A stretch of DNA of 64,000 nt, from the NCBI RefSeq assembly GCF_000688335.1, contig NZ_JHZX01000001.1, forward strand, positions 3,224,001 through 3,288,000. Reading direction: 5' to 3'. The notes beneath the pieces are model-generated. The model worked only from the letters and a program-made list of their open reading frames with translations. It was not told the origin of the DNA and ran no database searches. A program made the translations under genes and the position numbers. Origin of the DNA: Sediminibacter sp. Hel_I_10 (GTDB taxonomy: Bacteria; Bacteroidota; Bacteroidia; Flavobacteriales; Flavobacteriaceae). The stretch's first letter is position 1. Each line of letters opens with the position of its first letter. Shown here piece by piece: positions 1 to 64,000 of the stretch.

Positions 1-993
1 AGGTTTAGAACCCATATAACCGCTGAGGTGGTCTAGCTTTAATTCGGTCAATATTTTTTCACCATTAATGCCATACATGATTTGGAGTTTTTCATCCTTT
101 TCAGGGATCAAGTGGGTGATGAACTCTAAGTAGCGTTTCGCCATGCGTTTGTGGCCCAATTGCGACACAACCTTGATAACCATAGAGGCATCACGAATCC
201 AGCAGAAACGGTAATCCCAATTTCTAACCTCTCCAATGGTTTCAGGAAGTGACGTTGTTGCAGCAGCTAAAACAGCTCCTGTTTTTTCATAACTTAAAAG
301 CTTGAGGGTCATTGCGCTTCTTGAAATCTGTTCATTATAAAGCGCATAGCTAGGTGTTCTAGTCATCCAGTTGAGCCAATACACTTTAGTGCGTTCCCGC
401 TCTAAATCAATTTTATTGATGGTAGGAACAAATAGTTTTTCGTTATAACCAAATTGAAAAAAGCCGTCTGTTTTTAATTGAATGGGATGCCCTTCAACAA
501 CAGCTTTCTTGTCAAAACTGGTATAAAGAAATAAAGTATCATAACGTTCTTTATCGGTAAGGCTTACTATGAAATCTTCTTTCACGTAAGTGTTGGTGTT
601 GCCTAGCGCATACTCTAATTTCGGGTTGTAATTGACCTTAAATTCCGGCGTTCCTTTTAAAAGTTTGATATATCGTACGACTTCCGGTGGCGCGTAATAA
701 TCATTGGTGTCTTTTTTGTAACGGGGCATGAAATCGTGGATTTCAAAACTATCCTTTTCCGTAGAAAAACGGGTTACTAAAATACAGGTGTTTTCTATGT
801 AAGCTTGAGTGATCTCATAATCTTCTGAAACCGAAAAGCTAAAGCTCCCACCGATCTCATCGTCTAGGAGTTTTGCGAACACCGAAGAGGAGTCAAACTC
901 TGGTAAGCAACACCAATCTAAAGAGCCTGTTTTTGAGATGAGTGCAGCGCTTCTGCAATTTCCTATAATGCCGTAGTCTAAATTCTTAATCAA
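1..993 (-). CDS. Glycoside hydrolase family 15 protein (glucoamylase/trehalase-like), 3' part missing at the left edge
   Basis: The visible 331 codons are the N-terminal half of a GH15 enzyme. Residues 5-12 (LDYGIIGN) and 24-34 (SLDWCCLPEFD) are the conserved GH15 N-terminal signature, and the last visible residues (LDHLSGYMGSKP) match the alpha/alpha-barrel segment before the catalytic core. The catalytic glutamates lie outside the window. The start is TTG at 993: an in-frame TAA lies two codons upstream and no ATG precedes the signature. It is divergent from a trehalose synthase/phosphatase fusion across about 130 bp, so it may be a trehalase rather than a glucoamylase. GH15 trehalases are known; that role here is inferred from context. 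Confidence 0.88.
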   Translation of the reverse strand, partial: MIKNLDYGIIGNCRSAALISKTGSLDWCCLPEFDSSSVFAKLLDDEIGGSFSFSVSEDYEITQAYIENTCILVTRFSTEKDSFEIHDFMPRYKKDTNDYYAPPEVVRYIKLLKGTPEFKVNYNPKLEYALGNTNTYVKEDFIVSLTDKERYDTLFLYTSFDKKAVVEGHPIQLKTDGFFQFGYNEKLFVPTINKIDLERERTKVYWLNWMTRTPSYALYNEQISRSAMTLKLLSYEKTGAVLAAATTSLPETIGEVRNWDYRFCWIRDASMVIKVVSQLGHKRMAKRYLEFITHLIPEKDEKLQIMYGINGEKILTELKLDHLSGYMGSKP

Positions 994-1122
994 ATTTTAA
1001 TGTTTATGGATTGTACGTTGACCGATTTAAACTTAATTTTAACACAATTCGAAGATTGTTTTCTGTTCAAACCAATTTTTCTTAAATTAACGAAAATCCT
1101 TCAAAAAATCAAAGCTTCAAAG

Positions 1123-3321
1123 ATGAATAAAACGATAATTATTTCTAACAGACTCCCTTTACAGATCAAATTAGACCATGATAAACTCCAAGTTGAACCA
1201 AGTGTTGGAGGTCTTGCCACAGGACTTAAATCGGTACACAACGATGGTAATAGTCTTTGGATTGGTTGGTCTGGGCTCACTGAAGAAGAACTGAATGAGG
1301 AGCAAAGCAAAGAAGTGAAAAAAATGGTCAAGGAAGCCAAATGTGATGCGGTATCATTGACACAAAATGATCTCGAGAATTTTTATTACGGATTTAGTAA
1401 TAGAACGTTATGGCCGCTGTTTCATTATTTTATGGAGTTTACCGAATTTGAAAATGATTATTGGGAATCTTATAAAGAAGTGAATCAGAAATTTGCAGAT
1501 AAGGTTTTGGAGCATGTTGAAGATGGAGATACTGTTTGGGTTCATGATTACCAATTATTGCTCTTACCAAAACTTATTAAAGACAAGAAACCGAATACAA
1601 CTATTGGGTTCTTTTTACATATTCCATATCCGTCTTATGAGATTTTCAGGACTTTTCCATGGCGTGAAGAATTATTGCACGGTATGTTGGGAGCAGATTT
1701 GATTGGATTTCACACCTATGATTACGAGCGACATTTTTTAAGTTCGGTAAAAAGGATCTTAAGACTTGATGTTAATTTTAATGAAATCACCTATCATGAT
1801 CGCATTGTAAAGGTCGATTCATTTCCTATGGGCATTGATTATGACAAATTTCATGATTCTGCTATCAAACAAAAAGCTGAAGAAAAAAGCGAACTTCAAA
1901 AGCGATTGGATGATCACATCAACTCAAGTCCTGATGCCAGAATGATTTTGTCCATAGACCGTATGGATTATACTAAGGGTATTCCTAATAGGATTCGAGC
2001 TTTTGAATATTTTTTAAAAAAATACCCACAATATAAAGAAAAGGTACGTTTGATCATGTTGGCTGTGCCATCACGTTCTAATGTACCTCAATATCAAAAG
2101 CTGAAACGTGATACCGATGAACTTGTAGGGCGTGTAAATGGCGAGTTTTCAACTGTAAGCTGGACGCCAATCTGGTACTTTTATAGGTCTATGCCTTTTG
2201 AAAATCTGATTGATTTATATACCTCTTCGCATGTTGCCATGATTACACCCGTACGTGATGGGATGAATTTGGTAGCTAAAGAATATGTCGCCACAAGAAC
2301 GGAACAAGACGGTGTACTCATCTTAAGTGAAATGGCAGGAGCTTCAAAAGAAATGAATGAATCCATGCTGATCAATCCTAACAATTTCGAACAGATTGCC
2401 GATACTTTAAAGTATGCATTGGAAATGCCAATAGAGGAACAACAATCTCGTATGAAAATATTACAGAAGCGATTAAAACGTTATACCGTAGAAAAATGGG
2501 CCGAAGAATTTATGAAATCGCTTCATGCTACAAAACATTTAGGTGCAGTGATTGCAGCAGAACGATTGGATGAAAAGGTACAGGAGCGCATGTACGCTGG
2601 TTTCAAACAATCAGAAAACCGATTGTTTCTGCTGGATTATGATGGAACCTTGGCAGGATTTAAGGATAATCCCAAGGAAGCAAGTCCAGATCAACAATTG
2701 TATAAGCTTTTGGATCAACTGCAATCGAATCCAAAAAATGACGTGGTCATTATTAGTGGACGTGATAGAGAAACCTTTACTGAGTGGTTTGGAGATGAAG
2801 ATTACAAATTGATTACCGATCACGGCGTTTGGCTTAAAACGAAGGATCATCAGTGGGAAGCCTTAGAACGACTTAAAAATGACTGGATGGAGAACATCAA
2901 ACCCATCTTAGAGACGTTTGTAGACAGAACTCCAGGGACCTTTATAGAGGAGAAAAAATACTCATTGGCTTGGCATTATAGAAAAGCCGATCCCGAGCTC
3001 GCTCAAATTCGAACCATTGAGATCGATACGGTGTTGACCAGTTTAACTTCTAATAATGACTTGTCTGTTTTAAAAGGAAACAAGGTCATCGAAATAAAAA
3101 GTAGTAGCGTTAATAAAGGAAGAGCTTCATCTCGATTGTTAACCGCTAATAATTACGACTTCATGTTCTGTATTGGTGACGATTGGACCGATGAATATAT
3201 GTTTGAAGAACTTCCGGAAACAGCTTATACGGTTAAGGTAGGCTTTAAGAAAACTGCGGCGAAGTACTATGTTAAAAACACCGACGAAGTGAGAACGGTT
3301 TTGAAAAAGTTTGTAGAATAA
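1123..3321 (+). CDS. otsA-otsB: Bifunctional alpha,alpha-trehalose-phosphate synthase / trehalose-6-phosphatase
   Basis: A 732-residue fusion that makes trehalose-6-phosphate from UDP-glucose and glucose-6-phosphate and then removes the phosphate. The GT20 domain fills about residues 1-465: SNRLP near the start, WVHDYQ near 140, DRMDYTKGI near 277 and RDGMNLVAKEY near 377. The HAD-type phosphatase domain covers about 495-730, with nucleophile motif DYDGT at 505-509 and GDDWTDEYMF near 685. A longer reading frame opens at 1000, but its first 41 residues are low-complexity and upstream of the conserved MNKTIIISNRLP start, so ATG 1123 is chosen. Divergent from the GH15 gene, which suggests a two-gene trehalose (osmoprotection) locus. 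Confidence 0.95.
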   Translation: MNKTIIISNRLPLQIKLDHDKLQVEPSVGGLATGLKSVHNDGNSLWIGWSGLTEEELNEEQSKEVKKMVKEAKCDAVSLTQNDLENFYYGFSNRTLWPLFHYFMEFTEFENDYWESYKEVNQKFADKVLEHVEDGDTVWVHDYQLLLLPKLIKDKKPNTTIGFFLHIPYPSYEIFRTFPWREELLHGMLGADLIGFHTYDYERHFLSSVKRILRLDVNFNEITYHDRIVKVDSFPMGIDYDKFHDSAIKQKAEEKSELQKRLDDHINSSPDARMILSIDRMDYTKGIPNRIRAFEYFLKKYPQYKEKVRLIMLAVPSRSNVPQYQKLKRDTDELVGRVNGEFSTVSWTPIWYFYRSMPFENLIDLYTSSHVAMITPVRDGMNLVAKEYVATRTEQDGVLILSEMAGASKEMNESMLINPNNFEQIADTLKYALEMPIEEQQSRMKILQKRLKRYTVEKWAEEFMKSLHATKHLGAVIAAERLDEKVQERMYAGFKQSENRLFLLDYDGTLAGFKDNPKEASPDQQLYKLLDQLQSNPKNDVVIISGRDRETFTEWFGDEDYKLITDHGVWLKTKDHQWEALERLKNDWMENIKPILETFVDRTPGTFIEEKKYSLAWHYRKADPELAQIRTIEIDTVLTSLTSNNDLSVLKGNKVIEIKSSSVNKGRASSRLLTANNYDFMFCIGDDWTDEYMFEELPETAYTVKVGFKKTAAKYYVKNTDEVRTVLKKFVE

Positions 3322-3464
3322 TTTTTTAGTCAAATTTTTATCTTTGGAATTAAAGAGTAAAACGTCCCTTGCTTTAATAGTCATAGAAATGACGGAAGTT
3401 TACAGTAATAATAGCTACTAATTGGCAATAATTCATACTTATTTAATAGTTCAATATAAAATCA

Positions 3465-4805
3465 ATGCAGAATACCATTTTAAGATCATTCGTTTTTTTA
3501 ATGCTGTCGACACTTTGTCTTTCGGCTCAAACCAACCAAAAAATATACGATGTTATCGATGCCGTTTCCGAAGAACGTTTAGAAAGCGATGTCAAGACTT
3601 TAGTGGAGTTTGGTACGCGTCATACGCTAAGTGATACGGTTTCTGAAACTAGAGGTATTGGGGCAGCAAGGCGATGGGTAAAAAAAGAGTTTGAGTCCAT
3701 TTCTAGTGATTGTAATAATTGCCTGAATGTGTTTTATCAAAAAAACAAGGTGGAGAAAGATGATAATAGTCGCATTACTAGAGATGTCATGGTCGTTAAT
3801 GTTGTGGCTGTTCAGAAGGGCACCAAATACCCTAACCGTTATATTATAATGAGTGGCGATATTGACTCTCGTGTTTCAGACCCAAATGATTTTACGTCAG
3901 ATGCTCCCGGGGCAAATGATAACGCTACTGGAATGGCCGGTACAATGGAAGCTGCTCGAGTGCTATCTCAATATCAATTTGAAAATAGCATTGTATATAT
4001 AGGGCTTTCAGGAGAAGAACAAGGGTTATATGGCGGAAAAGGTCTTGCTGAGTATGCTAAAGAAAGTAATTGGGAAATTATTGGTGTGCTTAATAATGAC
4101 ATGATTGGAAATATTAAAGGCGTTGATGGCGTAATTGATAATAGAACATTTAGGATTTTCTCAGAGCCTGTGCCTCCAACCGAAACCGAACAACAGCGAA
4201 ATGCGAGACGTTTTTACGGTGGCGAAGTCGATGGGATATCGAGACAATTAGCACGTTACGTTCATAAAACTACAGAAACGTACATGCCAGAAATGAACCC
4301 TATGATGGTGTACAGATTAGATCGATTTGGACGTGGTGGGCACCATAGACCTTTTAACGATGCTGGTTTCTCCGGCATCCGAATTATGGAAGCTCACGAG
4401 AACTATACACAACAACATCAAGATATTCGCACTGAAAATGGTATTGATTATGGAGATACGTTTGAACACGTCAATTTTTCATATGTAAAAAAATTGACTG
4501 CGGTTAATGCCATTGCAATGGCGAGTATAGCATCTGCACCTCCAGCGCCATCAGAAGTGGCTATCGGCGGGATTGTTGAGCCCTCGGCTAAATTAAAATG
4601 GACTCCCGTAGAGGGAGCAAAAGGGTATAAAATTTATTGGCGAGATACTACGTCTCCAACTTGGGATTATAGTAGATATGTAGAAGATGTAAATGAATTT
4701 ACTTTAGAAGGCATTGTTATCGATAATTTCTTTTTTGGAGTGGCTTCTGTTGGTGAGGACGGCTTTGAAAGTGTAGTTGTGTTTCCAAATGCTATTTTGA
4801 AGTAG
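3465..4805 (+). CDS. Secreted M28-family metallopeptidase with C-terminal Fn3-like domain
   Basis: 446 residues with an N-terminal signal peptide (about 1-21, ending LSAQ). The M28 aminopeptidase core is recognisable from D152 in GANDNATG, E184/E185 in GEEQG (general base and zinc ligand), D212 in NNDMIG and a late H318. The usual first-ligand motif (G-H-x-D-S) reads GDIDSR at 131-136, so Asp132 stands where a zinc-binding His is expected, while D134 is kept. Residues about 355-446 look like a fibronectin type III or small beta domain (PPAPSEV... LKWTPVEGAKGYKIYW). Followed after 4 bp by an M23 peptidase, so probably co-transcribed. Likely acts on peptides in the periplasm or outside the cell. 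Confidence 0.85.
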   Translation: MQNTILRSFVFLMLSTLCLSAQTNQKIYDVIDAVSEERLESDVKTLVEFGTRHTLSDTVSETRGIGAARRWVKKEFESISSDCNNCLNVFYQKNKVEKDDNSRITRDVMVVNVVAVQKGTKYPNRYIIMSGDIDSRVSDPNDFTSDAPGANDNATGMAGTMEAARVLSQYQFENSIVYIGLSGEEQGLYGGKGLAEYAKESNWEIIGVLNNDMIGNIKGVDGVIDNRTFRIFSEPVPPTETEQQRNARRFYGGEVDGISRQLARYVHKTTETYMPEMNPMMVYRLDRFGRGGHHRPFNDAGFSGIRIMEAHENYTQQHQDIRTENGIDYGDTFEHVNFSYVKKLTAVNAIAMASIASAPPAPSEVAIGGIVEPSAKLKWTPVEGAKGYKIYWRDTTSPTWDYSRYVEDVNEFTLEGIVIDNFFFGVASVGEDGFESVVVFPNAILK

Positions 4806-4809
4806 AATT

Positions 4810-5607
4810 ATGCGCTACTTAATATTTATTATAGTCTTGGGCTTCGTTTTCTCATGTTCTGATAAACTTAAAACACCAAACTACATAATTTTTAATCAAA
4901 TTGATGATTCTATTAATATTTCAGCAATAAATGAGCTGCACGCACCTTATCAAATAGCTGTAGAAAATGAAAATGGTGATTTGGGTAAGACCTTTGTTCT
5001 TAATCCAAACGATACTGTATTGCTATCAAAAATTAATTCAAAAGTAATGGATACACTCCAAATTTTGAAAACGTTTAAATTTAAAACAGCGTATGGCAAT
5101 CCAGAATTAATAGCTTACGACTCACTCTATAGTTATCAACCCCCTTTTTCTCGTGGTAAATCGTATAAAATTTTACAAGGTAACAGCACCAATTTCACTC
5201 ATAACACTGATTTTTCTAAATACGCATTAGATTTCAAAATTCCAATTGGTGATACCATCTGTGCGGCAAGAGAAGGATTTGTTGTAGGAGTTGTATCACA
5301 CAATTACAAACAAGGCACCAATGCATCTTACCGAGATTTTGCCAATTACATTACTATGTATCACAACGATGGCACTTTTAGCCAATATGTACATTTAGAT
5401 ACTAATGGAGCACTCATTGAAGTTAACGATTTTGTTGAGGTGGGTGAACCTATAGCAATTTCGGGTCATACGGGTTGGTCAACTGAGCCTCATTTACATT
5501 TTGCAGTATTTAAAAGTGAACCTTTTAAATTTGTTTCGATACCCTTTGTTTTAGATTCTAAAAAAAGCACCGATTTTATAAAATGGGAAATTGTTAAAAA
5601 TGATTGA
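4810..5607 (+). CDS. M23-family (LytM-like) peptidoglycan endopeptidase lipoprotein
   Basis: 265 residues. A lipoprotein signal (MRYLIFIIVLGFVFSC, lipid-accepting Cys16) places it on a membrane, probably the outer one. The C-terminal half is an M23 fold: KYALDFKIP with its Asp, then GDTICAAREGFVVGVV, YVHLD, VEVGEPIAISGHTG and the zinc/catalytic HLH motif (H228-L-H230). A His at the start of the domain (in FTHNTDFSKYALDF) is available as first zinc ligand. It starts 4 bp after the M28 peptidase stop and overlaps the next start by 8 bp, so these three genes probably form one transcript. Expected to cut peptidoglycan cross-links; the substrate is not shown by the sequence. Confidence 0.85.
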   Translation: MRYLIFIIVLGFVFSCSDKLKTPNYIIFNQIDDSINISAINELHAPYQIAVENENGDLGKTFVLNPNDTVLLSKINSKVMDTLQILKTFKFKTAYGNPELIAYDSLYSYQPPFSRGKSYKILQGNSTNFTHNTDFSKYALDFKIPIGDTICAAREGFVVGVVSHNYKQGTNASYRDFANYITMYHNDGTFSQYVHLDTNGALIEVNDFVEVGEPIAISGHTGWSTEPHLHFAVFKSEPFKFVSIPFVLDSKKSTDFIKWEIVKND

Positions 5608-6160
5608 GGAGTTATATTTTAAAACGGATGAACATTGGCGCGATTGGCTCCATCAAAATCATAAGTTATACAAGGGTGTCTATTTGATTTTCTATAAGGT
5701 TGATCATGATAAAGATTCCATGCGCTGGGAGGAGGCTGTAAAAGTAGCCTTATGCTATGGTTGGATCGATTCTACTGTAAAAGGTTTGGGTAATGGTAAA
5801 CGTCGACAATATTTCTGTCCCAGAAAACCCAAAAGTGCGTGGAGCGCTTTAAACAAAAGTTACATTGATGAACTGACGGATAAGGGTTTAATTCAAGAAA
5901 GTGGATCGAGAGCAATTCAAGTAGCTAAAGAAAACGGGAGTTGGAAAGCTCTTGATGATGTTGAAAATGGGATTATTCCAAAGGATCTACAATTGGCCTT
6001 TAATAAGAATCTGATCGCGTTTGAAAATTATACCAATTTTTCAACCTCTTATCGAAAGAGCTATTTGTATTGGTTAAATCAAGCAAAAAGAGAAACGACT
6101 CGACAATCACGCATTGTAGAAATAATACGCCTTTGTGAACAAAATAAAAAGACACGATAA
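5600..6160 (+). CDS. YdeI/OmpD-associated (OmdA) family protein
   Basis: 186 residues from ATG 5600, which overlaps the upstream stop; an in-frame TTG three codons earlier is less likely. The N-terminal part (WRDWLHQNHKLYKGVYLIFYK, then WEEAVKVALCYGWIDSTVKGL) and the C-terminal helical part (FSTSYRKSYLYWLNQAKRETTRQSRI) are typical of the YdeI/OmpD-associated family. The biochemical role of the family is poorly known; links to antimicrobial-peptide resistance come from enterobacteria and cannot be assumed here. No signal peptide, so probably cytoplasmic. Followed by a second, shorter gene with the same kind of C-terminal domain. Confidence 0.8.
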   Translation: MIEELYFKTDEHWRDWLHQNHKLYKGVYLIFYKVDHDKDSMRWEEAVKVALCYGWIDSTVKGLGNGKRRQYFCPRKPKSAWSALNKSYIDELTDKGLIQESGSRAIQVAKENGSWKALDDVENGIIPKDLQLAFNKNLIAFENYTNFSTSYRKSYLYWLNQAKRETTRQSRIVEIIRLCEQNKKTR

Positions 6161-6169
6161 GTATTTGAA

Positions 6170-6661
6170 ATGATGAAGAGTGACCGTTTTAGTGTAGGAT
6201 TATTAGACCAACATCATCTTTATGTGCCATCAGAGATTGTTGAGGTTTTTCCGAAGGAAAAGAGAAATCGCTTTAAGGTTAAATTTCAGCACCAAGATAA
6301 GTCTCTAGAAGTCTATGCGGCTTTACGCAAGGATAAAAATACTGGTGATTATAGGATGATGTTCAGTAAGGGCAATCAAGCAAAATTAGGCTTATTTCAA
6401 AATGATTATTTTGAAATGCAATTAATTGAAGATACCTCGAAATACGGCGTGGAAATGCCAGAAGAATTAGATGAGGTGTTTAAGACAGACGTAGAGGCTT
6501 TCAGGATTTTTGAATCGTTCACTGCAGGAAAAAAGCGCAGTATTATCTATACGATTATTAGAATCAAGAATTCTCAAAAGCGAATTGATAAGGCACTACT
6601 GCTCTGTGAGAATCTTAAAAAAGGAATCACCGATCAACGTACATTGTTTAAGCCACAATAA
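6170..6661 (+). CDS. OmdA-domain protein, DUF1905-like N-terminus
   Basis: 163 residues, starting at ATG 6170 or the adjacent ATG 6173. The N-terminal half (YVPSEIVEVFPKEKRNRFKV) resembles the beta-barrel DUF1905 region often fused to OmdA domains. The C-terminal half (FRIFESFTAGKKRSIIYTII, then SQKRIDKALLL) is the OmdA/YdeI helical module also seen at the end of the preceding gene. Nine bases separate the two genes, so they are probably co-transcribed and may be old duplicates. No secretion signal. Function not known; a bidirectional terminator follows. Confidence 0.75.
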   Translation: MMKSDRFSVGLLDQHHLYVPSEIVEVFPKEKRNRFKVKFQHQDKSLEVYAALRKDKNTGDYRMMFSKGNQAKLGLFQNDYFEMQLIEDTSKYGVEMPEELDEVFKTDVEAFRIFESFTAGKKRSIIYTIIRIKNSQKRIDKALLLCENLKKGITDQRTLFKPQ

Positions 6662-6680
6662 TTGCAGAATTTATAACATA

Positions 6681-6713
6681 AAAAAAAGGGAGGCCGCATG
6701 GCTTCCCTTTTTT
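6681..6713. terminator. Bidirectional Rho-independent terminator
   Basis: A-rich left flank, stem AAAAAAGGGAGGCC pairing with GGCTTCCCTTTTTT (one G-T pair) around a 4-nt loop, and T-tract. It lies between the ends of convergent genes and can serve both. Confidence 0.85.
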
Positions 6714-6719
6714 AGTTAT

Positions 6720-8186
6720 TTAGATGCCACTTATGTAGCTGCCATAAGGGTCTTTAAACTGAATGCCTTCTGTAAATCTGTATTTGCTCAGTTGTTTGAA
6801 TTCCACTAGGGCCCATAACACAAACTCTTTTACAAAATAGCTGTCTTCTCTTTTAAGATTTGGCTGATGTGCTGCCAATAAATCGTTTAATGGAGATACA
6901 GCATCCAATAAAGCCTTATACTCTTTATCTCTTAGATCATCTAAAATTTCGAAACCGTCTTGTTGGTTAAAAAACCACGAGATGATATCGTCGTAAGGCG
7001 TTTCATCGGTATCCTTTTTGAGTTTTTCAATCTTCGGAAAAAATTCTGGGAAAAGGCTCTTCACAGCTTCGCCGATAAGATTGTAAGCCACCATAGCAGC
7101 ACCCTCTTGTTCACCTTCATACACCAATTCTACTTTACCTGTGATGGATGGAATGATCCCAACAAAATCGCTTAAGCGTAATGTTGTGGTGTCATCTCCA
7201 GCTCTTAAAGCTCTCCGCTCTGCAGTACTCAATAAATTCTCTAATGCGGTAATGCTTAGTCGCGCACTAACCCCACTTTTGGCATCAATAAATTCACTGT
7301 CCCTAGCCTCAAAAACAATTTGCTCTAATAAGTCTCTTGCTAAATCTGGAACCAATATCGCACTTTTTTGAGCTTCAACGGTTTTTGCCTCTTGCTCAGT
7401 GATGAGTCGAGCTGTTTCAATGTCTGTAGGATAATGAGTTAAAATCTGACTCCCAATTCTATCTTTTAAAGGGGTAACAATGCTACCTCTATTGGTGTAA
7501 TCTTCTGGATTGGCTGTAAATATAAATTGAACATCTAGAGGTAATCTTAGTTTAAAGCCTCTAATTTGAATATCGCCTTCTTGTAAAATGTTGAACAGTG
7601 CCACTTGAATTCTTGCCTGTAAATCAGGAAGTTCATTAATTACAAATATACATCGATTGGCCCTTGGGATCATCCCGTAATGAATTACCCGATCGTCGGC
7701 ATAACTCAATTTAAGATTAGCAGCTTTTATAGGGTCTACGTCGCCAATAAGGTCGGCAACAGTAACATCTGGAGTTGCTAATTTTTCAGCAAAACGTTCG
7801 CTTCTATGCAGCCAAGCAATAGGCGTTTTATCTCCCTCTTCTGCAATGCGTTCTTTGGCAAATCTTGAGATGGGCTGTAAGGGGTCATCGTTAATTTCTG
7901 AACCATCAACATAGGGAATATACTCATCTAAAAGGTTGAGCATCAAACGTGCTAAACGTGTTTTTGCTTGACCACGAAGACCTAATAAATTAATGTTATG
8001 TCTTGATAAGATGGCGCGCTCCAGTTCAGGGATTACGGTATTTTCATAGCCATGTACCCCTTCAAAGGTTGCTTCTTTATTTTTTATTTTCTGAATCAAG
8101 TTATCTCGCAATTCATCCTTAATAGATTTTGATTGATATCCTGATGCTTTTAATTCAGCTAATGTATTTATATGATCTATTTTCAT
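6720..8186 (-). CDS. AAA+ ATPase of the magnesium-chelatase ChlI/MoxR type
   Basis: 488 residues. Walker A is GLRGQAKT at 69-76. The Walker B position reads CIFVINELPDL at 179-189, so Asn184 stands where the Mg-coordinating Asp is expected, and Glu185 is kept. Sensor-like FTANPEDYTNRGSIVTPLKDR follows, with a candidate arginine finger. The 46-bp gap to the upstream VWA gene points to one operon, VWA first. AAA+/VWA pairs of this kind (ChlI/ChlD, MoxR/VWA) act as remodelling or metal-insertion machines, but no chelatase or cofactor genes are nearby, so the client is unknown. Cytoplasmic, with no signal peptide. Confidence 0.85.
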   Translation of the reverse strand: MKIDHINTLAELKASGYQSKSIKDELRDNLIQKIKNKEATFEGVHGYENTVIPELERAILSRHNINLLGLRGQAKTRLARLMLNLLDEYIPYVDGSEINDDPLQPISRFAKERIAEEGDKTPIAWLHRSERFAEKLATPDVTVADLIGDVDPIKAANLKLSYADDRVIHYGMIPRANRCIFVINELPDLQARIQVALFNILQEGDIQIRGFKLRLPLDVQFIFTANPEDYTNRGSIVTPLKDRIGSQILTHYPTDIETARLITEQEAKTVEAQKSAILVPDLARDLLEQIVFEARDSEFIDAKSGVSARLSITALENLLSTAERRALRAGDDTTTLRLSDFVGIIPSITGKVELVYEGEQEGAAMVAYNLIGEAVKSLFPEFFPKIEKLKKDTDETPYDDIISWFFNQQDGFEILDDLRDKEYKALLDAVSPLNDLLAAHQPNLKREDSYFVKEFVLWALVEFKQLSKYRFTEGIQFKDPYGSYISGI

Positions 8187-8232
8187 TTTCTAATTTTTCT
8201 TTTGTAGTGATTCTTTTATACTGAATCTATTT

Positions 8233-9363
8233 TTATCCTTTAATCCTCTTTTTTCTATTGGTCTCATAATCTTCAAATATCATTTCACCCAAACCTTTAA
8301 GACCAGTATAGAAGGCTTTACCTTGGTTTGCCCGAGTGAATTCCTGTACAAATTGCATCAAATATCGATCTTGGGCAATCATAAAGGTGGTTATGGGAAT
8401 ATGCAATTTTCTGGCTTGGCCTGCCATTGCATAACATTTATTGGTGATGTATGGATTTAGGCCATTGCTATCTTTGTAATATTGCCCGTCTGGCATTCGC
8501 AAACAGCTAGGTTTACCATCCGTAATCATAAAAATCTGCTTGTTTGTATTTCGCTTTCTTCTCAATAAATCCATTGCCAATTGCAATCCAGCAACCGTAT
8601 TGGTGTGGTATGGGCCAACTTTGAGATAAGGTAAATCCTTGATTTCAATCTGCCACGAGTCGTTTCCGAAGACAATAATATCCAAAGTGTCTTTAGGATA
8701 GCGTGTTGTGATCAACTCGGCGAGCGCCATCGCTACTTTTTTAGCAGGCGTGATACGATCTTCACCATAGAGAATCATACTATGGCTAATGTCAATCATC
8801 AGCACCGTACTCATTTGAGACTTGTGTAAGGTGTCTTCTACAACGAGGTCATCTTCAGTAAGATTGAAATCGCCAATGCCATGATTAATTTGAGCATTTC
8901 TCAAACTTTCGGTCATGGACACTTTATCTAGGGCATCACCAAATTGATAGTTTTTAAAATCACCGGTATGCTCATCGCCAATACCTGTGCTTTTACTTTT
9001 ATGGTTGCCTTGACCACTGCGTTTGATTTTTCCGAAGATATGCTCTAGCGCTTGTTGCCGTATCGCTCTTTCGGTTTTGGCTGTAATGGCCATGCCGTTT
9101 CCATTACCATCAGGATCAATTTCTTCTTTGATGTATCCTTTTTGCTTAAGGTCTTCAATAAAATCGTCTATGGTATATTCTGCTGTTGTGAGCTCATATT
9201 CCTTATCTAATTGACGGAGCCAATCAATAGCTTCATCAAAATCGCCAGAAGTATGGGTAATCAGTTCCTTGAAAATTTCAAATAATTTATCAAAAGGAGA
9301 CAGATTAGGCGCTTCGTAAGGTTTAAATACAAAGCCCTTTTTTTGTGGGTTTTCTTTTTTCAT
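8233..9363 (-). CDS. VWA-domain protein, partner of the downstream AAA+ ATPase
   Basis: 376 residues. The C-terminal half is a von Willebrand A domain: MIDAS motif D191-I-S193-H-S195, a downstream Thr in HTNTVAGLQLA, and the Asp of MITDGKPS. The N-terminal 180 residues are charged and helical with no family I recognise. The layout is that of a ChlD/CoxE-like metal-dependent protein-binding subunit working with an AAA+ motor. It is the first gene of a two-gene operon with the ATPase gene. It is divergent from a secreted propeller protein across about 110 bp. Function beyond this pairing is not evident. Confidence 0.83.
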   Translation of the reverse strand: MKKENPQKKGFVFKPYEAPNLSPFDKLFEIFKELITHTSGDFDEAIDWLRQLDKEYELTTAEYTIDDFIEDLKQKGYIKEEIDPDGNGNGMAITAKTERAIRQQALEHIFGKIKRSGQGNHKSKSTGIGDEHTGDFKNYQFGDALDKVSMTESLRNAQINHGIGDFNLTEDDLVVEDTLHKSQMSTVLMIDISHSMILYGEDRITPAKKVAMALAELITTRYPKDTLDIIVFGNDSWQIEIKDLPYLKVGPYHTNTVAGLQLAMDLLRRKRNTNKQIFMITDGKPSCLRMPDGQYYKDSNGLNPYITNKCYAMAGQARKLHIPITTFMIAQDRYLMQFVQEFTRANQGKAFYTGLKGLGEMIFEDYETNRKKRIKG

Positions 9364-9473
9364 TGCCTTATAAAATTACGACTAATTTCCTTCGGAATAA
9401 AAGGCATTAACATCAAATTTAAGAATCCAGTTATAAGTTTTGTTTATCTTTAGATCAAATAAACTCATCAAGA

Positions 9474-12400
9474 ATGAAAAACCAACTATTAGCAATGCTT
9501 CTTCTGGCATCTTTTTCGCTTTTTGCACAAGACATTTCATTAGATCTTTTAAAAAACAAAACACCTCGTAATATTGGCCCTGGTGGCATGTCTGGCCGTG
9601 TTACTTCTATAGATGTTGTACACTCTAATCCTGACATCATGTATGCGGGTACGGCATCTGGCGGACTATGGAAAAGTGAATCTGGCGGCATTACTTGGAA
9701 ACCTATTTTTGAAGAACAGGTAACCGCCTCTATTGGTGCGGTGGCCATTCAGCAATCTAATCCAAGTGTGATCTGGGTAGGGACGGGAGAAGGCAACCCA
9801 AGAAACTCTTTAAATGGCGGTTTTGGCATTTACAAATCCCTAGATGGTGGCAAAAGCTGGAACTCTATGGGATTACAAAATACCAGACACATCCATCGCG
9901 TAGTGATAGACCCTACCAATCCAGATGTTGTTTATGCTGCAGCAATTGGCTCCCCTTGGGGAGAACATCCTGAAAGAGGTGTTTTTAAGACTGTTGATGG
10001 GGGGAAGACTTGGGAGAAAATACTGTTTGCTAATAACAAAACCGGAGCAGCAGATTTGGTTATGGACCCGAGCAATCCAAATAAACTTATTGCGGCGCTT
10101 TGGGAACATCAACGAGAACCATGGTTTTTTAAATCTGGTGGAGAAGGTTCAGGACTGCATATGACCCACGATGGCGGTAAAACTTGGAAAAAAATTAAGG
10201 AAACAGATGGTTTTCCTAAAGGAGAGCTCGGTCGTATTGGTGTGGCCATAGCGCCGAGTGACCCTAAAATAGTCTATGCACTCGTAGAAGCTAAGAAAAA
10301 TGCACTTTACAAAAGTGAGGATGGTGGTTTTAATTGGAAAAAAATTAACGATAAGGAGGATATTGGCAATCGGCCTTTTTATTATTCTGAAATTTATGTA
10401 GATCCGCAAAATGAAAATCGCGTGTATTCTGTGTTCACTTATATCAACGTGTCTGAAGATGGCGGAAAAAACTTTACCCAGTTGATGCCGGCCTATGGTG
10501 TAAGTAATGGAGTGCACCCCGATCATCATGCGTGGTGGATACACCCCACCGATGGTACCTTTATGATTGATGGCAATGATGGCGGCCTAAACATCACTCA
10601 TGATCGAGGGAAGACATGGCGATTTATAGGCAATCTACCCGTAGCACAGTTTTATCACATCAATGTTGATAATGAGATTCCATACAATGTTTATGGCGGC
10701 ATGCAGGACAATGGGTCTTGGCGCGGCCCTGCATACATTTGGCGTTCTCAGGGCATTAGAAATAGCTATTGGCAAGAAATTAGTTTTGGTGACGGATTTG
10801 ACGTCGTGCCAGATAAGGATGATTCGAGATACGGCTGGTCCATGAGTCAGCAAGGCTACGTAAGCAGGTACGATTGGCAAACCGGTAATAATTATGGGGT
10901 AAAACCAACCCATCCCGACCCTAATGTAGCCTTGCGTTTTAATTGGAACTCAGCCATTAATAGCGACCCGTTTGATACGAGTACCATTTACTTCGGAAGT
11001 CAGTTTGTTCATAAATCTACAGATAAAGGCGAAACCTGGGACATTATTTCTCCAGACCTCACAACCAACGACCCTGAAAAACAAAAGCAATCTGAAAGCG
11101 GCGGACTCACCATGGATGCCACGGGAGCAGAAAATTATACCACCATTTTAGTAATTGAGCCTTCACCAGTAGAGAAGGACATGCTTTGGGTAGGCACCGA
11201 TGACGGTAAAATTCATTACACCACCAATGGCGGAAACAGTTGGAATGATGTTTCTAAAAACATCAAAGACTTGTCTGAAGGTAGCTGGATTGTTCAAATA
11301 AAAGCGTCTCATACAAACAAGGGAGAGGCCTTGCTCATTGCCAATGATTATAGAAAGTTTAATTATACACCATACGCTTATCGAACCAAAAATTACGGAA
11401 AGACTTGGGATCGTATTGTAGATGCTGAAGATGTTGAGAGCTACGCGCTTTGTATTATTGAAGATCCTATGGAGCCCAATTTGATGTTTTTAGGCACTGA
11501 TGATGGGCTTTATGTATCCTTCAACGCAGGACAAAAATGGACGAAATGGACCAATGGGTTCCCAACAGTATCGGTTAAGGATTTGGTGATTCATCCAAGA
11601 GAACATGATTTGGTTATTGGTACCTTCGGAAGAGCTGCTTGGGTTTTAGATGATATTAGACCATTAAGAGCATTTGCAAAAGATCATAACCTCATAACCT
11701 CTAAATTAAAGTTATTTGAGCCGCCAACGGCGTATCAAGCCGCTTATCAAGAACCTACAGGCAGTCGTTTTGGAGCTGATGCTATGTATCATGGTGAGAA
11801 CAGAGGTTACGGTGCCCAATTCTCCTATTATGTAAAAATTGATGAATCAAATCCAATTTCCGAAGAGAACGATGATAACGATTCTGAATCTGAAGAGGAT
11901 CTAGAAGCGGATGAAGATAAAGAAGCAGTTATAGATGAGATCAGTGAGAATGTGGTGAAATGGGATTCGCTGTATTTAAAAATTTATGATCAAGACCGTC
12001 TTATAAGGACTTTGAAGACTAAGGCTCCAGACTCTACCGGTCTTTTTAAATGGACCTGGTACATGGATGAGACTGGTGTAGATCGGCCTTCAAGACGAAT
12101 AAGAAAAAGAACCACTGAGCCTGGTGGCGTCTCTGTGTTGCCTGGGACTTACAAAGCTGTTTTAAGCTTTGGAGATCAAACTTCCGAAGAATTTATAGAG
12201 GTCAAGTCCGATCCTAGATTAGAGGTTTCTACCGAAAATTTAAAGGCTGTATATACCGCAATGAAGCAACTTGAGGAGATGCAGGAAACTGCAGCGCAGG
12301 CAGTAGAACAGTTAGTGGAGAATAAAACGATAGCGGTAGATTATCAAAAGCGATTAAAAGACTTAGATAAAACTGTTTATAAAGATGAGATTAAAGCATC

Positions 12401-12716
12401 TTCGGAAATTGTAAAACAACTGGACAGTCTTATCGATACCTTTTTAGGTAAGGAAGACAAGCGTCAAGGTATTACTAGAAATCCAGAAGTAACGCCCATG
12501 GAGTTACTTGGGCAGGCTAGGGGATATGTGAGTTCAAGGCAAAACGGAATGACAGAAACAGAAACAACTTTGATAAAAAATGCAAAAGTCTCACTTGAAG
12601 AAGCGCTAAAAGCTACAAATGATTTTTTTAAAACCGAATGGCAAGCATATCGTAATGATATGAGTGCGTTACAGCTGAGTGCGTTTAAGGAAATTAAAAT
12701 GTTTGAAATCGATTAG
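9474..12716 (+). CDS. Secreted VPS10/sortilin-like beta-propeller protein with BNR/Asp-box repeats
   Basis: 1080 residues with a signal peptide (MKNQLLAMLLLASFSLFAQ). Repeated Asp-box motifs of the form S-x-D-G-G-x-T-W occur through the first 700 residues (for example SLDGGKSW, TVDGGKTW, THDGGKTW, SEDGGFNW, STDKGETW), which builds one or two large propellers as in sortilin/VPS10 and BNR glycosidase-like proteins. A very acidic linker (SEENDDNDSESEEDLEADED) near 795-820 leads to a helical C-terminal region. There is no type IX sorting tail. These proteins are common in Bacteroidota and Acidobacteriota, but their substrate is unsettled; no catalytic residues can be claimed. A terminator follows. 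Confidence 0.85.
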   Translation: MKNQLLAMLLLASFSLFAQDISLDLLKNKTPRNIGPGGMSGRVTSIDVVHSNPDIMYAGTASGGLWKSESGGITWKPIFEEQVTASIGAVAIQQSNPSVIWVGTGEGNPRNSLNGGFGIYKSLDGGKSWNSMGLQNTRHIHRVVIDPTNPDVVYAAAIGSPWGEHPERGVFKTVDGGKTWEKILFANNKTGAADLVMDPSNPNKLIAALWEHQREPWFFKSGGEGSGLHMTHDGGKTWKKIKETDGFPKGELGRIGVAIAPSDPKIVYALVEAKKNALYKSEDGGFNWKKINDKEDIGNRPFYYSEIYVDPQNENRVYSVFTYINVSEDGGKNFTQLMPAYGVSNGVHPDHHAWWIHPTDGTFMIDGNDGGLNITHDRGKTWRFIGNLPVAQFYHINVDNEIPYNVYGGMQDNGSWRGPAYIWRSQGIRNSYWQEISFGDGFDVVPDKDDSRYGWSMSQQGYVSRYDWQTGNNYGVKPTHPDPNVALRFNWNSAINSDPFDTSTIYFGSQFVHKSTDKGETWDIISPDLTTNDPEKQKQSESGGLTMDATGAENYTTILVIEPSPVEKDMLWVGTDDGKIHYTTNGGNSWNDVSKNIKDLSEGSWIVQIKASHTNKGEALLIANDYRKFNYTPYAYRTKNYGKTWDRIVDAEDVESYALCIIEDPMEPNLMFLGTDDGLYVSFNAGQKWTKWTNGFPTVSVKDLVIHPREHDLVIGTFGRAAWVLDDIRPLRAFAKDHNLITSKLKLFEPPTAYQAAYQEPTGSRFGADAMYHGENRGYGAQFSYYVKIDESNPISEENDDNDSESEEDLEADEDKEAVIDEISENVVKWDSLYLKIYDQDRLIRTLKTKAPDSTGLFKWTWYMDETGVDRPSRRIRKRTTEPGGVSVLPGTYKAVLSFGDQTSEEFIEVKSDPRLEVSTENLKAVYTAMKQLEEMQETAAQAVEQLVENKTIAVDYQKRLKDLDKTVYKDEIKASSEIVKQLDSLIDTFLGKEDKRQGITRNPEVTPMELLGQARGYVSSRQNGMTETETTLIKNAKVSLEEALKATNDFFKTEWQAYRNDMSALQLSAFKEIKMFEID

Positions 12717-12741
12717 TCAAACGTAAGATCTGGTCTTAAAT

Positions 12742-12775
12742 AAAAAAGCTCGTGATTTCGTCACGAGCTTTTTTT
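12742..12775. terminator. Bidirectional Rho-independent terminator
   Basis: Perfect 14-bp stem AAAAAAGCTCGTGA / TCACGAGCTTTTTT with a 5-nt loop, between convergent genes. Confidence 0.92.
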
Positions 12776-12792
12776 ATATTTAAAATTCTAGA

Positions 12793-13632
12793 TTATTTAT
12801 CAATCTTGAATGTCAAAACAGGTATGTTGGAGTGGTTTGCGACATCTTCGGAAATACTTCCGCTAAAGAAATGAGCCAAACCTTTACGCCCGTGAGTAGG
12901 TACTGCAATAAGATCTGCGCCAACTAGGTTAGAGAAATTCAGAATTCCTTTTTCTACGGAATAATCTGAAACATAATTAATATCATTTATGCGATCAAGA
13001 TTGCCGTCTGCTTTTTCAAGAAACTGCGCAACACGCTGCTCTAATTCTGTAGAACTTTTAAACCCTTGCCCTGGGATATTGACGTTAAGTAAGTGAATTT
13101 TTGAGCCGAAAATATTGAATAAATTTTGAGCCGCTTTGTAAGCGCTAATACTTTCATCTTTAAAGTCTGAGGCAAAAACAGCGCTCTTAAAATCCATATG
13201 AGCTGGTTTTTGTTTAATTACCAAAACAGGAATTTTAGAGTGTCTCACCACTTTTTCGGTATTAGAGCCAACAAAAACTTCTGAAAGTCCGCTTGCACCA
13301 TGAGATCCCATTACAATAAGATCTGCACTGTGATTTTCAGCCACGTCACTCACTTCGCTAAACACTCTAAAATGCTTCACTATAGGGGTTACGTTAACAT
13401 CTTTTAAAAAATCTTTTTCTAGAAAAGCATGAAATTTCTGCTCTGCCAATTTCATAAAAAATACGACTTGCTCATTCTGTTGATCTTCTGAGTTGGTCAA
13501 ACTGTCTTTGTCTATATTGAGCATGTGAAGCGCCAATATTTCAGCATTATGTCGTTTTGCTAGAAGTGCAGCACTCTCTAAAGCATATTCAGAATATTTA
13601 GAAAAATCAATAGGTACAATTATTTTCTTCAT
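12793..13632 (-). CDS. Universal stress protein, two tandem Usp domains
   Basis: 279 residues made of two Usp folds. Domain 1 (about 1-140) begins KKIIVPIDFSKYSEYAL and has the ATP-binding pattern G-x2-G-x9-G-S in MGSHGASGLSEVFVGS. Domain 2 (about 150-279) ends with PTHGRKGLAHFFSGS, where the first glycine of the pattern is Pro, so nucleotide binding there may be altered. Cytoplasmic. Usp proteins respond to starvation and oxidative stress; the neighbour across the divergent intergenic region is a Cu/Zn superoxide dismutase, which fits a stress setting. Single gene, ending at the shared terminator. Confidence 0.9.
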   Translation of the reverse strand: MKKIIVPIDFSKYSEYALESAALLAKRHNAEILALHMLNIDKDSLTNSEDQQNEQVVFFMKLAEQKFHAFLEKDFLKDVNVTPIVKHFRVFSEVSDVAENHSADLIVMGSHGASGLSEVFVGSNTEKVVRHSKIPVLVIKQKPAHMDFKSAVFASDFKDESISAYKAAQNLFNIFGSKIHLLNVNIPGQGFKSSTELEQRVAQFLEKADGNLDRINDINYVSDYSVEKGILNFSNLVGADLIAVPTHGRKGLAHFFSGSISEDVANHSNIPVLTFKIDK

Positions 13633-13793
13633 GGTTGTTATAAGGTTGAGTTTTTGATAAGTTCTTAAGTAAGTCTATTCCTTAGAAACTTCAAAGCATT
13701 TAATGAATATTTAACGTAAAGCTGATGTTTAAAATTCTTTGTGTCTATTTTAGAATATGCGTTAACTTTTTTTTTAATAGTGATAGAGAATGA

Positions 13794-13807
13794 ATTAGAA
13801 TTCTAAT
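13794..13807. promoter_or_regulatory. Perfect 14-bp palindrome upstream of sodC
   Basis: ATTAGAATTCTAAT reads the same on both strands and lies 65 bp upstream of the SOD start in the 239-bp divergent usp-sodC region. The shape suits a dimeric regulator, but no cognate regulator is visible here. Nothing else clear was seen in this intergenic region. Confidence 0.35.
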
Positions 13808-13871
13808 AATTTCGGTTCAACTTATTAAATGAGTATATTTCAACTTTAATTAACCACAAAAATCAAAAATT

Positions 13872-14468
13872 ATGAAAAATTATATGTTAGGCGCTGCTTT
13901 AGTTGTATTCAGCATGTGTATGAGCTGCAAAAGTGAAAAGAAAGAGAATGCAGATGATATGGATGACATGGAGATGACTGATGAAAAGGACATGGACATG
14001 GAAGAAATGGAAGAAGCGAAAACTGTGACTTTTGCTTTAGAATCAAAAAGTGGCAGTAATGTGACTGGTAGCGTAACATTTACAGAAGAAAATGGAGAAG
14101 TTATGATGAAGGCAAATCTTACTGGCTTAAGCGAGGGAGAACATGCCATTCATATTCATGAAAAAGCAGATTGTTCTTCAGATGACGGTAAGTCAGCTGG
14201 TGGTCATTGGAACCCAACAGGAGCGCCACATGGCAAATGGGGAGATGAAGCAGGATATCATAAAGGTGATATAGGAAATTTCACAGCAAATGCGGAAGGT
14301 GTTGCCGAGGTAACTACAACTACAAACGAGTGGTGTCTTGGTTGTGAAGATGATACTAAAAATGTAATGGGTAAAGCCATTATTGTACATGAAGGCGTAG
14401 ACGATTATACCTCTCAACCTTCTGGTGATGCAGGAAGCCGCGTAAGTTGTGGTGGGATCATTGAATAA
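13872..14468 (+). CDS. sodC: Cu/Zn superoxide dismutase-family lipoprotein
   Basis: 198 residues. The lipoprotein signal ends at Cys19. Residues 27-49 form a highly acidic, Met-rich linker (Asp, Glu and Met only, apart from one Ala, one Thr and one Lys). The SOD domain carries HIH (H94, H96), H112 in GGHWNP, H120, H130, D133 in GDIGNF, H173 in AIIVHEG, R190, and the disulfide pair C101/C193: a complete copper and zinc site. An extra CxxC (C155-L-G-C158) sits in the loop before H173. It should remove superoxide on the outer side of the membrane. The linker and CxxC might help capture copper (inference). Followed by a hairpin, then an ECF sigma gene. Confidence 0.9.
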   Translation: MKNYMLGAALVVFSMCMSCKSEKKENADDMDDMEMTDEKDMDMEEMEEAKTVTFALESKSGSNVTGSVTFTEENGEVMMKANLTGLSEGEHAIHIHEKADCSSDDGKSAGGHWNPTGAPHGKWGDEAGYHKGDIGNFTANAEGVAEVTTTTNEWCLGCEDDTKNVMGKAIIVHEGVDDYTSQPSGDAGSRVSCGGIIE

Positions 14469-14498
14469 TTAAAATAAAACACATTAAATGTTGTATAG

Positions 14499-14536
14499 AT
14501 GACCTAAGTTCTTAACGGAGTTTAGGTCATTTATAA
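14499..14536 (+). terminator. Probable terminator after sodC
   Basis: 9-bp stem ATGACCTAA / TTAGGTCAT with a 14-nt loop and a weak T-rich tail, between sodC and the sigma factor gene. The tail is poor, so some read-through is possible. Confidence 0.55.
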
Positions 14537-14554
14537 ATTTTACCAAGATTCTAT

Positions 14555-15085
14555 ATGCAACTAGAAATTTTAGTTTCAAATTTTCAAAAAAAGGATGAGT
14601 CCGCTTTTGAAGTATTATATAACATGTATAGCGATAGTATGCATGGCGTTATCTATAATATTGTAAGAAGTCAAGATATTGCAGAAGAAGTCATGCAAGA
14701 TGTCTTTATTAAGGCTTGGAATAATTCAAGCAGTTACGATGCATCAAAAGGCCGTTTTTTCACTTGGATTTTGAACATAGCGCGTAATGCGGCTATAGAT
14801 AAGACTCGTTCTAAGGCCTTTAAGAACTCAGGAAAAAACCTTAACTCAGATTTTTTCGTAGATATTCTTGAAACTAGCGATAGTCTCGACAGCCAAACAG
14901 ACGCTATAGGAATTAAGAAGTATGTTAAAGCCCTAGGAGAAAAGTGCAAGAGTATTATTGATTATTTATACTTTAAAGGATTTACTCAAAAGGAAACTTC
15001 AGAAGAACTCAACATACCTATCGGAACTATAAAAACCAGAAATCGAAATTGCATCAAGCAGTTAAGAACCATGTTAGTGGAATAG
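14555..15085 (+). CDS. ECF-type RNA polymerase sigma factor
   Basis: 176 residues. Region 2 spans about residues 15-80 (AFEVLYNMYSDSMHGVIYNI, then AEEVMQDVFIKAWNN and FFTWILNIARNAAIDKTRS). Region 4 spans about 120-175 (KSIIDYLYFKGFTQKETSEEL, then GTIKTRNRNCIKQLR). The stop is followed after 7 bp by an anti-sigma gene, the usual regulator/anti-regulator layout. Its regulon cannot be read from sequence; the nearby SOD hints at oxidative or envelope stress. No clear promoter match was seen directly upstream. Confidence 0.93.
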   Translation: MQLEILVSNFQKKDESAFEVLYNMYSDSMHGVIYNIVRSQDIAEEVMQDVFIKAWNNSSSYDASKGRFFTWILNIARNAAIDKTRSKAFKNSGKNLNSDFFVDILETSDSLDSQTDAIGIKKYVKALGEKCKSIIDYLYFKGFTQKETSEELNIPIGTIKTRNRNCIKQLRTMLVE

Positions 15086-15092
15086 AGAAATA

Positions 15093-15896
15093 ATGGATAT
15101 AAACGCATACATAGAATCGGGAATTTTGGAGCTTTACGTCGCAGGACAACTCAGCGAAAAAGAAAACAAAGAGGTTTACGACCTCATGTTGAAACATCCA
15201 GAAATTCTTCAAGAGGTGTTAGAGATTGAAGCTGCTATTGTAAAATTAACAGCGGCGATTTCACCTAGAGCTAATGGTCACATTTTCGGACTTATTAAAA
15301 ACAAGTTGAAACTTGGCGATAAAGAGGTGAAAGTAGTATCTATAGAGAAATCGAGATACGATTGGGTGACCTATTTGGGCTGGGCTGCGGCTATTATTAT
15401 TGGAGCTGGCTTGCTATGGAACCTTAATCAAAATCAACAGCTGGAAACTAAAATATCGAATATAAATATTGAAAGGAATTATTTAGAAACCCAACTAGAG
15501 GATACCAAGAGTGATCTTGTATCTTCAAAAGAATTACTAAATGCCCTTAGAGATAAAGATATCATTGCCGTTCCTTTAGGAGGTCAAGGTCAATTTGAGA
15601 ATACCTATGCTAAGGTGTATTGGAATAAAAAAGACAATACCATTTACCTAGATGCACAAGGTCTACCAGATGCTCCTGCCGGTAAAGTTTATCAGTTATG
15701 GTCGCTTAAATTAGATCCATTAACCCCTACAAGTTTGGGAACTATCGATACGTTTAACGAAGATGAGAATAAGATCTTCAGTATTGAAAACGCTAACGAG
15801 AGTCAGGCCTTTGGTATTACCTTAGAGCCAGAAGGAGGAAGTGATACGCCAACAATGGAGCAGTTATATACGCTTGGTGTGGTTTCACAACCTTAA
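15093..15896 (+). CDS. Membrane-anchored anti-sigma factor (RskA-like domain)
   Basis: 267 residues. The cytoplasmic N-terminus (about 1-90, IESGILELYVAGQLSEKEN) is a zinc-free anti-sigma domain. One transmembrane helix lies at about 93-112 (YLGWAAAIIIGAGLLWNL), followed by a coiled-coil stretch (about 115-150), then the periplasmic RskA-type C-terminal domain with VYQLWSLK and the closing FGITLEPEGGSDTPTMEQLY. It should hold the adjacent sigma factor at the membrane until a signal triggers proteolysis. Co-transcribed with the sigma gene and closed by a strong terminator. Confidence 0.9.
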   Translation: MDINAYIESGILELYVAGQLSEKENKEVYDLMLKHPEILQEVLEIEAAIVKLTAAISPRANGHIFGLIKNKLKLGDKEVKVVSIEKSRYDWVTYLGWAAAIIIGAGLLWNLNQNQQLETKISNINIERNYLETQLEDTKSDLVSSKELLNALRDKDIIAVPLGGQGQFENTYAKVYWNKKDNTIYLDAQGLPDAPAGKVYQLWSLKLDPLTPTSLGTIDTFNEDENKIFSIENANESQAFGITLEPEGGSDTPTMEQLYTLGVVSQP

Positions 15897-15919
15897 GTAG
15901 ACATCTATAATTCTATTAT

Positions 15920-15957
15920 AAAACGTCCAAAGCTAATTCATTGCTTTGGACGTTTTT
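15920..15957 (+). terminator. Terminator of the sigma/anti-sigma operon
   Basis: 14-bp stem AAAACGTCCAAAGC / GCTTTGGACGTTTT with a 9-nt loop and T-tract. Confidence 0.9.
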
Positions 15958-15971
15958 ATTTAAATGGAAAT

Positions 15972-16003
15972 AAAAAAGCCAATTCAAAAATTGAATTGGC
16001 TTT
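15972..16003 (-). terminator. Terminator of the fad operon
   Basis: 13-bp stem AAAGCCAATTCAA / TTGAATTGGCTTT with a 3-nt loop. On the minus strand it is followed by a T-tract, directly after the acyl-CoA dehydrogenase gene. Confidence 0.88.
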
Positions 16004-16035
16004 CATTGTTTAAAAAAATTGAGTTAGTCTAAAAT

Positions 16036-17838
16036 TTAAAAACAATATTTTTCTTCTTCCTTAACTTTTTCTGCAATCTCTTTACGTAAATCTACAATAT
16101 CTGGATAGTTTTGATATTTGGTAAAGCGTTTTAACCCCATGAGCATCATACGTTGTTCATCGCCTTCAGCAAAAGAAATAATGCTTTCTTTTCCTTTCTT
16201 TTCAACGATGTCAATAGCGTGGTATAGGTAGAGCTTAGACATTGCTATTTGAACAGACTGCGCTTCTTCCCCAAAACGTTTTGCATTTTTTTCAGTTCTC
16301 AAAACAGCAGACTCCGCCATATAGATTTCAATCAGAATATCTGCAGCAGCCAAAAGTAATTGTTGGTGTTGCTCTAGATCTGGACCGTATTTTTGCACAG
16401 CTCCTCCAGCAACCATTAAAAAAGTCTTCTTGAGTTTCTTGATCATCTCTTTTTCTTCTGAAAATAATTCAGAATAATCAGGAGTGTCAAAAGAAGGTAT
16501 ACCCATCAATTCTTCTTGAACCGCTTGAGCAGGACCCATAAGATCGACATGACCTTTCATCGCTTTTTTAACTAACATCCCTACAGATATCATTCTGTTG
16601 ATCTCATTAGTGCCTTCGTAAATACGGGCAATACGAGCATCTCTCCAGGCGGCTTCCATAGGTGTGTCTTCAGAAAAGCCCATTCCACCGAAAATCTGGA
16701 TGCCTTCATCAGCACAATTTTGTACATCTTCAGATACCGCCACTTTTAGTATTGAACACTCAATGGCATATTCTTCTACACCTTTCAACTCAGCCTCTTG
16801 ATGAGAGTTTCCAGCTTCTTCGCGTAATGTAATACGATCTTCAATATTTTTTGAGGCTCTGTACGTCGCAGATTCTCCTGCATACGCACTAGCAGCCATT
16901 TCAGCTAATTTTACTTTTATAGCGCCAAAATCTGAAATTCTAGTTTGAAACTGCTTACGCTCATTAGCATATTTAACAGCTGTAGTTAAGATACGACGTT
17001 GTGAATCTAAACAAGCGGCCGCCAATTTAATACGACCGATGTTAAGCGCATTCATTGCAATTTTAAAACCTTCACCGCGCCCTGCTAACATGTTTTCTAC
17101 AGGTACAACCGTATCATTAAAAAACACTTGACGGGTAGAGGAGGCGCGAATACCCAATTTGTGCTCTTCTTCACCCATGGTGATCCCATTAGAAGGGTCG
17201 TTTTCTACAATAAAACCCGTAATATTTTTGTCTTTTTCTAACCGTGCAAATACAATAAACAATTTACAGAAGCCAGCGTTCGAAATCCACATTTTCTGTC
17301 CGTTTAAGGTATAGGTTTTACCATCTTCAGAAAGTGCTGCAACCGTTTTTCCTGAGTTGGCATCACTACCAGCACCAGGTTCAGTAAGGCAATAGGCTCC
17401 AAACCATTCGCCCGTAGCTAATTTAGGGACGTATTTTTTCTTTTGTTCTTCAGTACCATATAGTGTTATTGGCATTGTACCAATACCCGTATGAGCGCCA
17501 AAAGCAGTACTAAAAGATCCAGTACCTGATGAAATGTAATCACAAGTTAATACGGTAGAGACAAAGCCCATTCCAAGACCATCATATTCTTCGGGTACGG
17601 CTACACCTAAAAAACCAAGTTCACCAGCTTTACGCATACATTCTTCGGTATACGCGTAGTCTTTTTTCTCAAAGCGCTCACGGTGAGCAATGATTTCTCT
17701 TTCATTAAATTCCATGACCGCTTCTTTCATCATGGTTTGTTCTTCTGTGAAATCTTCTGGAGTGAAGACGTCCTGACAGTCTGTTTCTTTCACTAGAAAT
17801 TGTCCGCCTCGTAATAATTGTTTTTCTGTTGTTGCCAT
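16036..17838 (-). CDS. Acyl-CoA dehydrogenase family protein
   Basis: 600 residues, longer than the usual 380-residue medium-chain enzymes and closer to the VLCAD/ACAD9-type architecture with an extra C-terminal helical domain (about 440-600). FAD-binding features are present: CLTEPGAGSDANSGKT, then LNGQKMWISNAGF, and QIFGGMGFSEDTPMEAAWRDARIARIYEGTNEI, whose Glu is the expected catalytic base. It carries out the first oxidation of fatty acyl-CoA in beta-oxidation. It is the last gene of the marR-fadB-S23-fadA cluster on the same strand, about 100 bp after fadA. Residues 1-30 are a short extension common in this subgroup. Confidence 0.92.
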   Translation of the reverse strand: MATTEKQLLRGGQFLVKETDCQDVFTPEDFTEEQTMMKEAVMEFNEREIIAHRERFEKKDYAYTEECMRKAGELGFLGVAVPEEYDGLGMGFVSTVLTCDYISSGTGSFSTAFGAHTGIGTMPITLYGTEEQKKKYVPKLATGEWFGAYCLTEPGAGSDANSGKTVAALSEDGKTYTLNGQKMWISNAGFCKLFIVFARLEKDKNITGFIVENDPSNGITMGEEEHKLGIRASSTRQVFFNDTVVPVENMLAGRGEGFKIAMNALNIGRIKLAAACLDSQRRILTTAVKYANERKQFQTRISDFGAIKVKLAEMAASAYAGESATYRASKNIEDRITLREEAGNSHQEAELKGVEEYAIECSILKVAVSEDVQNCADEGIQIFGGMGFSEDTPMEAAWRDARIARIYEGTNEINRMISVGMLVKKAMKGHVDLMGPAQAVQEELMGIPSFDTPDYSELFSEEKEMIKKLKKTFLMVAGGAVQKYGPDLEQHQQLLLAAADILIEIYMAESAVLRTEKNAKRFGEEAQSVQIAMSKLYLYHAIDIVEKKGKESIISFAEGDEQRMMLMGLKRFTKYQNYPDIVDLRKEIAEKVKEEEKYCF

Positions 17839-17942
17839 AAGATTTGATAAATTTTTGACAGATAGATTAATGAGTCTAAACTGTAGATTTGTTCTGGTTT
17901 CTGATTATATCATGTTTTTGATGGATTCCTTTGATGGATGCT

Positions 17943-19136
17943 TTAGCTTAGAAACTCAAACACACCACAAGCACCTTGACCCGTACCCACACACATGGTT
18001 ACTGCGCCATACCTGCCGCTCATATTGCGTTTACGCATTTCATCAAAGAGTTGCACCGAAAGTTTTGCACCAGTACATCCCAATGGGTGACCTAATGCAA
18101 TGGCTCCTCCATTCACATTAACAATATCCTTGTTTAAGCCAAGTTCTCTAATTACAGCAAGAGATTGTGAAGCAAATGCCTCATTCAACTCGATAAGCTC
18201 TAAGTCTGATTGTTTTAATCCAGCTTGCTTAAGTGCTTTAGGAATTGCTTTTACTGGACCAATCCCCATAATTCTTGGTTCTACACCTGCTGCGGCATAA
18301 TTGACCAATCGCGCTACGGGCTCAAGATTAAGTTCTTTGACCATAGCTTCGCTCATGATCATTACGAATGCCGCACCATCACTCATTTGGGATGAATTTC
18401 CTGCGGTAACACTTCCTCCTTGCGCAAATACAGGACGAAGTTTTGCAAGTGCCTCAAGACTTGTCCCTTTACGAGGGCCTTCATCTTTATTGACTGTATA
18501 ATTTTTAGTTGCTTTCTTTCCATTGGTATCAATAAATGTTTCCTCAACTTCAATAGGAACAATTTGATCTTGAAAACGATTTTCAGATTGCGCTTTTAGG
18601 GCCTTCATGTGCGATTGGTATGCAAATTCATCCTGATCTTCGCGAGACACTTTAAATTGTTTTGCAACGGCTTCTGCAGTATTTCCCATACCCCAATAAT
18701 AATCTTCATGACCAGATTTTACAGTATTGTAATTTAACTCTGGCTTAAAGCCCGTCATGGGTACCGAACTCATGCTTTCTGATCCACCTGCAATAATACA
18801 GTCTGCCATTCCTGCTTGAATTTTAGCAGTGGCAATACCTATGGTTTCGATCCCTGAAGAACAAAACCTATTAACGGTTACGCCAGGAACATCTACACTG
18901 TTTAGTCCTATTAAAGAAATAAAACGAGCCATATTTAATCCTTGTGCTCCTTCTGGCATGGCATTACCAACAATCACATCGTCAACACGTTTAACGTCTA
19001 GATTAGGCAATTCCTTCATCATGTATTGGATGGTTTCAGCACCCAACTCATCTGCTCTTTTAAATCGGAACACGCCTTTTGGTGCTTTACCTACGGCCGT
19101 TCTGTATGCTTTAACTATGTAAGCTTGTTTGCTCAT
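17943..19136 (-). CDS. fadA: Acetyl-CoA C-acyltransferase (3-ketoacyl-CoA thiolase)
   Basis: 397 residues, the usual thiolase length. The nucleophile Cys lies in VNRFCSSGIETI near residue 92. The two C-terminal catalytic motifs are GGAIALGHPLGCTGA (His) and MCVGTGQGACGVFEF (Cys). It carries out the last, thiolytic step of beta-oxidation and is the natural partner of the FadB-type protein encoded upstream. The two genes are separated by an inserted S23-type gene. Cytoplasmic. Same strand as the rest of the fad cluster, probably the same transcript. Confidence 0.94.
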   Translation of the reverse strand: MSKQAYIVKAYRTAVGKAPKGVFRFKRADELGAETIQYMMKELPNLDVKRVDDVIVGNAMPEGAQGLNMARFISLIGLNSVDVPGVTVNRFCSSGIETIGIATAKIQAGMADCIIAGGSESMSSVPMTGFKPELNYNTVKSGHEDYYWGMGNTAEAVAKQFKVSREDQDEFAYQSHMKALKAQSENRFQDQIVPIEVEETFIDTNGKKATKNYTVNKDEGPRKGTSLEALAKLRPVFAQGGSVTAGNSSQMSDGAAFVMIMSEAMVKELNLEPVARLVNYAAAGVEPRIMGIGPVKAIPKALKQAGLKQSDLELIELNEAFASQSLAVIRELGLNKDIVNVNGGAIALGHPLGCTGAKLSVQLFDEMRKRNMSGRYGAVTMCVGTGQGACGVFEFLS

Positions 19137-19159
19137 AATGGTATTAAGATTTTAGTATC

Positions 19160-19539
19160 AAGTATTAAGACTTATTTAGTGATTTTTGAAGTGAATAATT
19201 CATTTTAGCGACCTCAATCACTTCTTGTACAATAGGTCTCACTTTTTCTTCATTTATTAAATTTAATCGTTTTGACAAGTATAATTGTGTTAGTAATTCA
19301 AATGAGGATCCGTTGGCTATGCCTAAAAATTGCCTGAATTCACCATTTGTATTTCTACCGGCACCTTCAGCTATGTTTGAAGGAATGGAAACTGCACATC
19401 TCCTTATTTGGGAAGTTAGTCCGTAGGTCTCTTTCTTAGGAAAATTTTCCGTAACTCGATAACAGTCTTCTGTGATATCCATGGCTTTTTGCCATATTTT
19501 CAAATCTTCAAACCTGTGCATTATTTATATAAGTATTAA
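19160..19539. repeat. 9-bp direct repeats bracketing the S23-type gene
   Basis: AAGTATTAA occurs at 19160-19168 and again at 19531-19539, just outside (and touching the stop of) the four-helix-bundle gene. The motif is AT-rich, so chance is a real alternative, but the placement resembles a target duplication around an inserted cassette. Confidence 0.3.
19165..19521 (-). CDS. Four-helix-bundle protein of the S23 / 23S rRNA intervening-sequence family
   Basis: 118 residues. The family signature is clear: FEDLKIWQKAMDITEDCYRV, TYGLTSQIRRCAVSIPSNIAEGAGR and FLGIANGSSFELLTQLYLS. These proteins were first found inside 23S rRNA intervening sequences and also occur as free genes scattered in Bacteroidota; their function is not settled. 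Here the gene sits between fadB and fadA on the same strand, with no metabolic reason to be there. AT-rich flanks with 9-bp direct repeats and a hairpin on the fadB side suggest an inserted cassette (inference). Confidence 0.88.
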   Translation of the reverse strand: MHRFEDLKIWQKAMDITEDCYRVTENFPKKETYGLTSQIRRCAVSIPSNIAEGAGRNTNGEFRQFLGIANGSSFELLTQLYLSKRLNLINEEKVRPIVQEVIEVAKMNYSLQKSLNKS

Positions 19540-19587
19540 AATTTCACTTGTTTTACAGCATGTACTCGTTTTTACTTGTGTGCTAAC

Positions 19588-19611
19588 TATGTACTTCATA
19601 CTTAGTACATA
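19588..19611. repeat. Inverted repeat between fadB and the S23-type gene
   Basis: Arms TATGTACT and AGTACATA (8 bp, perfect) separated by 8 nt, 8 bp past the fadB stop codon. There is no T-tract, so it is not a classical terminator; it could be an RNA-processing or insertion-related hairpin. Confidence 0.5.
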
Positions 19612-19618
19612 ATTCTAT

Positions 19619-22027
19619 TTAGTTTCTTAATGGCTTACCTGTTTTTAACATATGTTGAATGCGCTCTAAAGTTTTACGCTCTGTACACAGACTTAAAAAT
19701 GCTTCGCGTTCTAAATCCAACAGATATTGCTCACTGACTAGGGCTGGTTCAGACAAGTCTCCACCTGCCATAACATAGGCCAATTTGTTTGCTATTTTCT
19801 TATCGTGTTCGCTAATGTAATTGCTGTCTTCCATAGAGTCTGTCCCAACCATGAACATCCCTAAGGCTTGTTTGCCTAAGACTTTAATATCAGTACGTTT
19901 AACAGGCTGGGTATATCCGGCATCTGCCATTAGTTTGGCATAAGATTTTGCAACAGCTATTTGTCTATCTTTATTAACAACAATGACGTCTTTTCCTTTT
20001 TGTAAAATACCCAAATCAAAAGCTTCATAAGCTGAGGTAGATACCTTAGCCATAGCAATAGTTAAAAAGTACTCTTGTAAAATATTGAGTTGAACATCGC
20101 CTTTTTCAAACTTATCTTGAGCTCTTAGCGCCATTTCTTTAGAACCGCCGCCTCCAGGGATTACGCCAACACCAAACTCCACTAAACCAATATAGGTTTC
20201 TGCGGCCGCAACCACTTTGTCAGCATGCATTGACAATTCACAACCACCGCCTAATGACATGCCATGTGGTGCAGCTACGGTAGGGATTGAAGAGTAACGC
20301 ATGCGCATCATGGTATCTTGAAAATACTTAATCGCAGCATTTAACTCATCGTATTCTTGCTCTGCAGCCATCATAAAGATCATCCCAATATTGGCTCCTA
20401 CTGAAAAGTTAGCGGCTTGATTACCTACAACCAATCCAGCAAAATCTTTTTCGGCTAGTTCAATACCTTTATTAATACCTGAAAGAACGTCTCCGCCAAT
20501 GGTATTCATTTTTGACTGAAATTCTACGTTTAGAATCCCATCACCAATGTCTTCTATGACCACTCCTGAATTTTTGAAAACCTCTTTCGTTTTTCGAATG
20601 TTATCCAAAATTATAAAGGCATCTTGACCAGGAATCTTTTCTTTTGATTTTTTAGGAATATCATAAAAATAGGTGTTCCCGTTTTTAACAGAATAAAAGC
20701 TATTTTCTCCACTGTCAACCATCTCGTTTACCCATGACGCTGCTTCGTAGCCTTCGTCTTTAATCATTTGTAAACCTTTCTCAACGCCAATGGTATCCCA
20801 GATTTGAAACGGACCGTGTTGCCAGCCGAAACCAGCTTTCATGGCATCGTCAATTTTATAAAGTTCGTCTGAGATTTCAGGAATTCTATGGGTAACGTAA
20901 GCAAATAGAGCGGCAAAGGTCTTTCTATAAAACTCACCGGCCTTATCTTTACCATTAACTAAAACTTTAAAGCGATCTTCTACTTTATCAATGGTTTTAG
21001 TCAGTTCTAAAGTAGCAAAATTCGCTTTTTTAGAAGATCTGTATTCTAGGGAATTTAAGTCTAGGGTTAAAATTTCCGAAGTACCGTCATCCTTTCTTAT
21101 TTTTTTATAAAAACCTTGTCCAGTTTTACTGCCCAACCATTTATTCTCCATCATGGTATTGATAAAGTCTGGAAGCTTAAACAGCTCTAAACGCTCATCT
21201 GTTTTGCAGTTATCATGAATACCATTGGCAACATGCACCAACGTATCTAAGCCAACCACATCAACGGTTCTAAACGTTGCAGATTTTGGTCTTCCTATCA
21301 CAGGACCTGTAAGTTTATCCACTTCCTCAACCGTCATGTCCATATCCTTAACAGCATGAAATAAGCTCATGATGCTAAAAATACCAATACGATTGCCTAT
21401 AAATGCTGGAGTATCTTTAGCAACGACAGATGTTTTGCCTAAAAACTTTTCGCCATAATCGTTTAAAAAATCAAGTACTGCTTGATCTGTATTAGGACCA
21501 GGGATAATTTCAAACAATTTCAGGTATCGTGCGGGATTAAAAAAGTGTGTCCCGCAGAAATGCTTCTGAAAGTCTTCACTGCGCCCTTCACTCATAAATT
21601 TTATAGGAATACCAGAGGTGTTAGAGGTAATCAATGTACCTGGTGTGCGGTATTTCTCTAGTTTTTCAAATACTTGTTTTTTAATGTCTAAACGCTCAAC
21701 CACAACTTCCATGATCCAATCAACATCCTTAACCTTAGAAATATCATCTTCAAGATTTCCTGTTGTGATTCTACTGGCAAATGATTGGTGATAAATAGGG
21801 GAGGGTTTTGATTTCAAGGAAGCCGTTAATGAATCATTAACGATCCTATTTCTAACCGCTTTATCTTCTAGGGTTAGACCCTTAGCTTTTTCTTGGTCGT
21901 TGAGTTCTCTAGGTACTATGTCCAATAAAAGGACATCTACACCAATGCTTGCGAAATGACAGGCAATACCGCTTCCCATAATTCCGGAACCAATAATGGC
22001 TATCTTTTTTATTCTTCGTTTACTCAT
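19619..22027 (-). CDS. fadB: 3-hydroxyacyl-CoA dehydrogenase / enoyl-CoA hydratase fusion
   Basis: 802 residues with the dehydrogenase first: NAD-binding IAIIGSGIMGSGIACHFASI (about 8-27), then SNTSGIPI and THFFNPARYLKLFEIIPG. The crotonase/hydratase domain is in the C-terminal third (ANFSVGANIGMIFMMAAE, then PHGMSLGGGCELSMHADK and VEFGVGVIPGGGGSKEM). This order is the reverse of E. coli FadB and matches the FadN-like arrangement common in Bacteroidota. It carries out the hydration and second oxidation of beta-oxidation. It starts one base after the marR stop, so translation is probably coupled to the regulator. Confidence 0.93.
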   Translation of the reverse strand: MSKRRIKKIAIIGSGIMGSGIACHFASIGVDVLLLDIVPRELNDQEKAKGLTLEDKAVRNRIVNDSLTASLKSKPSPIYHQSFASRITTGNLEDDISKVKDVDWIMEVVVERLDIKKQVFEKLEKYRTPGTLITSNTSGIPIKFMSEGRSEDFQKHFCGTHFFNPARYLKLFEIIPGPNTDQAVLDFLNDYGEKFLGKTSVVAKDTPAFIGNRIGIFSIMSLFHAVKDMDMTVEEVDKLTGPVIGRPKSATFRTVDVVGLDTLVHVANGIHDNCKTDERLELFKLPDFINTMMENKWLGSKTGQGFYKKIRKDDGTSEILTLDLNSLEYRSSKKANFATLELTKTIDKVEDRFKVLVNGKDKAGEFYRKTFAALFAYVTHRIPEISDELYKIDDAMKAGFGWQHGPFQIWDTIGVEKGLQMIKDEGYEAASWVNEMVDSGENSFYSVKNGNTYFYDIPKKSKEKIPGQDAFIILDNIRKTKEVFKNSGVVIEDIGDGILNVEFQSKMNTIGGDVLSGINKGIELAEKDFAGLVVGNQAANFSVGANIGMIFMMAAEQEYDELNAAIKYFQDTMMRMRYSSIPTVAAPHGMSLGGGCELSMHADKVVAAAETYIGLVEFGVGVIPGGGGSKEMALRAQDKFEKGDVQLNILQEYFLTIAMAKVSTSAYEAFDLGILQKGKDVIVVNKDRQIAVAKSYAKLMADAGYTQPVKRTDIKVLGKQALGMFMVGTDSMEDSNYISEHDKKIANKLAYVMAGGDLSEPALVSEQYLLDLEREAFLSLCTERKTLERIQHMLKTGKPLRN

Positions 22028-22028
22028 C

Positions 22029-22484
22029 TTATTTTAAAGTATGTTCTTGTGATTTATAAATTTGTTTGTTGGAGATCATGTTATTGATGACTTCGGAAAC
22101 TTTATAGAAATTTTTAAGTTCTTCTTCGGAAACATTAGCTTTAATCACCTCGTTAAACGTCAAAACTTTCTCTTTGGAATACTCACGTTTCTCTCTACCA
22201 AAATCGGTCAAATAGATCAATACCCCACGTCCGTCTTCAGGGTTTGGTTTGCGCTCAATGAGGCCTTTTGCTTCCATGGACTTTAAGGTTCTTGAAAGGC
22301 TTGTAGCCTCCATTCCCATTTTAGGGCCCAAAGACGTTGAAGGTGTTCCTTCTTCCGGATCAATGCTCAAAAGTGCAAAACCAGTAGCCATGGTTGTTTC
22401 AAACTGAGCAGCCTCTTCATTATACATTTTGTTAACTGCTAACCATGTGGTACGCAATATGTAATCAATGGTTTTATCTTTCAT
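22029..22484 (-). CDS. MarR-family transcriptional regulator of the fad operon
   Basis: 151 residues with a winged-helix DNA-binding domain at about 55-115 (GMEATSLSRTLKSMEAKGLI, then ERKPNPEDGRGVLIYLTDFG). It is the first gene of the beta-oxidation cluster, one base before fadB. The promoter upstream carries a perfect 24-bp palindrome, the expected kind of MarR operator. The likely logic is autorepression and repression of the fad genes, released by a fatty acyl-CoA; that ligand is inferred from context and from known fatty-acid-responsive regulators, not visible in the sequence. Confidence 0.9.
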   Translation of the reverse strand: MKDKTIDYILRTTWLAVNKMYNEEAAQFETTMATGFALLSIDPEEGTPSTSLGPKMGMEATSLSRTLKSMEAKGLIERKPNPEDGRGVLIYLTDFGREKREYSKEKVLTFNEVIKANVSEEELKNFYKVSEVINNMISNKQIYKSQEHTLK

Positions 22485-22536
22485 ATGAAGTCTCGCTCGT
22501 GAAAATGAACGGGTATTCTATTAGTATTTAATAACT

Positions 22537-22544
22537 CAAATATA
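22537..22544 (-). promoter_or_regulatory. -7 promoter element of marR-fad
   Basis: TATATTTG on the minus strand matches the Bacteroidota -7 consensus TAnnTTTG exactly and lies 53 bp upstream of the marR start. The -33 region is covered by the adjacent palindrome. Confidence 0.65.
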
Positions 22545-22549
22545 AGAAA

Positions 22550-22573
22550 ATTTATTATGCATGCATAATAAAT
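22550..22573. promoter_or_regulatory. Perfect 24-bp palindrome, predicted MarR operator
   Basis: Half-site ATTTATTATGCA followed directly by its exact reverse complement TGCATAATAAAT. It begins 6 bp upstream of the -7 element, so bound protein would block the promoter. Position and symmetry suit autoregulation by the adjacent MarR protein. Confidence 0.75.
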
Positions 22574-22620
22574 AAAAGAAATTTTAAGGTCCCTTTTAGT
22601 GATCTTTAATACCTAGAACA

Positions 22621-22658
22621 AAAAAAAGACCTTTCATTTATAAGAAATGAAAGGTCTT
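22621..22658 (-). terminator. Terminator after fadD
   Basis: 14-bp stem AAGACCTTTCATTT / AAATGAAAGGTCTT with a 5-nt loop. On the minus strand it ends in a run of seven T, so fadD is transcribed separately from marR-fadB. Confidence 0.92.
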
Positions 22659-22681
22659 CAGTAATGTGTTAGAGCTGTAAT

Positions 22682-24451
22682 TTATCGATAAATATTATCG
22701 TATAGGTCCTGATAGATTCCTTTAATAATGTCTCGTTTCATTTTCATGGTAGGGGAAAGGTGTCCTCCTTCAATAGACCAAGCGTCTTTGGTAAGTTCAA
22801 AACGTTTGATTTGTTCCCATTTTCCGAAGTGGGTATTGCAACGGTCTATTTCTTTCTGAATGCGATCAATGACTTCTTGAGACATAGCAATCTCCTCTGG
22901 AGAAGTCCCTATGTTTTTGTGTTTCTTCTTGATCCAGTCCTGGATGAATTCAAAATTAGGTTGAATGATAGCAGCCGGCATTTTTTCACCTTCGCCAATA
23001 ACCATAATTTGTTCTATAAAGCGGGATTGTTTGAGCTCATTTTCTAAAAGTGTTGGGATCACGTATTTTCCACCAGAGGTCTTGAACATTTCCTTTTTTC
23101 GTCCGGTAATTTTAAGAAATCCATCTGCATCTATCTCACCTTTATCTCCCGAATGGAAGAAATCACCAGACATTACCTCGGCAGTTTTTATAGGATCTTT
23201 ATAGTAGCCCAACATCACGTTAGGGCCCTTAATTAAAATTTCACCATCATCGGCTATTTTTACTTGAACATTTCTTATCGGTTTGCCAACTGTGCCAACT
23301 CTAAAATGAGCATCGCTATACATACCAACAGCAACAACGGGAGACGTTTCGGTAAGTCCGTAGCCTTCCATGACTTGCATGCCTGCCGCGCAAAACAATC
23401 TCGTTAATCTGGGTTGCAAGGGTGCACTACCAGAAACCATTGTGTGAAGTTCACCTCCTAAGGCTTCTTGCCATTTACTGAAAATAAGTTTTCTGGCAAT
23501 TTTTAATTTGAACTCATACCAAGCACCATTTTCCTTATAAGGTTTCCATTGTTCTCCAAGTGCTATGGCCCAATGAAACAGTTTGTATTTGATTCCTGAA
23601 AGTTCAGAGCCCTTCGCATAGATTTTATCGTATACCTTTTCAAGCAGACGCGGTACTACGCTCATAAGATTGGGGTGAATCTCTTTGGCATTATCTCCTA
23701 TTTTATCAATGGCTTCAGCGTAATAAATACTGGTGCCTGCATGCTGATAAATATAAATGAGTACGCGCTCAAAAATATGGCAGATCGGTAAAAAACTAAG
23801 AATTCGGGTTTCGCCTTCAATAAGCGGTAATCTCGGGATACTATCTAAAGCATTACTGGTAATGTTCCAGTGCGATAGCATGACGCCCTTAGGTTTACCT
23901 GTAGTACCAGAGGTGTAGATAATAGTAGCTAAATCATTTGAATCTACGACGTCTTTACAAGCTTCAACTTCTGGCTGATTGCTCTCATCTTTTCCTAGTT
24001 CAAACAATTCAGAATAATGCTTGCAACCGTCAATGTGGTCAAAAGAATATACTTCTTTGACTTTAGTTCTAGATTGTACTTTTCGTACTTTTTTTAAAAC
24101 CTCTTCATCAGAAACAAAGCAATAAATAGATTCACTATGATTCAAAACATACTCATAATCTTCAGCAGAGATCGTTGGATAAATAGGAATGTTTTGAGCG
24201 CCTAATTGAAGCACACCAATATCCATGATGTTCCACTCTGTTCTATTTGAGGTGGAAATTACTGCAATCTTATCGTCTTTTTTAACACCGAGTCTAAGAA
24301 GAGCTCGACTTATGGCGTTAGACTTATCTACATATTCTTGTGTAGACATTGGCGTCCATTTGCCATTATATTTAGTAACTAATGCTGAGTCTGAAGGTTT
24401 ATGCTCTAGTTGATAATACGGAAAGTCGAAAAGCCGTTTTATTTCTGTCAT
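22682..24451 (-). CDS. fadD: Long-chain acyl-CoA synthetase (AMP-forming)
   Basis: 589 residues. The AMP-binding signature TIIYTSGTTGKPKGVMLSH lies near 175-193, followed by EGYGLTETSPV, then HSGDKGEIDADGFLKITGRKKEMFKTSGGKYV, which is the hinge and C-terminal lid. It activates free fatty acids to acyl-CoA with ATP at the inner face of the membrane and so feeds the beta-oxidation genes next to it. The gene has its own terminator. No palindrome like the marR operator was seen in its upstream region, so co-regulation is not shown by sequence. Confidence 0.93.
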   Translation of the reverse strand: MTEIKRLFDFPYYQLEHKPSDSALVTKYNGKWTPMSTQEYVDKSNAISRALLRLGVKKDDKIAVISTSNRTEWNIMDIGVLQLGAQNIPIYPTISAEDYEYVLNHSESIYCFVSDEEVLKKVRKVQSRTKVKEVYSFDHIDGCKHYSELFELGKDESNQPEVEACKDVVDSNDLATIIYTSGTTGKPKGVMLSHWNITSNALDSIPRLPLIEGETRILSFLPICHIFERVLIYIYQHAGTSIYYAEAIDKIGDNAKEIHPNLMSVVPRLLEKVYDKIYAKGSELSGIKYKLFHWAIALGEQWKPYKENGAWYEFKLKIARKLIFSKWQEALGGELHTMVSGSAPLQPRLTRLFCAAGMQVMEGYGLTETSPVVAVGMYSDAHFRVGTVGKPIRNVQVKIADDGEILIKGPNVMLGYYKDPIKTAEVMSGDFFHSGDKGEIDADGFLKITGRKKEMFKTSGGKYVIPTLLENELKQSRFIEQIMVIGEGEKMPAAIIQPNFEFIQDWIKKKHKNIGTSPEEIAMSQEVIDRIQKEIDRCNTHFGKWEQIKRFELTKDAWSIEGGHLSPTMKMKRDIIKGIYQDLYDNIYR

Positions 24452-24516
24452 GTGTTATTTGGAAAGTTAGAAGTATTGCAAAGTATGAAATTAAATGGGA
24501 TTTTCAAATATGCGCA

Positions 24517-24548
24517 TAAAAAAGGGGCATCTTAAGAAAATACCCCTT
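24517..24548 (-). terminator. Terminator after purL
   Basis: Minus-strand stem AAGGGGTA / TGCCCCTT (one G-T pair) followed by a T-tract, directly past the purL stop. Confidence 0.75.
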
Positions 24549-24571
24549 GTCTTTTTATAATTATGATAATT

Positions 24572-27500
24572 TTAGTGACTCTCGACCCATAACTTCGCAT
24601 TCACAAAAGCCTCTAACCATGGCGAAACTTCATCCTCTTTTCGGTCATTAGGATAGTGTGCCCAATTCCAAGGAAAAGTAGAGCGCTCAATATGTGGCAT
24701 GGTTACTAAATGACGTCCAGTTTTATCACATAACATGGCTGTGTTATAATCAGAACCATTTGGATTAGCTGGATAATCGGCATATCCATATTTAGCGACA
24801 ATGTCATAATCTGTCTCTTCCTTCGGAAGTTGAAACTTACCTTCACCGTGCGAAATCCAAACACCTAATTTAGTTCCTGCCAGGGTAGATAGCATTACAG
24901 AATTATTTTCTTTTATTTCTACGGAAGTAAACCCACTTTCATGTTTATGTGAATCATTATAGGTCATTTTACCGTGCTCATCGTGGTCAGGATTTATCAA
25001 ATCTAACTCCATAAATAGCTGGCAACCATTACAAATCCCAATAGATAAGGTATCTTCACGATCAAAAAAGTCTTTAATAACTTTATTTGCTTTTGCGTTG
25101 TATTTAATAGCTCCCGCCCAACCTTTAGCGGAGCCTAAAACATCAGAATTAGAAAAACCGCCCACAGCGCCCAAAAACTGAATGTCTTTTAAATCTTCAC
25201 GGCCCGAAATTAAATCGGTCATGTGTACATCTTTAACATCAAAACCGGCTAAATACATTGCATTAGCCATTTCGCGCTCAGAGTTAGATCCTTTTTCTCT
25301 TAAGATGGCTGCCTTAGGTCTTTTAGACCTATGGTCTAGCGCCGCTAAAGTGCCATTAAAGTGCTTCGGAAATTTATAAACCAATGGCTGATTTTTATAA
25401 TGATTATAGCGATCTTGAGCCAAACCATTTGCCGTTTGCTTTTGGTCAAATAGGTAAGACGTTTTAAACCACGTATCTCTTAACTCTGAAACAGTCATCG
25501 AGAGGCTTTCCTCTCCATTGATAATACTCATCACGTCATTCTCCATGACGTTCCCTATATTGAAAAACGTAATACCAGCTTCAGATAGCGTCTGCTCTAT
25601 AGAATCATCTAAGGCTTGAAATACAATACCTGCATTTTCGGCAAAGAGAACTTTAAAAGCATCTTTTTCTCCTAAAGCTGAAATATTAAGAGTGGCACCT
25701 AATTTCGTATCAGCAAAGCACATTTCAAGTAAGGTGGTTATGAGTCCGCCAGAAGCAACATCATGACCTGCCACAATTTGATTGTCTTTAATTAAGTTTT
25801 GAACGGTATTAAAAACGGTGCTCACATAAGCTGCACTTTTGACATTAGGAGCTTCATTACCAATTTTATTTAAAATTTGTGCAAAGCTACTTCCGCCTAA
25901 TTTAAAGTCGTCTTGAGAGAGATTGATATAATAAATCGATCCGGCATTTTTCTTAAATACAGGCTCTACTACTTTGGTAATATCATTACAGTGTCCTGCT
26001 GCAGAAATGATGACTGTGCCTGGAGAAATAACATCACCATCGGGATATTTTTGCTTCATAGATAAAGAATCTTTACCTGTAGGCACATTGATGCCCAAAT
26101 CAATGGCGAACTCAGAGATGGCTTTTACGGCTTCATATAAACGAGCGTCTTCACCCTCATTTTTACAAGGCCACATCCAATTTGCCGAAAGGGATACACT
26201 TTTTAGACCTTCTTCTAATGGTGCCCACATAATGTTGGTAAGCGCTTCTGCAATAGCATTCCGACTACCTGCCGCAGGATCAATTAACCCGGCGATAGGA
26301 GCGTGGCCAATAGACGTGGCAATGCCTTCTTTTCCTTTAAAATCGAGAGCCATAACGCCTACATTATTTAAAGGCAATTGCAATGGGCCAGCGCACTGTT
26401 GTTTTGCAACCCGGCCACCAACACAACGGTCTACCTTATTGGTGAGCCAGTCTTTACAGGCTACGGCTTCCATTTGTAGTAGTTGGTCTAAATAATTATA
26501 AAATTGGCTGCTATTGTAATTGACGTCACTATAAGATCTTTTAACCGTTTGATCGTTCATCACAGTTTTTGGAGAACTTCCAAACATATCCTCTAAATCT
26601 AAATCCATAGGTTTAACCCCTTTGGTCTCAGACTCAAAACAGAAGTGCTTGTCATTGGTTACATTTCCGACGGTGTATAGAGGAGAACGTTCGCGCTCTG
26701 CAATATCGCTAATGTGTTTTAAATGTTTTTCGGCAATGAGAAGTCCCATACGTTCTTGGGATTCATTACCAATAATTTCTTTATCTGAAAGGGTGGGGTC
26801 TCCTACCGGTAATTTGTCTAAATCAATATGGCCACCAGTATCTTCTATAAGTTCTGACAGACAGTTTAAATGTCCGCCAGCACCATGATCATGAATAGAT
26901 ATAATCTGGTTCTCCTTACTTTCTACCATCCCTCTAATGACGTTTGCTGCACGCTTTTGCATTTCAGGATTAGAGCGTTGCACGGCATTAAGCTCAATAC
27001 CAGAAGCAAAAGCTCCTGTATCTGCTGATGACACTGCAGCACCACCCATACCAATTCTGTAGTTGTCACCACCAAGAACTACAATTTTGTCACCTTCTTC
27101 GGGAACCGCTTTTATGGCTTGATCTAATTTACCATAGCCAATACCGCCAGCTTGCATAATGACCTTGTCATAGCCCAATTTTCTAGGCGAAGCGTTGCTT
27201 TCAGTTGAAGCATCATCCTGCTCATTGTGTTCAAATGTGAGCACAGAACCACAAATAAGCGGTTGGCCAAATTTGTTTCCAAAATCTGAAGCACCATTAC
27301 TCGCTTTTATCAGAATGTCTAATGGCGTTTGGTAAAGCCATTCACGTGCTTCAAAAGCATTTTCCCAAGGTTTATTTTTCTCTAGTCTAGAGTAGGAGGT
27401 CATGTAAACCGCAGTTCCGGCTAAAGGTAAAGATCCTTTTCCTCCCGCAAGACGATCCCTAATTTCGCCACCAGATCCCGTAGCAGCACCATTAAAAGGC

Positions 27501-28267
27501 TCTACAGTGGTTGGGAAATTATGGGTTTCGGCTTTAAGAGAAATGACCGACTCAAAATCTTCTGTTTGATAAAAATCAGGAACGTCTGCTCGTTGTGGTG
27601 CAAACTGCTGGGCTCTTGGGCCTTTAATGAAAGCCACATTATCTTTATAAGCAGAAACAATAGTATTTGGGTTTTGCTTAGAAGTTTCTTTAATAAGTTT
27701 GAAAAGAGAATTTGGTTTTTCTTCTCCATCGATTACAAAAGTGCCGTTAAAAATCTTATGTCGGCAATGCTCCGAATTGACTTGTGAAAAGCCAAACACC
27801 TCAGAGTCTGTCAATGGTCTGCCAATTCTTTTTGAAACACTCTCTAAATAGTCAACTTCCTCATCGCTTAATGAGAGTCCTTCCTGGTTGTTGTATGCGG
27901 AAATATCCTCTATTTGAAGAATGGGTTCTGGTTGAACGCTAATGGTAAACGTATCTTGGGTTAAAACGCTGAATTTTTCTGAAATCATCGGATCAAAATC
28001 GGTGAAATCGGCTTTTACAGATTGAAATTCCTCTATTCTTATGATCCCGTCAATACCCATATTTTGAGTAATCTCGACGGCATTTGTACTCCATGGAGTG
28101 ATCATAGCTGCACGCGGACCAATAAAAAAATCCGCCACGGCGGACTGTTCTAGCTTAGGTTGGTTTCCAAAGAGCCATTCCAATTTTGAAATGGTCTCGG
28201 TTGTAAATTCTTTTGTGGCTTGAACAGCAAAAATTTTACTGTTTTGGTTTCCGAAGAAGTGAATCAT
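24572..28267 (-). CDS. purL: Phosphoribosylformylglycinamidine synthase, large single-chain form
   Basis: 1231 residues from ATG 28267; an in-frame codon 33 bp upstream would add a non-conserved leader. It converts FGAR to FGAM in purine synthesis using glutamine and ATP. Domains run from an N-terminal PurS-like region, through a linker and two AIRS-like halves (LKAETHNFPTTVEPFNGAATG, then GRVAKQQCAGPLQLPLNNVG), to a C-terminal glutamine amidotransferase with Cys in GICNGCQLFMEL and His in ISHGEGKF. This is the fused type rather than the split PurS/PurL/PurQ. Single gene with its own promoter and terminator. Confidence 0.96.
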   Translation of the reverse strand: MIHFFGNQNSKIFAVQATKEFTTETISKLEWLFGNQPKLEQSAVADFFIGPRAAMITPWSTNAVEITQNMGIDGIIRIEEFQSVKADFTDFDPMISEKFSVLTQDTFTISVQPEPILQIEDISAYNNQEGLSLSDEEVDYLESVSKRIGRPLTDSEVFGFSQVNSEHCRHKIFNGTFVIDGEEKPNSLFKLIKETSKQNPNTIVSAYKDNVAFIKGPRAQQFAPQRADVPDFYQTEDFESVISLKAETHNFPTTVEPFNGAATGSGGEIRDRLAGGKGSLPLAGTAVYMTSYSRLEKNKPWENAFEAREWLYQTPLDILIKASNGASDFGNKFGQPLICGSVLTFEHNEQDDASTESNASPRKLGYDKVIMQAGGIGYGKLDQAIKAVPEEGDKIVVLGGDNYRIGMGGAAVSSADTGAFASGIELNAVQRSNPEMQKRAANVIRGMVESKENQIISIHDHGAGGHLNCLSELIEDTGGHIDLDKLPVGDPTLSDKEIIGNESQERMGLLIAEKHLKHISDIAERERSPLYTVGNVTNDKHFCFESETKGVKPMDLDLEDMFGSSPKTVMNDQTVKRSYSDVNYNSSQFYNYLDQLLQMEAVACKDWLTNKVDRCVGGRVAKQQCAGPLQLPLNNVGVMALDFKGKEGIATSIGHAPIAGLIDPAAGSRNAIAEALTNIMWAPLEEGLKSVSLSANWMWPCKNEGEDARLYEAVKAISEFAIDLGINVPTGKDSLSMKQKYPDGDVISPGTVIISAAGHCNDITKVVEPVFKKNAGSIYYINLSQDDFKLGGSSFAQILNKIGNEAPNVKSAAYVSTVFNTVQNLIKDNQIVAGHDVASGGLITTLLEMCFADTKLGATLNISALGEKDAFKVLFAENAGIVFQALDDSIEQTLSEAGITFFNIGNVMENDVMSIINGEESLSMTVSELRDTWFKTSYLFDQKQTANGLAQDRYNHYKNQPLVYKFPKHFNGTLAALDHRSKRPKAAILREKGSNSEREMANAMYLAGFDVKDVHMTDLISGREDLKDIQFLGAVGGFSNSDVLGSAKGWAGAIKYNAKANKVIKDFFDREDTLSIGICNGCQLFMELDLINPDHDEHGKMTYNDSHKHESGFTSVEIKENNSVMLSTLAGTKLGVWISHGEGKFQLPKEETDYDIVAKYGYADYPANPNGSDYNTAMLCDKTGRHLVTMPHIERSTFPWNWAHYPNDRKEDEVSPWLEAFVNAKLWVESH

Positions 28268-28299
28268 TATAAGTGTAGTTATATAAAATGAGCGAAGCA

Positions 28300-28307
28300 C
28301 AAATTTA
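28300..28307 (-). promoter_or_regulatory. -7 promoter element of purL
   Basis: TAAATTTG on the minus strand matches TAnnTTTG, about 33 bp upstream of the purL ATG, which supports that start. Confidence 0.5.
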
Positions 28308-28375
28308 CTTTTTTTAGATGAAAATTGCGCTTTTTAAACATCGGTTTCTTAACAGTTATCCTTAACTTTTGAACA

Positions 28376-28404
28376 TAAAAAAAATCCCGAACAAGTCGGG
28401 ATTT
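28376..28404 (-). terminator. Terminator after the endonuclease I gene
   Basis: 9-bp stem AAATCCCGA / TCGGGATTT with a 5-nt loop and a minus-strand T-tract. Confidence 0.88.
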
Positions 28405-28426
28405 GAAATTTTCAGTTTTGAAAAAC

Positions 28427-29434
28427 TTATTGTCTAATCAATTTTTTAGTGATAGCGCCTTTTTTAGAGCTCAACCTTACAATATAAACTCCAGCATTTA
28501 AAGTGGAGATGTCTAGTTTTTTCTGATTAGTAGTCATTGTTTTTGAAAGTACTTTTTTGCCTAATACATCAAAAACCGCTACTGTAATGCTGTCTTTAGA
28601 TAATATAGTTACGGTATTTCCTTTTGCAGGATTAGGAAACATGCTAATATTGTTCTCTTCTTGACTGTTTACAGACAATGTTTCCCATCTGTTTTCAGCA
28701 TCAGCACCACCCCAAAAAACAGTTGCTAAATATGGGTTGTCAATAAATGGATTTCTGTTTCCTTGTGCATCTGCAATAACTTCGTTTCTATTGATTTCAA
28801 AATCTGAAACGGGATCTTCAATATTCCATTCTATAAATAAATCAAGTGTTCCAACATCTGTAAAAGGCTCGTTATACTTAAGATTAATGTACATCACCAT
28901 TCTGGCGACATCACCTTTCCAATCATCTCCAGGAAACCAAGTGCTCCCTAAATTCTCATAAGTTCCTCCTGAAGTATTGTTTGCAAAAGGTTTGTTGCCA
29001 CGATTGCTGTTCACTTGAACATCACAACTTCTTAAATGGTGAAGGTCTGCTCTTGCAACATCATAAATACCGTCAGCTAGCATCGACTGTGGGAATACGT
29101 GTTCAGTATTAAAAGTTTGTGTTGGGTAAGTATTGTTACCAGATAAATATTCCTGCTCGTTGCGAATTTCACCTGAGTACATCAACACCACTTCTGAGGC
29201 ATCGTCTAAGTTGGCATCAGCAGTATAAAGATACTGATGACGTTGGCCATAACTTAATATGTTAGTATGCTGATTGTTTGTAGTTGTTGCTACAAAGTCT
29301 TTTAGTTGTTCTCCGTCTGAAATACTAAATGACGTTGCGTCATAATAATCTTGCAGCTCTACAGGTACCTGCAGTTGAGCAAAAGCACTGATGCTAATGA
29401 AGGTTAATAAAGCAATAAAGTAAAAGTGTTTCAT
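28427..29434 (-). CDS. Secreted endonuclease I family nuclease with type IX secretion tail
   Basis: 335 residues. Signal peptide at about 1-19 (ending SAFA). The nuclease domain has FNTEHVFPQSML, whose His is the expected general base, and RADLHHLRSCDVQVNSNRGN, typical of EndA/NucM-type enzymes that cut DNA outside the cell for defence or phosphate supply. Residues about 258-335 are a type A T9SS C-terminal sorting domain (ISMFPNPAKGNTVTI, GVYIVRLSSKKGAITKKLI), so the protein should be exported by the gliding-associated secretion system. Thirteen bases separate it from the upstream methyltransferase gene on the same strand. Confidence 0.92.
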   Translation of the reverse strand: MKHFYFIALLTFISISAFAQLQVPVELQDYYDATSFSISDGEQLKDFVATTTNNQHTNILSYGQRHQYLYTADANLDDASEVVLMYSGEIRNEQEYLSGNNTYPTQTFNTEHVFPQSMLADGIYDVARADLHHLRSCDVQVNSNRGNKPFANNTSGGTYENLGSTWFPGDDWKGDVARMVMYINLKYNEPFTDVGTLDLFIEWNIEDPVSDFEINRNEVIADAQGNRNPFIDNPYLATVFWGGADAENRWETLSVNSQEENNISMFPNPAKGNTVTILSKDSITVAVFDVLGKKVLSKTMTTNQKKLDISTLNAGVYIVRLSSKKGAITKKLIRQ

Positions 29435-29447
29435 GATATATTAATTG

Positions 29448-30662
29448 TTAATTCTTCTTTTCTAATAATGCCATATAAAATCCGTCAAAACCAGATTTAT
29501 GAGCATAGACGATATTTTCTCGCGCAAAGGTAAACTCTTTTCCCATCTCTGATGTTAAGAAAATGTCAACTTGTTCTCTGTTTTCAGAAGGGAGAATTGA
29601 GCAGGTGGCATACACCATTTTTCCTCCTGGTTTTACCATTCTAGAGTATTGTTGCAAAATTTCTTGCTGCGTCTTTTTAATTTTTTCTAAAAATTCTGGC
29701 TCCAACTTCCATTTCGCATCAGGATTTCGTCTTAAAACTCCCAATCCAGAGCATGGTGCATCTATTAAAACGCGATCTGCCTTATCATATAATTTTTTAA
29801 TGACTTTGGTAGATTCAATTGTTCTGGTTTCAATATTGAAGGCTCCGTTTCTTTTGGCTCTTCGCTTTAGCTCATTAAGCTTATTGCCATAAATGTCTAA
29901 AGCTAAAACTTGACCTTTATTTTCCATCAATGTAGCAAGGTGAAGTGCTTTTCCTCCAGCACCTGCACAAGCGTCTACAACGCGCATTCCTGGTTCAACC
30001 TGCAAAAACTCTGCCACGAGTTGTGACGACGCATCTTGTACTTCAAAATGGCCGTTTTTAAATTCTTCAGTTTGAAAAACATTGGCGCGTTCTTTTAACT
30101 TAAGTGCACTTGGGTAACCTTTAATAGGCTCAGTATCTAGATTTTGATCAAACAGGGTAGCGTATAGTTTTTCCTTAGTTGTTTGTAAGGTATTTACACG
30201 CAATATAACATCAGCTTGCTCATTAAGCGCTGCTAATTCTTTGGTCCATAATTCTTCCCCAAGTTCTTTTTCTCCAAGTTCGTCCATCCAATCTGGAACA
30301 GCTTCTCGGTATTTTCTTATTTGAGAAAGTTCATCAAAACGACCTTTAATTCTTCGGGTTGGTGTATGCTCAAAGTATTTCCAGTCTGGAAGTTTAATCC
30401 CTTTTAGTGTTGCCCAAACCGCAAAGATGCGCCAAAGATTATCTCTATCAAAAGGCTCTTTAACTTCGGCTATTTCAGCATAAAGACGCTTCCAACGTAC
30501 AATTTCATAAGTCGTTTCGGCAACAAAGCCACGGTCGCGACTCCCCCAGCGTTTATCTCTCTTAAGTAGTTGCTGTATCACTTTGTCAGCATAGTTACCC
30601 TCATTAAAAATTAAGGTTAAACCATCAATCACTGCAAAGCATAAATTTCTATGTAATCTCAT
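29448..30662 (-). CDS. RsmB/NOP2-type RNA (cytosine-C5) methyltransferase
   Basis: 404 residues. The C-terminal SAM-binding domain has VVDACAGAGGKALHLATLM (motif I), RVLIDAPCSGLGVLRRNPD with the PC catalytic Cys, and MVYATCSILPSENREQV with the TC Cys: the two-cysteine pattern of Nop2/Sun-family m5C enzymes. The N-terminal 150 residues resemble the NusB-like region of RsmB, but this is the divergent Bacteroidota form. The likely target is 16S rRNA; the exact position is not evident. Its leader contains a 9-bp hairpin. Probably co-transcribed with the endonuclease gene. Confidence 0.88.
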   Translation of the reverse strand: MRLHRNLCFAVIDGLTLIFNEGNYADKVIQQLLKRDKRWGSRDRGFVAETTYEIVRWKRLYAEIAEVKEPFDRDNLWRIFAVWATLKGIKLPDWKYFEHTPTRRIKGRFDELSQIRKYREAVPDWMDELGEKELGEELWTKELAALNEQADVILRVNTLQTTKEKLYATLFDQNLDTEPIKGYPSALKLKERANVFQTEEFKNGHFEVQDASSQLVAEFLQVEPGMRVVDACAGAGGKALHLATLMENKGQVLALDIYGNKLNELKRRAKRNGAFNIETRTIESTKVIKKLYDKADRVLIDAPCSGLGVLRRNPDAKWKLEPEFLEKIKKTQQEILQQYSRMVKPGGKMVYATCSILPSENREQVDIFLTSEMGKEFTFARENIVYAHKSGFDGFYMALLEKKN

Positions 30663-30675
30663 CTTCTAAAATTAA

Positions 30676-30698
30676 GCTTAAATCTTTGAGATTTAAGC
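30676..30698 (-). promoter_or_regulatory. Hairpin in the leader of the RNA methyltransferase gene
   Basis: Perfect 9-bp inverted repeat GCTTAAATC / GATTTAAGC with a 5-nt loop, between the predicted transcription start (near 30695) and the ATG at 30662. It could be an operator or a leader RNA hairpin. Confidence 0.5.
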
Positions 30699-30701
30699 CT
30701 G

Positions 30702-30709
30702 CAAAGGTA
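30702..30709 (-). promoter_or_regulatory. -7 promoter element of the RNA methyltransferase gene
   Basis: Minus-strand TACCTTTG followed by C, an exact match to TAnnTTTG, 40 bp upstream of the start codon. Confidence 0.6.
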
Positions 30710-30838
30710 CATTAAAATTGTTTTCTCCTTTTATAGCGCGTATGAAACTTTCACTGTCTTTGGATAATAGGCTGGTTTAAATGCGATGCTGAAGCATTAC
30801 TAACAGAAGTTTTCTATTTTTACTGAAACAAGACTTAC

Positions 30839-31921
30839 ATGAAACAGCTCTTACTAGTATCTATAATGACTTCTTTTTTGTTTTCCTGCGGAAAAAAGAC
30901 ACCATCAGTTCGTTCTAAAAGTGCATCACAAATGGAAATTGAAATCGTGGATTTATTACGAGACTCTACTTTGAATGTTAGGGCTTTGGAGTTAGATCCA
31001 TCTGGTGGAGCATCTTTTGCCCTATCAAACGGGAAAATTGGGACTATTTCAGGGAACCCAAATGAAGAAGCGAGCCTGACTTTTCAACTAAAACAAGACA
31101 GTGTTATCCCAAATTTTCGCTCGTTAGCCGTTACCGATAGCGCTGCATTTGTATTAAGTATTGCATCGCCAGCGCTCTTATATAAAGTAGATAAAGATTC
31201 ATTACAACTGGTCTATAAGGAAACTCACAAAAACGTCTTTTATGATGCTATGGAATTTTGGAACAACCAAGAAGGGATTGCCATTGGCGATCCTACCGAA
31301 GACTGCATGAGCATCATTATTACCAGAGATGGTGGCAATACGTGGACGAAATTATCTTGTGAAGAGTTGCCGAAAGCTAAAGAAGGCGAGGCGGCCTTTG
31401 CTGCGAGTGATACCAATATCGCCATCGTTGGAGGCCATACTTGGATTGCTACGGGAGGGGTGGTAAGTAGAATCTTGTATTCCGCAGATAAAGGCAAAAC
31501 TTGGCGTACTTATGAGACACCAATAATTCAAGGCGAATCTACAACCGGTATCTATAGTCTAGATTTTTATGATGAAAAGCATGGATTCGCAATTGGTGGC
31601 GATTATATGAAACCAGCCGATAGTAGTGCAAATAAAATAAGAACAAAAGATGGAGGTAAGACTTGGGAGTTGGTTGCCAAAAACCAATCACCCGGCTACC
31701 GAAGTTGTGTGCAATATGTCCCCAATAGTAATGCTCAAGAATTAGTTGCCACTGGTTTTAAAGGAATTGATTATTCCAAAGATTCTGGAGAAACTTGGTC
31801 TCATCTTAGTGACGAAGGATTTTACACTTTAAGGTTTTTAAATGATAGTGTTGCCTATGCTGGAGGAGCAGGGAAAATTTCAAAAATCATTTTACGTAAA
31901 AAAAGGAATTCCAAAAACTAA
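30839..31921 (+). CDS. YCF48-like beta-propeller lipoprotein (often annotated 'oxidoreductase')
   Basis: 360 residues with a lipoprotein signal (SFLFSC, Cys17). Repeated Asp-box-type motifs (RDGGNTWTKL, ADKGKTWRTY, KDGGKTWELV, KDSGETWSHL) indicate a BNR/YCF48-like propeller. The name 'oxidoreductase' used for such proteins in databases is not backed by any redox motif here. It is probably a surface or periplasmic scaffold or binding protein. Monocistronic, divergent from the methyltransferase gene. Its promoter is not clear from sequence. Confidence 0.8.
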   Translation: MKQLLLVSIMTSFLFSCGKKTPSVRSKSASQMEIEIVDLLRDSTLNVRALELDPSGGASFALSNGKIGTISGNPNEEASLTFQLKQDSVIPNFRSLAVTDSAAFVLSIASPALLYKVDKDSLQLVYKETHKNVFYDAMEFWNNQEGIAIGDPTEDCMSIIITRDGGNTWTKLSCEELPKAKEGEAAFAASDTNIAIVGGHTWIATGGVVSRILYSADKGKTWRTYETPIIQGESTTGIYSLDFYDEKHGFAIGGDYMKPADSSANKIRTKDGGKTWELVAKNQSPGYRSCVQYVPNSNAQELVATGFKGIDYSKDSGETWSHLSDEGFYTLRFLNDSVAYAGGAGKISKIILRKKRNSKN

Positions 31922-32009
31922 ATTTCTTTGATGATCTGTTTGGTTTCGGGAATTGTGAAAAGATGCTTTTATAATGATGTGATCTAAGAGAAACAAATTA
32001 TGCATAGGC

Positions 32010-32441
32010 CTATCTGCCTCGTCTTTTTTTGAACTCCTCAAGCATGCGCTCGTTAAATTCATCTTCGGAAACTTTAAGTAGAATTATTTTTTTAGCCGGT
32101 ATGGCCGTTAGCAAACTTTCGATATAATCAATTTTTGATTGACTTCGCTCTTCTTCAAAGGCCATCATGTCGGTAAGCACGCTTTTAGCTTCAGTTTCAC
32201 TTAAGGTGTCTACGTTTAAGTTAGATCTTTTCTCTCTCAGGGTCATTCTCATCATATCTCTTTCAAGCTCATGAGCGTTGTAGATTGGCCAAAATTTTTG
32301 GGCTTCGGTTGTGGTAAGGTCTAGCTTTTCGGTAATAAAGGCGATTTTAAGGGCTTTTATGCGCTCACGTTTGCCTTTATCTTGGGCAAAGCTCGTAAGC
32401 ACTAGCAATAGCAATGCTAAAGTGATCAGTGATTTTTTCAT
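32010..32441 (-). CDS. Spy/CpxP-like periplasmic protein, 'sensor of ECF-type sigma factor'
   Basis: 143 residues with a signal peptide (MKKSLITLALLLLVLTSFAQ) and an all-helical mature part rich in charged residues (KLDLTTTEAQKFWPIYNAHE), the pattern of Bacteroidota proteins related to Spy/CpxP. It lies last in a sigma / anti-sigma / sensor operon, 4 bp after the middle gene. The likely role is to sense misfolded or envelope-stress signals in the periplasm and feed them to the anti-sigma protein; this rests on family and gene order. Confidence 0.8.
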   Translation of the reverse strand: MKKSLITLALLLLVLTSFAQDKGKRERIKALKIAFITEKLDLTTTEAQKFWPIYNAHELERDMMRMTLREKRSNLNVDTLSETEAKSVLTDMMAFEEERSQSKIDYIESLLTAIPAKKIILLKVSEDEFNERMLEEFKKRRGR

Positions 32442-32445
32442 AGTA

Positions 32446-32946
32446 TTAGTTTGTGATAAGATCTTCTAGATTGTTAGTGTCTAATAGGTAGGCTTCTAAT
32501 TGATCTTCATCAATGTTATTGTCAATAAAGTGATCTGTGATAAGGTTATTCTCAGAAAGTAAAGTAGCTAGTTCGTAGCTGGTATAGTCTGACTCCTCAA
32601 GATAATTTTCTATAGCTGCTGTTTCTAAAGAATCAAAACTTAAGGGTTGTGGTGTACTCATAAACAGATTAAAAGCTAAAATAAAGCTAGCGGCAACTGC
32701 TATTGCGGCAATTGCAGTTTTCCAGTGCCCTATAGAAATGACTTTTACTTCTTTCTCTTGTTCTAATTTTGAAAGAAGACGGGCATCAAAGTTTTCGAAA
32801 TAGTCACTAGGAACTTCAAATCCAGAATCACTAGCGCTTTCTTTGAGATGGGATACGTTTAAAATGTGTTCATCACTATGAGCGAAGTAATCCTTAGGGA
32901 CCTTAAAGCCGGAAGTCTTTGGAATATGTGAATTATTTGTGGTCAT
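32446..32946 (-). CDS. Probable membrane-bound anti-sigma factor (unrecognised family)
   Basis: 166 residues with one transmembrane helix at about 78-98 (TAIAAIAVAASFILAFNLFM). The N-terminal cytoplasmic part has a motif present twice: SGFKVPKDYF near 12-21 and SGFEVPSDYFENF near 41-53. The C-terminal periplasmic part is acidic. I do not recognise a named family, but position between an ECF sigma gene and a Spy-like gene, with one membrane span, makes an anti-sigma role likely. The duplicated motif is a candidate sigma-binding element (inference). Confidence 0.65.
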   Translation of the reverse strand: MTTNNSHIPKTSGFKVPKDYFAHSDEHILNVSHLKESASDSGFEVPSDYFENFDARLLSKLEQEKEVKVISIGHWKTAIAAIAVAASFILAFNLFMSTPQPLSFDSLETAAIENYLEESDYTSYELATLLSENNLITDHFIDNNIDEDQLEAYLLDTNNLEDLITN

Positions 32947-32978
32947 CTGTGTCTTTGACTATGTAATTTTTAATTGGT

Positions 32979-33521
32979 TTAATCTTTGGTGAGGTAGGCC
33001 TCAATTTTTTTTACAGCAATATGATAGCTCGCTTTTAAAGCACCTTCGGAAGTTTCTAAAATATCTGACATCTCCTTATATGTGATTTCCTGAAAGTATT
33101 TCATGTTAAAAACCAGCTGTTGTTTTTCGGGTAATGTTGCAATCGCCTTTTGCAGTTGCAGCTGGATCTCATCGCCTTCAAAATAAACGTCGGCTTGTAA
33201 ATTATTGATGGTGTAGGATTGTAATTCTTCCGAAGAAAAACTTAAGCGCTTGGCGTTTTTGTTGAGATGGGTAATGCTTTCATTGGTTGCTATGCGGTAC
33301 ATCCAAGAATATAATTTGCTGTCGCCCTTAAACTTATCAATATTTTTATAAATTTTTATAAAGGTGTTTTGCAATACATCATCAGCATCGGCATGTGATT
33401 TAACGATATGCCGAATATGCCAATACAAACGCTCTTTATAAAGTTTGAGCAGCTCCTTAAAGGCCGTATCCTTATCAAGATGATTTTGTAATTGAGCGAC
33501 TAAAGCTTCTTCTTCCTTCAA
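32979..33521 (-). CDS. ECF-type RNA polymerase sigma factor
   Basis: 180 residues. Region 2 lies at about 20-90 (FKELLKLYKERLYWHIRHIV, then ADDVLQNTFIKIYKNIDKF and LYSWMYRIATNESITHLNK). Region 4 lies at about 125-178 (LPEKQQLVFNMKYFQEITYKE and TSEGALKASYHIAVKKIE). The start appears to be TTG 33521: the frame is closed by a stop six codons upstream and no ATG lies before region 2. It leads a three-gene operon with a membrane protein and a Spy-like protein. Regulon unknown. Confidence 0.9.
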   Translation of the reverse strand: MKEEEALVAQLQNHLDKDTAFKELLKLYKERLYWHIRHIVKSHADADDVLQNTFIKIYKNIDKFKGDSKLYSWMYRIATNESITHLNKNAKRLSFSSEELQSYTINNLQADVYFEGDEIQLQLQKAIATLPEKQQLVFNMKYFQEITYKEMSDILETSEGALKASYHIAVKKIEAYLTKD

Positions 33522-33642
33522 GAATTGAATTTTGGTTTAGACTAAGGGATGTTATAAAGGTTTAAAACACCCCATTAGTTTTATCCCAGATCTCGAAGTT
33601 GTTTCAGAAATCTCTAATAATCACTTTAAAATTTAGAAGCGT

Positions 33643-35055
33643 TTAATTTTCTGTCTTTCCAGCGTTCAAAATTTGCTGTTGTACCGAAGGTTTTTTAAGA
33701 ATGTTAGGGAATAGTTCCTCTAAAATATATTGATAGTCTGTATTGAGCAATAAGGCATTCTTTAAATGATAATGTCCTTTACTGCTTTCATGAAGCGTAA
33801 AATGCAAGCCCGCCAAACGAAATTCAATTTCGGCCGTTTCTGGATAAAACTCGGCGGTTTGAATTAAGTTAAGAATAGAGGCTTCATATTCTCCTAAAGC
33901 GATTAAAATATCGGCTCTAGCCAACCACGTTGATAATTCATAATTCCCTAGGTCTAATGCTTTTTTGTAACCACGCTCAGCTTCTTCAATAAAATTTAAG
34001 CGGTGGTTGATCTGTGCATAAAGTTTCCAATACACAACATTGTCTCCATCAATATTAATAGCCTTATTAATGTAGAACAATGCTTTTTGGAAATTTTTCT
34101 TCTTGTTGTAAAACTTGGTAATTGCAATCCAACCTTTATCCAACAACGGGTCTTCATGTACCGTTTTATAATAATTTTGTACCGCTAAATCATCATTGCC
34201 TAATTTTTCGTGACACTTACCGATTCGCAGTAAAGCAAAAGAGGTTGGATCATCTAAAGCCAAGGTGATTTTGTAATTGTCTATAGCTTCATTGTAGCGT
34301 TTTTTCTTTTCCAGCACTTTACCTTTTTCGAGGTAAGCGCCAACAAAAGTATCATCAGAAATAATGGCAAAATCAAAAGCTACTAAGGCTTTGTCGAAAT
34401 CTTCTACAATAACATATTGACAACCTAATTGGTGCCAAGCGACTTCACAATACGGGTTACCATTGAGGTAATCGTTTAAGAAAACAATGGCTTCTTGATT
34501 GTCATTTAAAAAATCGTAGCAATAGATCACATTGTACAGGGCAGAATAATCTTCATTGTCAATCTCTAGACATTTTTTGAAATAATGCTGGGCATTTTCA
34601 AATTGATCTAAAAAGAGGTATTCCATCCCGATCAATGCGTAAAGATCTGCAATGCCTTCATCAACCTCGGCTAAATCTAAAGCTATGAGAAGTGTTTGCA
34701 CTGCGCTCTCGTGATCGTCACGCTTAGAAAGCACATTGGCTTTTTGAATGTAGATTTCTTCATTCATTGGCTCTAGATCATGCAGGTTTTCTAGCAACTT
34801 GTCTGCATCTTCTAATTTGTTTTCAATAATTAAAATTTCCGTCTTAAATAAGCGCAGATTGGTTGAGGTTGGGTGTTGCTCCAAACCTAACTTTATTGCT
34901 TTTTTTGCAAGGGATATTTTACCATTCTCGAGATAGTGATAAATTATGTTTTCAAATTCGTTGGAATCAAAAAACAACACATTATTCGTCTTGAGCATCG
35001 ATTCAAAACGAGTGAGCGAGAGGTTGTTATTATCGTCAGGTAGACTGAACTCCAT
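33643..35055 (-). CDS. Tetratricopeptide repeat protein
   Basis: 470 residues from ATG 35055; the frame also allows a TTG two codons earlier. At least eight TPR-like 34-residue units run through the whole protein (for example GMEYLFLDQFENAQHYFKKC, then GKVLEKKKRYNEAIDNYKIT and IGKCHEKLGNDDLAVQNYYK). No signal peptide, so a cytoplasmic scaffold. Flanked by the sigma operon and an aminotransferase gene on the same strand, each separated by over 100 bp. Partner proteins cannot be inferred. Confidence 0.88.
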   Translation of the reverse strand: MEFSLPDDNNNLSLTRFESMLKTNNVLFFDSNEFENIIYHYLENGKISLAKKAIKLGLEQHPTSTNLRLFKTEILIIENKLEDADKLLENLHDLEPMNEEIYIQKANVLSKRDDHESAVQTLLIALDLAEVDEGIADLYALIGMEYLFLDQFENAQHYFKKCLEIDNEDYSALYNVIYCYDFLNDNQEAIVFLNDYLNGNPYCEVAWHQLGCQYVIVEDFDKALVAFDFAIISDDTFVGAYLEKGKVLEKKKRYNEAIDNYKITLALDDPTSFALLRIGKCHEKLGNDDLAVQNYYKTVHEDPLLDKGWIAITKFYNKKKNFQKALFYINKAINIDGDNVVYWKLYAQINHRLNFIEEAERGYKKALDLGNYELSTWLARADILIALGEYEASILNLIQTAEFYPETAEIEFRLAGLHFTLHESSKGHYHLKNALLLNTDYQYILEELFPNILKKPSVQQQILNAGKTEN

Positions 35056-35223
35056 AAGCAATTAGCATTATTGGTTTTCTAAATGTAATGTTAACATCTA
35101 AGTTTCCTCATTTTTGGGCTTCAATGTTTTCAACAAAGTAGTTAACAGCTACTGTTTTTTGTTACATCTTATAACGATTAAATGACGTTTAAATGTATAA
35201 CAATAAATGATTTATAGAATATA

Positions 35224-36405
35224 TCATGCCGAAAGATCGTCTAAAATAGAGCGTATGATTTTACAGCCTTTAATGAGTTCTTCTTCGGAAATGGTAAGTG
35301 GTGGTGTAATGCGTATGGCTTTTGGCTCAAATAACAGCCAAAACAAAACCAATCCGCTGTCTTGCGCTTTAAGGATGACTTCATTAGTGACTTCTGCAGA
35401 AACAGTCATGGCTGCCAGCATGAGACCTCTACCACGTATGTCTGTTATTAACGGGTGCTGAAGGTGTTTTCTAACTAATTGTTCTTTTTCTAAGGTTTGT
35501 GACATTAAGTCACTTTCGGTAATTTCTTTGACCGTGGCTAATGCTGCCGCAGCGATTACAGGGTGGCCTCCAAACGTAGTGATATGGCCTAATTCTGGAT
35601 GATCTTGAAGTAAATCCATGTGTTCGGAAGACGCCGTAAAAGCACCAATTGGCATACCGCCGCCTAAACCTTTGCCTGTTACCAAAATATCGGGAATACA
35701 ATTAAAATGTTCAAAACCAAAAAGTTTACCTGTACGGCCAAATCCTGGTTGAATTTCGTCTAAAATGAGCATCGCACCAACTTCTGTACAACGCGCTCTT
35801 ACCTTTTCAAGATACCCCTGCTGTGGCTCTATAAAGCCAGCACCCCCTTGTATGGTCTCTAAAATGACACCTGCAGTTTTAGTGGTGATTTGTGCAAGAT
35901 CTTCTTGGTTATTAAATCTTATAAATTTTACATCGGGAATTAAGGGTCTAAACGCGGCCTTTCGTTCTTCAAATCCCATAACGCTCATGGCTCCCATAGT
36001 GTTGCCGTGATAGGCGTGTTGGGCACCAATAAGTTCACTGCGCCCAGTGATGCGTCGTGCTAATTTTATAGCGCCTTCAATAGCTTCTGTACCTGAATTG
36101 GTGAGATACGTTTTATCTAAAGGCTCTGGTAGAAGTCTTGCTAACAATTTTGTTAATTCAACCGCTGGTTGTTGTGCATATTCCCCATAGACCATGACAT
36201 GGAGATACTTGTCCAATTGAGTTTTGATGGCCTCTATGACCTTTGGGTGCTTGTGCCCTAAGCTACAGGCAGAAACGCCTGCTACAAAATCTAAGTAGGC
36301 TTTATTGTTAGTGTCATAAATGTAAGAGCCTTCAGCATGAGAGATTTCCATAGCCAGAGGGTGAGGAGTAGTTTGGGCTTGGTATTTAAGGAAATCCTGC
36401 TTCAT
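35224..36405 (-). CDS. Class III PLP-dependent aminotransferase
   Basis: 393 residues, the length of acetylornithine/ornithine-type enzymes. PLP-site features: SGTEAIEGAIKLARRITGR, then HAYHGNTMGAMSVMG, LILDEIQPGFGRTGKLFGFEHF and the PLP lysine in VTGKGLGGGMPIGAF. The substrate is not evident. There is no arginine-synthesis gene beside it, and similar flavobacterial genes are only called 'aspartate aminotransferase family'. Its ATG overlaps the stop of the upstream OstA-like gene by 4 bp, so translation is probably coupled. Confidence 0.88.
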   Translation of the reverse strand: MKQDFLKYQAQTTPHPLAMEISHAEGSYIYDTNNKAYLDFVAGVSACSLGHKHPKVIEAIKTQLDKYLHVMVYGEYAQQPAVELTKLLARLLPEPLDKTYLTNSGTEAIEGAIKLARRITGRSELIGAQHAYHGNTMGAMSVMGFEERKAAFRPLIPDVKFIRFNNQEDLAQITTKTAGVILETIQGGAGFIEPQQGYLEKVRARCTEVGAMLILDEIQPGFGRTGKLFGFEHFNCIPDILVTGKGLGGGMPIGAFTASSEHMDLLQDHPELGHITTFGGHPVIAAAALATVKEITESDLMSQTLEKEQLVRKHLQHPLITDIRGRGLMLAAMTVSAEVTNEVILKAQDSGLVLFWLLFEPKAIRITPPLTISEEELIKGCKIIRSILDDLSA

Positions 36406-38207
36406 TGTCTTTTGTCCTTGGTATTAATAAGAGGTTTCTTTGTTGTTTTTGACTTTTTAGACGAGATGGTATCTTTTTTAAGTAATGTTTTAGACTTTGG
36501 AATGTTTCTGCCAGCCTTATTGATTTCGTCTTTATCTTTTTCCTTAGCGGTATCGACGCGTTCCATCATGGCTTCATCAAAAAAGGCTTCTTCGGGAACA
36601 TAGGGTTCCAAACCTTTAATAGTAGGTAACTGCAATGGTGGGTCTTCACTAAACAAATCCTCTACACTCTCGGGACGTTCATCTCCTCGCCAATCAAAAC
36701 CTCTAAATTTTCTGGCATTCTCTGGAAATAAGCTTTCCGGATTAATATTGCCATCCACTTGATTGATTAAAGTGATGATTTTGTATGGTCCATCAAACTT
36801 GAGGTTAATGCTTCCTGATTTCGATTTATTGATACCTACTAAAGAATCTTTATCATCTCTAGTGTAGAAAATCACCTCTGCGTTTTTAATAATGTCAACA
36901 TTATAAAGTTCATTGTCATTGAATAAACCAATAAGTTTTTGTCCCTTAATTTGATTGAAACCATCACCAAGGGTGTCTTTACTAATAAGAAAGGCATCAT
37001 CAAACACTTTTAAAGAATCCAGTTGCTCTTTTTCTACATTTGAAATCAAATGAATGGAATCCCCAGACATTTGGTTGCCTTGATTCCATATCAATGGTTT
37101 TCGTTTTACAGCGAAAGCATCACCTGAGTTATAGCGCTTCAAATTTATAAGTTGCGTTAAGCCAGACTTGTGATCGGCATGAATGCTGTCTGCCTTGCCG
37201 CTCATGTCGCTTTTGTACATTTTGGCATGGTAATAGGCTCTGGTGATGCGGTGTTCTGGCTTGCCTGTCACCATTAATGTATCGGCATGAATGTAAAGGG
37301 AATCTTTTTCTTGAACAGAAATGGCTAAGGCCCGTTTAGTAATAAATACAGAATCTTTTTCTCGGAAGACCTCTGCATAATGACCTTTAATAACCGAGTT
37401 GTTTATCGTATCTGTTACCTTGATGTTGTTGGTGGCAGAAGCGAAACTGTTTTTTCTATTAAAATAGAGGCTATCACCTTCTACAACACGATTGTTATAA
37501 TTGATTTTTGAATTTTTTATAAAATAACCCGTATCGTCGTTGGTGTTGTAAAAACCACGCTCGCAATAAATGGTACTGGCTTCTCCAACAATCGTTGAGG
37601 GGCCAAACATATAGGCATAACCAGATTCTGAATAAAAATCGAGTTGTTCGGTGTTGAGTGTATAATCAGGATTGACCAATACCACATCCTTGATGAAACG
37701 GTATTTCGAATCGTTCATGTAATACCTGCCAATTTGGCTCGTGATGGTGCCCGAAGAATCTCTTACAACTTTACCCTTTGTATTATAAAAAGCCTCTTGT
37801 TTGGTTCTGTCAAAATATAGGGTATCCGTGGTCAATACAGATTGTGGTTCGGTTAAAACAACATCTCCTGCAGCAAATGCTAATTGCGTAATACCGCTAT
37901 ATTCAACGTATTTTGAGTTCATGGTGATGGTATCGCCTTGTACCATACTCACATTGCTAAAGGCTTCAATAAAGTCTTCGTCTTGGTAGTAAATGGCCTT
38001 ATCGCAAAACATATCGATCCCTTCATGAATCACGTGAATTTGTGATTGATCGCTACGTACAAATGTGGTTATATTATCCCCAAGTAGGCTATCTCTTGTG
38101 GCAAAACCAAAATACTCAATCTTGATTTTTTTTGGTTGCTGCGCATGTAAATTTACAACTGAAAACCAGCAGGATAGAATTAAAAGACTTCGAAAAAATA
38201 AATTCAA
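36402..38207 (-). CDS. OstA/LptA-like periplasmic protein
   Basis: 601 residues. No ATG precedes the signal peptide. TTG 38207 gives MNLFFRSLLILSCWFSVV... LHAQ, a good signal peptide, and lies just downstream of a -7 element, so it is preferred over TTG 38228, which falls inside that element. The mature protein has many short beta-repeats of OstA type (DTITMNSKYVEYSGITQLAF, LDFYSESGYAYMFGPSTIVG), suggesting a long beta-jellyroll bridge for lipopolysaccharide transport as in LptA. The C-terminal 60 residues are Lys/Asp-rich and probably disordered. Translation overlaps the aminotransferase. Confidence 0.82.
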   Translation of the reverse strand: MNLFFRSLLILSCWFSVVNLHAQQPKKIKIEYFGFATRDSLLGDNITTFVRSDQSQIHVIHEGIDMFCDKAIYYQDEDFIEAFSNVSMVQGDTITMNSKYVEYSGITQLAFAAGDVVLTEPQSVLTTDTLYFDRTKQEAFYNTKGKVVRDSSGTITSQIGRYYMNDSKYRFIKDVVLVNPDYTLNTEQLDFYSESGYAYMFGPSTIVGEASTIYCERGFYNTNDDTGYFIKNSKINYNNRVVEGDSLYFNRKNSFASATNNIKVTDTINNSVIKGHYAEVFREKDSVFITKRALAISVQEKDSLYIHADTLMVTGKPEHRITRAYYHAKMYKSDMSGKADSIHADHKSGLTQLINLKRYNSGDAFAVKRKPLIWNQGNQMSGDSIHLISNVEKEQLDSLKVFDDAFLISKDTLGDGFNQIKGQKLIGLFNDNELYNVDIIKNAEVIFYTRDDKDSLVGINKSKSGSINLKFDGPYKIITLINQVDGNINPESLFPENARKFRGFDWRGDERPESVEDLFSEDPPLQLPTIKGLEPYVPEEAFFDEAMMERVDTAKEKDKDEINKAGRNIPKSKTLLKKDTISSKKSKTTKKPLINTKDKRQ

Positions 38208-38225
38208 CGGGTTAAGATTTTGTGC

Positions 38226-38233
38226 CAAAAGTA
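38226..38233 (-). promoter_or_regulatory. -7 promoter element of the OstA-like gene
   Basis: Minus-strand TACTTTTG matches TAnnTTTG. The predicted start of transcription, near 38219, leaves a leader of about 12 nt before TTG 38207. Confidence 0.6.
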
Positions 38234-38387
38234 CTATTTATCTCTGTGCGATTTGAGCTGTTAACAGATATTTAATATCAAGAGGTTGTGAGTCTGCTTG
38301 TTAAGCCATCAATTATTTGTGTAAGAAATTAGTTAGATTTTAATTCTCCATTCAAGTGCATTAAAAATTAATGAGATAAATGATGCA

Positions 38388-39395
38388 TTAGCAGAAGAAG
38401 AAATAGTCTAAGGCAGCCGTCATGCCCAAATCCTGACAATATGTAGTAATATGCTGTTGGTCTTCAGGATTGGCCACGGCGACTATCGTTTGTGCTTGTT
38501 TCATTTGGTGTAGCGTGTGGTAGTGGACTAAAAGCACATCATAGATATGCTTTCCAATTTTTTTAGGATTGTCACAAAGCCACGTAAACGGTATATTCTT
38601 AGATTTCAGAAGTTTTGCGATAGTCTTGCCTTTATGACCTGCTCCCCAAAGGGTCAAAGGTCTGTTTGCATCATGATCAAGTTCAAGAAAATAATTGATT
38701 TTTAAGTCTATAAAATTATTTTCAGCATAATGCTCATGAGTTCGTGAGGCGCGATTTGTGTGATCTCGCCAATAGTGCAAGACATTTTCAGAAGGAATAC
38801 ATTTTAAGCCATACTTGTAAAACCTAAAAGCGAGATCGTAATCTTCAGGATAGGTATTGGGTTGAAAGGCTCTACAGATTTCGAAATCATCGCGATGTAC
38901 CATCCAACAAGGGGAGGGGATAACACATTCTTTGTAAATTTGGCTATAGTTATTTCCTCCTATACTCAATTGGTTGAGCCAATCTTCGTAGGCTTTGTAA
39001 CCATTACCCAAACGGGTTTCGCTAAAATAGGACACTAATCCTAGGGCAATATGTTGTCTACCGTAGTTTTGTAAATCCTTCAGCATGAGTTTTAGTTTTT
39101 CAGGATGCATATAATCGTCACTATCCATTCTGGTTATAAATTGGCCATGACTATTTTGATAGGCTGTTCGCAATGCAGCAATAATCCCAGAGTTCTCATT
39201 TTTGAAAAGCTTGATCCGTTTATCCTTTTCCGCGTAATTGGCTACGATGTTGTAGCTCATGTCGGTAGAATGGTCATCAACAATAAGCAACTCCCAATTG
39301 GCATAGCTTTGCGCGAGAATTGAATCTAGACATTGTGCCAAGAAACGCTCGGTGTTTTTAAAGGGTACAAGAATGCTAATAAGTGGGTCATCCAT
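38388..39395 (-). CDS. Family 2 glycosyltransferase with C-terminal extension
   Basis: 335 residues. GT-A domain at about 1-215: ISILVPFKNTERFLAQCLDS, NWELLIVDDHSTD, and the metal-binding RMDSDDYMHPEKL near 93. The C-terminal ~90 residues (LTLWGAGHKGKTIAKLLKSK, then WLCDNPKKIGKHIYDVLL) look like a small Rossmann-type module often attached to such enzymes in Bacteroidota. No membrane segment. Probably adds a sugar to a surface glycan; no polysaccharide cluster surrounds it, so donor and acceptor are unknown. Confidence 0.87.
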   Translation of the reverse strand: MDDPLISILVPFKNTERFLAQCLDSILAQSYANWELLIVDDHSTDMSYNIVANYAEKDKRIKLFKNENSGIIAALRTAYQNSHGQFITRMDSDDYMHPEKLKLMLKDLQNYGRQHIALGLVSYFSETRLGNGYKAYEDWLNQLSIGGNNYSQIYKECVIPSPCWMVHRDDFEICRAFQPNTYPEDYDLAFRFYKYGLKCIPSENVLHYWRDHTNRASRTHEHYAENNFIDLKINYFLELDHDANRPLTLWGAGHKGKTIAKLLKSKNIPFTWLCDNPKKIGKHIYDVLLVHYHTLHQMKQAQTIVAVANPEDQQHITTYCQDLGMTAALDYFFFC

Positions 39396-39423
39396 GACGC
39401 GAAGTTACCATTTTAACAAAACC

Positions 39424-39457
39424 TTTGCTAAAATAAGCTTGTGTGATGGTACTTTTG
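39424..39457 (+). promoter_or_regulatory. Promoter of the M61 peptidase gene
   Basis: TTTG at 39424-39427 and TACTTTTG at 39450-39457, 22 nt apart, close to the Bacteroidota -33/-7 pattern. The predicted leader is about 20 nt. Confidence 0.6.
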
Positions 39458-39484
39458 TAGTCCTAAAAATTTAAACTTATTATA

Positions 39485-41374
39485 ATGATAAAACGTTTTA
39501 GTTACATTCTTAGTTTGAGCGTCTTGCTAATAGCTTGTGGGCCAAAATCTAATATTAACGATTTGGCAACTGCCAATCCAATTTCAACTTCTATAAATTT
39601 ATCTGAAGTTTCCAACGATAAGGCACCTGTGGTGATTAACCCAGGGCGTTTAACTGAAGAAACAGTAACTTATAGATTACCGCGTGTGGTTCAAGGAACC
39701 TACTCTGTGAGTGATTTTGGAAAATACATTGACGACTTTAAAGCCTTGGATTATGATGGTAACGAGTTAGCAACTTCAAAGGTTGATGACAATACTTGGA
39801 CCATTACTAATGCAACAAAACTTGATAAGATTACTTATAACGTTAATGATACATTTGATCAAGAAGTAGCTGGTGGTATTGGTGGCGAGCAGCCTTTCTC
39901 TCCTTCTGGAACAAACATTGAACCAGATAATTATGTACTGAATTTGCATGGTTTTATTGGTTATTTTGATAATTTGAAAAACGCACAGTATACTTTAGAT
40001 GTTACTGCGCCTGCAACCTTTGAAAGAACATCGGCGTTACAGACAACCAACACTAAATCTAGTGAAGACGGTACTCAAATGACGACAAGTTATTTTGCAC
40101 CACGTTATTTTGATATTACCGATAACCCAATGATGTATGGTGATTTAGACGTTGAAGAATTTATGGTTGGCGATATTAAAATTGTGTTGAGCGTCTATTC
40201 TCCAAACAATGTGCATACCGCAGCAAGCATGAAAGAGACCGTTTATAAAATGATGGAAGCTCAGAAATCTTATTTGGGCGATGTCAACACTACACCTAGA
40301 TATGATATTTATTTATACTTATCAGACGGCAGTGAAGGCTCTCCAAAAGGACTTGGAGCTTTAGAGCATCATACCTCTACTGTAGTGGTACTGCAAGAGC
40401 AATCTACTAAAGAGCAATTGGCTGCATCTATGGTAGATGTTGTTGCTCACGAGTTTTTTCATATCGTGACGCCATTGTCTGTCCACTCTGAAGATGTGCA
40501 CTATTTTGATTACAACGCGCCTACATTTTCAAAACACTTATGGATGTATGAAGGGGTGACTGAATATTTTGCTCAACATTTTCAAGTGTACGAAGGATTG
40601 ATTGAGGCTCCTGAGTTTTATGCAACCATGTCTCAAAAGATCACAACATCTAAACGTATGGATGACGCCATGAGTTTTACCACCATGAGCGAGAATGTTT
40701 TGGAAGAGCCTTATGCATCTAATTACTATAACGTGTACCAAAAAGGCGCACTTATAGGGATGTGTATCGATATTATGATGAGAGAAGAAAGCAATGGCAA
40801 TAGAAGTATGTTGAGTTTAATGAAAGAGCTATCTGCCAAATACGGAAAAGAAAAGCCTTTTGAAGATGATAATCTTATTGAAGAAATCACTAGTATGACT
40901 TATCCATCTGTCGGCGATTTCTTAACCAAGCACGTTGCTGGAGATACGCCAATTGATTATAATGTATACTTTGAAAAAGTAGGGTTGACGTTTAAGGAAA
41001 CTCAAGTGCCTACCAACTACATCCAAAGTGGCGATGGGTTTATTTTTGATGGTGACCGTGAAAAAGGAGTGATTTTCTTTTCTGAAGGTGTAAAAAACAA
41101 TAGTTTTTGGACAGAACAAGGTGTTGTACCTGGAGATATCATCAAAACTATAAATGGAGATGCGCTTACTTTACAAAATGCTCAGGCGATGATCGGAGGA
41201 ATGTTTCAATGGCAAGAAGGGCAAGACATTGATGTAAAATTGGAGCGTGATGGAAAAGAGGTCATTGTTAAGACCAAACTAACGCCATCTTTTACAACTT
41301 CAAAAGTTTTAGCTGAAGACGAGAATGCTACTGAAAAACAGATTGAAACCCGTAAAGCTTGGTTAAAGGGATAA
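39485..41374 (+). CDS. M61-family metallopeptidase lipoprotein with PDZ domain
   Basis: 629 residues with a lipoprotein signal (SVLLIAC, Cys19). The zinc motif is HEFFH in VVAHEFFHIVTPLSVHS, with the downstream Glu in YEGVTEYFAQHF: the gluzincin pattern of M61 glycyl aminopeptidase-like enzymes. A PDZ domain occupies about 510-600 (GVVPGDIIKTINGDALTLQ, GQDIDVKLERDGKEVIVKTK). It is expected on the periplasmic or outer surface, degrading or processing peptides. Single gene with its own promoter and a strong terminator. Confidence 0.92.
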   Translation: MIKRFSYILSLSVLLIACGPKSNINDLATANPISTSINLSEVSNDKAPVVINPGRLTEETVTYRLPRVVQGTYSVSDFGKYIDDFKALDYDGNELATSKVDDNTWTITNATKLDKITYNVNDTFDQEVAGGIGGEQPFSPSGTNIEPDNYVLNLHGFIGYFDNLKNAQYTLDVTAPATFERTSALQTTNTKSSEDGTQMTTSYFAPRYFDITDNPMMYGDLDVEEFMVGDIKIVLSVYSPNNVHTAASMKETVYKMMEAQKSYLGDVNTTPRYDIYLYLSDGSEGSPKGLGALEHHTSTVVVLQEQSTKEQLAASMVDVVAHEFFHIVTPLSVHSEDVHYFDYNAPTFSKHLWMYEGVTEYFAQHFQVYEGLIEAPEFYATMSQKITTSKRMDDAMSFTTMSENVLEEPYASNYYNVYQKGALIGMCIDIMMREESNGNRSMLSLMKELSAKYGKEKPFEDDNLIEEITSMTYPSVGDFLTKHVAGDTPIDYNVYFEKVGLTFKETQVPTNYIQSGDGFIFDGDREKGVIFFSEGVKNNSFWTEQGVVPGDIIKTINGDALTLQNAQAMIGGMFQWQEGQDIDVKLERDGKEVIVKTKLTPSFTTSKVLAEDENATEKQIETRKAWLKG

Positions 41375-41409
41375 CTGAACGGAAACGTTTATAACGTAAA
41401 ATTTTAAAG

Positions 41410-41448
41410 ACCTTTCAGCTGAGATCATCTTCGCTGAAAGGTTTTTTT
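41410..41448. terminator. Rho-independent terminator after the M61 peptidase gene
   Basis: 10-bp stem ACCTTTCAGC / GCTGAAAGGT with a 13-nt loop, then seven T. It reaches into the stop codon of the convergent DinB-family gene. Confidence 0.85.
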
Positions 41449-41917
41449 ATGCGTTGTTGGTAATTAGTTTCTTTAAAATCACAATCTGACCTAAATGATA
41501 ATGACAGTGTTCAATAATACCATGGAGATTTCTAAAGTAGTTCCCGTATTTGTTATCAGTAAAATCCTCTTGTAGTATTGTCTTTGGCAGTTTTTGAATG
41601 AGCTCTGTAAAGGCATGAGCATCATTTAAGGATTTTTCAATGAGTTTACGCCAATCTTCTTCGGAAGTTATCGGTGGTGTTTCAAAACTAAATTCATCCT
41701 TTGCGTTTAAGGGATTGCCCTTTAAGACTTTGGTCACGGCTTCGATGTAATAGTTGGTGTGGTAAACCAGTGTGGCTATGGTATTGCAGCCTTCAATTTT
41801 TGTTGTGGCTTCTTTCCAATCAATTTCAGACAGTGTATTTTTATAATTTACACTGGTCCAGTTGCCACCAAAATAGACGTCCTTTAAATGCTTTGCGGTC
41901 TGCGATGTAAACGTCAT
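41447..41917 (-). CDS. DinB/YfiT-like four-helix-bundle protein
   Basis: 156 residues from ATG 41917, which overlaps the aroB stop in an ATGA arrangement; a longer frame from 41932 would run inside aroB. DinB-type features are the helical layout and the spaced histidines: H in ATLVYHTNYYIEAVTKVL, and H in GIIEHCHYHLGQIVILKK, which can bind a metal. Many members are thiol-dependent transferases, but the substrate is unknown. Translation is probably coupled to aroB. Confidence 0.82.
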   Translation of the reverse strand: MTFTSQTAKHLKDVYFGGNWTSVNYKNTLSEIDWKEATTKIEGCNTIATLVYHTNYYIEAVTKVLKGNPLNAKDEFSFETPPITSEEDWRKLIEKSLNDAHAFTELIQKLPKTILQEDFTDNKYGNYFRNLHGIIEHCHYHLGQIVILKKLITNNA

Positions 41918-42999
41918 GATGTTTCTGAACATTTTTGGGTGTAGAACTCAAAACTTTCCTTGATCATGTTGTTATCGACTAAGCAATTGACCTTTGGGTT
42001 ACCAATATCTTCCAGCAGAACGAAATTGATGTTGCCGTGCTCATTTTTCTTGTCGTATTTTAATAGTTCTATAATAGCATCGTAATCAACAGGCATAATC
42101 TCTACGGGATTATAAATATCTAACAGTGCCTGTGTGATGTAGTCAAGATCTTCGGAAGGAAAGTCTAATAATTCACGAGATATATAAGATTCCAATATCA
42201 TGCCGATGGCGATGGCTTCGCCATGTAATAGTTCTTCTTTTTCTGGATGACTCAAAAAATAAGATTCTATCGCGTGCCCTAACGTATGGCCAAAATTGAG
42301 ATGTTTTCTAATGCCTTGCTCTAGTGGATCAAGCGTTACAATATCTTTTTTAATGATTACAGAATCGTAAATCAATTGATCAAGATCATTGAGCGTTAAC
42401 TTTTTTAAGTCGGTGAGTTTGTCAAAATACGCTTTGTCTTTAATAAGGCCGTGTTTTAACATTTCGGCTAAACCAGATTTAAGCTGATTTTGAGGAAGGG
42501 TATCTAAAAAAGAGGTGTCAATCAATACCATATCACCAGAGCTAATAACGCCAACTTGATTTTTTAAAGGACCAAGGTCTACGCCTGTTTTACCGCCAAC
42601 AGATGCATCTACCATGGCCAATAGTGAGGTAGGAACATTAATGTAGCTAATTCCTCTTTTAAATGTAGATGCTACAAAGCCACCCAAATCAGTCACAACG
42701 CCACCACCAAGATTGACGAGCAAGCTTTTGCGATCTGCACCCAACTCGGCTAGAGCATTCCAAACACCAACACAATTATCTATGGTTTTATGAGATTCTC
42801 CTGCTTCAATTTCTATCACCTCTATGTCAATTTCAGAATGAACCTCAGAGAGAAATTTACTAAGGCAATGTTGGTGTGTGTTGCTATCTACTAAAATAAA
42901 AAGCTTTGAAAATGACGCATCATTTAGATGCGCATTAAGTGAGGTGTAAGCGTTGGAATTGAAATGAACGCTGTAATTTTTTAATGGTATGGAATTCAT
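41914..42999 (-). CDS. aroB: 3-Dehydroquinate synthase
   Basis: 361 residues. NAD- and metal-binding features: GGGVVTDLGGFVASTFKRG, then INVPTSLLAMVDASVGGKTGVD, and the zinc ligands around KSGLAEMLKHGLI, then LNFGHTLGHAIES and HGEAIAIGM. It converts DAHP to 3-dehydroquinate, step two of the shikimate route. No other aro genes are nearby. It is divergent from proline dehydrogenase across 82 bp and overlaps a DinB-family gene at its 3' end. Confidence 0.95.
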   Translation of the reverse strand: MNSIPLKNYSVHFNSNAYTSLNAHLNDASFSKLFILVDSNTHQHCLSKFLSEVHSEIDIEVIEIEAGESHKTIDNCVGVWNALAELGADRKSLLVNLGGGVVTDLGGFVASTFKRGISYINVPTSLLAMVDASVGGKTGVDLGPLKNQVGVISSGDMVLIDTSFLDTLPQNQLKSGLAEMLKHGLIKDKAYFDKLTDLKKLTLNDLDQLIYDSVIIKKDIVTLDPLEQGIRKHLNFGHTLGHAIESYFLSHPEKEELLHGEAIAIGMILESYISRELLDFPSEDLDYITQALLDIYNPVEIMPVDYDAIIELLKYDKKNEHGNINFVLLEDIGNPKVNCLVDNNMIKESFEFYTQKCSETS

Positions 43000-43069
43000 T
43001 GAGCAAGTTTCTGTAGTAATACCGTCGAAAATTAGCAGTTTTTTAGCAATAATATCGAACCTGAATAAT

Positions 43070-43077
43070 TATTTTTG
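43070..43077 (+). promoter_or_regulatory. -7 element directly before the proline dehydrogenase start
   Basis: TATTTTTG ends 4 bp before the ATG at 43082. With the usual spacing the transcript would begin at or next to the start codon, giving a leaderless mRNA. Confidence 0.55.
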
Positions 43078-43081
43078 CTAA

Positions 43082-44266
43082 ATGGTAGATATTGCATTGA
43101 AAAATCAACTTTTTGATAACACTAAAGTCGCTTTCAGTCTGAAATCTGATTCAGAACTAGAACGTGCCTATTTCCTTTTTAAAATGATTTCCCACGAGCC
43201 GTTGGTAAGAATTGGGACAGCAGCCACTAATTTTGCCTTGAAGGCGCATTTGCCTGTCGAGGGTCTCATTAGGGCCACTGTTTTTGATCATTTTTGCGGA
43301 GGTGTGAGTGAAGATGATTGTATGAAGGTGGTGGATAATATGTTTGAAAAAGGGGTGAGCTCTGTTTTAGATTATTCTGTAGAAGGCAAAAAGAATGAGG
43401 CCAATTTTGATGCTGCCGCGGAAAAAATCATAAAGATCATTAAGTTCGCAGATGAAAAAGAAGCCATGCCTATTGTAGTATTTAAACCCACAGGGTTTGG
43501 TCGTTTCTTTTTATATCAAAAAAAGGGAGAGGGTAAAGCCTTTACTTCAGAAGAACAAGCGGAGTGGGATCGCATTGTAGCCCGTTATGACAGCGTTTGT
43601 GCTTTGGCAAAAGAACGTGATGTTGAGGTGCTTATCGATGGTGAAGAAAGTTGGATGCAAGACGCTGCAGATGATCTTTGTGAAGACATGATGCGCAAAT
43701 ACAACATAGAAAAGCCAATAGTCTATAATACGTTACAAACGTACCGTTGGGATCGATTTGATTATCTCAAAGATCTACATAAAAGGGCTCAAGAGAATGG
43801 TCATAAAGTAGGATTCAAGATCGTGAGAGGTGCCTATATGGAGAAAGAACGTGAAAGAGCTGAGGATAAGGGATACGATTCTCCAATTTGTGAAAATAAA
43901 AAAGCGACAGACGATAACTTTAATGATTGTTTACGCTATTGCCTTAAAAATTTAAATGGTATCTCTGTGTTTATTGGCACTCACAATGAATATAGCTGTT
44001 ATTTAGCGATGGATATGATGAAAGATCTCAACGTCGATAAAAAAGATAATAATGTCTGGTTTGGTCAGTTATACGGAATGAGCGATCACATCAGCTTTAA
44101 TTTAGCGGAAGAAGGTTACAACGTAGCTAAATACGTACCTTTTGGACCAGTAAAAGATGTGATGCCCTACTTGATTAGACGCGCAGAAGAGAATACTTCT
44201 GTAGCAGGACAAACTAGTAGAGAGTTGAATTTACTAAAGAAAGAAAAGCAACGCCGAAAAGGTTAA
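43082..44266 (+). CDS. putA: Proline dehydrogenase, monofunctional
   Basis: 394 residues, only the PRODH barrel of PutA without the P5C dehydrogenase or DNA-binding domain. Signature elements: VYNTLQTYRWDRFDYLKDLH, FKIVRGAYMEKERERA, IGTHNEYSC, and the closing PYLIRRAEENTSVAGQTSREL, typical of the FAD- and proline-binding site. It oxidises proline to P5C and passes electrons to quinone. The stop lies one base from the stop of the convergent hypothetical gene. The promoter suggests a leaderless transcript. Confidence 0.93.
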   Translation: MVDIALKNQLFDNTKVAFSLKSDSELERAYFLFKMISHEPLVRIGTAATNFALKAHLPVEGLIRATVFDHFCGGVSEDDCMKVVDNMFEKGVSSVLDYSVEGKKNEANFDAAAEKIIKIIKFADEKEAMPIVVFKPTGFGRFFLYQKKGEGKAFTSEEQAEWDRIVARYDSVCALAKERDVEVLIDGEESWMQDAADDLCEDMMRKYNIEKPIVYNTLQTYRWDRFDYLKDLHKRAQENGHKVGFKIVRGAYMEKERERAEDKGYDSPICENKKATDDNFNDCLRYCLKNLNGISVFIGTHNEYSCYLAMDMMKDLNVDKKDNNVWFGQLYGMSDHISFNLAEEGYNVAKYVPFGPVKDVMPYLIRRAEENTSVAGQTSRELNLLKKEKQRRKG

Positions 44267-44267
44267 T

Positions 44268-44639
44268 TTATTTTAAGTTTAGAGATTCTATGGTTACCAG
44301 AGAATCACAATTTGTAAGCCAAAGCTCAATGTCGGAGTCTTTCAACTCATTTTCAATGAGGTAACGTTTGCACGAATCTTTTTCAGTTTCACTTTCAGAA
44401 AAATTAACGTCACCAGTTCTAATTAAGCGTTCTACTTCTAAGCTATCAATACCATAGGTATTCATATTGGCGAGTGATGTTTCAGAAAAAAAGTGCTTTT
44501 TAATATTAATATTTTTGATGGTTCTCGCGTTTGGACCATAATCACAAGATGTTTTTTTTCCGCTTAAAAAAAAAGCTAAAAGGATAAGACCTAGGGAAAA
44601 GCCTCCTAAATAATAGCCGAGGCGGTGAATAAATTTCAT
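44268..44639 (-). CDS. Conserved flavobacterial protein, possible DUF4258 type
   Basis: 123 residues: an N-terminal transmembrane helix (GYYLGGFSLGLILLAFFLSG, about 7-26) and a soluble part with SCDYGPNARTIKNINIKK and paired Cys (C32, C91, C110). From memory this matches a small Flavobacteriaceae family labelled DUF4258; the assignment is not certain and no function is known. Probably membrane-anchored with the domain outside the cytoplasm. It ends one base from the proline dehydrogenase stop, with no terminator visible between. Confidence 0.65.
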   Translation of the reverse strand: MKFIHRLGYYLGGFSLGLILLAFFLSGKKTSCDYGPNARTIKNINIKKHFFSETSLANMNTYGIDSLEVERLIRTGDVNFSESETEKDSCKRYLIENELKDSDIELWLTNCDSLVTIESLNLK

Positions 44640-44742
44640 ATAATTTTTTCTTTAATATATTACGGAAACTGAGAGACACGAACGTCCTTTATGGTATTGA
44701 GATGGTGAGCTGAAGACAGTTAATTTGAAGTATATTGAAATT

Positions 44743-45942
44743 TTAGAAGATCAATAAATTCACATCGCTACAATCCAGATCAAACCAATCTGCAACCGAT
44801 TTGTTGGTTAAAATGCCGTGGTAAAAATACAACCCATTTTTTAAACCGCGGTCATATCTTATGGCATCTTCAATACCACCATCTTCTGCAATTTTTAGAA
44901 GGTACGGTGTAAAAATATTACTTATTGATACTGAGGCAGATCTAGAGTATCGTGCTGGTATGTTTGGCACACAGTAATGTGTGACGTTGTTGTATTCAAA
45001 TGTGGGTTGGTCGTGATTGGTGACTTCGCTTGTTTCAAAGCATCCGCCCATATCAATACTCACGTCTATAATTACTGCACCAGCTTTCATCGTGCTCACC
45101 ATAGCTTCGGTAACTATAATTGGCGCTCTATTTTTTCCTTTTACTGCTCCTATAGCAACATCACAGCGTTTTAATGCTTTAATGAGATTTTTTGGTTGAA
45201 GGGTTGAGGTGTAAAATGTACGGCCCAAATTGGCTTGAATGCAGCGCAACCTTGTGATGCTATTATCAAAAACCTTAATATTAGCTCCAAGGCCCATAGC
45301 AGAGCGAGCGGCAAATTCGCCAACGGTTCCAGCGCCAATGATAACCACTTCAACAGGTGGAACGCCAGATATGTTACCGAACATAAGTCCGTTACCGCCA
45401 TTTACATTTGAGAGTAATTCTGAAGCAATTAATACAGAGGCTGTTCCTGCAATTTCGCTTAAGGCTCTTACTGCAGGGTATGCGCCGTCCTCATCTTTTA
45501 TAAATTCGAAGGCTAAGGCGGTGACTCTTTTAGAAGCTAAAGCTTCAAAATAGGATTTTGATTGTGTTTTTAACTGTAGAGCAGAAATGAGCAGCGTCTG
45601 AGGATTAATCATTTGAATTTCATCCTTTGACGGTGGCTCTACTTTGAGCAGAATAGGGCATGAGAACACTTTAGAGGTGTCTCTAGTAACCTCGGCACCA
45701 GCATCGCTGTAGGCCTTATCTTTAAAATTGGCACCTTCTCCGGCGCCAGACTCTATCATTACACGATGACCATTAGATACCAAAGCAGAAACTGCATCTG
45801 GCGTAAGACAGACTCGCTTTTCTTGAAAATGGGTTTCTTTAGGAATGCCAATAAAAAGCTCGCTTTTTTTCCTGTAGACTTCGAGCATTTCTTCTTGAGG
45901 CATCAATTGTGCCTTGGTAAAGGGAGAAAGGGATTTGTTCAT
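44743..45942 (-). CDS. ald: Alanine dehydrogenase
   Basis: 399 residues. N-terminal substrate domain (FIGIPKETHFQEKRVCLTPD) and NAD-binding Rossmann segment (VVIIGAGTVGEFAARSAMGL), followed by KGKNRAPIIVTEAMVSTMKA and the closing IPARYSRSASVSISN. It interconverts alanine and pyruvate plus ammonia. The sequence is the Bacteroidota form, somewhat longer at the N-terminus than the Bacillus enzyme. In this phylum the gene is often close to tsaE, as here, with two small genes in between. Confidence 0.92.
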   Translation of the reverse strand: MNKSLSPFTKAQLMPQEEMLEVYRKKSELFIGIPKETHFQEKRVCLTPDAVSALVSNGHRVMIESGAGEGANFKDKAYSDAGAEVTRDTSKVFSCPILLKVEPPSKDEIQMINPQTLLISALQLKTQSKSYFEALASKRVTALAFEFIKDEDGAYPAVRALSEIAGTASVLIASELLSNVNGGNGLMFGNISGVPPVEVVIIGAGTVGEFAARSAMGLGANIKVFDNSITRLRCIQANLGRTFYTSTLQPKNLIKALKRCDVAIGAVKGKNRAPIIVTEAMVSTMKAGAVIIDVSIDMGGCFETSEVTNHDQPTFEYNNVTHYCVPNIPARYSRSASVSISNIFTPYLLKIAEDGGIEDAIRYDRGLKNGLYFYHGILTNKSVADWFDLDCSDVNLLIF

Positions 45943-46084
45943 TTGATTTGTTAATTCAAAAATGAATTTACAAATAATTTATGATTTAAAGGAATTCATT
46001 TGAGAATTGGCTGAAAATGAAACTCAACTCAAAACGTATGAGTTGTGGCTTAGGAGAATACATCTTAAAACATTGATATTTAGT

Positions 46085-46639
46085 CTAAAAATATTGTTTT
46101 AATGTGCCCATAAGTCCTTTGGGTTTGATCATAAACTCTTCTTCGAGTTCTTTCATGCTTTTGCCAGCATTGTTGATTTTATTAAATATTTGAGCACGTA
46201 TGAGATATATGGATGGAATAATAACTGCCATTACGGGAAGAATGTAAATTAGTTGGAATTCATCTATATACTTATTGTCGTCGTTGAAGAGAACGACAAT
46301 TTGATAAGTATACATTGTAATTGGCACCAAAAGGGCATGATACCACCAATGGCGATTGGTGAAAAACCAAATTACTAAAAATATTAATGGAATAATCTTA
46401 CCTGTCAAAATCCACATTGATAGATTGGCACTACCCCAACCTTTGCTATTATAAGTAAACAAAAAAGTGTTCCAGACCTGCTGATCTGGGACACTTTCAT
46501 ATAAATAAAATAGATATGGACTGGCAGCAATAAATATTCCTATTATGCCTCCAATTACAAAGTCTTTTTTAGAAACAGTTCTATCCTGCTGACGGTATTT
46601 TGAAATTTTTCTTTTCAATTTGGGTAGTAGTTTGTCCAT
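46085..46639 (-). CDS. Uncharacterised membrane protein, about four transmembrane helices
   Basis: 184 residues. Hydrophobic segments at about 28-48 (VIGGIIGIFIAASPYLFYLY), 75-95 (LTGKIIPLIFLVIWFF), 99-115 and 130-150 (LIYILPVMAVIIPSIYLI). Basic N-terminus, no domain recognised. The start lies inside the 3' part of a 47-codon gene that precedes it in another frame, so the two overlap by 59 bp and probably share a transcript. Function unknown. Confidence 0.7.
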   Translation of the reverse strand: MDKLLPKLKRKISKYRQQDRTVSKKDFVIGGIIGIFIAASPYLFYLYESVPDQQVWNTFLFTYNSKGWGSANLSMWILTGKIIPLIFLVIWFFTNRHWWYHALLVPITMYTYQIVVLFNDDNKYIDEFQLIYILPVMAVIIPSIYLIRAQIFNKINNAGKSMKELEEEFMIKPKGLMGTLKQYF

Positions 46640-46724
46640 TTAGGTCAATTAAATCTGTAGCTTGAGCAGTAAATAACATTCCACCGAAAATCGCAATTGC
46701 GATAACATACTTTTTAGTTTTCAT
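46581..46724 (-). CDS. Small secreted peptide, 47 residues
   Basis: ATG 46724 to TAG 46581. The first ~21 residues (MKTKKYVIAIAIFGGMLFTAQA) are a good signal peptide, leaving a mature peptide of about 25 residues (DLIDLNGQTTTQIEKKNFKI...). A -7 element lies 30 bp upstream. Short proteins beginning MKTKK with a signal peptide recur in flavobacterial genomes (from memory). It overlaps the next gene in a different frame. Too small for standard ORF finders; function unknown. Confidence 0.6.
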   Translation of the reverse strand: MKTKKYVIAIAIFGGMLFTAQATDLIDLNGQTTTQIEKKNFKIPSAG

Positions 46725-46754
46725 AATTTTAAGGGATTAGATTAATTATTGATT

Positions 46755-46762
46755 CAAATATA
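46755..46762 (-). promoter_or_regulatory. -7 promoter element of the small-peptide/membrane-protein pair
   Basis: Minus-strand TATATTTG matches TAnnTTTG exactly, 30 bp upstream of ATG 46724, which supports the 47-codon gene as the first in the transcript. Confidence 0.55.
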
Positions 46763-46888
46763 GGAGTTGAATTAAATTTAATCTGTTAAAATAACTGTTA
46801 AAATCAGCCTTAAAATGATGATTTTGTTACGGTTTTTCCGTAGTCTTTAAGTATGATGGGGTGTTTGGCGGGAAATTATTTTGCGATT

Positions 46889-47335
46889 TTACTGCTGTTT
46901 CATAGCTTCATTTGTTTTTTTATTGGTGTTTGAACTCAAAATTATTGCTCTAGAGGTCTTTTTTGTCGTCTTTATAGTAATTAATTGAGAATCAATTGGG
47001 ATAAAGTCTTTGGCTTTTTCGGGCCATTCAATAAATACCCAATGCTTAGAATGGATATAATCTTCAAAACCAATATCAAGCAATTCATTCTCATCTTTTA
47101 TACGATATAAATCGAAGTGATAGATCTTATCATCAGTAATCTCATATTCGTTAACTAAAGAAAAGGTAGGACTACTTACCACATCATCACTTCCAAGTGA
47201 TTGAACCAATGCTTTTATAAGCGTTGTTTTTCCAGCTCCCATGTCTCCATGAAAAAGAATGATTTTAGAAGAAAACTGATCTAAAAGACTAGTTGCCAAT
47301 TTATTGATGTCTTTTATGTCGTAATCGAATTCCAA
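46889..47335 (-). CDS. tsaE: tRNA threonylcarbamoyladenosine biosynthesis ATPase TsaE
   Basis: 148 residues. P-loop GDMGAGKTT at 30-38, then SPTFSLVNEYE and HFDLYRI, and the closing WPEKAKDFIP. It powers the TsaB/TsaD complex that makes t6A37 in tRNA. The start appears to be TTG 47335: a stop lies upstream in frame with no ATG between, and the P-loop begins at residue 30. The C-terminal ~20 residues (SSNTNKKTNEAMKQQ) are a polar extension. Confidence 0.9.
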   Translation of the reverse strand: MEFDYDIKDINKLATSLLDQFSSKIILFHGDMGAGKTTLIKALVQSLGSDDVVSSPTFSLVNEYEITDDKIYHFDLYRIKDENELLDIGFEDYIHSKHWVFIEWPEKAKDFIPIDSQLITIKTTKKTSRAIILSSNTNKKTNEAMKQQ

Positions 47336-47498
47336 AGTGCTTCTAATATTGGGTTGTGAATTTATGCTTTATTAACTGAATTTTACACAATGATATAAAT
47401 TAAAATTGAGAAAAGCTAGAAATTTTGGTTATACATCGGATTTATGTGCGTTTTGAGGAGTATTTGATGTTTTTTATTTTGGATAGAGTCCAATCTCC

Positions 47499-47729
47499 TC
47501 ACATGGCCATTCGTTTATTATAATGAAATTCTAAAGCACCTGATGGACACTTTTTGATTTGATTTATAATCTCGTCTGTTGAAGCGGCATCGAGATCAAT
47601 CCATGGAATGACTGAATGTCTAAACACATTAGAGAGCTCTTTTGCACAACGCTCAGCGTTTATGCATTGGCACGGACTGTAGGTGACAGTAATTTCAGAA
47701 TTACTGAAAACATTAGGTTTTGTTTTCAT
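47499..47729 (-). CDS. Small Fe-S protein of the YjdI / Fer4_19 type
   Basis: 76 residues with four cysteines in the family pattern: C20-x-C22-x5-C28 and C61-P-S-G-A-L. This would hold one iron-sulfur cluster. Family members (YjdI) often accompany an N-acetyltransferase, not seen here. Soluble and cytoplasmic. The flanking 130-160 bp on each side hold no other gene I can support. The specific electron-transfer partner is unknown. Confidence 0.8.
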   Translation of the reverse strand: MKTKPNVFSNSEITVTYSPCQCINAERCAKELSNVFRHSVIPWIDLDAASTDEIINQIKKCPSGALEFHYNKRMAM

Positions 47730-47867
47730 AAGTAGATTTTTTTGGGGTTAATCTAATCTTAATTAGGGCAAACGAATCTTTCCGCAACTTGGAAAGGTCC
47801 GATTAAAAGTATAAAATCATCGGTAAATAACCAAATTTATTTTATCTTAAACTTCTTTTTAGCAGTT

Positions 47868-49457
47868 TCAGTCAAATTCTGAAGTGAGGTGAAATTTGAT
47901 ATTCGGATATTTTTGCTGGGTCATTTGCAGCGAAAAAGGTGAATCTGCCAAAAACACAATTTGATTGCGTTTGTCTTTAGCTAGAAAACGCTGTTTGACT
48001 TGAAGGAAATCTTTAAATTCTTGGCTTTTTGCGTCTTTTGGTTCAACCCAACACGCTTTATGAACATTTAGATTCTCGTAAGTACACTTCGCGCCATATT
48101 CATGTTCTAATCTGTATTGAATAACCTCATATTGCAGGGCTCCTACAGTGCCAATTACTTTTCGTCCGTTAAGTTCTAAAGTAAATAGCTGGGCAACACC
48201 TTCATCCATTAATTGATCTATTCCTTTATTGAGTTGTTTTGATTTTAAAGGATCGGCATTATTGATATATCTAAAATGCTCGGGAGAGAAACTTGGGACT
48301 CCTTTGTAATGAATGGTTTCTCCCTCGGTTAGCGTATCACCAATTTTAAAATTTCCAGTATCATGAAGTCCTACAATATCACCAGGATAAGATATATCGA
48401 CAATTTCTTTTTTCTCGGCGAAAAAGGCATTCGGACTTGAAAATTTAAGTTTTTTATCATTTCTAACATGAAGGTAAGGCGTGTTCCGCTTAAATTCACC
48501 AGAAACTATTTTAATAAAAGCTAAACGATCTCGGTGGTTGGGATCCATGTTAGCATGTATTTTAAAAACAAAACCGGTAAATTCCTTTTCTTCAGGTTTT
48601 ACTAAGCGCTCTTCACTTTGCTTTGGTCTTGGTTTAGGTGCAATGTCTACAAAGCAATCCAATAATTCACGTACTCCAAAATTGTTTAACGCAGATCCAA
48701 AAAAGACGGGTTGCTGTTGGCCGCTTAGATAAGCTTCTTTATCAAATTTTGGATAGATGCCTTCTACAAGTTCTATTTCTTCGCGTAATGTGTCTGCAGC
48801 TTTTTCTCCTACAAGTTGATCTAATTCTTCAGATTTTAAATCTGAAATCTCGATAGTTTCCTCAATGTTTTTTCTACTACTTCCGCTAAAGAGATTAATG
48901 TTTTGTTCCCAAAGGTTATAGATACCTTTAAAATCATAGCCCATCCCTATGGGAAAACTCAATGGAACAACCTTTAAACCTAATTTCTGCTCAATTTCAT
49001 CTAGTAAATCAAAAGCATCCTTACCTTCTCGGTCCATCTTATTAATAAACACAATCATTGGGATGTTACGCATACGGCACACTTCAACTAGTTTTTCGGT
49101 TTGCTCCTCAACACCTTTAGCAACATCAATAACCACGATAACGCTATCAACAGCAGTTAACGTTCTAAATGTATCTTCAGCAAAGTCTTTGTGACCTGGA
49201 GTATCCAGAATGTTTATTTTGGTTCCGTCATACTCAAAAGCCAAGACAGAGGTTGCCACACTAATTCCACGCTGACGCTCAATCTCCATAAAATCACTCG
49301 TAGCACCTTTCTTGATCTTATTGCTTTTAACAGCTCCGGCTTCCTGAATGGCACCTCCAAAAAGTAGTAACTTTTCAGTAAGTGTGGTCTTGCCGGCATC
49401 TGGATGCGAAATAATTCCGAAAGTACGTCGTCTGTTGATTTCCTTAATAAAACTCAT
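47868..49457 (-). CDS. prfC: Peptide chain release factor 3
   Basis: 529 residues from ATG 49457; a frame from 49478 would add seven non-conserved residues and overlap the promoter element. G-domain motifs: ISHPDAGKTTLTEKL (G1), ERQRGISVATSV (G2), LDTPGHKDFAEDT (G3), NKMDREGKD (G4). Domain 2 and the C-terminal RF3 domain follow (GTVGALQYEVIQYRLEHEYG). It recycles RF1/RF2 from the ribosome after termination. Monocistronic. Confidence 0.95.
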   Translation of the reverse strand: MSFIKEINRRRTFGIISHPDAGKTTLTEKLLLFGGAIQEAGAVKSNKIKKGATSDFMEIERQRGISVATSVLAFEYDGTKINILDTPGHKDFAEDTFRTLTAVDSVIVVIDVAKGVEEQTEKLVEVCRMRNIPMIVFINKMDREGKDAFDLLDEIEQKLGLKVVPLSFPIGMGYDFKGIYNLWEQNINLFSGSSRKNIEETIEISDLKSEELDQLVGEKAADTLREEIELVEGIYPKFDKEAYLSGQQQPVFFGSALNNFGVRELLDCFVDIAPKPRPKQSEERLVKPEEKEFTGFVFKIHANMDPNHRDRLAFIKIVSGEFKRNTPYLHVRNDKKLKFSSPNAFFAEKKEIVDISYPGDIVGLHDTGNFKIGDTLTEGETIHYKGVPSFSPEHFRYINNADPLKSKQLNKGIDQLMDEGVAQLFTLELNGRKVIGTVGALQYEVIQYRLEHEYGAKCTYENLNVHKACWVEPKDAKSQEFKDFLQVKQRFLAKDKRNQIVFLADSPFSLQMTQQKYPNIKFHLTSEFD

Positions 49458-49475
49458 AATCCTTGAAATTGAGTG

Positions 49476-49483
49476 CAAAAGTA
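49476..49483 (-). promoter_or_regulatory. -7 promoter element of prfC
   Basis: Minus-strand TACTTTTG followed by C, matching TAnnTTTG, 18 bp upstream of ATG 49457. It lies just upstream of the alternative start at 49478 and so supports the shorter protein. Confidence 0.55.
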
Positions 49484-49601
49484 GTTATTTCTTTGAGATT
49501 CTAAGATTTTAGATCCTGTTTTACTTTGCTAAGAGAACGTTAAATTCCAACTATTTTGAAGTACCATTTCTATTAACCTTCAAATTGTTAATATTAGTTG
49601 T

Positions 49602-49609
49602 TATTTTTG
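49602..49609 (+). promoter_or_regulatory. -7 element directly before idi
   Basis: TATTTTTG ends 6 bp before ATG 49616, so the transcript would start at or next to the start codon. A second case of a probable leaderless mRNA in this window. Confidence 0.5.
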
Positions 49610-49615
49610 TTTGCT

Positions 49616-50143
49616 ATGACAGAAGAACGTGTAATTCTAGTAAATGAAAAAGATGAGCAAATTGGTACCATGCCAAAGATGGAAGCTCATGAAAAAGCGC
49701 TCCTACACCGAGCCTTTTCCGTATTTGTATTTAATAAAGATAAACAGTTGATGGTGCAGCAACGCGCTAAGCATAAGTACCATTCACCTTTGCTTTGGAC
49801 CAATACATGTTGCAGTCACCAAAGAGAGGGCGAATCTAATTTAGATGCTGGTAAGCGACGCCTTATGGAAGAGATGGGCTTTGTAACAGGCTTGGAAGAG
49901 TCTATATCTTTTATATATAAAGCTCCATTTGACAATGGCCTCACAGAGCATGAATTTGATCATATCTTAATTGGTACCTATAACGAGGAACCTAAAATTA
50001 ATCCTGACGAAGTTGAGGCTTGGAAATGGATGGATTTAGAGAGTATTAAACAAGATATGATTGATCAACCAGAACTCTATACTGCCTGGTTTAAAATTAT
50101 CTTTGAGAAATTTTATGAACATATCAACATCACAAAATCATGA
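49616..50143 (+). CDS. idi: Isopentenyl-diphosphate delta-isomerase, type 1
   Basis: 175 residues from ATG 49616; the in-frame TTG at 49598 overlaps the promoter element. Nudix-type fold with WTNTCCSHQREGES (catalytic Cys at 65 or 66 and metal His at 68), RRLMEEMGF and EHEFDHILIG. It interconverts IPP and DMAPP for isoprenoid synthesis. First gene of a tight operon: its stop overlaps the next ATG in an ATGA junction. Confidence 0.93.
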   Translation: MTEERVILVNEKDEQIGTMPKMEAHEKALLHRAFSVFVFNKDKQLMVQQRAKHKYHSPLLWTNTCCSHQREGESNLDAGKRRLMEEMGFVTGLEESISFIYKAPFDNGLTEHEFDHILIGTYNEEPKINPDEVEAWKWMDLESIKQDMIDQPELYTAWFKIIFEKFYEHINITKS

Positions 50144-50550
50144 GAGTTACCGTAAGTAGAAAAGCGCATTTTAATGCGGCTCACCGTTTATACCGAAAGG
50201 ATTGGAGTTTTGAGAAAAATGACGAGATTTTTGGGAAATGCAATAACCCTAACTTTCATGGACACAATTATGATTTAATTGTTCATGTAACTGGTGATAT
50301 CGATAAGGAGACAGGATATGTTATGGATATGAAGGTCTTAAAGGATATTATAAAATTGGAAGTGGAAGATGCCTTTGATCATAAAAATTTAAACTTGGAA
50401 GTACCCGAGTTTAAGGATTTAAATCCTACAGCGGAAAATATTGTGGTTGTGATCTATCAAAAAATCAAACCAAAATTAGACCCTTCCTTTGATTTAGAAA
50501 TCACTTTATATGAAACACCACGCAACTTCGTAAGTTATTCAGGTAAATGA
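50140..50550 (+). CDS. 6-Pyruvoyltetrahydropterin synthase family protein (PTPS-II motif)
   Basis: 136 residues. Zinc ligands are H15 (FNAAHRL), H40 and H42 in NFHGHNY; catalytic Cys34 is in GKCNNPNFHGH. The spacing C-x5-H-G-H is that of PTPS-II enzymes of tetrahydrobiopterin synthesis, not the C-x3-H-G-H of QueD. Databases would probably call it QueD; the motif suggests a pterin role instead. No other queuosine gene is nearby. It overlaps idi and manA by 4 bp each. Confidence 0.85.
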   Translation: MRVTVSRKAHFNAAHRLYRKDWSFEKNDEIFGKCNNPNFHGHNYDLIVHVTGDIDKETGYVMDMKVLKDIIKLEVEDAFDHKNLNLEVPEFKDLNPTAENIVVVIYQKIKPKLDPSFDLEITLYETPRNFVSYSGK

Positions 50551-51521
50551 GAGCAGCACTGTATCCTTTGAAATTTCACCCCATCTTAAAACAAAAAATT
50601 TGGGGAGGAGAAAAATTACATCATTACTTAAACAAACAAAGCACGCTCAAAGATATTGGTGAAAGCTGGGAGCTGAGTGATGTTGAGGGAGATGTCTCCA
50701 TAGTTTCTAATGGCGCCTTAAAAGGAAAGTCTTTAACAGACGTTTTAACTGATTATGGCGCTGATTTGTTAGGAACTAAAAACTACGAACGTTTTGGCAA
50801 TAAATTCCCACTATTGATCAAATTTATAGATGCAAAAAGTGATCTCTCCGTGCAGCTTCACCCAAATGATACTTTGGCAAAATCACGCCATAATTCCTTC
50901 GGAAAAACAGAGATGTGGTATGTCATGCAAGCTGATGAAGATGCCAATTTAATTGTTGGTTTCAACCAAGAGATGAATGCAGAGACTTATCTAAGTCACC
51001 TAAACAATAAAACATTAACAGATATCCTCAATTTTGATAAGGTTAAAGCTGGGGATACGTATTTTATTGCTGCTGGTAGAATACATGCCATAGGGGCAGG
51101 CGTTTTATTGGCCGAAATTCAACAAACCAGTGATATTACCTATCGTGTGTATGATTGGGATAGAACCGATGACGAGGGTAATGAAAGAGAGCTGCATAAT
51201 GATATTGCCATTGAGGCCTTTGATTTTGAGATGCCAAATGATTTTAGGGTGAGTTACGAGACCACTGCAAACCAATCTAATTCAATGGTAAACTGTGCTT
51301 ATTTTAATACGAATGTTATAGAGCTTAAAGGCAATCTTCCGAAGAAAAATACTAAAGACGCTTTCGTGATATATATGTGCGTTGAAGGAGAAGCGGTGAT
51401 TTCTAATTCAAATTATAAGGAAACTATTAAGGTAGGGGAGACCTTGCTTTTACCTGCCACTATTTTAGATTATCAGCTATCGGCTAAACAGGCAAAATTA
51501 TTAGAAGTGTCTATTGATTGA
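50547..51521 (+). CDS. manA: Mannose-6-phosphate isomerase, class I
   Basis: 324 residues, the short bacterial type. Zinc ligands: QLHPND (Gln, His), EMWYVM (Glu) and AGRIHAIGAGVLLAEIQ (His). It interconverts mannose-6-phosphate and fructose-6-phosphate, supplying GDP-mannose for glycans. Last gene of idi-PTPS-manA, with start/stop overlap on the upstream side. The grouping with isoprenoid and pterin genes has no obvious metabolic logic. Confidence 0.93.
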   Translation: MRAALYPLKFHPILKQKIWGGEKLHHYLNKQSTLKDIGESWELSDVEGDVSIVSNGALKGKSLTDVLTDYGADLLGTKNYERFGNKFPLLIKFIDAKSDLSVQLHPNDTLAKSRHNSFGKTEMWYVMQADEDANLIVGFNQEMNAETYLSHLNNKTLTDILNFDKVKAGDTYFIAAGRIHAIGAGVLLAEIQQTSDITYRVYDWDRTDDEGNERELHNDIAIEAFDFEMPNDFRVSYETTANQSNSMVNCAYFNTNVIELKGNLPKKNTKDAFVIYMCVEGEAVISNSNYKETIKVGETLLLPATILDYQLSAKQAKLLEVSID

Positions 51522-51573
51522 TTTTTTTTGTTCTTGATCACCTTTTTGATGGCGGTTATCTCTTGATATTGCC

Positions 51574-51581
51574 TATTTTTG
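51574..51581 (+). promoter_or_regulatory. -7 promoter element of the 89-residue gene
   Basis: TATTTTTG followed by C, matching TAnnTTTG, 31 bp upstream of the ATG at 51613. Confidence 0.5.
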
Positions 51582-51612
51582 CAAAACTATTAAACCTAAT
51601 ACCAATATAATT

Positions 51613-51882
51613 ATGGCAAATGTTAGAGACCTAAAAAAAGACATCAATTTTGTCTTGGGTGATATTATAGAAGCAGTTTACGTTTGGGAACACAACAATC
51701 CTAAAAAAGATAATAAGCAGAGTGAAGCTATTATCGACGAATCTATTGAAACTTTTGATGAGCTTATCGCAAAAGTGAACGATAAATCTGTAGAAAACAA
51801 AAAGGCGCACTTTAAGTCAATTCACAATGACCTAGAAACTAAAGGCAGAGTTTTAGTAGAAAAGGTGAATCAATTAGGGTAA
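51613..51882 (+). CDS. Small conserved helical protein of unknown function
   Basis: 89 residues, charged and predicted helical throughout (VRDLKKDINFVLGDIIEAVY, ESIETFDELIAKVND). No cysteine, signal peptide or membrane segment. I do not recognise a named family, though similar short proteins are common in Flavobacteriaceae. It has its own -7 element and a very strong terminator, so it is probably expressed alone and at a good level. Confidence 0.7.
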   Translation: MANVRDLKKDINFVLGDIIEAVYVWEHNNPKKDNKQSEAIIDESIETFDELIAKVNDKSVENKKAHFKSIHNDLETKGRVLVEKVNQLG

Positions 51883-51923
51883 TCTTAATCTTTAATTCTA
51901 GTTTTCTTCGGAAAGCATTAATT

Positions 51924-51966
51924 AAAAGGGACTGATTTTGAATCTTCAAAATCAGTCCCTTTTTTT
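51924..51966. terminator. Very strong bidirectional terminator
   Basis: 18-bp perfect stem (arms begin AAAAGGGACTG and end CAGTCCCTTTT) with a 4-nt loop. It lies between convergent genes and touches the stop codon of the minus-strand gene. Confidence 0.95.
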
Positions 51967-52672
51967 ATTGGTTCTTAGCTTCTGCTTTTCGTAAAGCAAT
52001 CAGTTCTTCCAGTTCAATGCCGTATTTCGATGTTTTGATCTCTGCATCAAGTGCATTGTAAATTTCTTCTAAATATTTAACACTGGTGTTTGAAATTTCG
52101 CTTATCGCTAAATAAGGCGCCACTTCGCTATCCTTATGATTTACCGCAAAATTGATGGTGTAGAGATACTTTCGTTTTAAAAGGTTGTCAAAATTAGCTT
52201 GGATGTTATTGTACTTAGTGGAATCTTGTGCTATTTGAGATTCAAAACTTTCTTTGATCATGTCTAAATTTTTATCATTGAATTTTGACATCATTAATAA
52301 ATATTCTTCTAAAACATCTTGTTGTTTAGAACCTTTGATCTTTGCATCGTAATTAAAAGTCTTTAAAGTAGAATTAACTTCTGTAATGCCTTTGTCAGCA
52401 AAAAACACGACTGTGCCTTCATCGTCATCATTTTTGTCTAATTTAAGAAACAATAGCTCAGGCTCTTCCAATGCTGCATGAAGTTCAAACATAGAATTAC
52501 CATTAATCTCTAGGGAATCTAAGGTCACCATCACCGAGTCGGTTTGTTTTTGAAGATAAACCGTTCCTTTTTTAAGTCCTTCAATATGACCTTTTAATGT
52601 AAAATCGTGCTGCTCTTCTGAGGCACAATTATAGAGTAGGATAGTGATTAGGATTGCAGCAAATTGTTTCAT
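51965..52672 (-). CDS. DUF4369-domain lipoprotein
   Basis: 235 residues with a lipoprotein signal (ILITILLYNC, Cys16). The N-terminal part (FTLKGHIEGLKKGTVYLQKQ, then DSLEINGNSMFELHAALEEP) is a DUF4369 beta-domain, often found before thioredoxin domains in Bacteroidota; no thioredoxin CxxC follows here. The C-terminal half is helical. Probably attached to the outer membrane, periplasmic side. Same strand as the DUF819 gene, 50 bp after it. Confidence 0.8.
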   Translation of the reverse strand: MKQFAAILITILLYNCASEEQHDFTLKGHIEGLKKGTVYLQKQTDSVMVTLDSLEINGNSMFELHAALEEPELLFLKLDKNDDDEGTVVFFADKGITEVNSTLKTFNYDAKIKGSKQQDVLEEYLLMMSKFNDKNLDMIKESFESQIAQDSTKYNNIQANFDNLLKRKYLYTINFAVNHKDSEVAPYLAISEISNTSVKYLEEIYNALDAEIKTSKYGIELEELIALRKAEAKNQ

Positions 52673-52722
52673 TCTTTTTCGTGATTTTAGAGGCGCAAAT
52701 ATGCTATAAATAAATTGAAATT

Positions 52723-54033
52723 CTAACTAACGGCAGCCAATTCCATTAAAATAGTACAACCAATAGCAGCGACCGTTCCTATGGCATATCCAAAAACAGC
52801 CAATAGTACCCCAACAGTGGCTAGTGATGGATGAAATGCTGAGGCCACGATTGGTGCAGAAGCTGCTCCACCAACATTAGCTTGACTGCCCACAGCAAGA
52901 AAGAAATAGGGTGCTCTAATAAGTTTTGCAACGCCAATAAGTAATAAGGCGTGAATAGTCATCCAGACCACACCAATAAAAATGAGACCCTTATTGTCAA
53001 AGATGAGTGTAAGATCCATTTTCATTCCTATGGTAGCCACCAAAATGTATATAAAAACACTACCAAACTTACTGGCTCCAGCGCCTTCAAAAGACTTCGC
53101 CTTTGTAAATGATAACAGTACGGCCACCAATGTAGAGATACTGATCATCCAAAAGAATTTAGAATCTAAAAACGTAAAAACATTACGGGTGGTTTGGTCT
53201 TCTATACCTTTAACAATACCATTAAAATAAGGCGCTAAACCGTTAGAGGCCCAATGCGCAAGGCTTACTGTACCAAAAGCAATAGCACCAATGATCATGA
53301 TGTCTGCTAAAGAAGGATTTCTTTTTGCTTTTTCTGAAAAGGCAGATACTTTTTCCTTTAACTGCTCAATGGATGTTGTATCTGCTTTTAGCCACTTATT
53401 GATTCGGTCACGTTTGCCTATACCAATAAGAATAATGGCCATCCAAATATTAGCGACCACAATATCTACAAAAACCATACCGCCATATTTTGCAGGATTG
53501 TATTCATAAATCTCTAACATGGCTGTTTGATTAGCGCCACCACCAATCCAACTCCCTGCCAAAGTAGATAGTCCTCTCCAAACAGCATCTGGACCAATAC
53601 CGCCAACAGTAGATGGTGAAAAGAAAGAAATGAGCAATATGGCAATTGGTCCTCCAATTACTATCCCAATAGTTCCAGTAAAAAACATGATTAAGGCCTT
53701 CCACCCTAAATTAAAAACCGCTTTAAGATCAATACTCAGTGTCATGAGCACGAGGGCGGCGGGTAGGAGATAGCGGCTTGCCATATAATAGAGGCTAGTG
53801 CTGTTTTCAACTGAGGAGCCATCTTCGGTAACTGTAATCCATTCTGGAGCAATAAGACCGGTAGTTGTTAAAACGGCAGGAATCATATAGGCCATGAAGA
53901 GTCCTGGAACAATCTTATAAAATTTAGGCCAAAATCCAGTCTTTATGGACTCTGTTAAAAAAACAAATCCTAACGAGAGCATTAGGAGTCCAAAAACAAT
54001 GGTGTCATCTGTAAAAAAAGGAGTAGTGTCCAT
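52723..54033 (-). CDS. DUF819-family integral membrane protein
   Basis: 436 residues with about 11-12 hydrophobic segments and glycine-rich re-entrant-like stretches (LSTLAGSWIGGGANQTAMLE, FFLAVGSQANVGGAASAPIVA), characteristic of the DUF819/YjcL family of transporter-like proteins. The substrate is unknown. The paired conserved loops suggest a two-fold repeat as in ion/metabolite exchangers (inference). No regulatory element is evident upstream, where the RHH gene's terminator lies. Confidence 0.87.
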   Translation of the reverse strand: MDTTPFFTDDTIVFGLLMLSLGFVFLTESIKTGFWPKFYKIVPGLFMAYMIPAVLTTTGLIAPEWITVTEDGSSVENSTSLYYMASRYLLPAALVLMTLSIDLKAVFNLGWKALIMFFTGTIGIVIGGPIAILLISFFSPSTVGGIGPDAVWRGLSTLAGSWIGGGANQTAMLEIYEYNPAKYGGMVFVDIVVANIWMAIILIGIGKRDRINKWLKADTTSIEQLKEKVSAFSEKAKRNPSLADIMIIGAIAFGTVSLAHWASNGLAPYFNGIVKGIEDQTTRNVFTFLDSKFFWMISISTLVAVLLSFTKAKSFEGAGASKFGSVFIYILVATIGMKMDLTLIFDNKGLIFIGVVWMTIHALLLIGVAKLIRAPYFFLAVGSQANVGGAASAPIVASAFHPSLATVGVLLAVFGYAIGTVAAIGCTILMELAAVS

Positions 54034-54074
54034 GGTAAAACTTTAGATGTGCAAAATACCAAATTTAAGTGCAT

Positions 54075-54104
54075 AAAAAAAGCGACTCGTTAAGAGTCGC
54101 TTTT
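54075..54104 (-). terminator. Terminator after the RHH gene
   Basis: 11-bp stem AAAAGCGACTC / GAGTCGCTTTT with a 5-nt loop and minus-strand T-tract. Its stem overlaps the last codons of the RHH gene. Confidence 0.9.
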
Positions 54105-54269
54105 ATCGGAAGCTTTAGATTTAGGCTCACGTTTTTGTTCTTTAAGAGACTGCATGAGCATCCATTCGATTTGACCGTTGGTGCTCCGGAATTCATCGGC
54201 TGCCCATTTTTCAATCGCTTTTAGCATGTCTTCATTAACACGCAATGCAAATGCTTTCTTTTTTGCCAT
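54090..54269 (-). CDS. Arc-type ribbon-helix-helix DNA-binding protein, 59 residues
   Basis: ATG 54269 to TAA 54090. The sequence begins MAKKKAFALRVNEDMLKAIE and continues with KWAADEFRSTNGQIEWMLMQ, the beta-strand and two helices of an Arc/MetJ-like RHH domain, then a basic and Ser-rich tail. Too short for common ORF thresholds. It starts 9 bp after the SPFH gene stop on the same strand, so the pair is an operon ending in the hairpin that overlaps its 3' end. It is likely a regulator, with targets unknown; autoregulation is possible. Confidence 0.85.
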   Translation of the reverse strand: MAKKKAFALRVNEDMLKAIEKWAADEFRSTNGQIEWMLMQSLKEQKREPKSKASDKSDS

Positions 54270-54278
54270 GTTGTTTTA

Positions 54279-55139
54279 TTAGTGACTTAATGTACCTGTG
54301 TTTAAAACGGGCGAGGCGTCTTTATCTCCACAAAGAATGACCATAAGGTTGCTTACCATAGCTGCCTTGCGCTCGTCGTCTAACTCAACAATGTGTCTTT
54401 TTCCGAGTTCTTCTAATGCCATTTCAACCATGCTTACGGCGCCTTCCACAATTTTATGTCGGGCAGCAACTATTGCAGTAGCTTGTTGTCTTTTAAGCAT
54501 GGCATTAGCGATTTCATTAGCATATGCAAGATAACCAATTCTGGCTTCAAGAACTTCAATACCTGCCGTGGTTAGACGTTCATCAATTTCTTTTTCTAGA
54601 GCTTCGCTTACTTCGTTGACACTAGATCGAAGGGTAATGTCTTCATCGACGCCCTCATCGGCAAAATTATCATAAGGATACATGCTTGCTAACTTTCTAA
54701 CTGCAGCATCGGTTTGAACCCTTACAAAGTTTTCATAATTATCGACATCAAAAGCAGCTTTATATGTGTTCTTGACCCGCCAAACCAAGATGGTGCTAAT
54801 CATTATAGGGTTTCCTAACTTATCGTTTACTTTAAGACGCTCACTGTCAAAATTACTTGCTCTAAGCGAAATTTTCTTTTTAGTAAAAAAGGGATTAACC
54901 CAGTAGAACCCGTTTTCTTTGATGGTTCCAATGTATTTGCCAAAGAGCAGTAATACTCTCGATCCATTGGGTTGTACCATTACAAAACCAGGTGCAATAA
55001 ATAAAGAAAAGACGGTTGCTAGACCGTAAATGGCATGTTTAAATGTAATGATAGCTATAATGCTACCAAAAAATAGCAAAATAAACAAGAGGAGCATTAA
55101 GTAGCCGTTGGTTGGGGTAATGATTTTTTCTGATTTCAT
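54279..55139 (-). CDS. SPFH/Band 7 domain membrane protein
   Basis: 286 residues. Two N-terminal hydrophobic segments (LMLLLFILLFFGSIIAIITF and AIYGLATVFSLFIAPGFVMV) are followed by an SPFH domain (VLLLFGKYIGTIKENGFYWV, NPFFTKKKISLRASN, TAGIEVLEARIGYLAYANEI) and a short coiled-coil C-terminus. Such stomatin/flotillin-like proteins form membrane rings and are tied to membrane quality control. It is co-transcribed with the RHH regulator. A sigma-54-type promoter upstream points away from it. Confidence 0.9.
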   Translation of the reverse strand: MKSEKIITPTNGYLMLLLFILLFFGSIIAIITFKHAIYGLATVFSLFIAPGFVMVQPNGSRVLLLFGKYIGTIKENGFYWVNPFFTKKKISLRASNFDSERLKVNDKLGNPIMISTILVWRVKNTYKAAFDVDNYENFVRVQTDAAVRKLASMYPYDNFADEGVDEDITLRSSVNEVSEALEKEIDERLTTAGIEVLEARIGYLAYANEIANAMLKRQQATAIVAARHKIVEGAVSMVEMALEELGKRHIVELDDERKAAMVSNLMVILCGDKDASPVLNTGTLSH

Positions 55140-55223
55140 TGGTTTGGTGTGTTAAGTTTTCAATATGATATTAATTTCATATCATAAAGATATATAAAAA
55201 ATTTTTATCATCAAAATCAATTT

Positions 55224-55239
55224 TGGCATGGCCTTTGCT
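55224..55239 (+). promoter_or_regulatory. Sigma-54-type (-24/-12) promoter
   Basis: TGGCATGGCCTTTGCT matches the RpoN consensus TGGCACGnnnnTTGCW at nearly every fixed base, with GG and GC exactly 10 nt apart. It points to the right, into a stretch with no ORF that ends in a strong terminator. Confidence 0.65.
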
Positions 55240-55249
55240 TAATGTGTAT

Positions 55250-55365
55250 TGTAAATGTTTACGATGATGTTAGCAGAGGAGTGATTACCTCGTATAACGG
55301 AGTAGCATTTCACATTTGGTTGGTTAGTTAGTAAAAAAGCGCCTCATATTTGAGGCGCTTTTTTG
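55250..55365 (+). ncRNA. Candidate sigma-54-dependent small RNA, about 115 nt
   Basis: Predicted start about 12 nt after the -12 element; end at the hairpin at 55333-55365. There is no plausible ORF (the longest ATG frame is nine codons). Internal hairpins are possible: GTAAA/TTTAC and GAGG/CCTC. A 12-nt unpaired-looking motif TTGGTTGGTTAG at 55316-55327 precedes the terminator and recurs before another terminator near 60.8 kb. The neighbours are an SPFH gene transcribed away and a hydrolase gene converging on it. Confidence 0.5.
55333..55365. terminator. Rho-independent terminator of the candidate small RNA
   Basis: 14-bp stem AAAAAAGCGCCTCA / TGAGGCGCTTTTTT with a 4-nt loop. It is too far (about 70 bp) from the stop of the convergent hydrolase gene to be only its terminator, but could serve both. 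Confidence 0.92.
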
Positions 55366-55434
55366 ATTTTATAAACGATAGAAATGAATTTTACTTGAGG
55401 TTGAAGTTCTCAAGCTGAAATAGCTCCTGTTGTT

Positions 55435-56376
55435 TTAATGTTTCAGAATAAAATTAGAGACAATCATTATAAGTTCTTCAGAAACAGGTCTAGAAGATTC
55501 ATTATAAGACTTTGAATTTTCTAAAGTGTCGCCTTCAATGGTAAACAGCACGTGATTCATGTCTTTGATGATTTCAAGTTCTGCCGTTTCTGAAGCATCT
55601 TTAAGTAACTGTGCTTCGGCTTGAGAGACTTGAAGATCTTTGGTGCCGTTGACTATAAGTTGAGGCATTTCTAATGTGGGTAAAATTTCAGCAGGGTTAT
55701 ACTTCATCCAATTGATCATAAAAGGTTGCACATCGGCTCTAAAGATAGATCCCAAGGCCACGGGATAGTCACTAGTGGTTTTGCCGGCCTTTAAACTCTC
55801 AAAAGCCTTTTTTGTGCCTTCTATAAGAGATGGATCCATCGCGCCTATTTGATTAACAACAATCTCATCAATGGTTCGTCCTGCACCTGCTAACGAAATA
55901 AAACCGTCGGCTTTATCTTTAGCGGCTAGCATACCTACCAAGCTTCCTTGGCTATGTCCAACAACATATATTTTTGAGTACGTTCCTTCCGCAATAAAAT
56001 AGTCTAGGACTGCTTTTGCATCAATTACGAAATCATCAAAGGTTGTATTGGGATCAATCTTTTTCATTTTGATTTGCTTCACAACACGTTTATCATATCT
56101 AAAAGTGGCAATGTCATTTTTTGCCAATCCTGTCGCTAACTTTTTTAAAGAATTATTTTGAAGCAGATTTTGATTGCCGTTACGGTCTGTGGGGCCAGAA
56201 CCTGCAATGATGATGGCCAAAGGCCGCTTTTTAGTCTCTTTAGGTTGAAGTAGCGTACCATCTATCATTTTATTAATGGCAATATCTTCGGAAACGAGCG
56301 TGCTATCTTGACTGTAAAGGGAAAGACTAATTAGACTAAAAAAACTAATGCTAATGAATTGGAATATATATTTCAT
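55435..56376 (-). CDS. Secreted alpha/beta hydrolase
   Basis: 313 residues from ATG 56376, which gives the signal peptide MKYIFQFISISFFSLISLSL; an upstream in-frame start at 56403 would only add polar residues before it. Hydrolase features: AIIIAGSGPTDRNGNQNLLQ (oxyanion region), nucleophile Ser in VVGHSQGSLVG, acid in NGTKDLQVS and His in DMNHVLF. Typical of serine esterases/peptidases in the periplasm. Substrate not known. Confidence 0.87.
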   Translation of the reverse strand: MKYIFQFISISFFSLISLSLYSQDSTLVSEDIAINKMIDGTLLQPKETKKRPLAIIIAGSGPTDRNGNQNLLQNNSLKKLATGLAKNDIATFRYDKRVVKQIKMKKIDPNTTFDDFVIDAKAVLDYFIAEGTYSKIYVVGHSQGSLVGMLAAKDKADGFISLAGAGRTIDEIVVNQIGAMDPSLIEGTKKAFESLKAGKTTSDYPVALGSIFRADVQPFMINWMKYNPAEILPTLEMPQLIVNGTKDLQVSQAEAQLLKDASETAELEIIKDMNHVLFTIEGDTLENSKSYNESSRPVSEELIMIVSNFILKH

Positions 56377-56537
56377 GTGATATGGTTTATTAAAGTTAAG
56401 CAATATATGGTTATTAATGAACTGAATTTAGGCGCGATTAGGTCTCTTGTTTCAATGCATTATATCGGTAAAATACAATATTTGGTCTTAAAATGTTAAA
56501 ATAATACGTATTTCATCGATTAATAATGTATTTTAAC

Positions 56538-56566
56538 TTGTATATTCAAAAACACTACTATCTTTG
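56538..56566 (+). promoter_or_regulatory. Strong Bacteroidota-type promoter for a candidate small RNA
   Basis: TTG at 56538-56540 and TATCTTTG at 56559-56566, 18 nt apart, matching the TTG/TAnnTTTG pattern. It points to the right, where no same-strand gene follows for 1.9 kb. Confidence 0.65.
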
Positions 56567-56572
56567 AAGTGT

Positions 56573-56712
56573 ACTAGAAATGTAGTTTTTAGTTCAATGG
56601 ATTAATTAATTAATATTTGCAACTGTGAAGACTTAGAGACCCTAAATCTACCAGAAAAATTAAAGCAAATGACGAAAGCCGAGGTTGAGGGACCTTGGCT
56701 TTCTGTTTTGTA
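56573..56712 (+). ncRNA. Candidate small RNA, about 140 nt
   Basis: This is most of the 356-bp stretch between the hydrolase start and the 50-residue gene. It is bounded by a good promoter and a good terminator on the plus strand, with both flanking genes on the minus strand. No ORF fits inside; a 45-codon frame from 56669 runs antisense through the next gene and is judged spurious. No known RNA family was recognised. The left part of the stretch (56377-56537) is AT-rich and holds nothing else clear. Confidence 0.5.
56674..56712 (+). terminator. Terminator of the candidate small RNA
   Basis: 12-bp stem GAAAGCCGAGGT / ACCTTGGCTTTC (one G-T pair), 6-nt loop, then a T-rich tail. Confidence 0.85.
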
Positions 56713-56732
56713 TAAACTATTGAATTTAAGAT

Positions 56733-56885
56733 TTATCGTGTTGCAAAGTAAATGCCAGAGGCTATTACCCCTACAATTAACAATACGACCATCACGATTA
56801 CAAAAACAGAGGTCTTCTTAGTTGTTTCATCTTTTTGTAGAATATAATCGTTTCGATTTTCATCTTCATCTTTTACAAATTTCAT
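56733..56885 (-). CDS. Small single-span membrane protein, 50 residues
   Basis: ATG 56885. The frame stays open further upstream, but that part runs antiparallel-frame through the end of the aldehyde dehydrogenase gene. A charged N-terminus (MKFVKDEDENRNDYILQKDE) is followed by one transmembrane helix (SVFVIVMVVLLIVGVIASGI) and a short tail. It follows the dehydrogenase by 19 bp on the same strand, so it is likely co-transcribed. No function recognised; small membrane peptides of this kind are common in stress-related loci. Confidence 0.65.
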   Translation of the reverse strand: MKFVKDEDENRNDYILQKDETTKKTSVFVIVMVVLLIVGVIASGIYFATR

Positions 56886-56904
56886 TTTCTTATTTTTTAA
56901 TTGG

Positions 56905-58266
56905 TTATTTAATAAAAACAGTTTTTTTGTTGACAAATTCCATGATGCCTTCTTTTGAAAGTTCTCTTCCGTAGCCAGAAGCTCTAGTGCCACCAAACGG
57001 TAATCGCGGATCTGATTTTACCATTTCGTTTATAAAAAAAGCACCATCTCCCACATGGGCAATATGTTTTTTAGCATCTTCGGTATCTTCTGAAAAAAGC
57101 ATGGTTCCTAATCCAAATCTTGTATTTGAAAGCATTTGATACGCTTCTTTCTTGTTTTTCACTTTTATTATGGCCGCAACTGGTCCAAAAGTTTCCTCAT
57201 CAAAAATGGGCATGCCAGGAGTAACGTCTGTAATAATTGTTGGCTCGTAATACGCCTTGTCTTGTTTATTGCCATAATGTACCTTAGCACCTTGCTTAAG
57301 ACTAGCTTCAACTTGTTCTTTTAATGTTTCGGCTAAATCTGGACGCGCTAAAACTGCCATTTTTGTACTATCTTTTGAAGGATCTCCTTCTTTCAAATCT
57401 TTTACCATTTTGGTAAAGCGCTTAAGAAATTTGTCATATATTTTTTCTTCAACAATAAATCGTTTTGCGGCTATACAACTTTGCCCAGTGTTTTGCATCC
57501 TAGCATTAACCATAACTTCTAAATAGGTGTCAAGATCAGCATCTGCTAAAACAACACAGGCATTGTTTCCCCCAAGTTCAAGCACTGCTTTCTTTAAATG
57601 TTTACCAGCCACTTCGGCAATTTTTCTCCCTGCTTTCTCGCTACCGGTTAAAGAGACCGCTTTAATTCGATCATCACCAATCATTGCTTCGATCTTGTTA
57701 TGATCTGTAAGTAGGGTTTGAAAAGCGCCTTTAGGATATCCTGCCTTTTCGAAGATATCCTCAATTATCAATGCGCAACCTGTAACATTAGAAGCATGTT
57801 TGAGTAAAGCGGTGTTACCCGCAGTTAATGTTGGTAAAGCAAACCTCATAACCTGCCAGAACGGATAGTTCCATGGCATAATTGCTAAAATCGTACCTAA
57901 AGGGTCATAACTTATAAAGCTTTCCTTAGCTTCAGTTTCAATAAGATCGTCTGAAAGAAAGCGATCTCCGTTTTTACGGTAAAAATCACAAAGCCATATA
58001 CATTTCTCTATTTCTGATCTGCTTTGACTTATAGGTTTTCCCATCTCTGATGTCATTAATTGACTATATTCCTCAAGGTTATCATTTAAAATTTGAGCGA
58101 CGTTATCTAATAATTTCACTCTACTTTTCACTGATTTTAATTGCCATTCTTGAAAAACGGTATCAGATAATTTTAAAATTTCTTCTAATTGATTATCATT
58201 ATATAAGGTATATTCTTTGAGTTTTTGGTTATTAAAAGGATTAACAGTTTGTATTGTATTTGACAT
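56905..58266 (-). CDS. NAD(P)-dependent aldehyde dehydrogenase (succinate-semialdehyde type)
   Basis: 453 residues. Signature elements: MPWNYPFWQVMRFALPTLTA, SLTGSEKAGRKIAEVAGKH, catalytic Glu in LELGGNNACVVL and catalytic Cys in NTGQSCIAAKRFIV; FDEETFGPVAAIIKVKN follows. The length and the GQSCIA motif fit the GabD/SsaDH-like group, but the true aldehyde cannot be told. Cytoplasmic. Followed on the same strand by a 50-residue membrane protein. Confidence 0.92.
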   Translation of the reverse strand: MSNTIQTVNPFNNQKLKEYTLYNDNQLEEILKLSDTVFQEWQLKSVKSRVKLLDNVAQILNDNLEEYSQLMTSEMGKPISQSRSEIEKCIWLCDFYRKNGDRFLSDDLIETEAKESFISYDPLGTILAIMPWNYPFWQVMRFALPTLTAGNTALLKHASNVTGCALIIEDIFEKAGYPKGAFQTLLTDHNKIEAMIGDDRIKAVSLTGSEKAGRKIAEVAGKHLKKAVLELGGNNACVVLADADLDTYLEVMVNARMQNTGQSCIAAKRFIVEEKIYDKFLKRFTKMVKDLKEGDPSKDSTKMAVLARPDLAETLKEQVEASLKQGAKVHYGNKQDKAYYEPTIITDVTPGMPIFDEETFGPVAAIIKVKNKKEAYQMLSNTRFGLGTMLFSEDTEDAKKHIAHVGDGAFFINEMVKSDPRLPFGGTRASGYGRELSKEGIMEFVNKKTVFIK

Positions 58267-58446
58267 GATCTTTAATTTTTAATAAAAATAAAATTAGTGG
58301 CTAAAAGATATTGACGCAATACCAACAATATTTAACGTTCTAGTAATCTTGTATAAGTCAAGAATTGAATTTAATGAGTCAAATGGATTTGCTTAATTTT
58401 TTGTACTTTGTAATTATTAATTTAAACCAAAAAAAACAAACATATC

Positions 58447-58809
58447 ATGGGAAAAGAAAGTAGTGCATTACTAGGAATATTAGCTGGAACAGCAATTGGA
58501 GCCACATTAGGAATTTTATTTGCTCCAGATAAAGGAACAACTACAAGACAAAGAATTGCTGATGAAGCTGCTCATACTAAAGATATGCTTTCTGAAAAGG
58601 CGACTCATTTAAGAGATAACGTTGTAACTACAATGTCTTCTAAGAAGCATACACTTGACGAAAAAGTTGAAAATATCGTATCTGATGCAAGTCATAAAGC
58701 AGAAGATGTTATTACAACTTTAGAGCGCAAATTGTCTGAATTAAAAGCTAAAAATAAAAATTTGCAGAAAGATTCAAATCTTTCAAACGCTGCTAAAATA
58801 AACGTATGA
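58447..58809 (+). CDS. YtxH-domain stress protein
   Basis: 120 residues. The N-terminal glycine-rich hydrophobic segment (LLGILAGTAIGATLGILFAP) and DKGTTTRQRIADEA define a YtxH domain; the rest is helical and Lys/Glu-rich, suited to a coiled coil or amphipathic helix. Family members are membrane-associated general-stress proteins. It overlaps the next gene by 4 bp (ATGA) and begins a three-gene operon that recalls the yqjD-yqjE-yqjK arrangement of enterobacteria. Confidence 0.85.
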   Translation: MGKESSALLGILAGTAIGATLGILFAPDKGTTTRQRIADEAAHTKDMLSEKATHLRDNVVTTMSSKKHTLDEKVENIVSDASHKAEDVITTLERKLSELKAKNKNLQKDSNLSNAAKINV

Positions 58810-59156
58810 GCATATTCGAATCGATAAACGATACAACGGATAAGGCAGCAAATATTGGCGAGAAGTATTTTGATACTTCTCGCGAATATTTTAAACTTAA
58901 GATATTTAAGCAAATGGCAGTTGGGCTCAGTTATATGAGCAAACTTGTAATATTTGGAGTTTTATTTATGTTGGCAATTATATTCTTGGCTGTATCAGCA
59001 GCTTTGGCAATTGGTAACGCTTTAGAGTCTGAAACTTTAGGTTTTCTAATTGTTGGTGCGATATTATTAGTTTTAGCCATTATAGCTTGCTTCTTAGCGC
59101 GTCAAATAGATAATGCCGTGATTAAATCTCTTTCAAAAAAATTCTTCAAATCATAA
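58806..59156 (+). CDS. YqjE-like (phage-holin superfamily) membrane protein
   Basis: 116 residues. A soluble N-terminal helix (about 1-45) precedes two transmembrane helices (KLVIFGVLFMLAIIFLAVSA and FLIVGAILLVLAIIACFLA) separated by a short loop, then a basic tail. The layout matches YqjE/DUF1469-type proteins. The ATG overlaps the YtxH stop; the next gene follows after 2 bp. Probably a partner of the YtxH protein at the inner membrane (inference). Confidence 0.72.
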   Translation: MSIFESINDTTDKAANIGEKYFDTSREYFKLKIFKQMAVGLSYMSKLVIFGVLFMLAIIFLAVSAALAIGNALESETLGFLIVGAILLVLAIIACFLARQIDNAVIKSLSKKFFKS

Positions 59157-59158
59157 TT

Positions 59159-59353
59159 ATGTACTCAAATTTTAAAGAAATAGAATATAATTTAGAACGA
59201 CTCGATTTAGAACGTAAGATTGCTTACGAAGAGCTAAAAGTTGTTAAAGATGAGTATGTAGGATATTTTAAACCAATAAGTTGGTTACAAAGCGGATTTA
59301 AATTTGCCGGCAAATATGGCTTATTTGTTCTATTGAAAAAGTTAGTGAAATAA
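59159..59353 (+). CDS. Small protein, YqjK-like or DUF6327-like
   Basis: 64 residues: a helical charged N-terminus (FKEIEYNLERLDLERKIAYE, then ELKVVKDEYVGY) and a C-terminal basic, mildly hydrophobic stretch (GKYGLFVLLKKLVK). It is the third gene of the YtxH operon. From memory it resembles short Flavobacteriaceae proteins labelled DUF6327; the match is tentative. In enterobacteria the equivalent position holds YqjK. Confidence 0.6.
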   Translation: MYSNFKEIEYNLERLDLERKIAYEELKVVKDEYVGYFKPISWLQSGFKFAGKYGLFVLLKKLVK

Positions 59354-59385
59354 GAAATTATTTCACTTTTTTTTTGCCGTCTATT

Positions 59386-60429
59386 TTAAGCTACCATATT
59401 AACAGATTCCATATTTCTCATGACGTTTTTACGATATTCGTTAGGTGATATGTCATATTTCTCTTTAAAGATTTTGGAGAAATAGCTTCTGCTTGTAAAC
59501 CCGATAGAATATACTACTTGTGATATGTTAAGATCAGCTTTATTTAAAAGTTCTCGAGCCTTCTCTAATCTAATATGTCTCACATATTCGGTAACCGTTC
59601 TAGTATATAAGAACTTAAACCCTTCTTGTAATTTGGCTTGGGATAGTGCAGATTTTAAAGACAGTTCATCTAGATTATAATGAAAAGAAGGATTTTTTAT
59701 AATCTCATTACCCAATTTTCGTATCAATTTTAGTTCTGTGCTGGATAAAGAAGTAGGTAATGGTACCCCTTTTTGAAATTTGTTATGTTGTTGTATATGA
59801 AAAGACAAAATTTCATAAACCAGAGCCTCTATTTTTAGAGCTCTAACCATTCCTTTGCCTTTTAGTTTGTCAATCTTTTTAATGTAATCGCTTATTTTTA
59901 GATTTAAGCTACCATAATGTGCAAAACGGTGTTCTTCGTCTGTATCTACAAAAACATCATGAAGTCTTTGATTTAAAGAAGACACATTTGTATTTCGTTT
60001 TTTAAGAAATGAACGTCTTTCAATTTGTATAAGACTAACGTGCAAAGCTTCGTTTGAAGGAAAGTGTATGAAATTCTCACCTCCAGATTTATTGGTAAAA
60101 ATTAAGGAATGAAATTGATCAATATCGCGTTCCTCTTTATTTACGCCGAAACGATGCTTAAAACTACCGTGCATGGCGTACATGAATCTTAGTGGATTAA
60201 AATCATTAGATTCTGTTCTTACAGTAACTTCTTTAAAAAATTTTATTTTCAAGACCATAAAATGAACACCCCAGTCAAAAGAAATATGGGCTATCGTTCC
60301 TTTGGCGATATCATTATCAACAACTAATACGTCGCGACCAGATTCTCTCTTGATATCACCTCCAAGAGCCTTCTTTAATTGCTCTAAACTATATTTTGCG
60401 GCTTGAGGTCGCATTTCTATTTCTACCAT
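59386..60429 (-). CDS. AraC-family transcriptional regulator
   Basis: 347 residues from ATG 60429; a TTG five codons earlier is possible. The C-terminal AraC DNA-binding domain spans about 245-340 (LSQAKLQEGFKFLYTRTVTE, then YVRHIRLEKARELLNKADLN, and SRSYFSKIFKEKYDISPNEY). The N-terminal 240 residues (VLKIKFFKEVTVRTESNDFN...) resemble a cupin-like sensing region, with no clear ligand. It converges on the YtxH operon and is divergent from hemerythrin, so it is a candidate regulator of this stress region. Confidence 0.88.
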   Translation of the reverse strand: MVEIEMRPQAAKYSLEQLKKALGGDIKRESGRDVLVVDNDIAKGTIAHISFDWGVHFMVLKIKFFKEVTVRTESNDFNPLRFMYAMHGSFKHRFGVNKEERDIDQFHSLIFTNKSGGENFIHFPSNEALHVSLIQIERRSFLKKRNTNVSSLNQRLHDVFVDTDEEHRFAHYGSLNLKISDYIKKIDKLKGKGMVRALKIEALVYEILSFHIQQHNKFQKGVPLPTSLSSTELKLIRKLGNEIIKNPSFHYNLDELSLKSALSQAKLQEGFKFLYTRTVTEYVRHIRLEKARELLNKADLNISQVVYSIGFTSRSYFSKIFKEKYDISPNEYRKNVMRNMESVNMVA

Positions 60430-60651
60430 ATTTTTTTTCAGCAAATTTAACTATAAATCAATATACATTAATATATATAGTAAATGCGTTAAAGTAATGT
60501 TATTGCCTTAACATTTGGATGAAGACTTTAAATTGAAAATTAATACGTTAGAATAAGTTCAAAAAAACACGTATTTAAAATATGGACACCTTAAATATGC
60601 AGTTGTAGACGCTCAATTTTTCTGGACGACCTTATACTATTTGTGGAATTT

Positions 60652-60823
60652 TCGAACTTATTTAATTGAAATGCCATTGAGTTAAGGACAAAATTTATAA
60701 AGCACCATTGCTGGTGATAATCCCATTAAATTTACATAATTACTAAGTATTGGTAATTACTTCTTATCTTAAGAAGATTGGTTGGTTAGACCTCAGTAAT
60801 TTAAAAATTGCTGAGGTTTTTTT
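60652..60823 (+). ncRNA. Tentative small RNA or attenuated leader upstream of hemerythrin
   Basis: The right boundary is a terminator; the left boundary is a guess from a weak -7-like element. It contains a small hairpin CACCA/TGGTG near 60700 and the motif TTGGTTGGTTAG at 60778-60789, also present before the terminator of the sigma-54-driven candidate near 55.3 kb. It could be a separate RNA or an attenuator for the hemerythrin gene. Confidence 0.35.
60790..60823 (+). terminator. Rho-independent terminator 33 bp before the hemerythrin start
   Basis: 12-bp stem ACCTCAGTAATT / AATTGCTGAGGT (one T-G pair), 4-nt loop, seven T. The position, upstream of a same-strand gene with no gene before it, is unusual. 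Confidence 0.85.
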
Positions 60824-60856
60824 AATTTAGTATTATATAAAAATAAATTTTTAATT

Positions 60857-61291
60857 ATGACAATTTTTGAAGCTATTAGAAAAGATCACGACATTCAAAG
60901 AGAACTACTGGATATTTTAGTAACAACGTCTGGAGACTCAAAAGGAAGAGACGAGTTATTTAAAAAGGTGAAAAAAGAACTTCAGGTTCATGCCGATGCA
61001 GAAGAACGTCATTATTATAAACCATTAATAAGTTCTGACATGATGCAAGAAAAGGCACGTCACGGTATTGCCGAGCATCATGAAATCGATGAGTTAATAG
61101 AGAAGCTTGAATCAACAGATTATAGTTCTTCTGCTTGGTTAAAAATTGCTAAAGATCTTAAGCATAAAGTTGAGCACCATCTTGACGATGAAGAGCATGA
61201 ATTTTTTCAGCTCTCAGGAAAAGTACTTACAGAAAAGCAAAAGACAGAATTGTCTAAAAGTTATAATGACTACATGAAAGAGAACCGATAA
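60857..61291 (+). CDS. Hemerythrin-like (HHE) domain protein
   Basis: 144 residues, an all-helical four-helix bundle with the iron-ligand pattern H11 (RKDHDIQ), H45-x3-E49 (VHADAEERH), H74/H75 (IAEHHEID) and H107/H108 followed by E112 (VEHHLDDEEHEFF). Such proteins bind a di-iron centre and are linked to oxygen, nitric-oxide or iron stress. Cytoplasmic. A terminator-like hairpin 33 bp upstream suggests either attenuation or an independent small RNA. Confidence 0.9.
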   Translation: MTIFEAIRKDHDIQRELLDILVTTSGDSKGRDELFKKVKKELQVHADAEERHYYKPLISSDMMQEKARHGIAEHHEIDELIEKLESTDYSSSAWLKIAKDLKHKVEHHLDDEEHEFFQLSGKVLTEKQKTELSKSYNDYMKENR

Positions 61292-61317
61292 TAAAAGAAT
61301 AGGTTCTATTATTCTAC

Positions 61318-61369
61318 TAAAACCTTCCACTGCGTTTGAGACGATATCAACTGCAGTGGAAGGTTTTTC
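61318..61369 (+). terminator. Terminator after the hemerythrin gene
   Basis: 13-bp stem AACCTTCCACTGC / GCAGTGGAAGGTT with a 19-nt loop and T-tract. Confidence 0.88.
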
Positions 61370-61526
61370 TATTTTAGAACATTGTATGCATCTTCTCTAA
61401 ATGGATGAATTGCTGTTCTCTTCGGAAGGTTCTAAATCTTAAGAACACGATAAGGCAATACAGAAAAATTATATTAAGACATAAATGATGTTAGCAACTG
61501 TTAAAACTCACTTAAAATGGCTTCTG

Positions 61527-61555
61527 CGTTAATCCTGATGGTATTAGGATTAACG
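61527..61555. promoter_or_regulatory. Perfect 10-bp inverted repeat upstream of the PA2169-type gene
   Basis: CGTTAATCCT and AGGATTAACG, 9 nt apart, about 100 bp before the ATG at 61655, in the 363-bp gap after hemerythrin. No T-tract follows, so it looks like an operator or a leader RNA hairpin. Apart from this and the hemerythrin terminator, nothing else was seen in the gap. Confidence 0.5.
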
Positions 61556-61654
61556 ACTCCTCGAGCGATACATTAATTTTAGTGTAATGAAATTGATGTC
61601 TCCAATGCACATCTATAAATAAGCCATTGCTTTATAAATTTAAACACAAGAACT

Positions 61655-62104
61655 ATGAGTACTTACACAGAAGAAGTCGGAAAAAAACTAAATGAGTTAT
61701 TAGAAAGAACCTATGATGCAGAAAAAGGTTTTAAAAATGCAGCTGAGAATGTAGATCACGCGGCATTAAAATCATATTTTAGTCAAAAGGCACAAGAGCG
61801 TTATAACTTTGGGCATGAGTTAAAGTCTGAAATCAAATCCTTTGGTCAAAATATTGATAAAGGCGGAAGCGTATCTGGGACACTCCATCGCACATGGATG
61901 GACGTGAAAGCTTTGTTTAGTGGCGATAATGAAGAGTCTATGTTAGAGGAGGCTATTAGAGGGGAAAAAGCTGCTGTTGATGAATATCAAGAAGTGCTAG
62001 GTGAATCTAGTTTGCCATCCAGCACTAAAAGTTTGTTAACTTCTCAAAAGAATACCATCGAGTCTGGATTAGCAAATATCAAGTCTTTAGAAGATTTGAG
62101 ATAA
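61655..62104 (+). CDS. PA2169-family four-helix-bundle protein (DUF2383)
   Basis: 149 residues. Ferritin-like helical pattern: LNELLERTYDAEKGFKNAAE, LKSYFSQKAQERYNFGHELK, then GTLHRTWMDVKALFSGDNEE and EEAIRGEKAAVDEYQEVLGE, typical of the PA2169/DUF2383 family. Putative carboxylate/His ligands are present, but metal binding is unproven. Found with stress proteins in many Bacteroidota. Own terminator downstream; an inverted repeat lies in its upstream region. Confidence 0.87.
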   Translation: MSTYTEEVGKKLNELLERTYDAEKGFKNAAENVDHAALKSYFSQKAQERYNFGHELKSEIKSFGQNIDKGGSVSGTLHRTWMDVKALFSGDNEESMLEEAIRGEKAAVDEYQEVLGESSLPSSTKSLLTSQKNTIESGLANIKSLEDLR

Positions 62105-62127
62105 TACGCAATCATTAGAAGAAAAAG

Positions 62128-62159
62128 AAGGGATGCATTTTTTGCATCCCTTTTCTTTT
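62128..62159 (+). terminator. Terminator after the PA2169-type gene
   Basis: 10-bp stem AAGGGATGCA / TGCATCCCTT with a 5-nt loop, then TTCTTTT. Confidence 0.85.
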
Positions 62160-62299
62160 GTTGTAAAATAGTATTTAAAGAAAATTATAAGTGTTCGTGT
62201 TAATGTTAAAGTTTAATGAGCTAATCTATTACTTATTTCCGAAGTATATTGCAGTACTTGATTGAAAATCAATCCAGTATTAATTAAAAATCAATTATT

Positions 62300-62458
62300 A
62301 TGTTACGTTGGACAATCACATTTGTTGTTATAGCCATTATTGCTGCCATTTTAGGATTTGGTGGAATTGCTGGTGCAGCCGCCGGAATAGCTAAAGTTAT
62401 TTTCTTTATATTTATTGTATTATTTATCTTGTCTTTATTAAAAGGCGCATTTAAATAA
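62300..62458 (+). CDS. DUF1328/YtjA-type small membrane protein, 52 residues
   Basis: ATG 62300 to TAA 62458. [20 protein letters not shown] followed by [20 protein letters not shown] and LFILSLLKG is the two-helix DUF1328 (YtjA) pattern with the central G-x-A-G-A-A motif. Too short for common ORF thresholds. Inner-membrane stress protein, function not known. Followed after 30 bp by a tiny lipoprotein gene; probably one transcript. Confidence 0.9.
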
Positions 62459-62488
62459 AAATCACTAATCAATTTTAAACTATCAATT

Positions 62489-62629
62489 ATGAAAAAATTA
62501 GCAAGAGTATTTTTAGTAGTTTTTGCAATGTCAACAGTTGTAACAAGCTGCAGAGAAACAAAAGAGAATGATGATGTTGAAGACGCTGTAGAAGATGTAG
62601 CTGATGATGTTGAAGACGCTGTAGACTAG
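62489..62629 (+). CDS. Tiny acidic lipoprotein, 46 residues
   Basis: ATG 62489 to TAG 62629. The signal sequence (KLARVFLVVFAMSTVVTSC) gives a lipidated Cys21. The mature part is almost wholly Asp, Glu, Val and Ala and contains an 11-residue repeat (DDVEDAVEDVA, then DDVEDAVD), encoded by 24-bp direct repeats at 62569-62592 and 62602-62625. Similar tiny acidic lipoproteins occur in Flavobacteriaceae. The role is unknown; it could shield the surface or bind cations. Confidence 0.78.
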   Translation: MKKLARVFLVVFAMSTVVTSCRETKENDDVEDAVEDVADDVEDAVD

Positions 62630-62651
62630 TCTTTTATAATATATAAATAAT

Positions 62652-62682
62652 AAGCCATTGCAATTTGTAATGGCTTTTTTTA
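62652..62682 (+). terminator. Terminator after the tiny lipoprotein gene
   Basis: 8-bp stem AAGCCATT / AATGGCTT with a 9-nt loop and T-tract. Confidence 0.85.
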
Positions 62683-62811
62683 TTAAACAGATGTCGTGCA
62701 TAAAAATCAAATGATATCTTAAAACAATAGATAGGATTGAAATAGGATTATGAATTTTATAAATTCATGATGAAATTTGGTTTGAGTTATGATTAAACTA
62801 ATTAACGACAA

Positions 62812-62849
62812 GGTTTTTTGGGTATAATACCCATATTTACAAAAAAACC
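62812..62849. promoter_or_regulatory. Nested inverted repeats before the SRAP-family gene
   Basis: The inner repeat TGGGTAT-A-ATACCCA (62819-62833) contains TATAAT at its centre. The outer arms are GGTTTTTT (62812-62819) and AAAAAACC (62842-62849). The ATG follows at 62856. The layout suits a promoter covered by an operator, or a leader hairpin that hides the start. Confidence 0.55.
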
Positions 62850-62855
62850 CCGGCT

Positions 62856-63557
62856 ATGTATTATAAACTCTCAAATAACTTTACGGTTAAAGATCTAAAA
62901 GAGGCACATGGCTTAAATTTCAAATTTCCAGATATTTTTGAACGACGATCAATTATAGATGGTCTAGATGAAGAAATTTTACCTATAGTTCTAGATAAGG
63001 CCCCAAAAACTGTTGACCTTGGAATTTGGGGGATACTTCCTCAAGATTTTAATGATGATTGGCAAGTCTATCAAAAGGTGAGCAATACTTTAAATTTAGA
63101 AATAGCATCTATAATCTCAACTGATCATTATGGAAAGGTATTGCGACAACGCCGTTGTTGTATTCTCGTCTCTGGATTTTTTGGTTCGTATTATCAAAAT
63201 GGAGAAATTTATCCCATTTATGTTTATTCTGGTACCTCAAAAGTAATGGCTCTGGCTGGTATTTACAATATTACGAATGATGGTTTTGTTACATGTAGTT
63301 TGGTTTTGAAAAAGGCAAATTCATTTATAAAAAACATTCATAATATAAGTGATAGTATGCCCATGGTTATGAATGTCGATCATATATCAGACTGGTTAGG
63401 ACCTAATTTTACGCCCTTGAGTTGTAATGGTCAAGATGATTTTGATACTTTAGATATGAAATCTCATACCATTGCTAAAGAATTTTACAAAAACAATATC
63501 ATCTACGATAACATCCTAGATCCTGTTACCTATACTTCGTTAATTACAGACTCTTAA
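62856..63557 (+). CDS. SRAP-family (HMCES/YedK-like) protein lacking the catalytic Cys2
   Basis: 233 residues. SRAP-like features: GIWGILPQDFNDDW near 56-69, RRCCILVSGFFGSYYQNGEI near 99-118 (compare RRCLIPADGFYEW), MALAGIYNITNDGFVTCSLV near 131-150, and H162 in IHNISDSMPMVM. The residue after Met is Tyr2, not the Cys that links to abasic DNA, and the Glu of GFYEW is Gly110. It is therefore a divergent SRAP member that cannot use the standard mechanism. From memory, similar proteins occur in other flavobacteria. Single gene, preceded by nested inverted repeats. Confidence 0.75.
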   Translation: MYYKLSNNFTVKDLKEAHGLNFKFPDIFERRSIIDGLDEEILPIVLDKAPKTVDLGIWGILPQDFNDDWQVYQKVSNTLNLEIASIISTDHYGKVLRQRRCCILVSGFFGSYYQNGEIYPIYVYSGTSKVMALAGIYNITNDGFVTCSLVLKKANSFIKNIHNISDSMPMVMNVDHISDWLGPNFTPLSCNGQDDFDTLDMKSHTIAKEFYKNNIIYDNILDPVTYTSLITDS

Positions 63558-64000
63558 AACCAACCGTTTTAGCTGTTCTTTATATGCCATTGTCATTCTT
63601 TATAATTTAATTTTGAATATCGTAGCTTAAATCTTAATTGTAATTTAGGAGGACTTCAACCAGATACTATGCCCAAGTTTTTGATGGTGACGTGTTTCGC
63701 TAAATGATGTTCGATATATTCAGCATCACTATATATTTTTAAATTATTACAGAACGTTCGTCAGAAAAATTATTTTCTTACCAGAAGTTTTTACATTCTT
63801 TTATTTGCATGGCCAAGATGACATGAGGCAATCCTCTAAATGAGTTTTAAATAAATTGATTTGGACTGGGTGCAAGATCCGAAGATTAGCTTCACATTCA
63901 TTTCAAAGATGGCGTCAATATCTAACAGCGACATCCCTCTGTTTAAAATTATGAACCGCATTCCACCGATTCCGAGTTTCAATATGAAGTGTAAGAGTTC
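63558..64000. other. 443-bp right-edge region with no convincing gene
   Basis: No intact ORF. On the minus strand three short coding-like stretches lie in different frames: one open at the right edge down to 63836, one giving ANLRILHPVQINLFKTHLED, and one giving YSDAEYIEHHLAKHVTIKNL. This could be a decayed gene or chance. No terminator was recognised after the SRAP gene. Confidence 0.4.

Follow-up and report, generated by a model that had tools for sequence, protein, structure and literature searches.

A predicted sigma-54-controlled small RNA family of Flavobacteriaceae, with a tail that recurs on mRNAs of the same promoter class

We identified a predicted small RNA of about 118 nt (55250..55367, + strand, with the start placed by its spacing from the -12 element) in the window, i.e. 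the whole stretch of 64,000 nucleotides of Sediminibacter sp. Hel_I_10 that was analysed. The element comprises a sigma-54 (RpoN) -24/-12 promoter TTTGGCATGGCCTTTGC (55222..55238, + strand), with key bases that do not vary among the 24 homologous loci, a structured body with a closing stem P1 and a nested hairpin P2 (55250..55314, + strand), an unpaired tail UUUGGUUGGUUAGUUAG (TTTGGTTGGTTAGTTAG; 55315..55331, + strand), which is the conserved core, and an intrinsic terminator with a stem of 15 bp (55332..55365, + strand, readable on both strands). It has its own promoter and terminator, contains no reading frame and is conserved as RNA, as expected of a stand-alone small RNA. That it represents a family of small RNAs is well supported by sequence comparison and held with high confidence, with sigma-54 as its probable controlling factor. 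It is also well supported that the tail is the working end and is common to mRNAs of the same promoter class. The family extends over many genera; its promoter class can be named, its working end is defined and its stress regulon is probable. The first-pass annotation of this locus had proposed a promoter of the RpoN type in front of a noncoding unit that ends in a terminator, and had named conservation in relatives as a check, all of which stood; a specific link to the adjacent SPFH/RHH gene pair was not supported; neither the conserved tail nor its presence on other RpoN-type transcripts was part of that picture.

Structure, conservation and spread of the RNA

An alignment of 23 loci (L024 is cut by its contig end and was left out) showed identities of 100% for the -24/-12 element and 89% for the terminator, the two parts whose conservation in relatives the first-pass annotation had named as a check on its reading. 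Identity was 81% in the spacer, 72% between -12 and +1, 87% in the body, 96% in the tail (55316-55331) and 50% behind the terminator; conservation picks up again at about +1 and stops past the terminator. The claim of an ORF-free stretch of about 115 nt was borne out, with no + strand ORF of at least 40 aa in 55240-55331, and the hairpin at 55332-55365 is terminator-like as had been proposed, with 15 counted pairs instead of 14 and a T-run behind it. A scan of the window with Rfam 15 gave no match at the gathering cut-off, and the sub-threshold matches centre on the terminator.

The predicted fold of 55250-55367 consists of the closing stem, the nested hairpin, the unpaired tail and the terminator. 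Compared with shuffled sequences, the whole RNA had a z of -5.2 and the body without the terminator a z of -0.62; the body alone is no better than shuffles, and the case for it rests on covariation. Kinship among the sequences inflates both of the following results: in a 22-sequence alignment of the Psychroserpens group, 92.7% of cells were paired and four pairs had changed on both sides, and in an arm-swap analysis of 116 distinct bodies out of 119 loci, P1 arms paired with their own partner at a mean of -7.6 kcal/mol and with the partners of others at -5.4 kcal/mol (z -13.5; control region z -1.8). None of the slid versions of the body structure equalled the real one on any measure. RNAalifold returned no pairs for a MAFFT alignment of 58 sequences of mixed genera, in which the 3' arm of P1 is misaligned, and the arm-swap and the Psychroserpens-group alignment were used instead. 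Body length ranges from 50 to 72 across loci.

A homology search with 241 intergenic bases against 57 genomes gave long matches in 24 of them, namely all 23 of the genus (including Hel_I_10) and one genome of another genus (G027). In a pattern scan, promoter and tail were found together in at least 119 genome stretches; because the scan demanded both, it shows spread and not conservation. Genera among the matches listed include Winogradskyella, Psychroserpens, Lacinutrix, Olleya, Kordia, Gelidibacter, Hyunsoonleella, Joostella, Salinimicrobium and others, and the four of the listed genera that were looked up all belong to the Flavobacteriaceae. The remaining bins among the 80 titled matches listed are named only as Flavobacteriaceae, Flavobacteriales, Bacteroidia or Bacteroidota. 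The 16-mer TTTTGGTTGGTTAGTT, which is too strict in that the Hel_I_10 genome itself has none, occurs in 6 of 395 genomes of the class, 3 of 14 sampled within the Flavobacteriaceae and 3 of 381 outside; with 10 matches in 8 genomes for the reversed control, there was no sign of this motif outside the family.

A covariance model derived from 22 sequences of RNA body plus tail, with the promoter excluded, was run on 100 loci (98 of the 119 listed ones plus L001 and L023; 21 of the 119 were left out). It matched 89 of the 100 at E <=0.1 and revealed 12 further tandem copies in seven loci (L105, L131 and L139 of Olleya, L088 and L115 of Lacinutrix, L159 and L181), which form arrays of 2 to 4 copies. 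Every extra copy has its own promoter, with a -24/-12 element 20-23 bases before the match in 12 of 12 cases (strict TGGCAY-N5-TTG, n = 11; degenerate, n = 1). Arrays of three to four copies, with their own sigma-54 motifs and terminators, are located at L088 3610-4480, L105 168-700, L115 800-1320 and L131 559-1070.

The tail on mRNAs and its complements

Three units of the Hel_I_10 genome run from a sigma-54 motif to a tail plus hairpin: the element, a gene for a secreted-type protein and a gene for a lipoprotein-type protein. The secreted-type protein (363 aa, basic; 3833049-3834137, - strand) has TTTTGGCACGCTAATTG upstream and TTTTGGTTGGTTAG within 25 bases past its stop, and the hairpin behind its gene has a weak T-run and was missed by the terminator script. 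The lipoprotein-type protein (320 aa, from 2372374) has TTTTTGGCATAGCTTTTG upstream and TTTTGGTTGGTTA past its stop. Pfam gave no family above cut-off for either protein, nor did NCBIfam for the secreted protein. Searches of 100 family genomes, which represent 99 genera, recovered the secreted protein in 80 and the lipoprotein in 65. Among the 30 best-scoring loci of each search, which are nearer relatives, the secreted-protein gene had a sigma-54 motif upstream in 29, a tail at most 110 bases past the stop in 26 and both in 25 (L250 is counted as a promoter miss; its start codon may be misplaced), while the lipoprotein gene had the motif in 28 of 28 readable loci and the tail in 23 of 28 (L276 and L293, without a readable frame, are left out).

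TTTTGGTTGGTTA was found in 160 of 199 family genomes, with 550 occurrences as compared with 275 for the reversed control, which is itself present in 138 genomes, so that many of the occurrences are chance. Ninety-one tail sites taken in list order (two samples that differed in the terminator criterion and were searched 2.0 and 1.6 kb upstream; nine G057 and G131 sites, chosen on purpose, are excluded) comprised 54 intergenic sites with a terminator and 37 others. A strict TGGCAY-N5-TTG lay upstream on the same strand at 39 of the 54 terminator-linked sites and at 1 of the 37 others (Fisher p 3e-12, a value that overstates independence because orthologues in different genera were counted apart). 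The one positive among the others, L388, is a lipoprotein tail whose terminator was missed by the script, as is L410. At the remaining 15 of the 54 terminator-linked tails no strict sigma-54 motif was present in the 2.0 or 1.6 kb upstream, and a look with a relaxed motif at nine of these and one further site found little. Of the positive sites in the first sample (n = 21), eight were assigned by reading to small RNAs, six to the secreted protein and seven to the lipoprotein. The promoter of a G131 site is only 23 bases before the tail, so that this RNA would consist of tail and terminator with almost no body.

Within the window, TTGGTTGGTTAG occurs again, with a strong terminator behind it, at 60778-60826, upstream of a hemerythrin-like gene; no sigma-54 promoter was recognised there and no homologue was present among the loci examined. 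The 3' UTR hairpin of the secreted-protein gene (L238-L267) keeps an inner TGCCTCAAAGCA in many genera, beyond the needs of a terminator. The element is located upstream of this secreted-protein gene in L134, L151, L157 and L158, and in L365, L366, L367 and L369 the secreted-protein gene is preceded by a small protein-coding gene that has a tail of its own. A sigma-54-like string in the coding end of the small paralogue was set aside as probably a coding coincidence (codons for WHxDW); the motif also stands before the start of this paralogue gene in L386 and L408. Such promoter-mimicking WHxDW codons hint at a route by which the decayed end of a gene could give rise to a small RNA.

The complement TAACCAACCAAAA is present on the opposite strand directly before a terminator at 8 of 100 fetched sites, all intergenic. 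Five of these (L358, L359, L360, L384 and L397) are in the 3' UTR of one gene in five genera. This gene encodes a cNMP-binding domain (Crp-like, as scanned in the L358 copy) and is convergent with a fumarase-like gene (named from sequence); the flank upstream of the five complements, GGATTGATAGC in four and altered in one, is conserved though it was not searched for. The other three (L361, L362 and L363) lie between stop codon and terminator, each in a different gene and a different genus, and all three genes encode a T9SS sorting domain (PF18962) above cut-off. Because the five Crp-like sites are orthologues, the eight sites amount to about four independent complements. The few T9SS-cargo sites are a pointed lead, and not proof, towards pairing with the mRNAs of secreted proteins. 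A crude end-motif test for T9SS-type genes among 894 reading frames, from loci not chosen for the motif, identified just two such genes, neither with a complement.

In the Hel_I_10 genome, CTAACCAACC has six sites, of which five are in the sense of the tail (the element, the tail-terminator at window position 60778, the secreted-protein 3' UTR and two coding sites) and one is in a tRNA leader. At L202 (genome position 219188), GGTTGGTTAG lies in a leader, immediately before a tRNA-like gene. Thirty-one of the 33 TTGGTTGGTT sites were read; the 11 complementary ones within genes are 65 to 1400 bases from the start and showed no common function. Three sites (L212, L220 and L229) had, according to the script, a terminator behind the complement. 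L212 and L220 were rejected as 3' UTR complements, both being inside coding sequence. L229 is in the real 3' UTR of a gene for a 148-aa secreted-type protein that has no Pfam family; here AACCAACCAA lies 8 bases past the stop and about 35 bases before the terminator, and is a weak complement candidate.

The main alternative, less likely than pairing but a serious possibility, is that the tail of the same sigma-54 small RNA serves not as a pairing seed but as a landing site for an RNA-binding protein (e.g. of the RRM type) or as a 3' stability tag that sigma-54 transcripts have in common. We know of no binding protein for the tail motif, and the complements directly before terminators at 8 of 100 sites, together with the T9SS sorting domain of all three non-Crp-like genes, argue against such a role. 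It would nevertheless agree with a tail that has the same (sense) orientation on small RNAs and mRNAs, where it follows unrelated bodies and lies a short way before the terminator, with the single weak complement in the Hel_I_10 genome, and with the Bacteroides RRM protein RbpB, which is described as binding single-stranded parts of a motif-sharing small RNA family (PMC11697453).

Promoter class and genomic neighbourhood

The GG-N10-GC geometry on which the first-pass annotation had based its RpoN promoter is present at 55225-55238, where GG (55225-55226) and GC (55237-55238) are separated by a 10-base gap within TGGCATGGCCTTTGCT (55224-55239). TTTGGCA and TTTG (TTTGGCA-N5-TTTG) are unchanged and at the same position in 24 of 24 oriented homologous loci; the script that located the promoters needed a TTTGGC...TTG-like string and failed at 0 of 24. 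The last C of the motif as first annotated is retained in 20 of 24. The sigma-54 geometry, GG-N10-GC with a TGGCAC-N5-TTGC-like sequence, is present and conserved. Exact matches to TTGGCAYNNNNNTTGC number four in the 4.1-Mb single-contig genome, matches with at most one mismatch 207 (reversed control, n = 138) and matches to TTGGCAYNNNNTTTG 11 (control, n = 7). By itself the promoter string is not beyond chance in the genome and proves little; it is conservation that decides. RpoN very probably switches on the small RNA gene.

Bacteroidota housekeeping promoters have a TTTG at -33, and their -7 box is TAnnTTTG (PMC9723704); TTTG is found in both elements of the promoter described here. That the conserved TTTG...TTTG is such a housekeeping promoter, and not a sigma-54 promoter, is nonetheless very improbable: the two TTTG are just 12 bases apart, start to start, all 24 loci retain the GGCA behind the first, and the place where a -7 box would sit is among the least conserved stretches (72%). 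We give even less credence to a reading in which the hairpin does no more than terminate the hydrolase gene on the - strand, and the promoter-like string arose by chance or belongs to the SPFH promoter. The hairpin can indeed be read as a terminator in either direction, and the genome is rich in strings that resemble sigma-54 promoters. Against this reading, the -24/-12 bases are invariant while spacer and gap to +1 vary, the body covaries, tandem copies each have a promoter, and the element is still there where SPFH was not found.

Components for a sigma-54-controlled small RNA are encoded in the genome. The rpoN gene (PF04552) is present in Hel_I_10 and in every one of 100 genomes sampled from the family, and four Hel_I_10 proteins have a full Sigma54_activat domain (PF00158). 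One is encoded between miaB- and lptE-like genes (named from sequence) and has a Fis-type HTH and no receiver; it is the first candidate activator, because F. psychrophilum likewise has a sigma-54 regulator that shares a promoter with lptE (PMC9723704, Table 2). Another (L033 1081-2244, Hel_I_10 3499111 region) has a receiver and AAA+ and, by Pfam, no DNA-binding domain; the third is NtrC-like and encoded beside a kinase-like gene (named from sequence), and the fourth is a GAF/PAS protein.

The element is flanked by a divergent SPFH/Band 7 gene (54279..55139, - strand; PF01145), which is not required, and by a convergent alpha/beta hydrolase gene (55435..56370, frame on to 56403, - strand; PF12146), with which it has the terminator in common; by sequence, the hairpin at 55332-55365 can also end this - strand gene. 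Among the 119 listed loci, some of which are covered by stretches that end before a neighbouring gene, matches were found for SPFH (n = 84), the hydrolase (n = 95), DUF819 (n = 86) and the RHH protein (n = 68). A DUF819 match takes the SPFH side in 21 of the 35 listed loci without an SPFH match in the fetched stretch, 51-247 bases from the promoter, and in most of these 21 just 51-69 bases separate the two. As the element persists with DUF819 in place of SPFH, SPFH is not part of the unit, and the specific SPFH/RHH link suggested at first is not supported. SPFH was accordingly dropped as a functional partner, and presence beside the element in 84 of the 119 listed loci makes it no obligatory neighbour.

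A conserved palindromic block (55159..55190, no strand assigned, 90% identity) is located between the element and SPFH. It may hold an upstream activator site but could equally serve SPFH: it is probably the SPFH promoter/operator and possibly an activator site. In relatives the block is TTTGATATCAAA-like; it lies near the expected SPFH start and is a candidate operator for the Arc-type RHH protein.

Putative action and comparison with known systems

We consider it reasonably likely that the element is an RpoN-controlled small RNA that would act in trans, by pairing through its tail. RNA polymerase with sigma-54, activated by an enhancer-binding protein, would transcribe the small regulatory RNA, and its 5' part would fold into a closed stem, setting off the unpaired tail just before the terminator. 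The tail would be the working end, with the same tail at the 3' end of other transcripts from sigma-54 promoters, so that induction of the regulon would fill the cell with RNAs of one 3' module. This module would most likely pair with complementary sequence close to the 3' end of other mRNAs, the putative targets being mRNAs of T9SS-secreted proteins and of the cNMP-binding (Crp-like) regulator. Secretion load under stress would thereby be lowered, in the way that small RNAs of the sigma-E response act on outer-membrane proteins. The sigma-54 regulon of F. psychrophilum, which serves protein quality and envelope stress, is described as comprising chaperones, proteases and envelope genes and one small RNA, Rfp36 (PMC9723704); if the regulon of Hel_I_10 is the same, we infer that the RNA may be made under protein-quality or envelope stress.

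More tentatively, the Flavobacteriaceae might use a two-ended code, in which a -24/-12 promoter is combined with an UUUUGGUUGGUUAG module before the terminator and 3'-to-3' pairing restrains secretion. If so, one stress sigma factor would restrain secretion via contacts between the 3' ends of mRNAs and small RNAs. Few flavobacterial small RNAs have a known function. We have not seen described an arrangement in which one sigma factor has the same 3' motif on its mRNAs and on its small RNAs, with the complement on the mRNAs of secreted proteins, and our searches of open-licence papers found no description of this RNA, its tail or such an RNA circuit.

Other small RNAs under sigma-54 control, some of them multicopy, are the Qrr RNAs of Vibrio, GlmY/GlmZ and CrcZ. 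These are Gammaproteobacterial and, to our knowledge, their ends are not common to the mRNAs of the regulon; the window is without a match to any Rfam family. The enteric MicA, RybB and MicL are similar in being small RNAs from an envelope-stress sigma factor, one of them from an mRNA 3' end, and differ in that the sigma factor is sigma-E. We know of no common tail motif before the terminator of several mRNAs in their case. Among the Bacteroidota, GibS and FopS of Bacteroides are likewise multicopy small RNAs with a common single-stranded motif, but FopS is described as having housekeeping promoters and a shared seed at the 5' end (PMC11697453). The GibS model scored 19.6 bits on the - strand of the window, below its cut-off of 115. 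Rfp18 of Flavobacterium is a conserved small RNA with a strong fold that is tied to secreted proteases; unlike the element, its predicted pairing region is the third stem-loop, and it is absent from the selected sigma-54 promoters of Table 2 of that source (PMC9723704). Rfp36 of F. psychrophilum has its start site at 840245, and TTGGTTGG is absent from the main text of PMC9723704. As described there, it is alike in being a putative regulatory RNA behind a -24/-12 promoter (promoter class SM4) in the same bacterial family, and it belongs to a regulon of chaperones and envelope genes.
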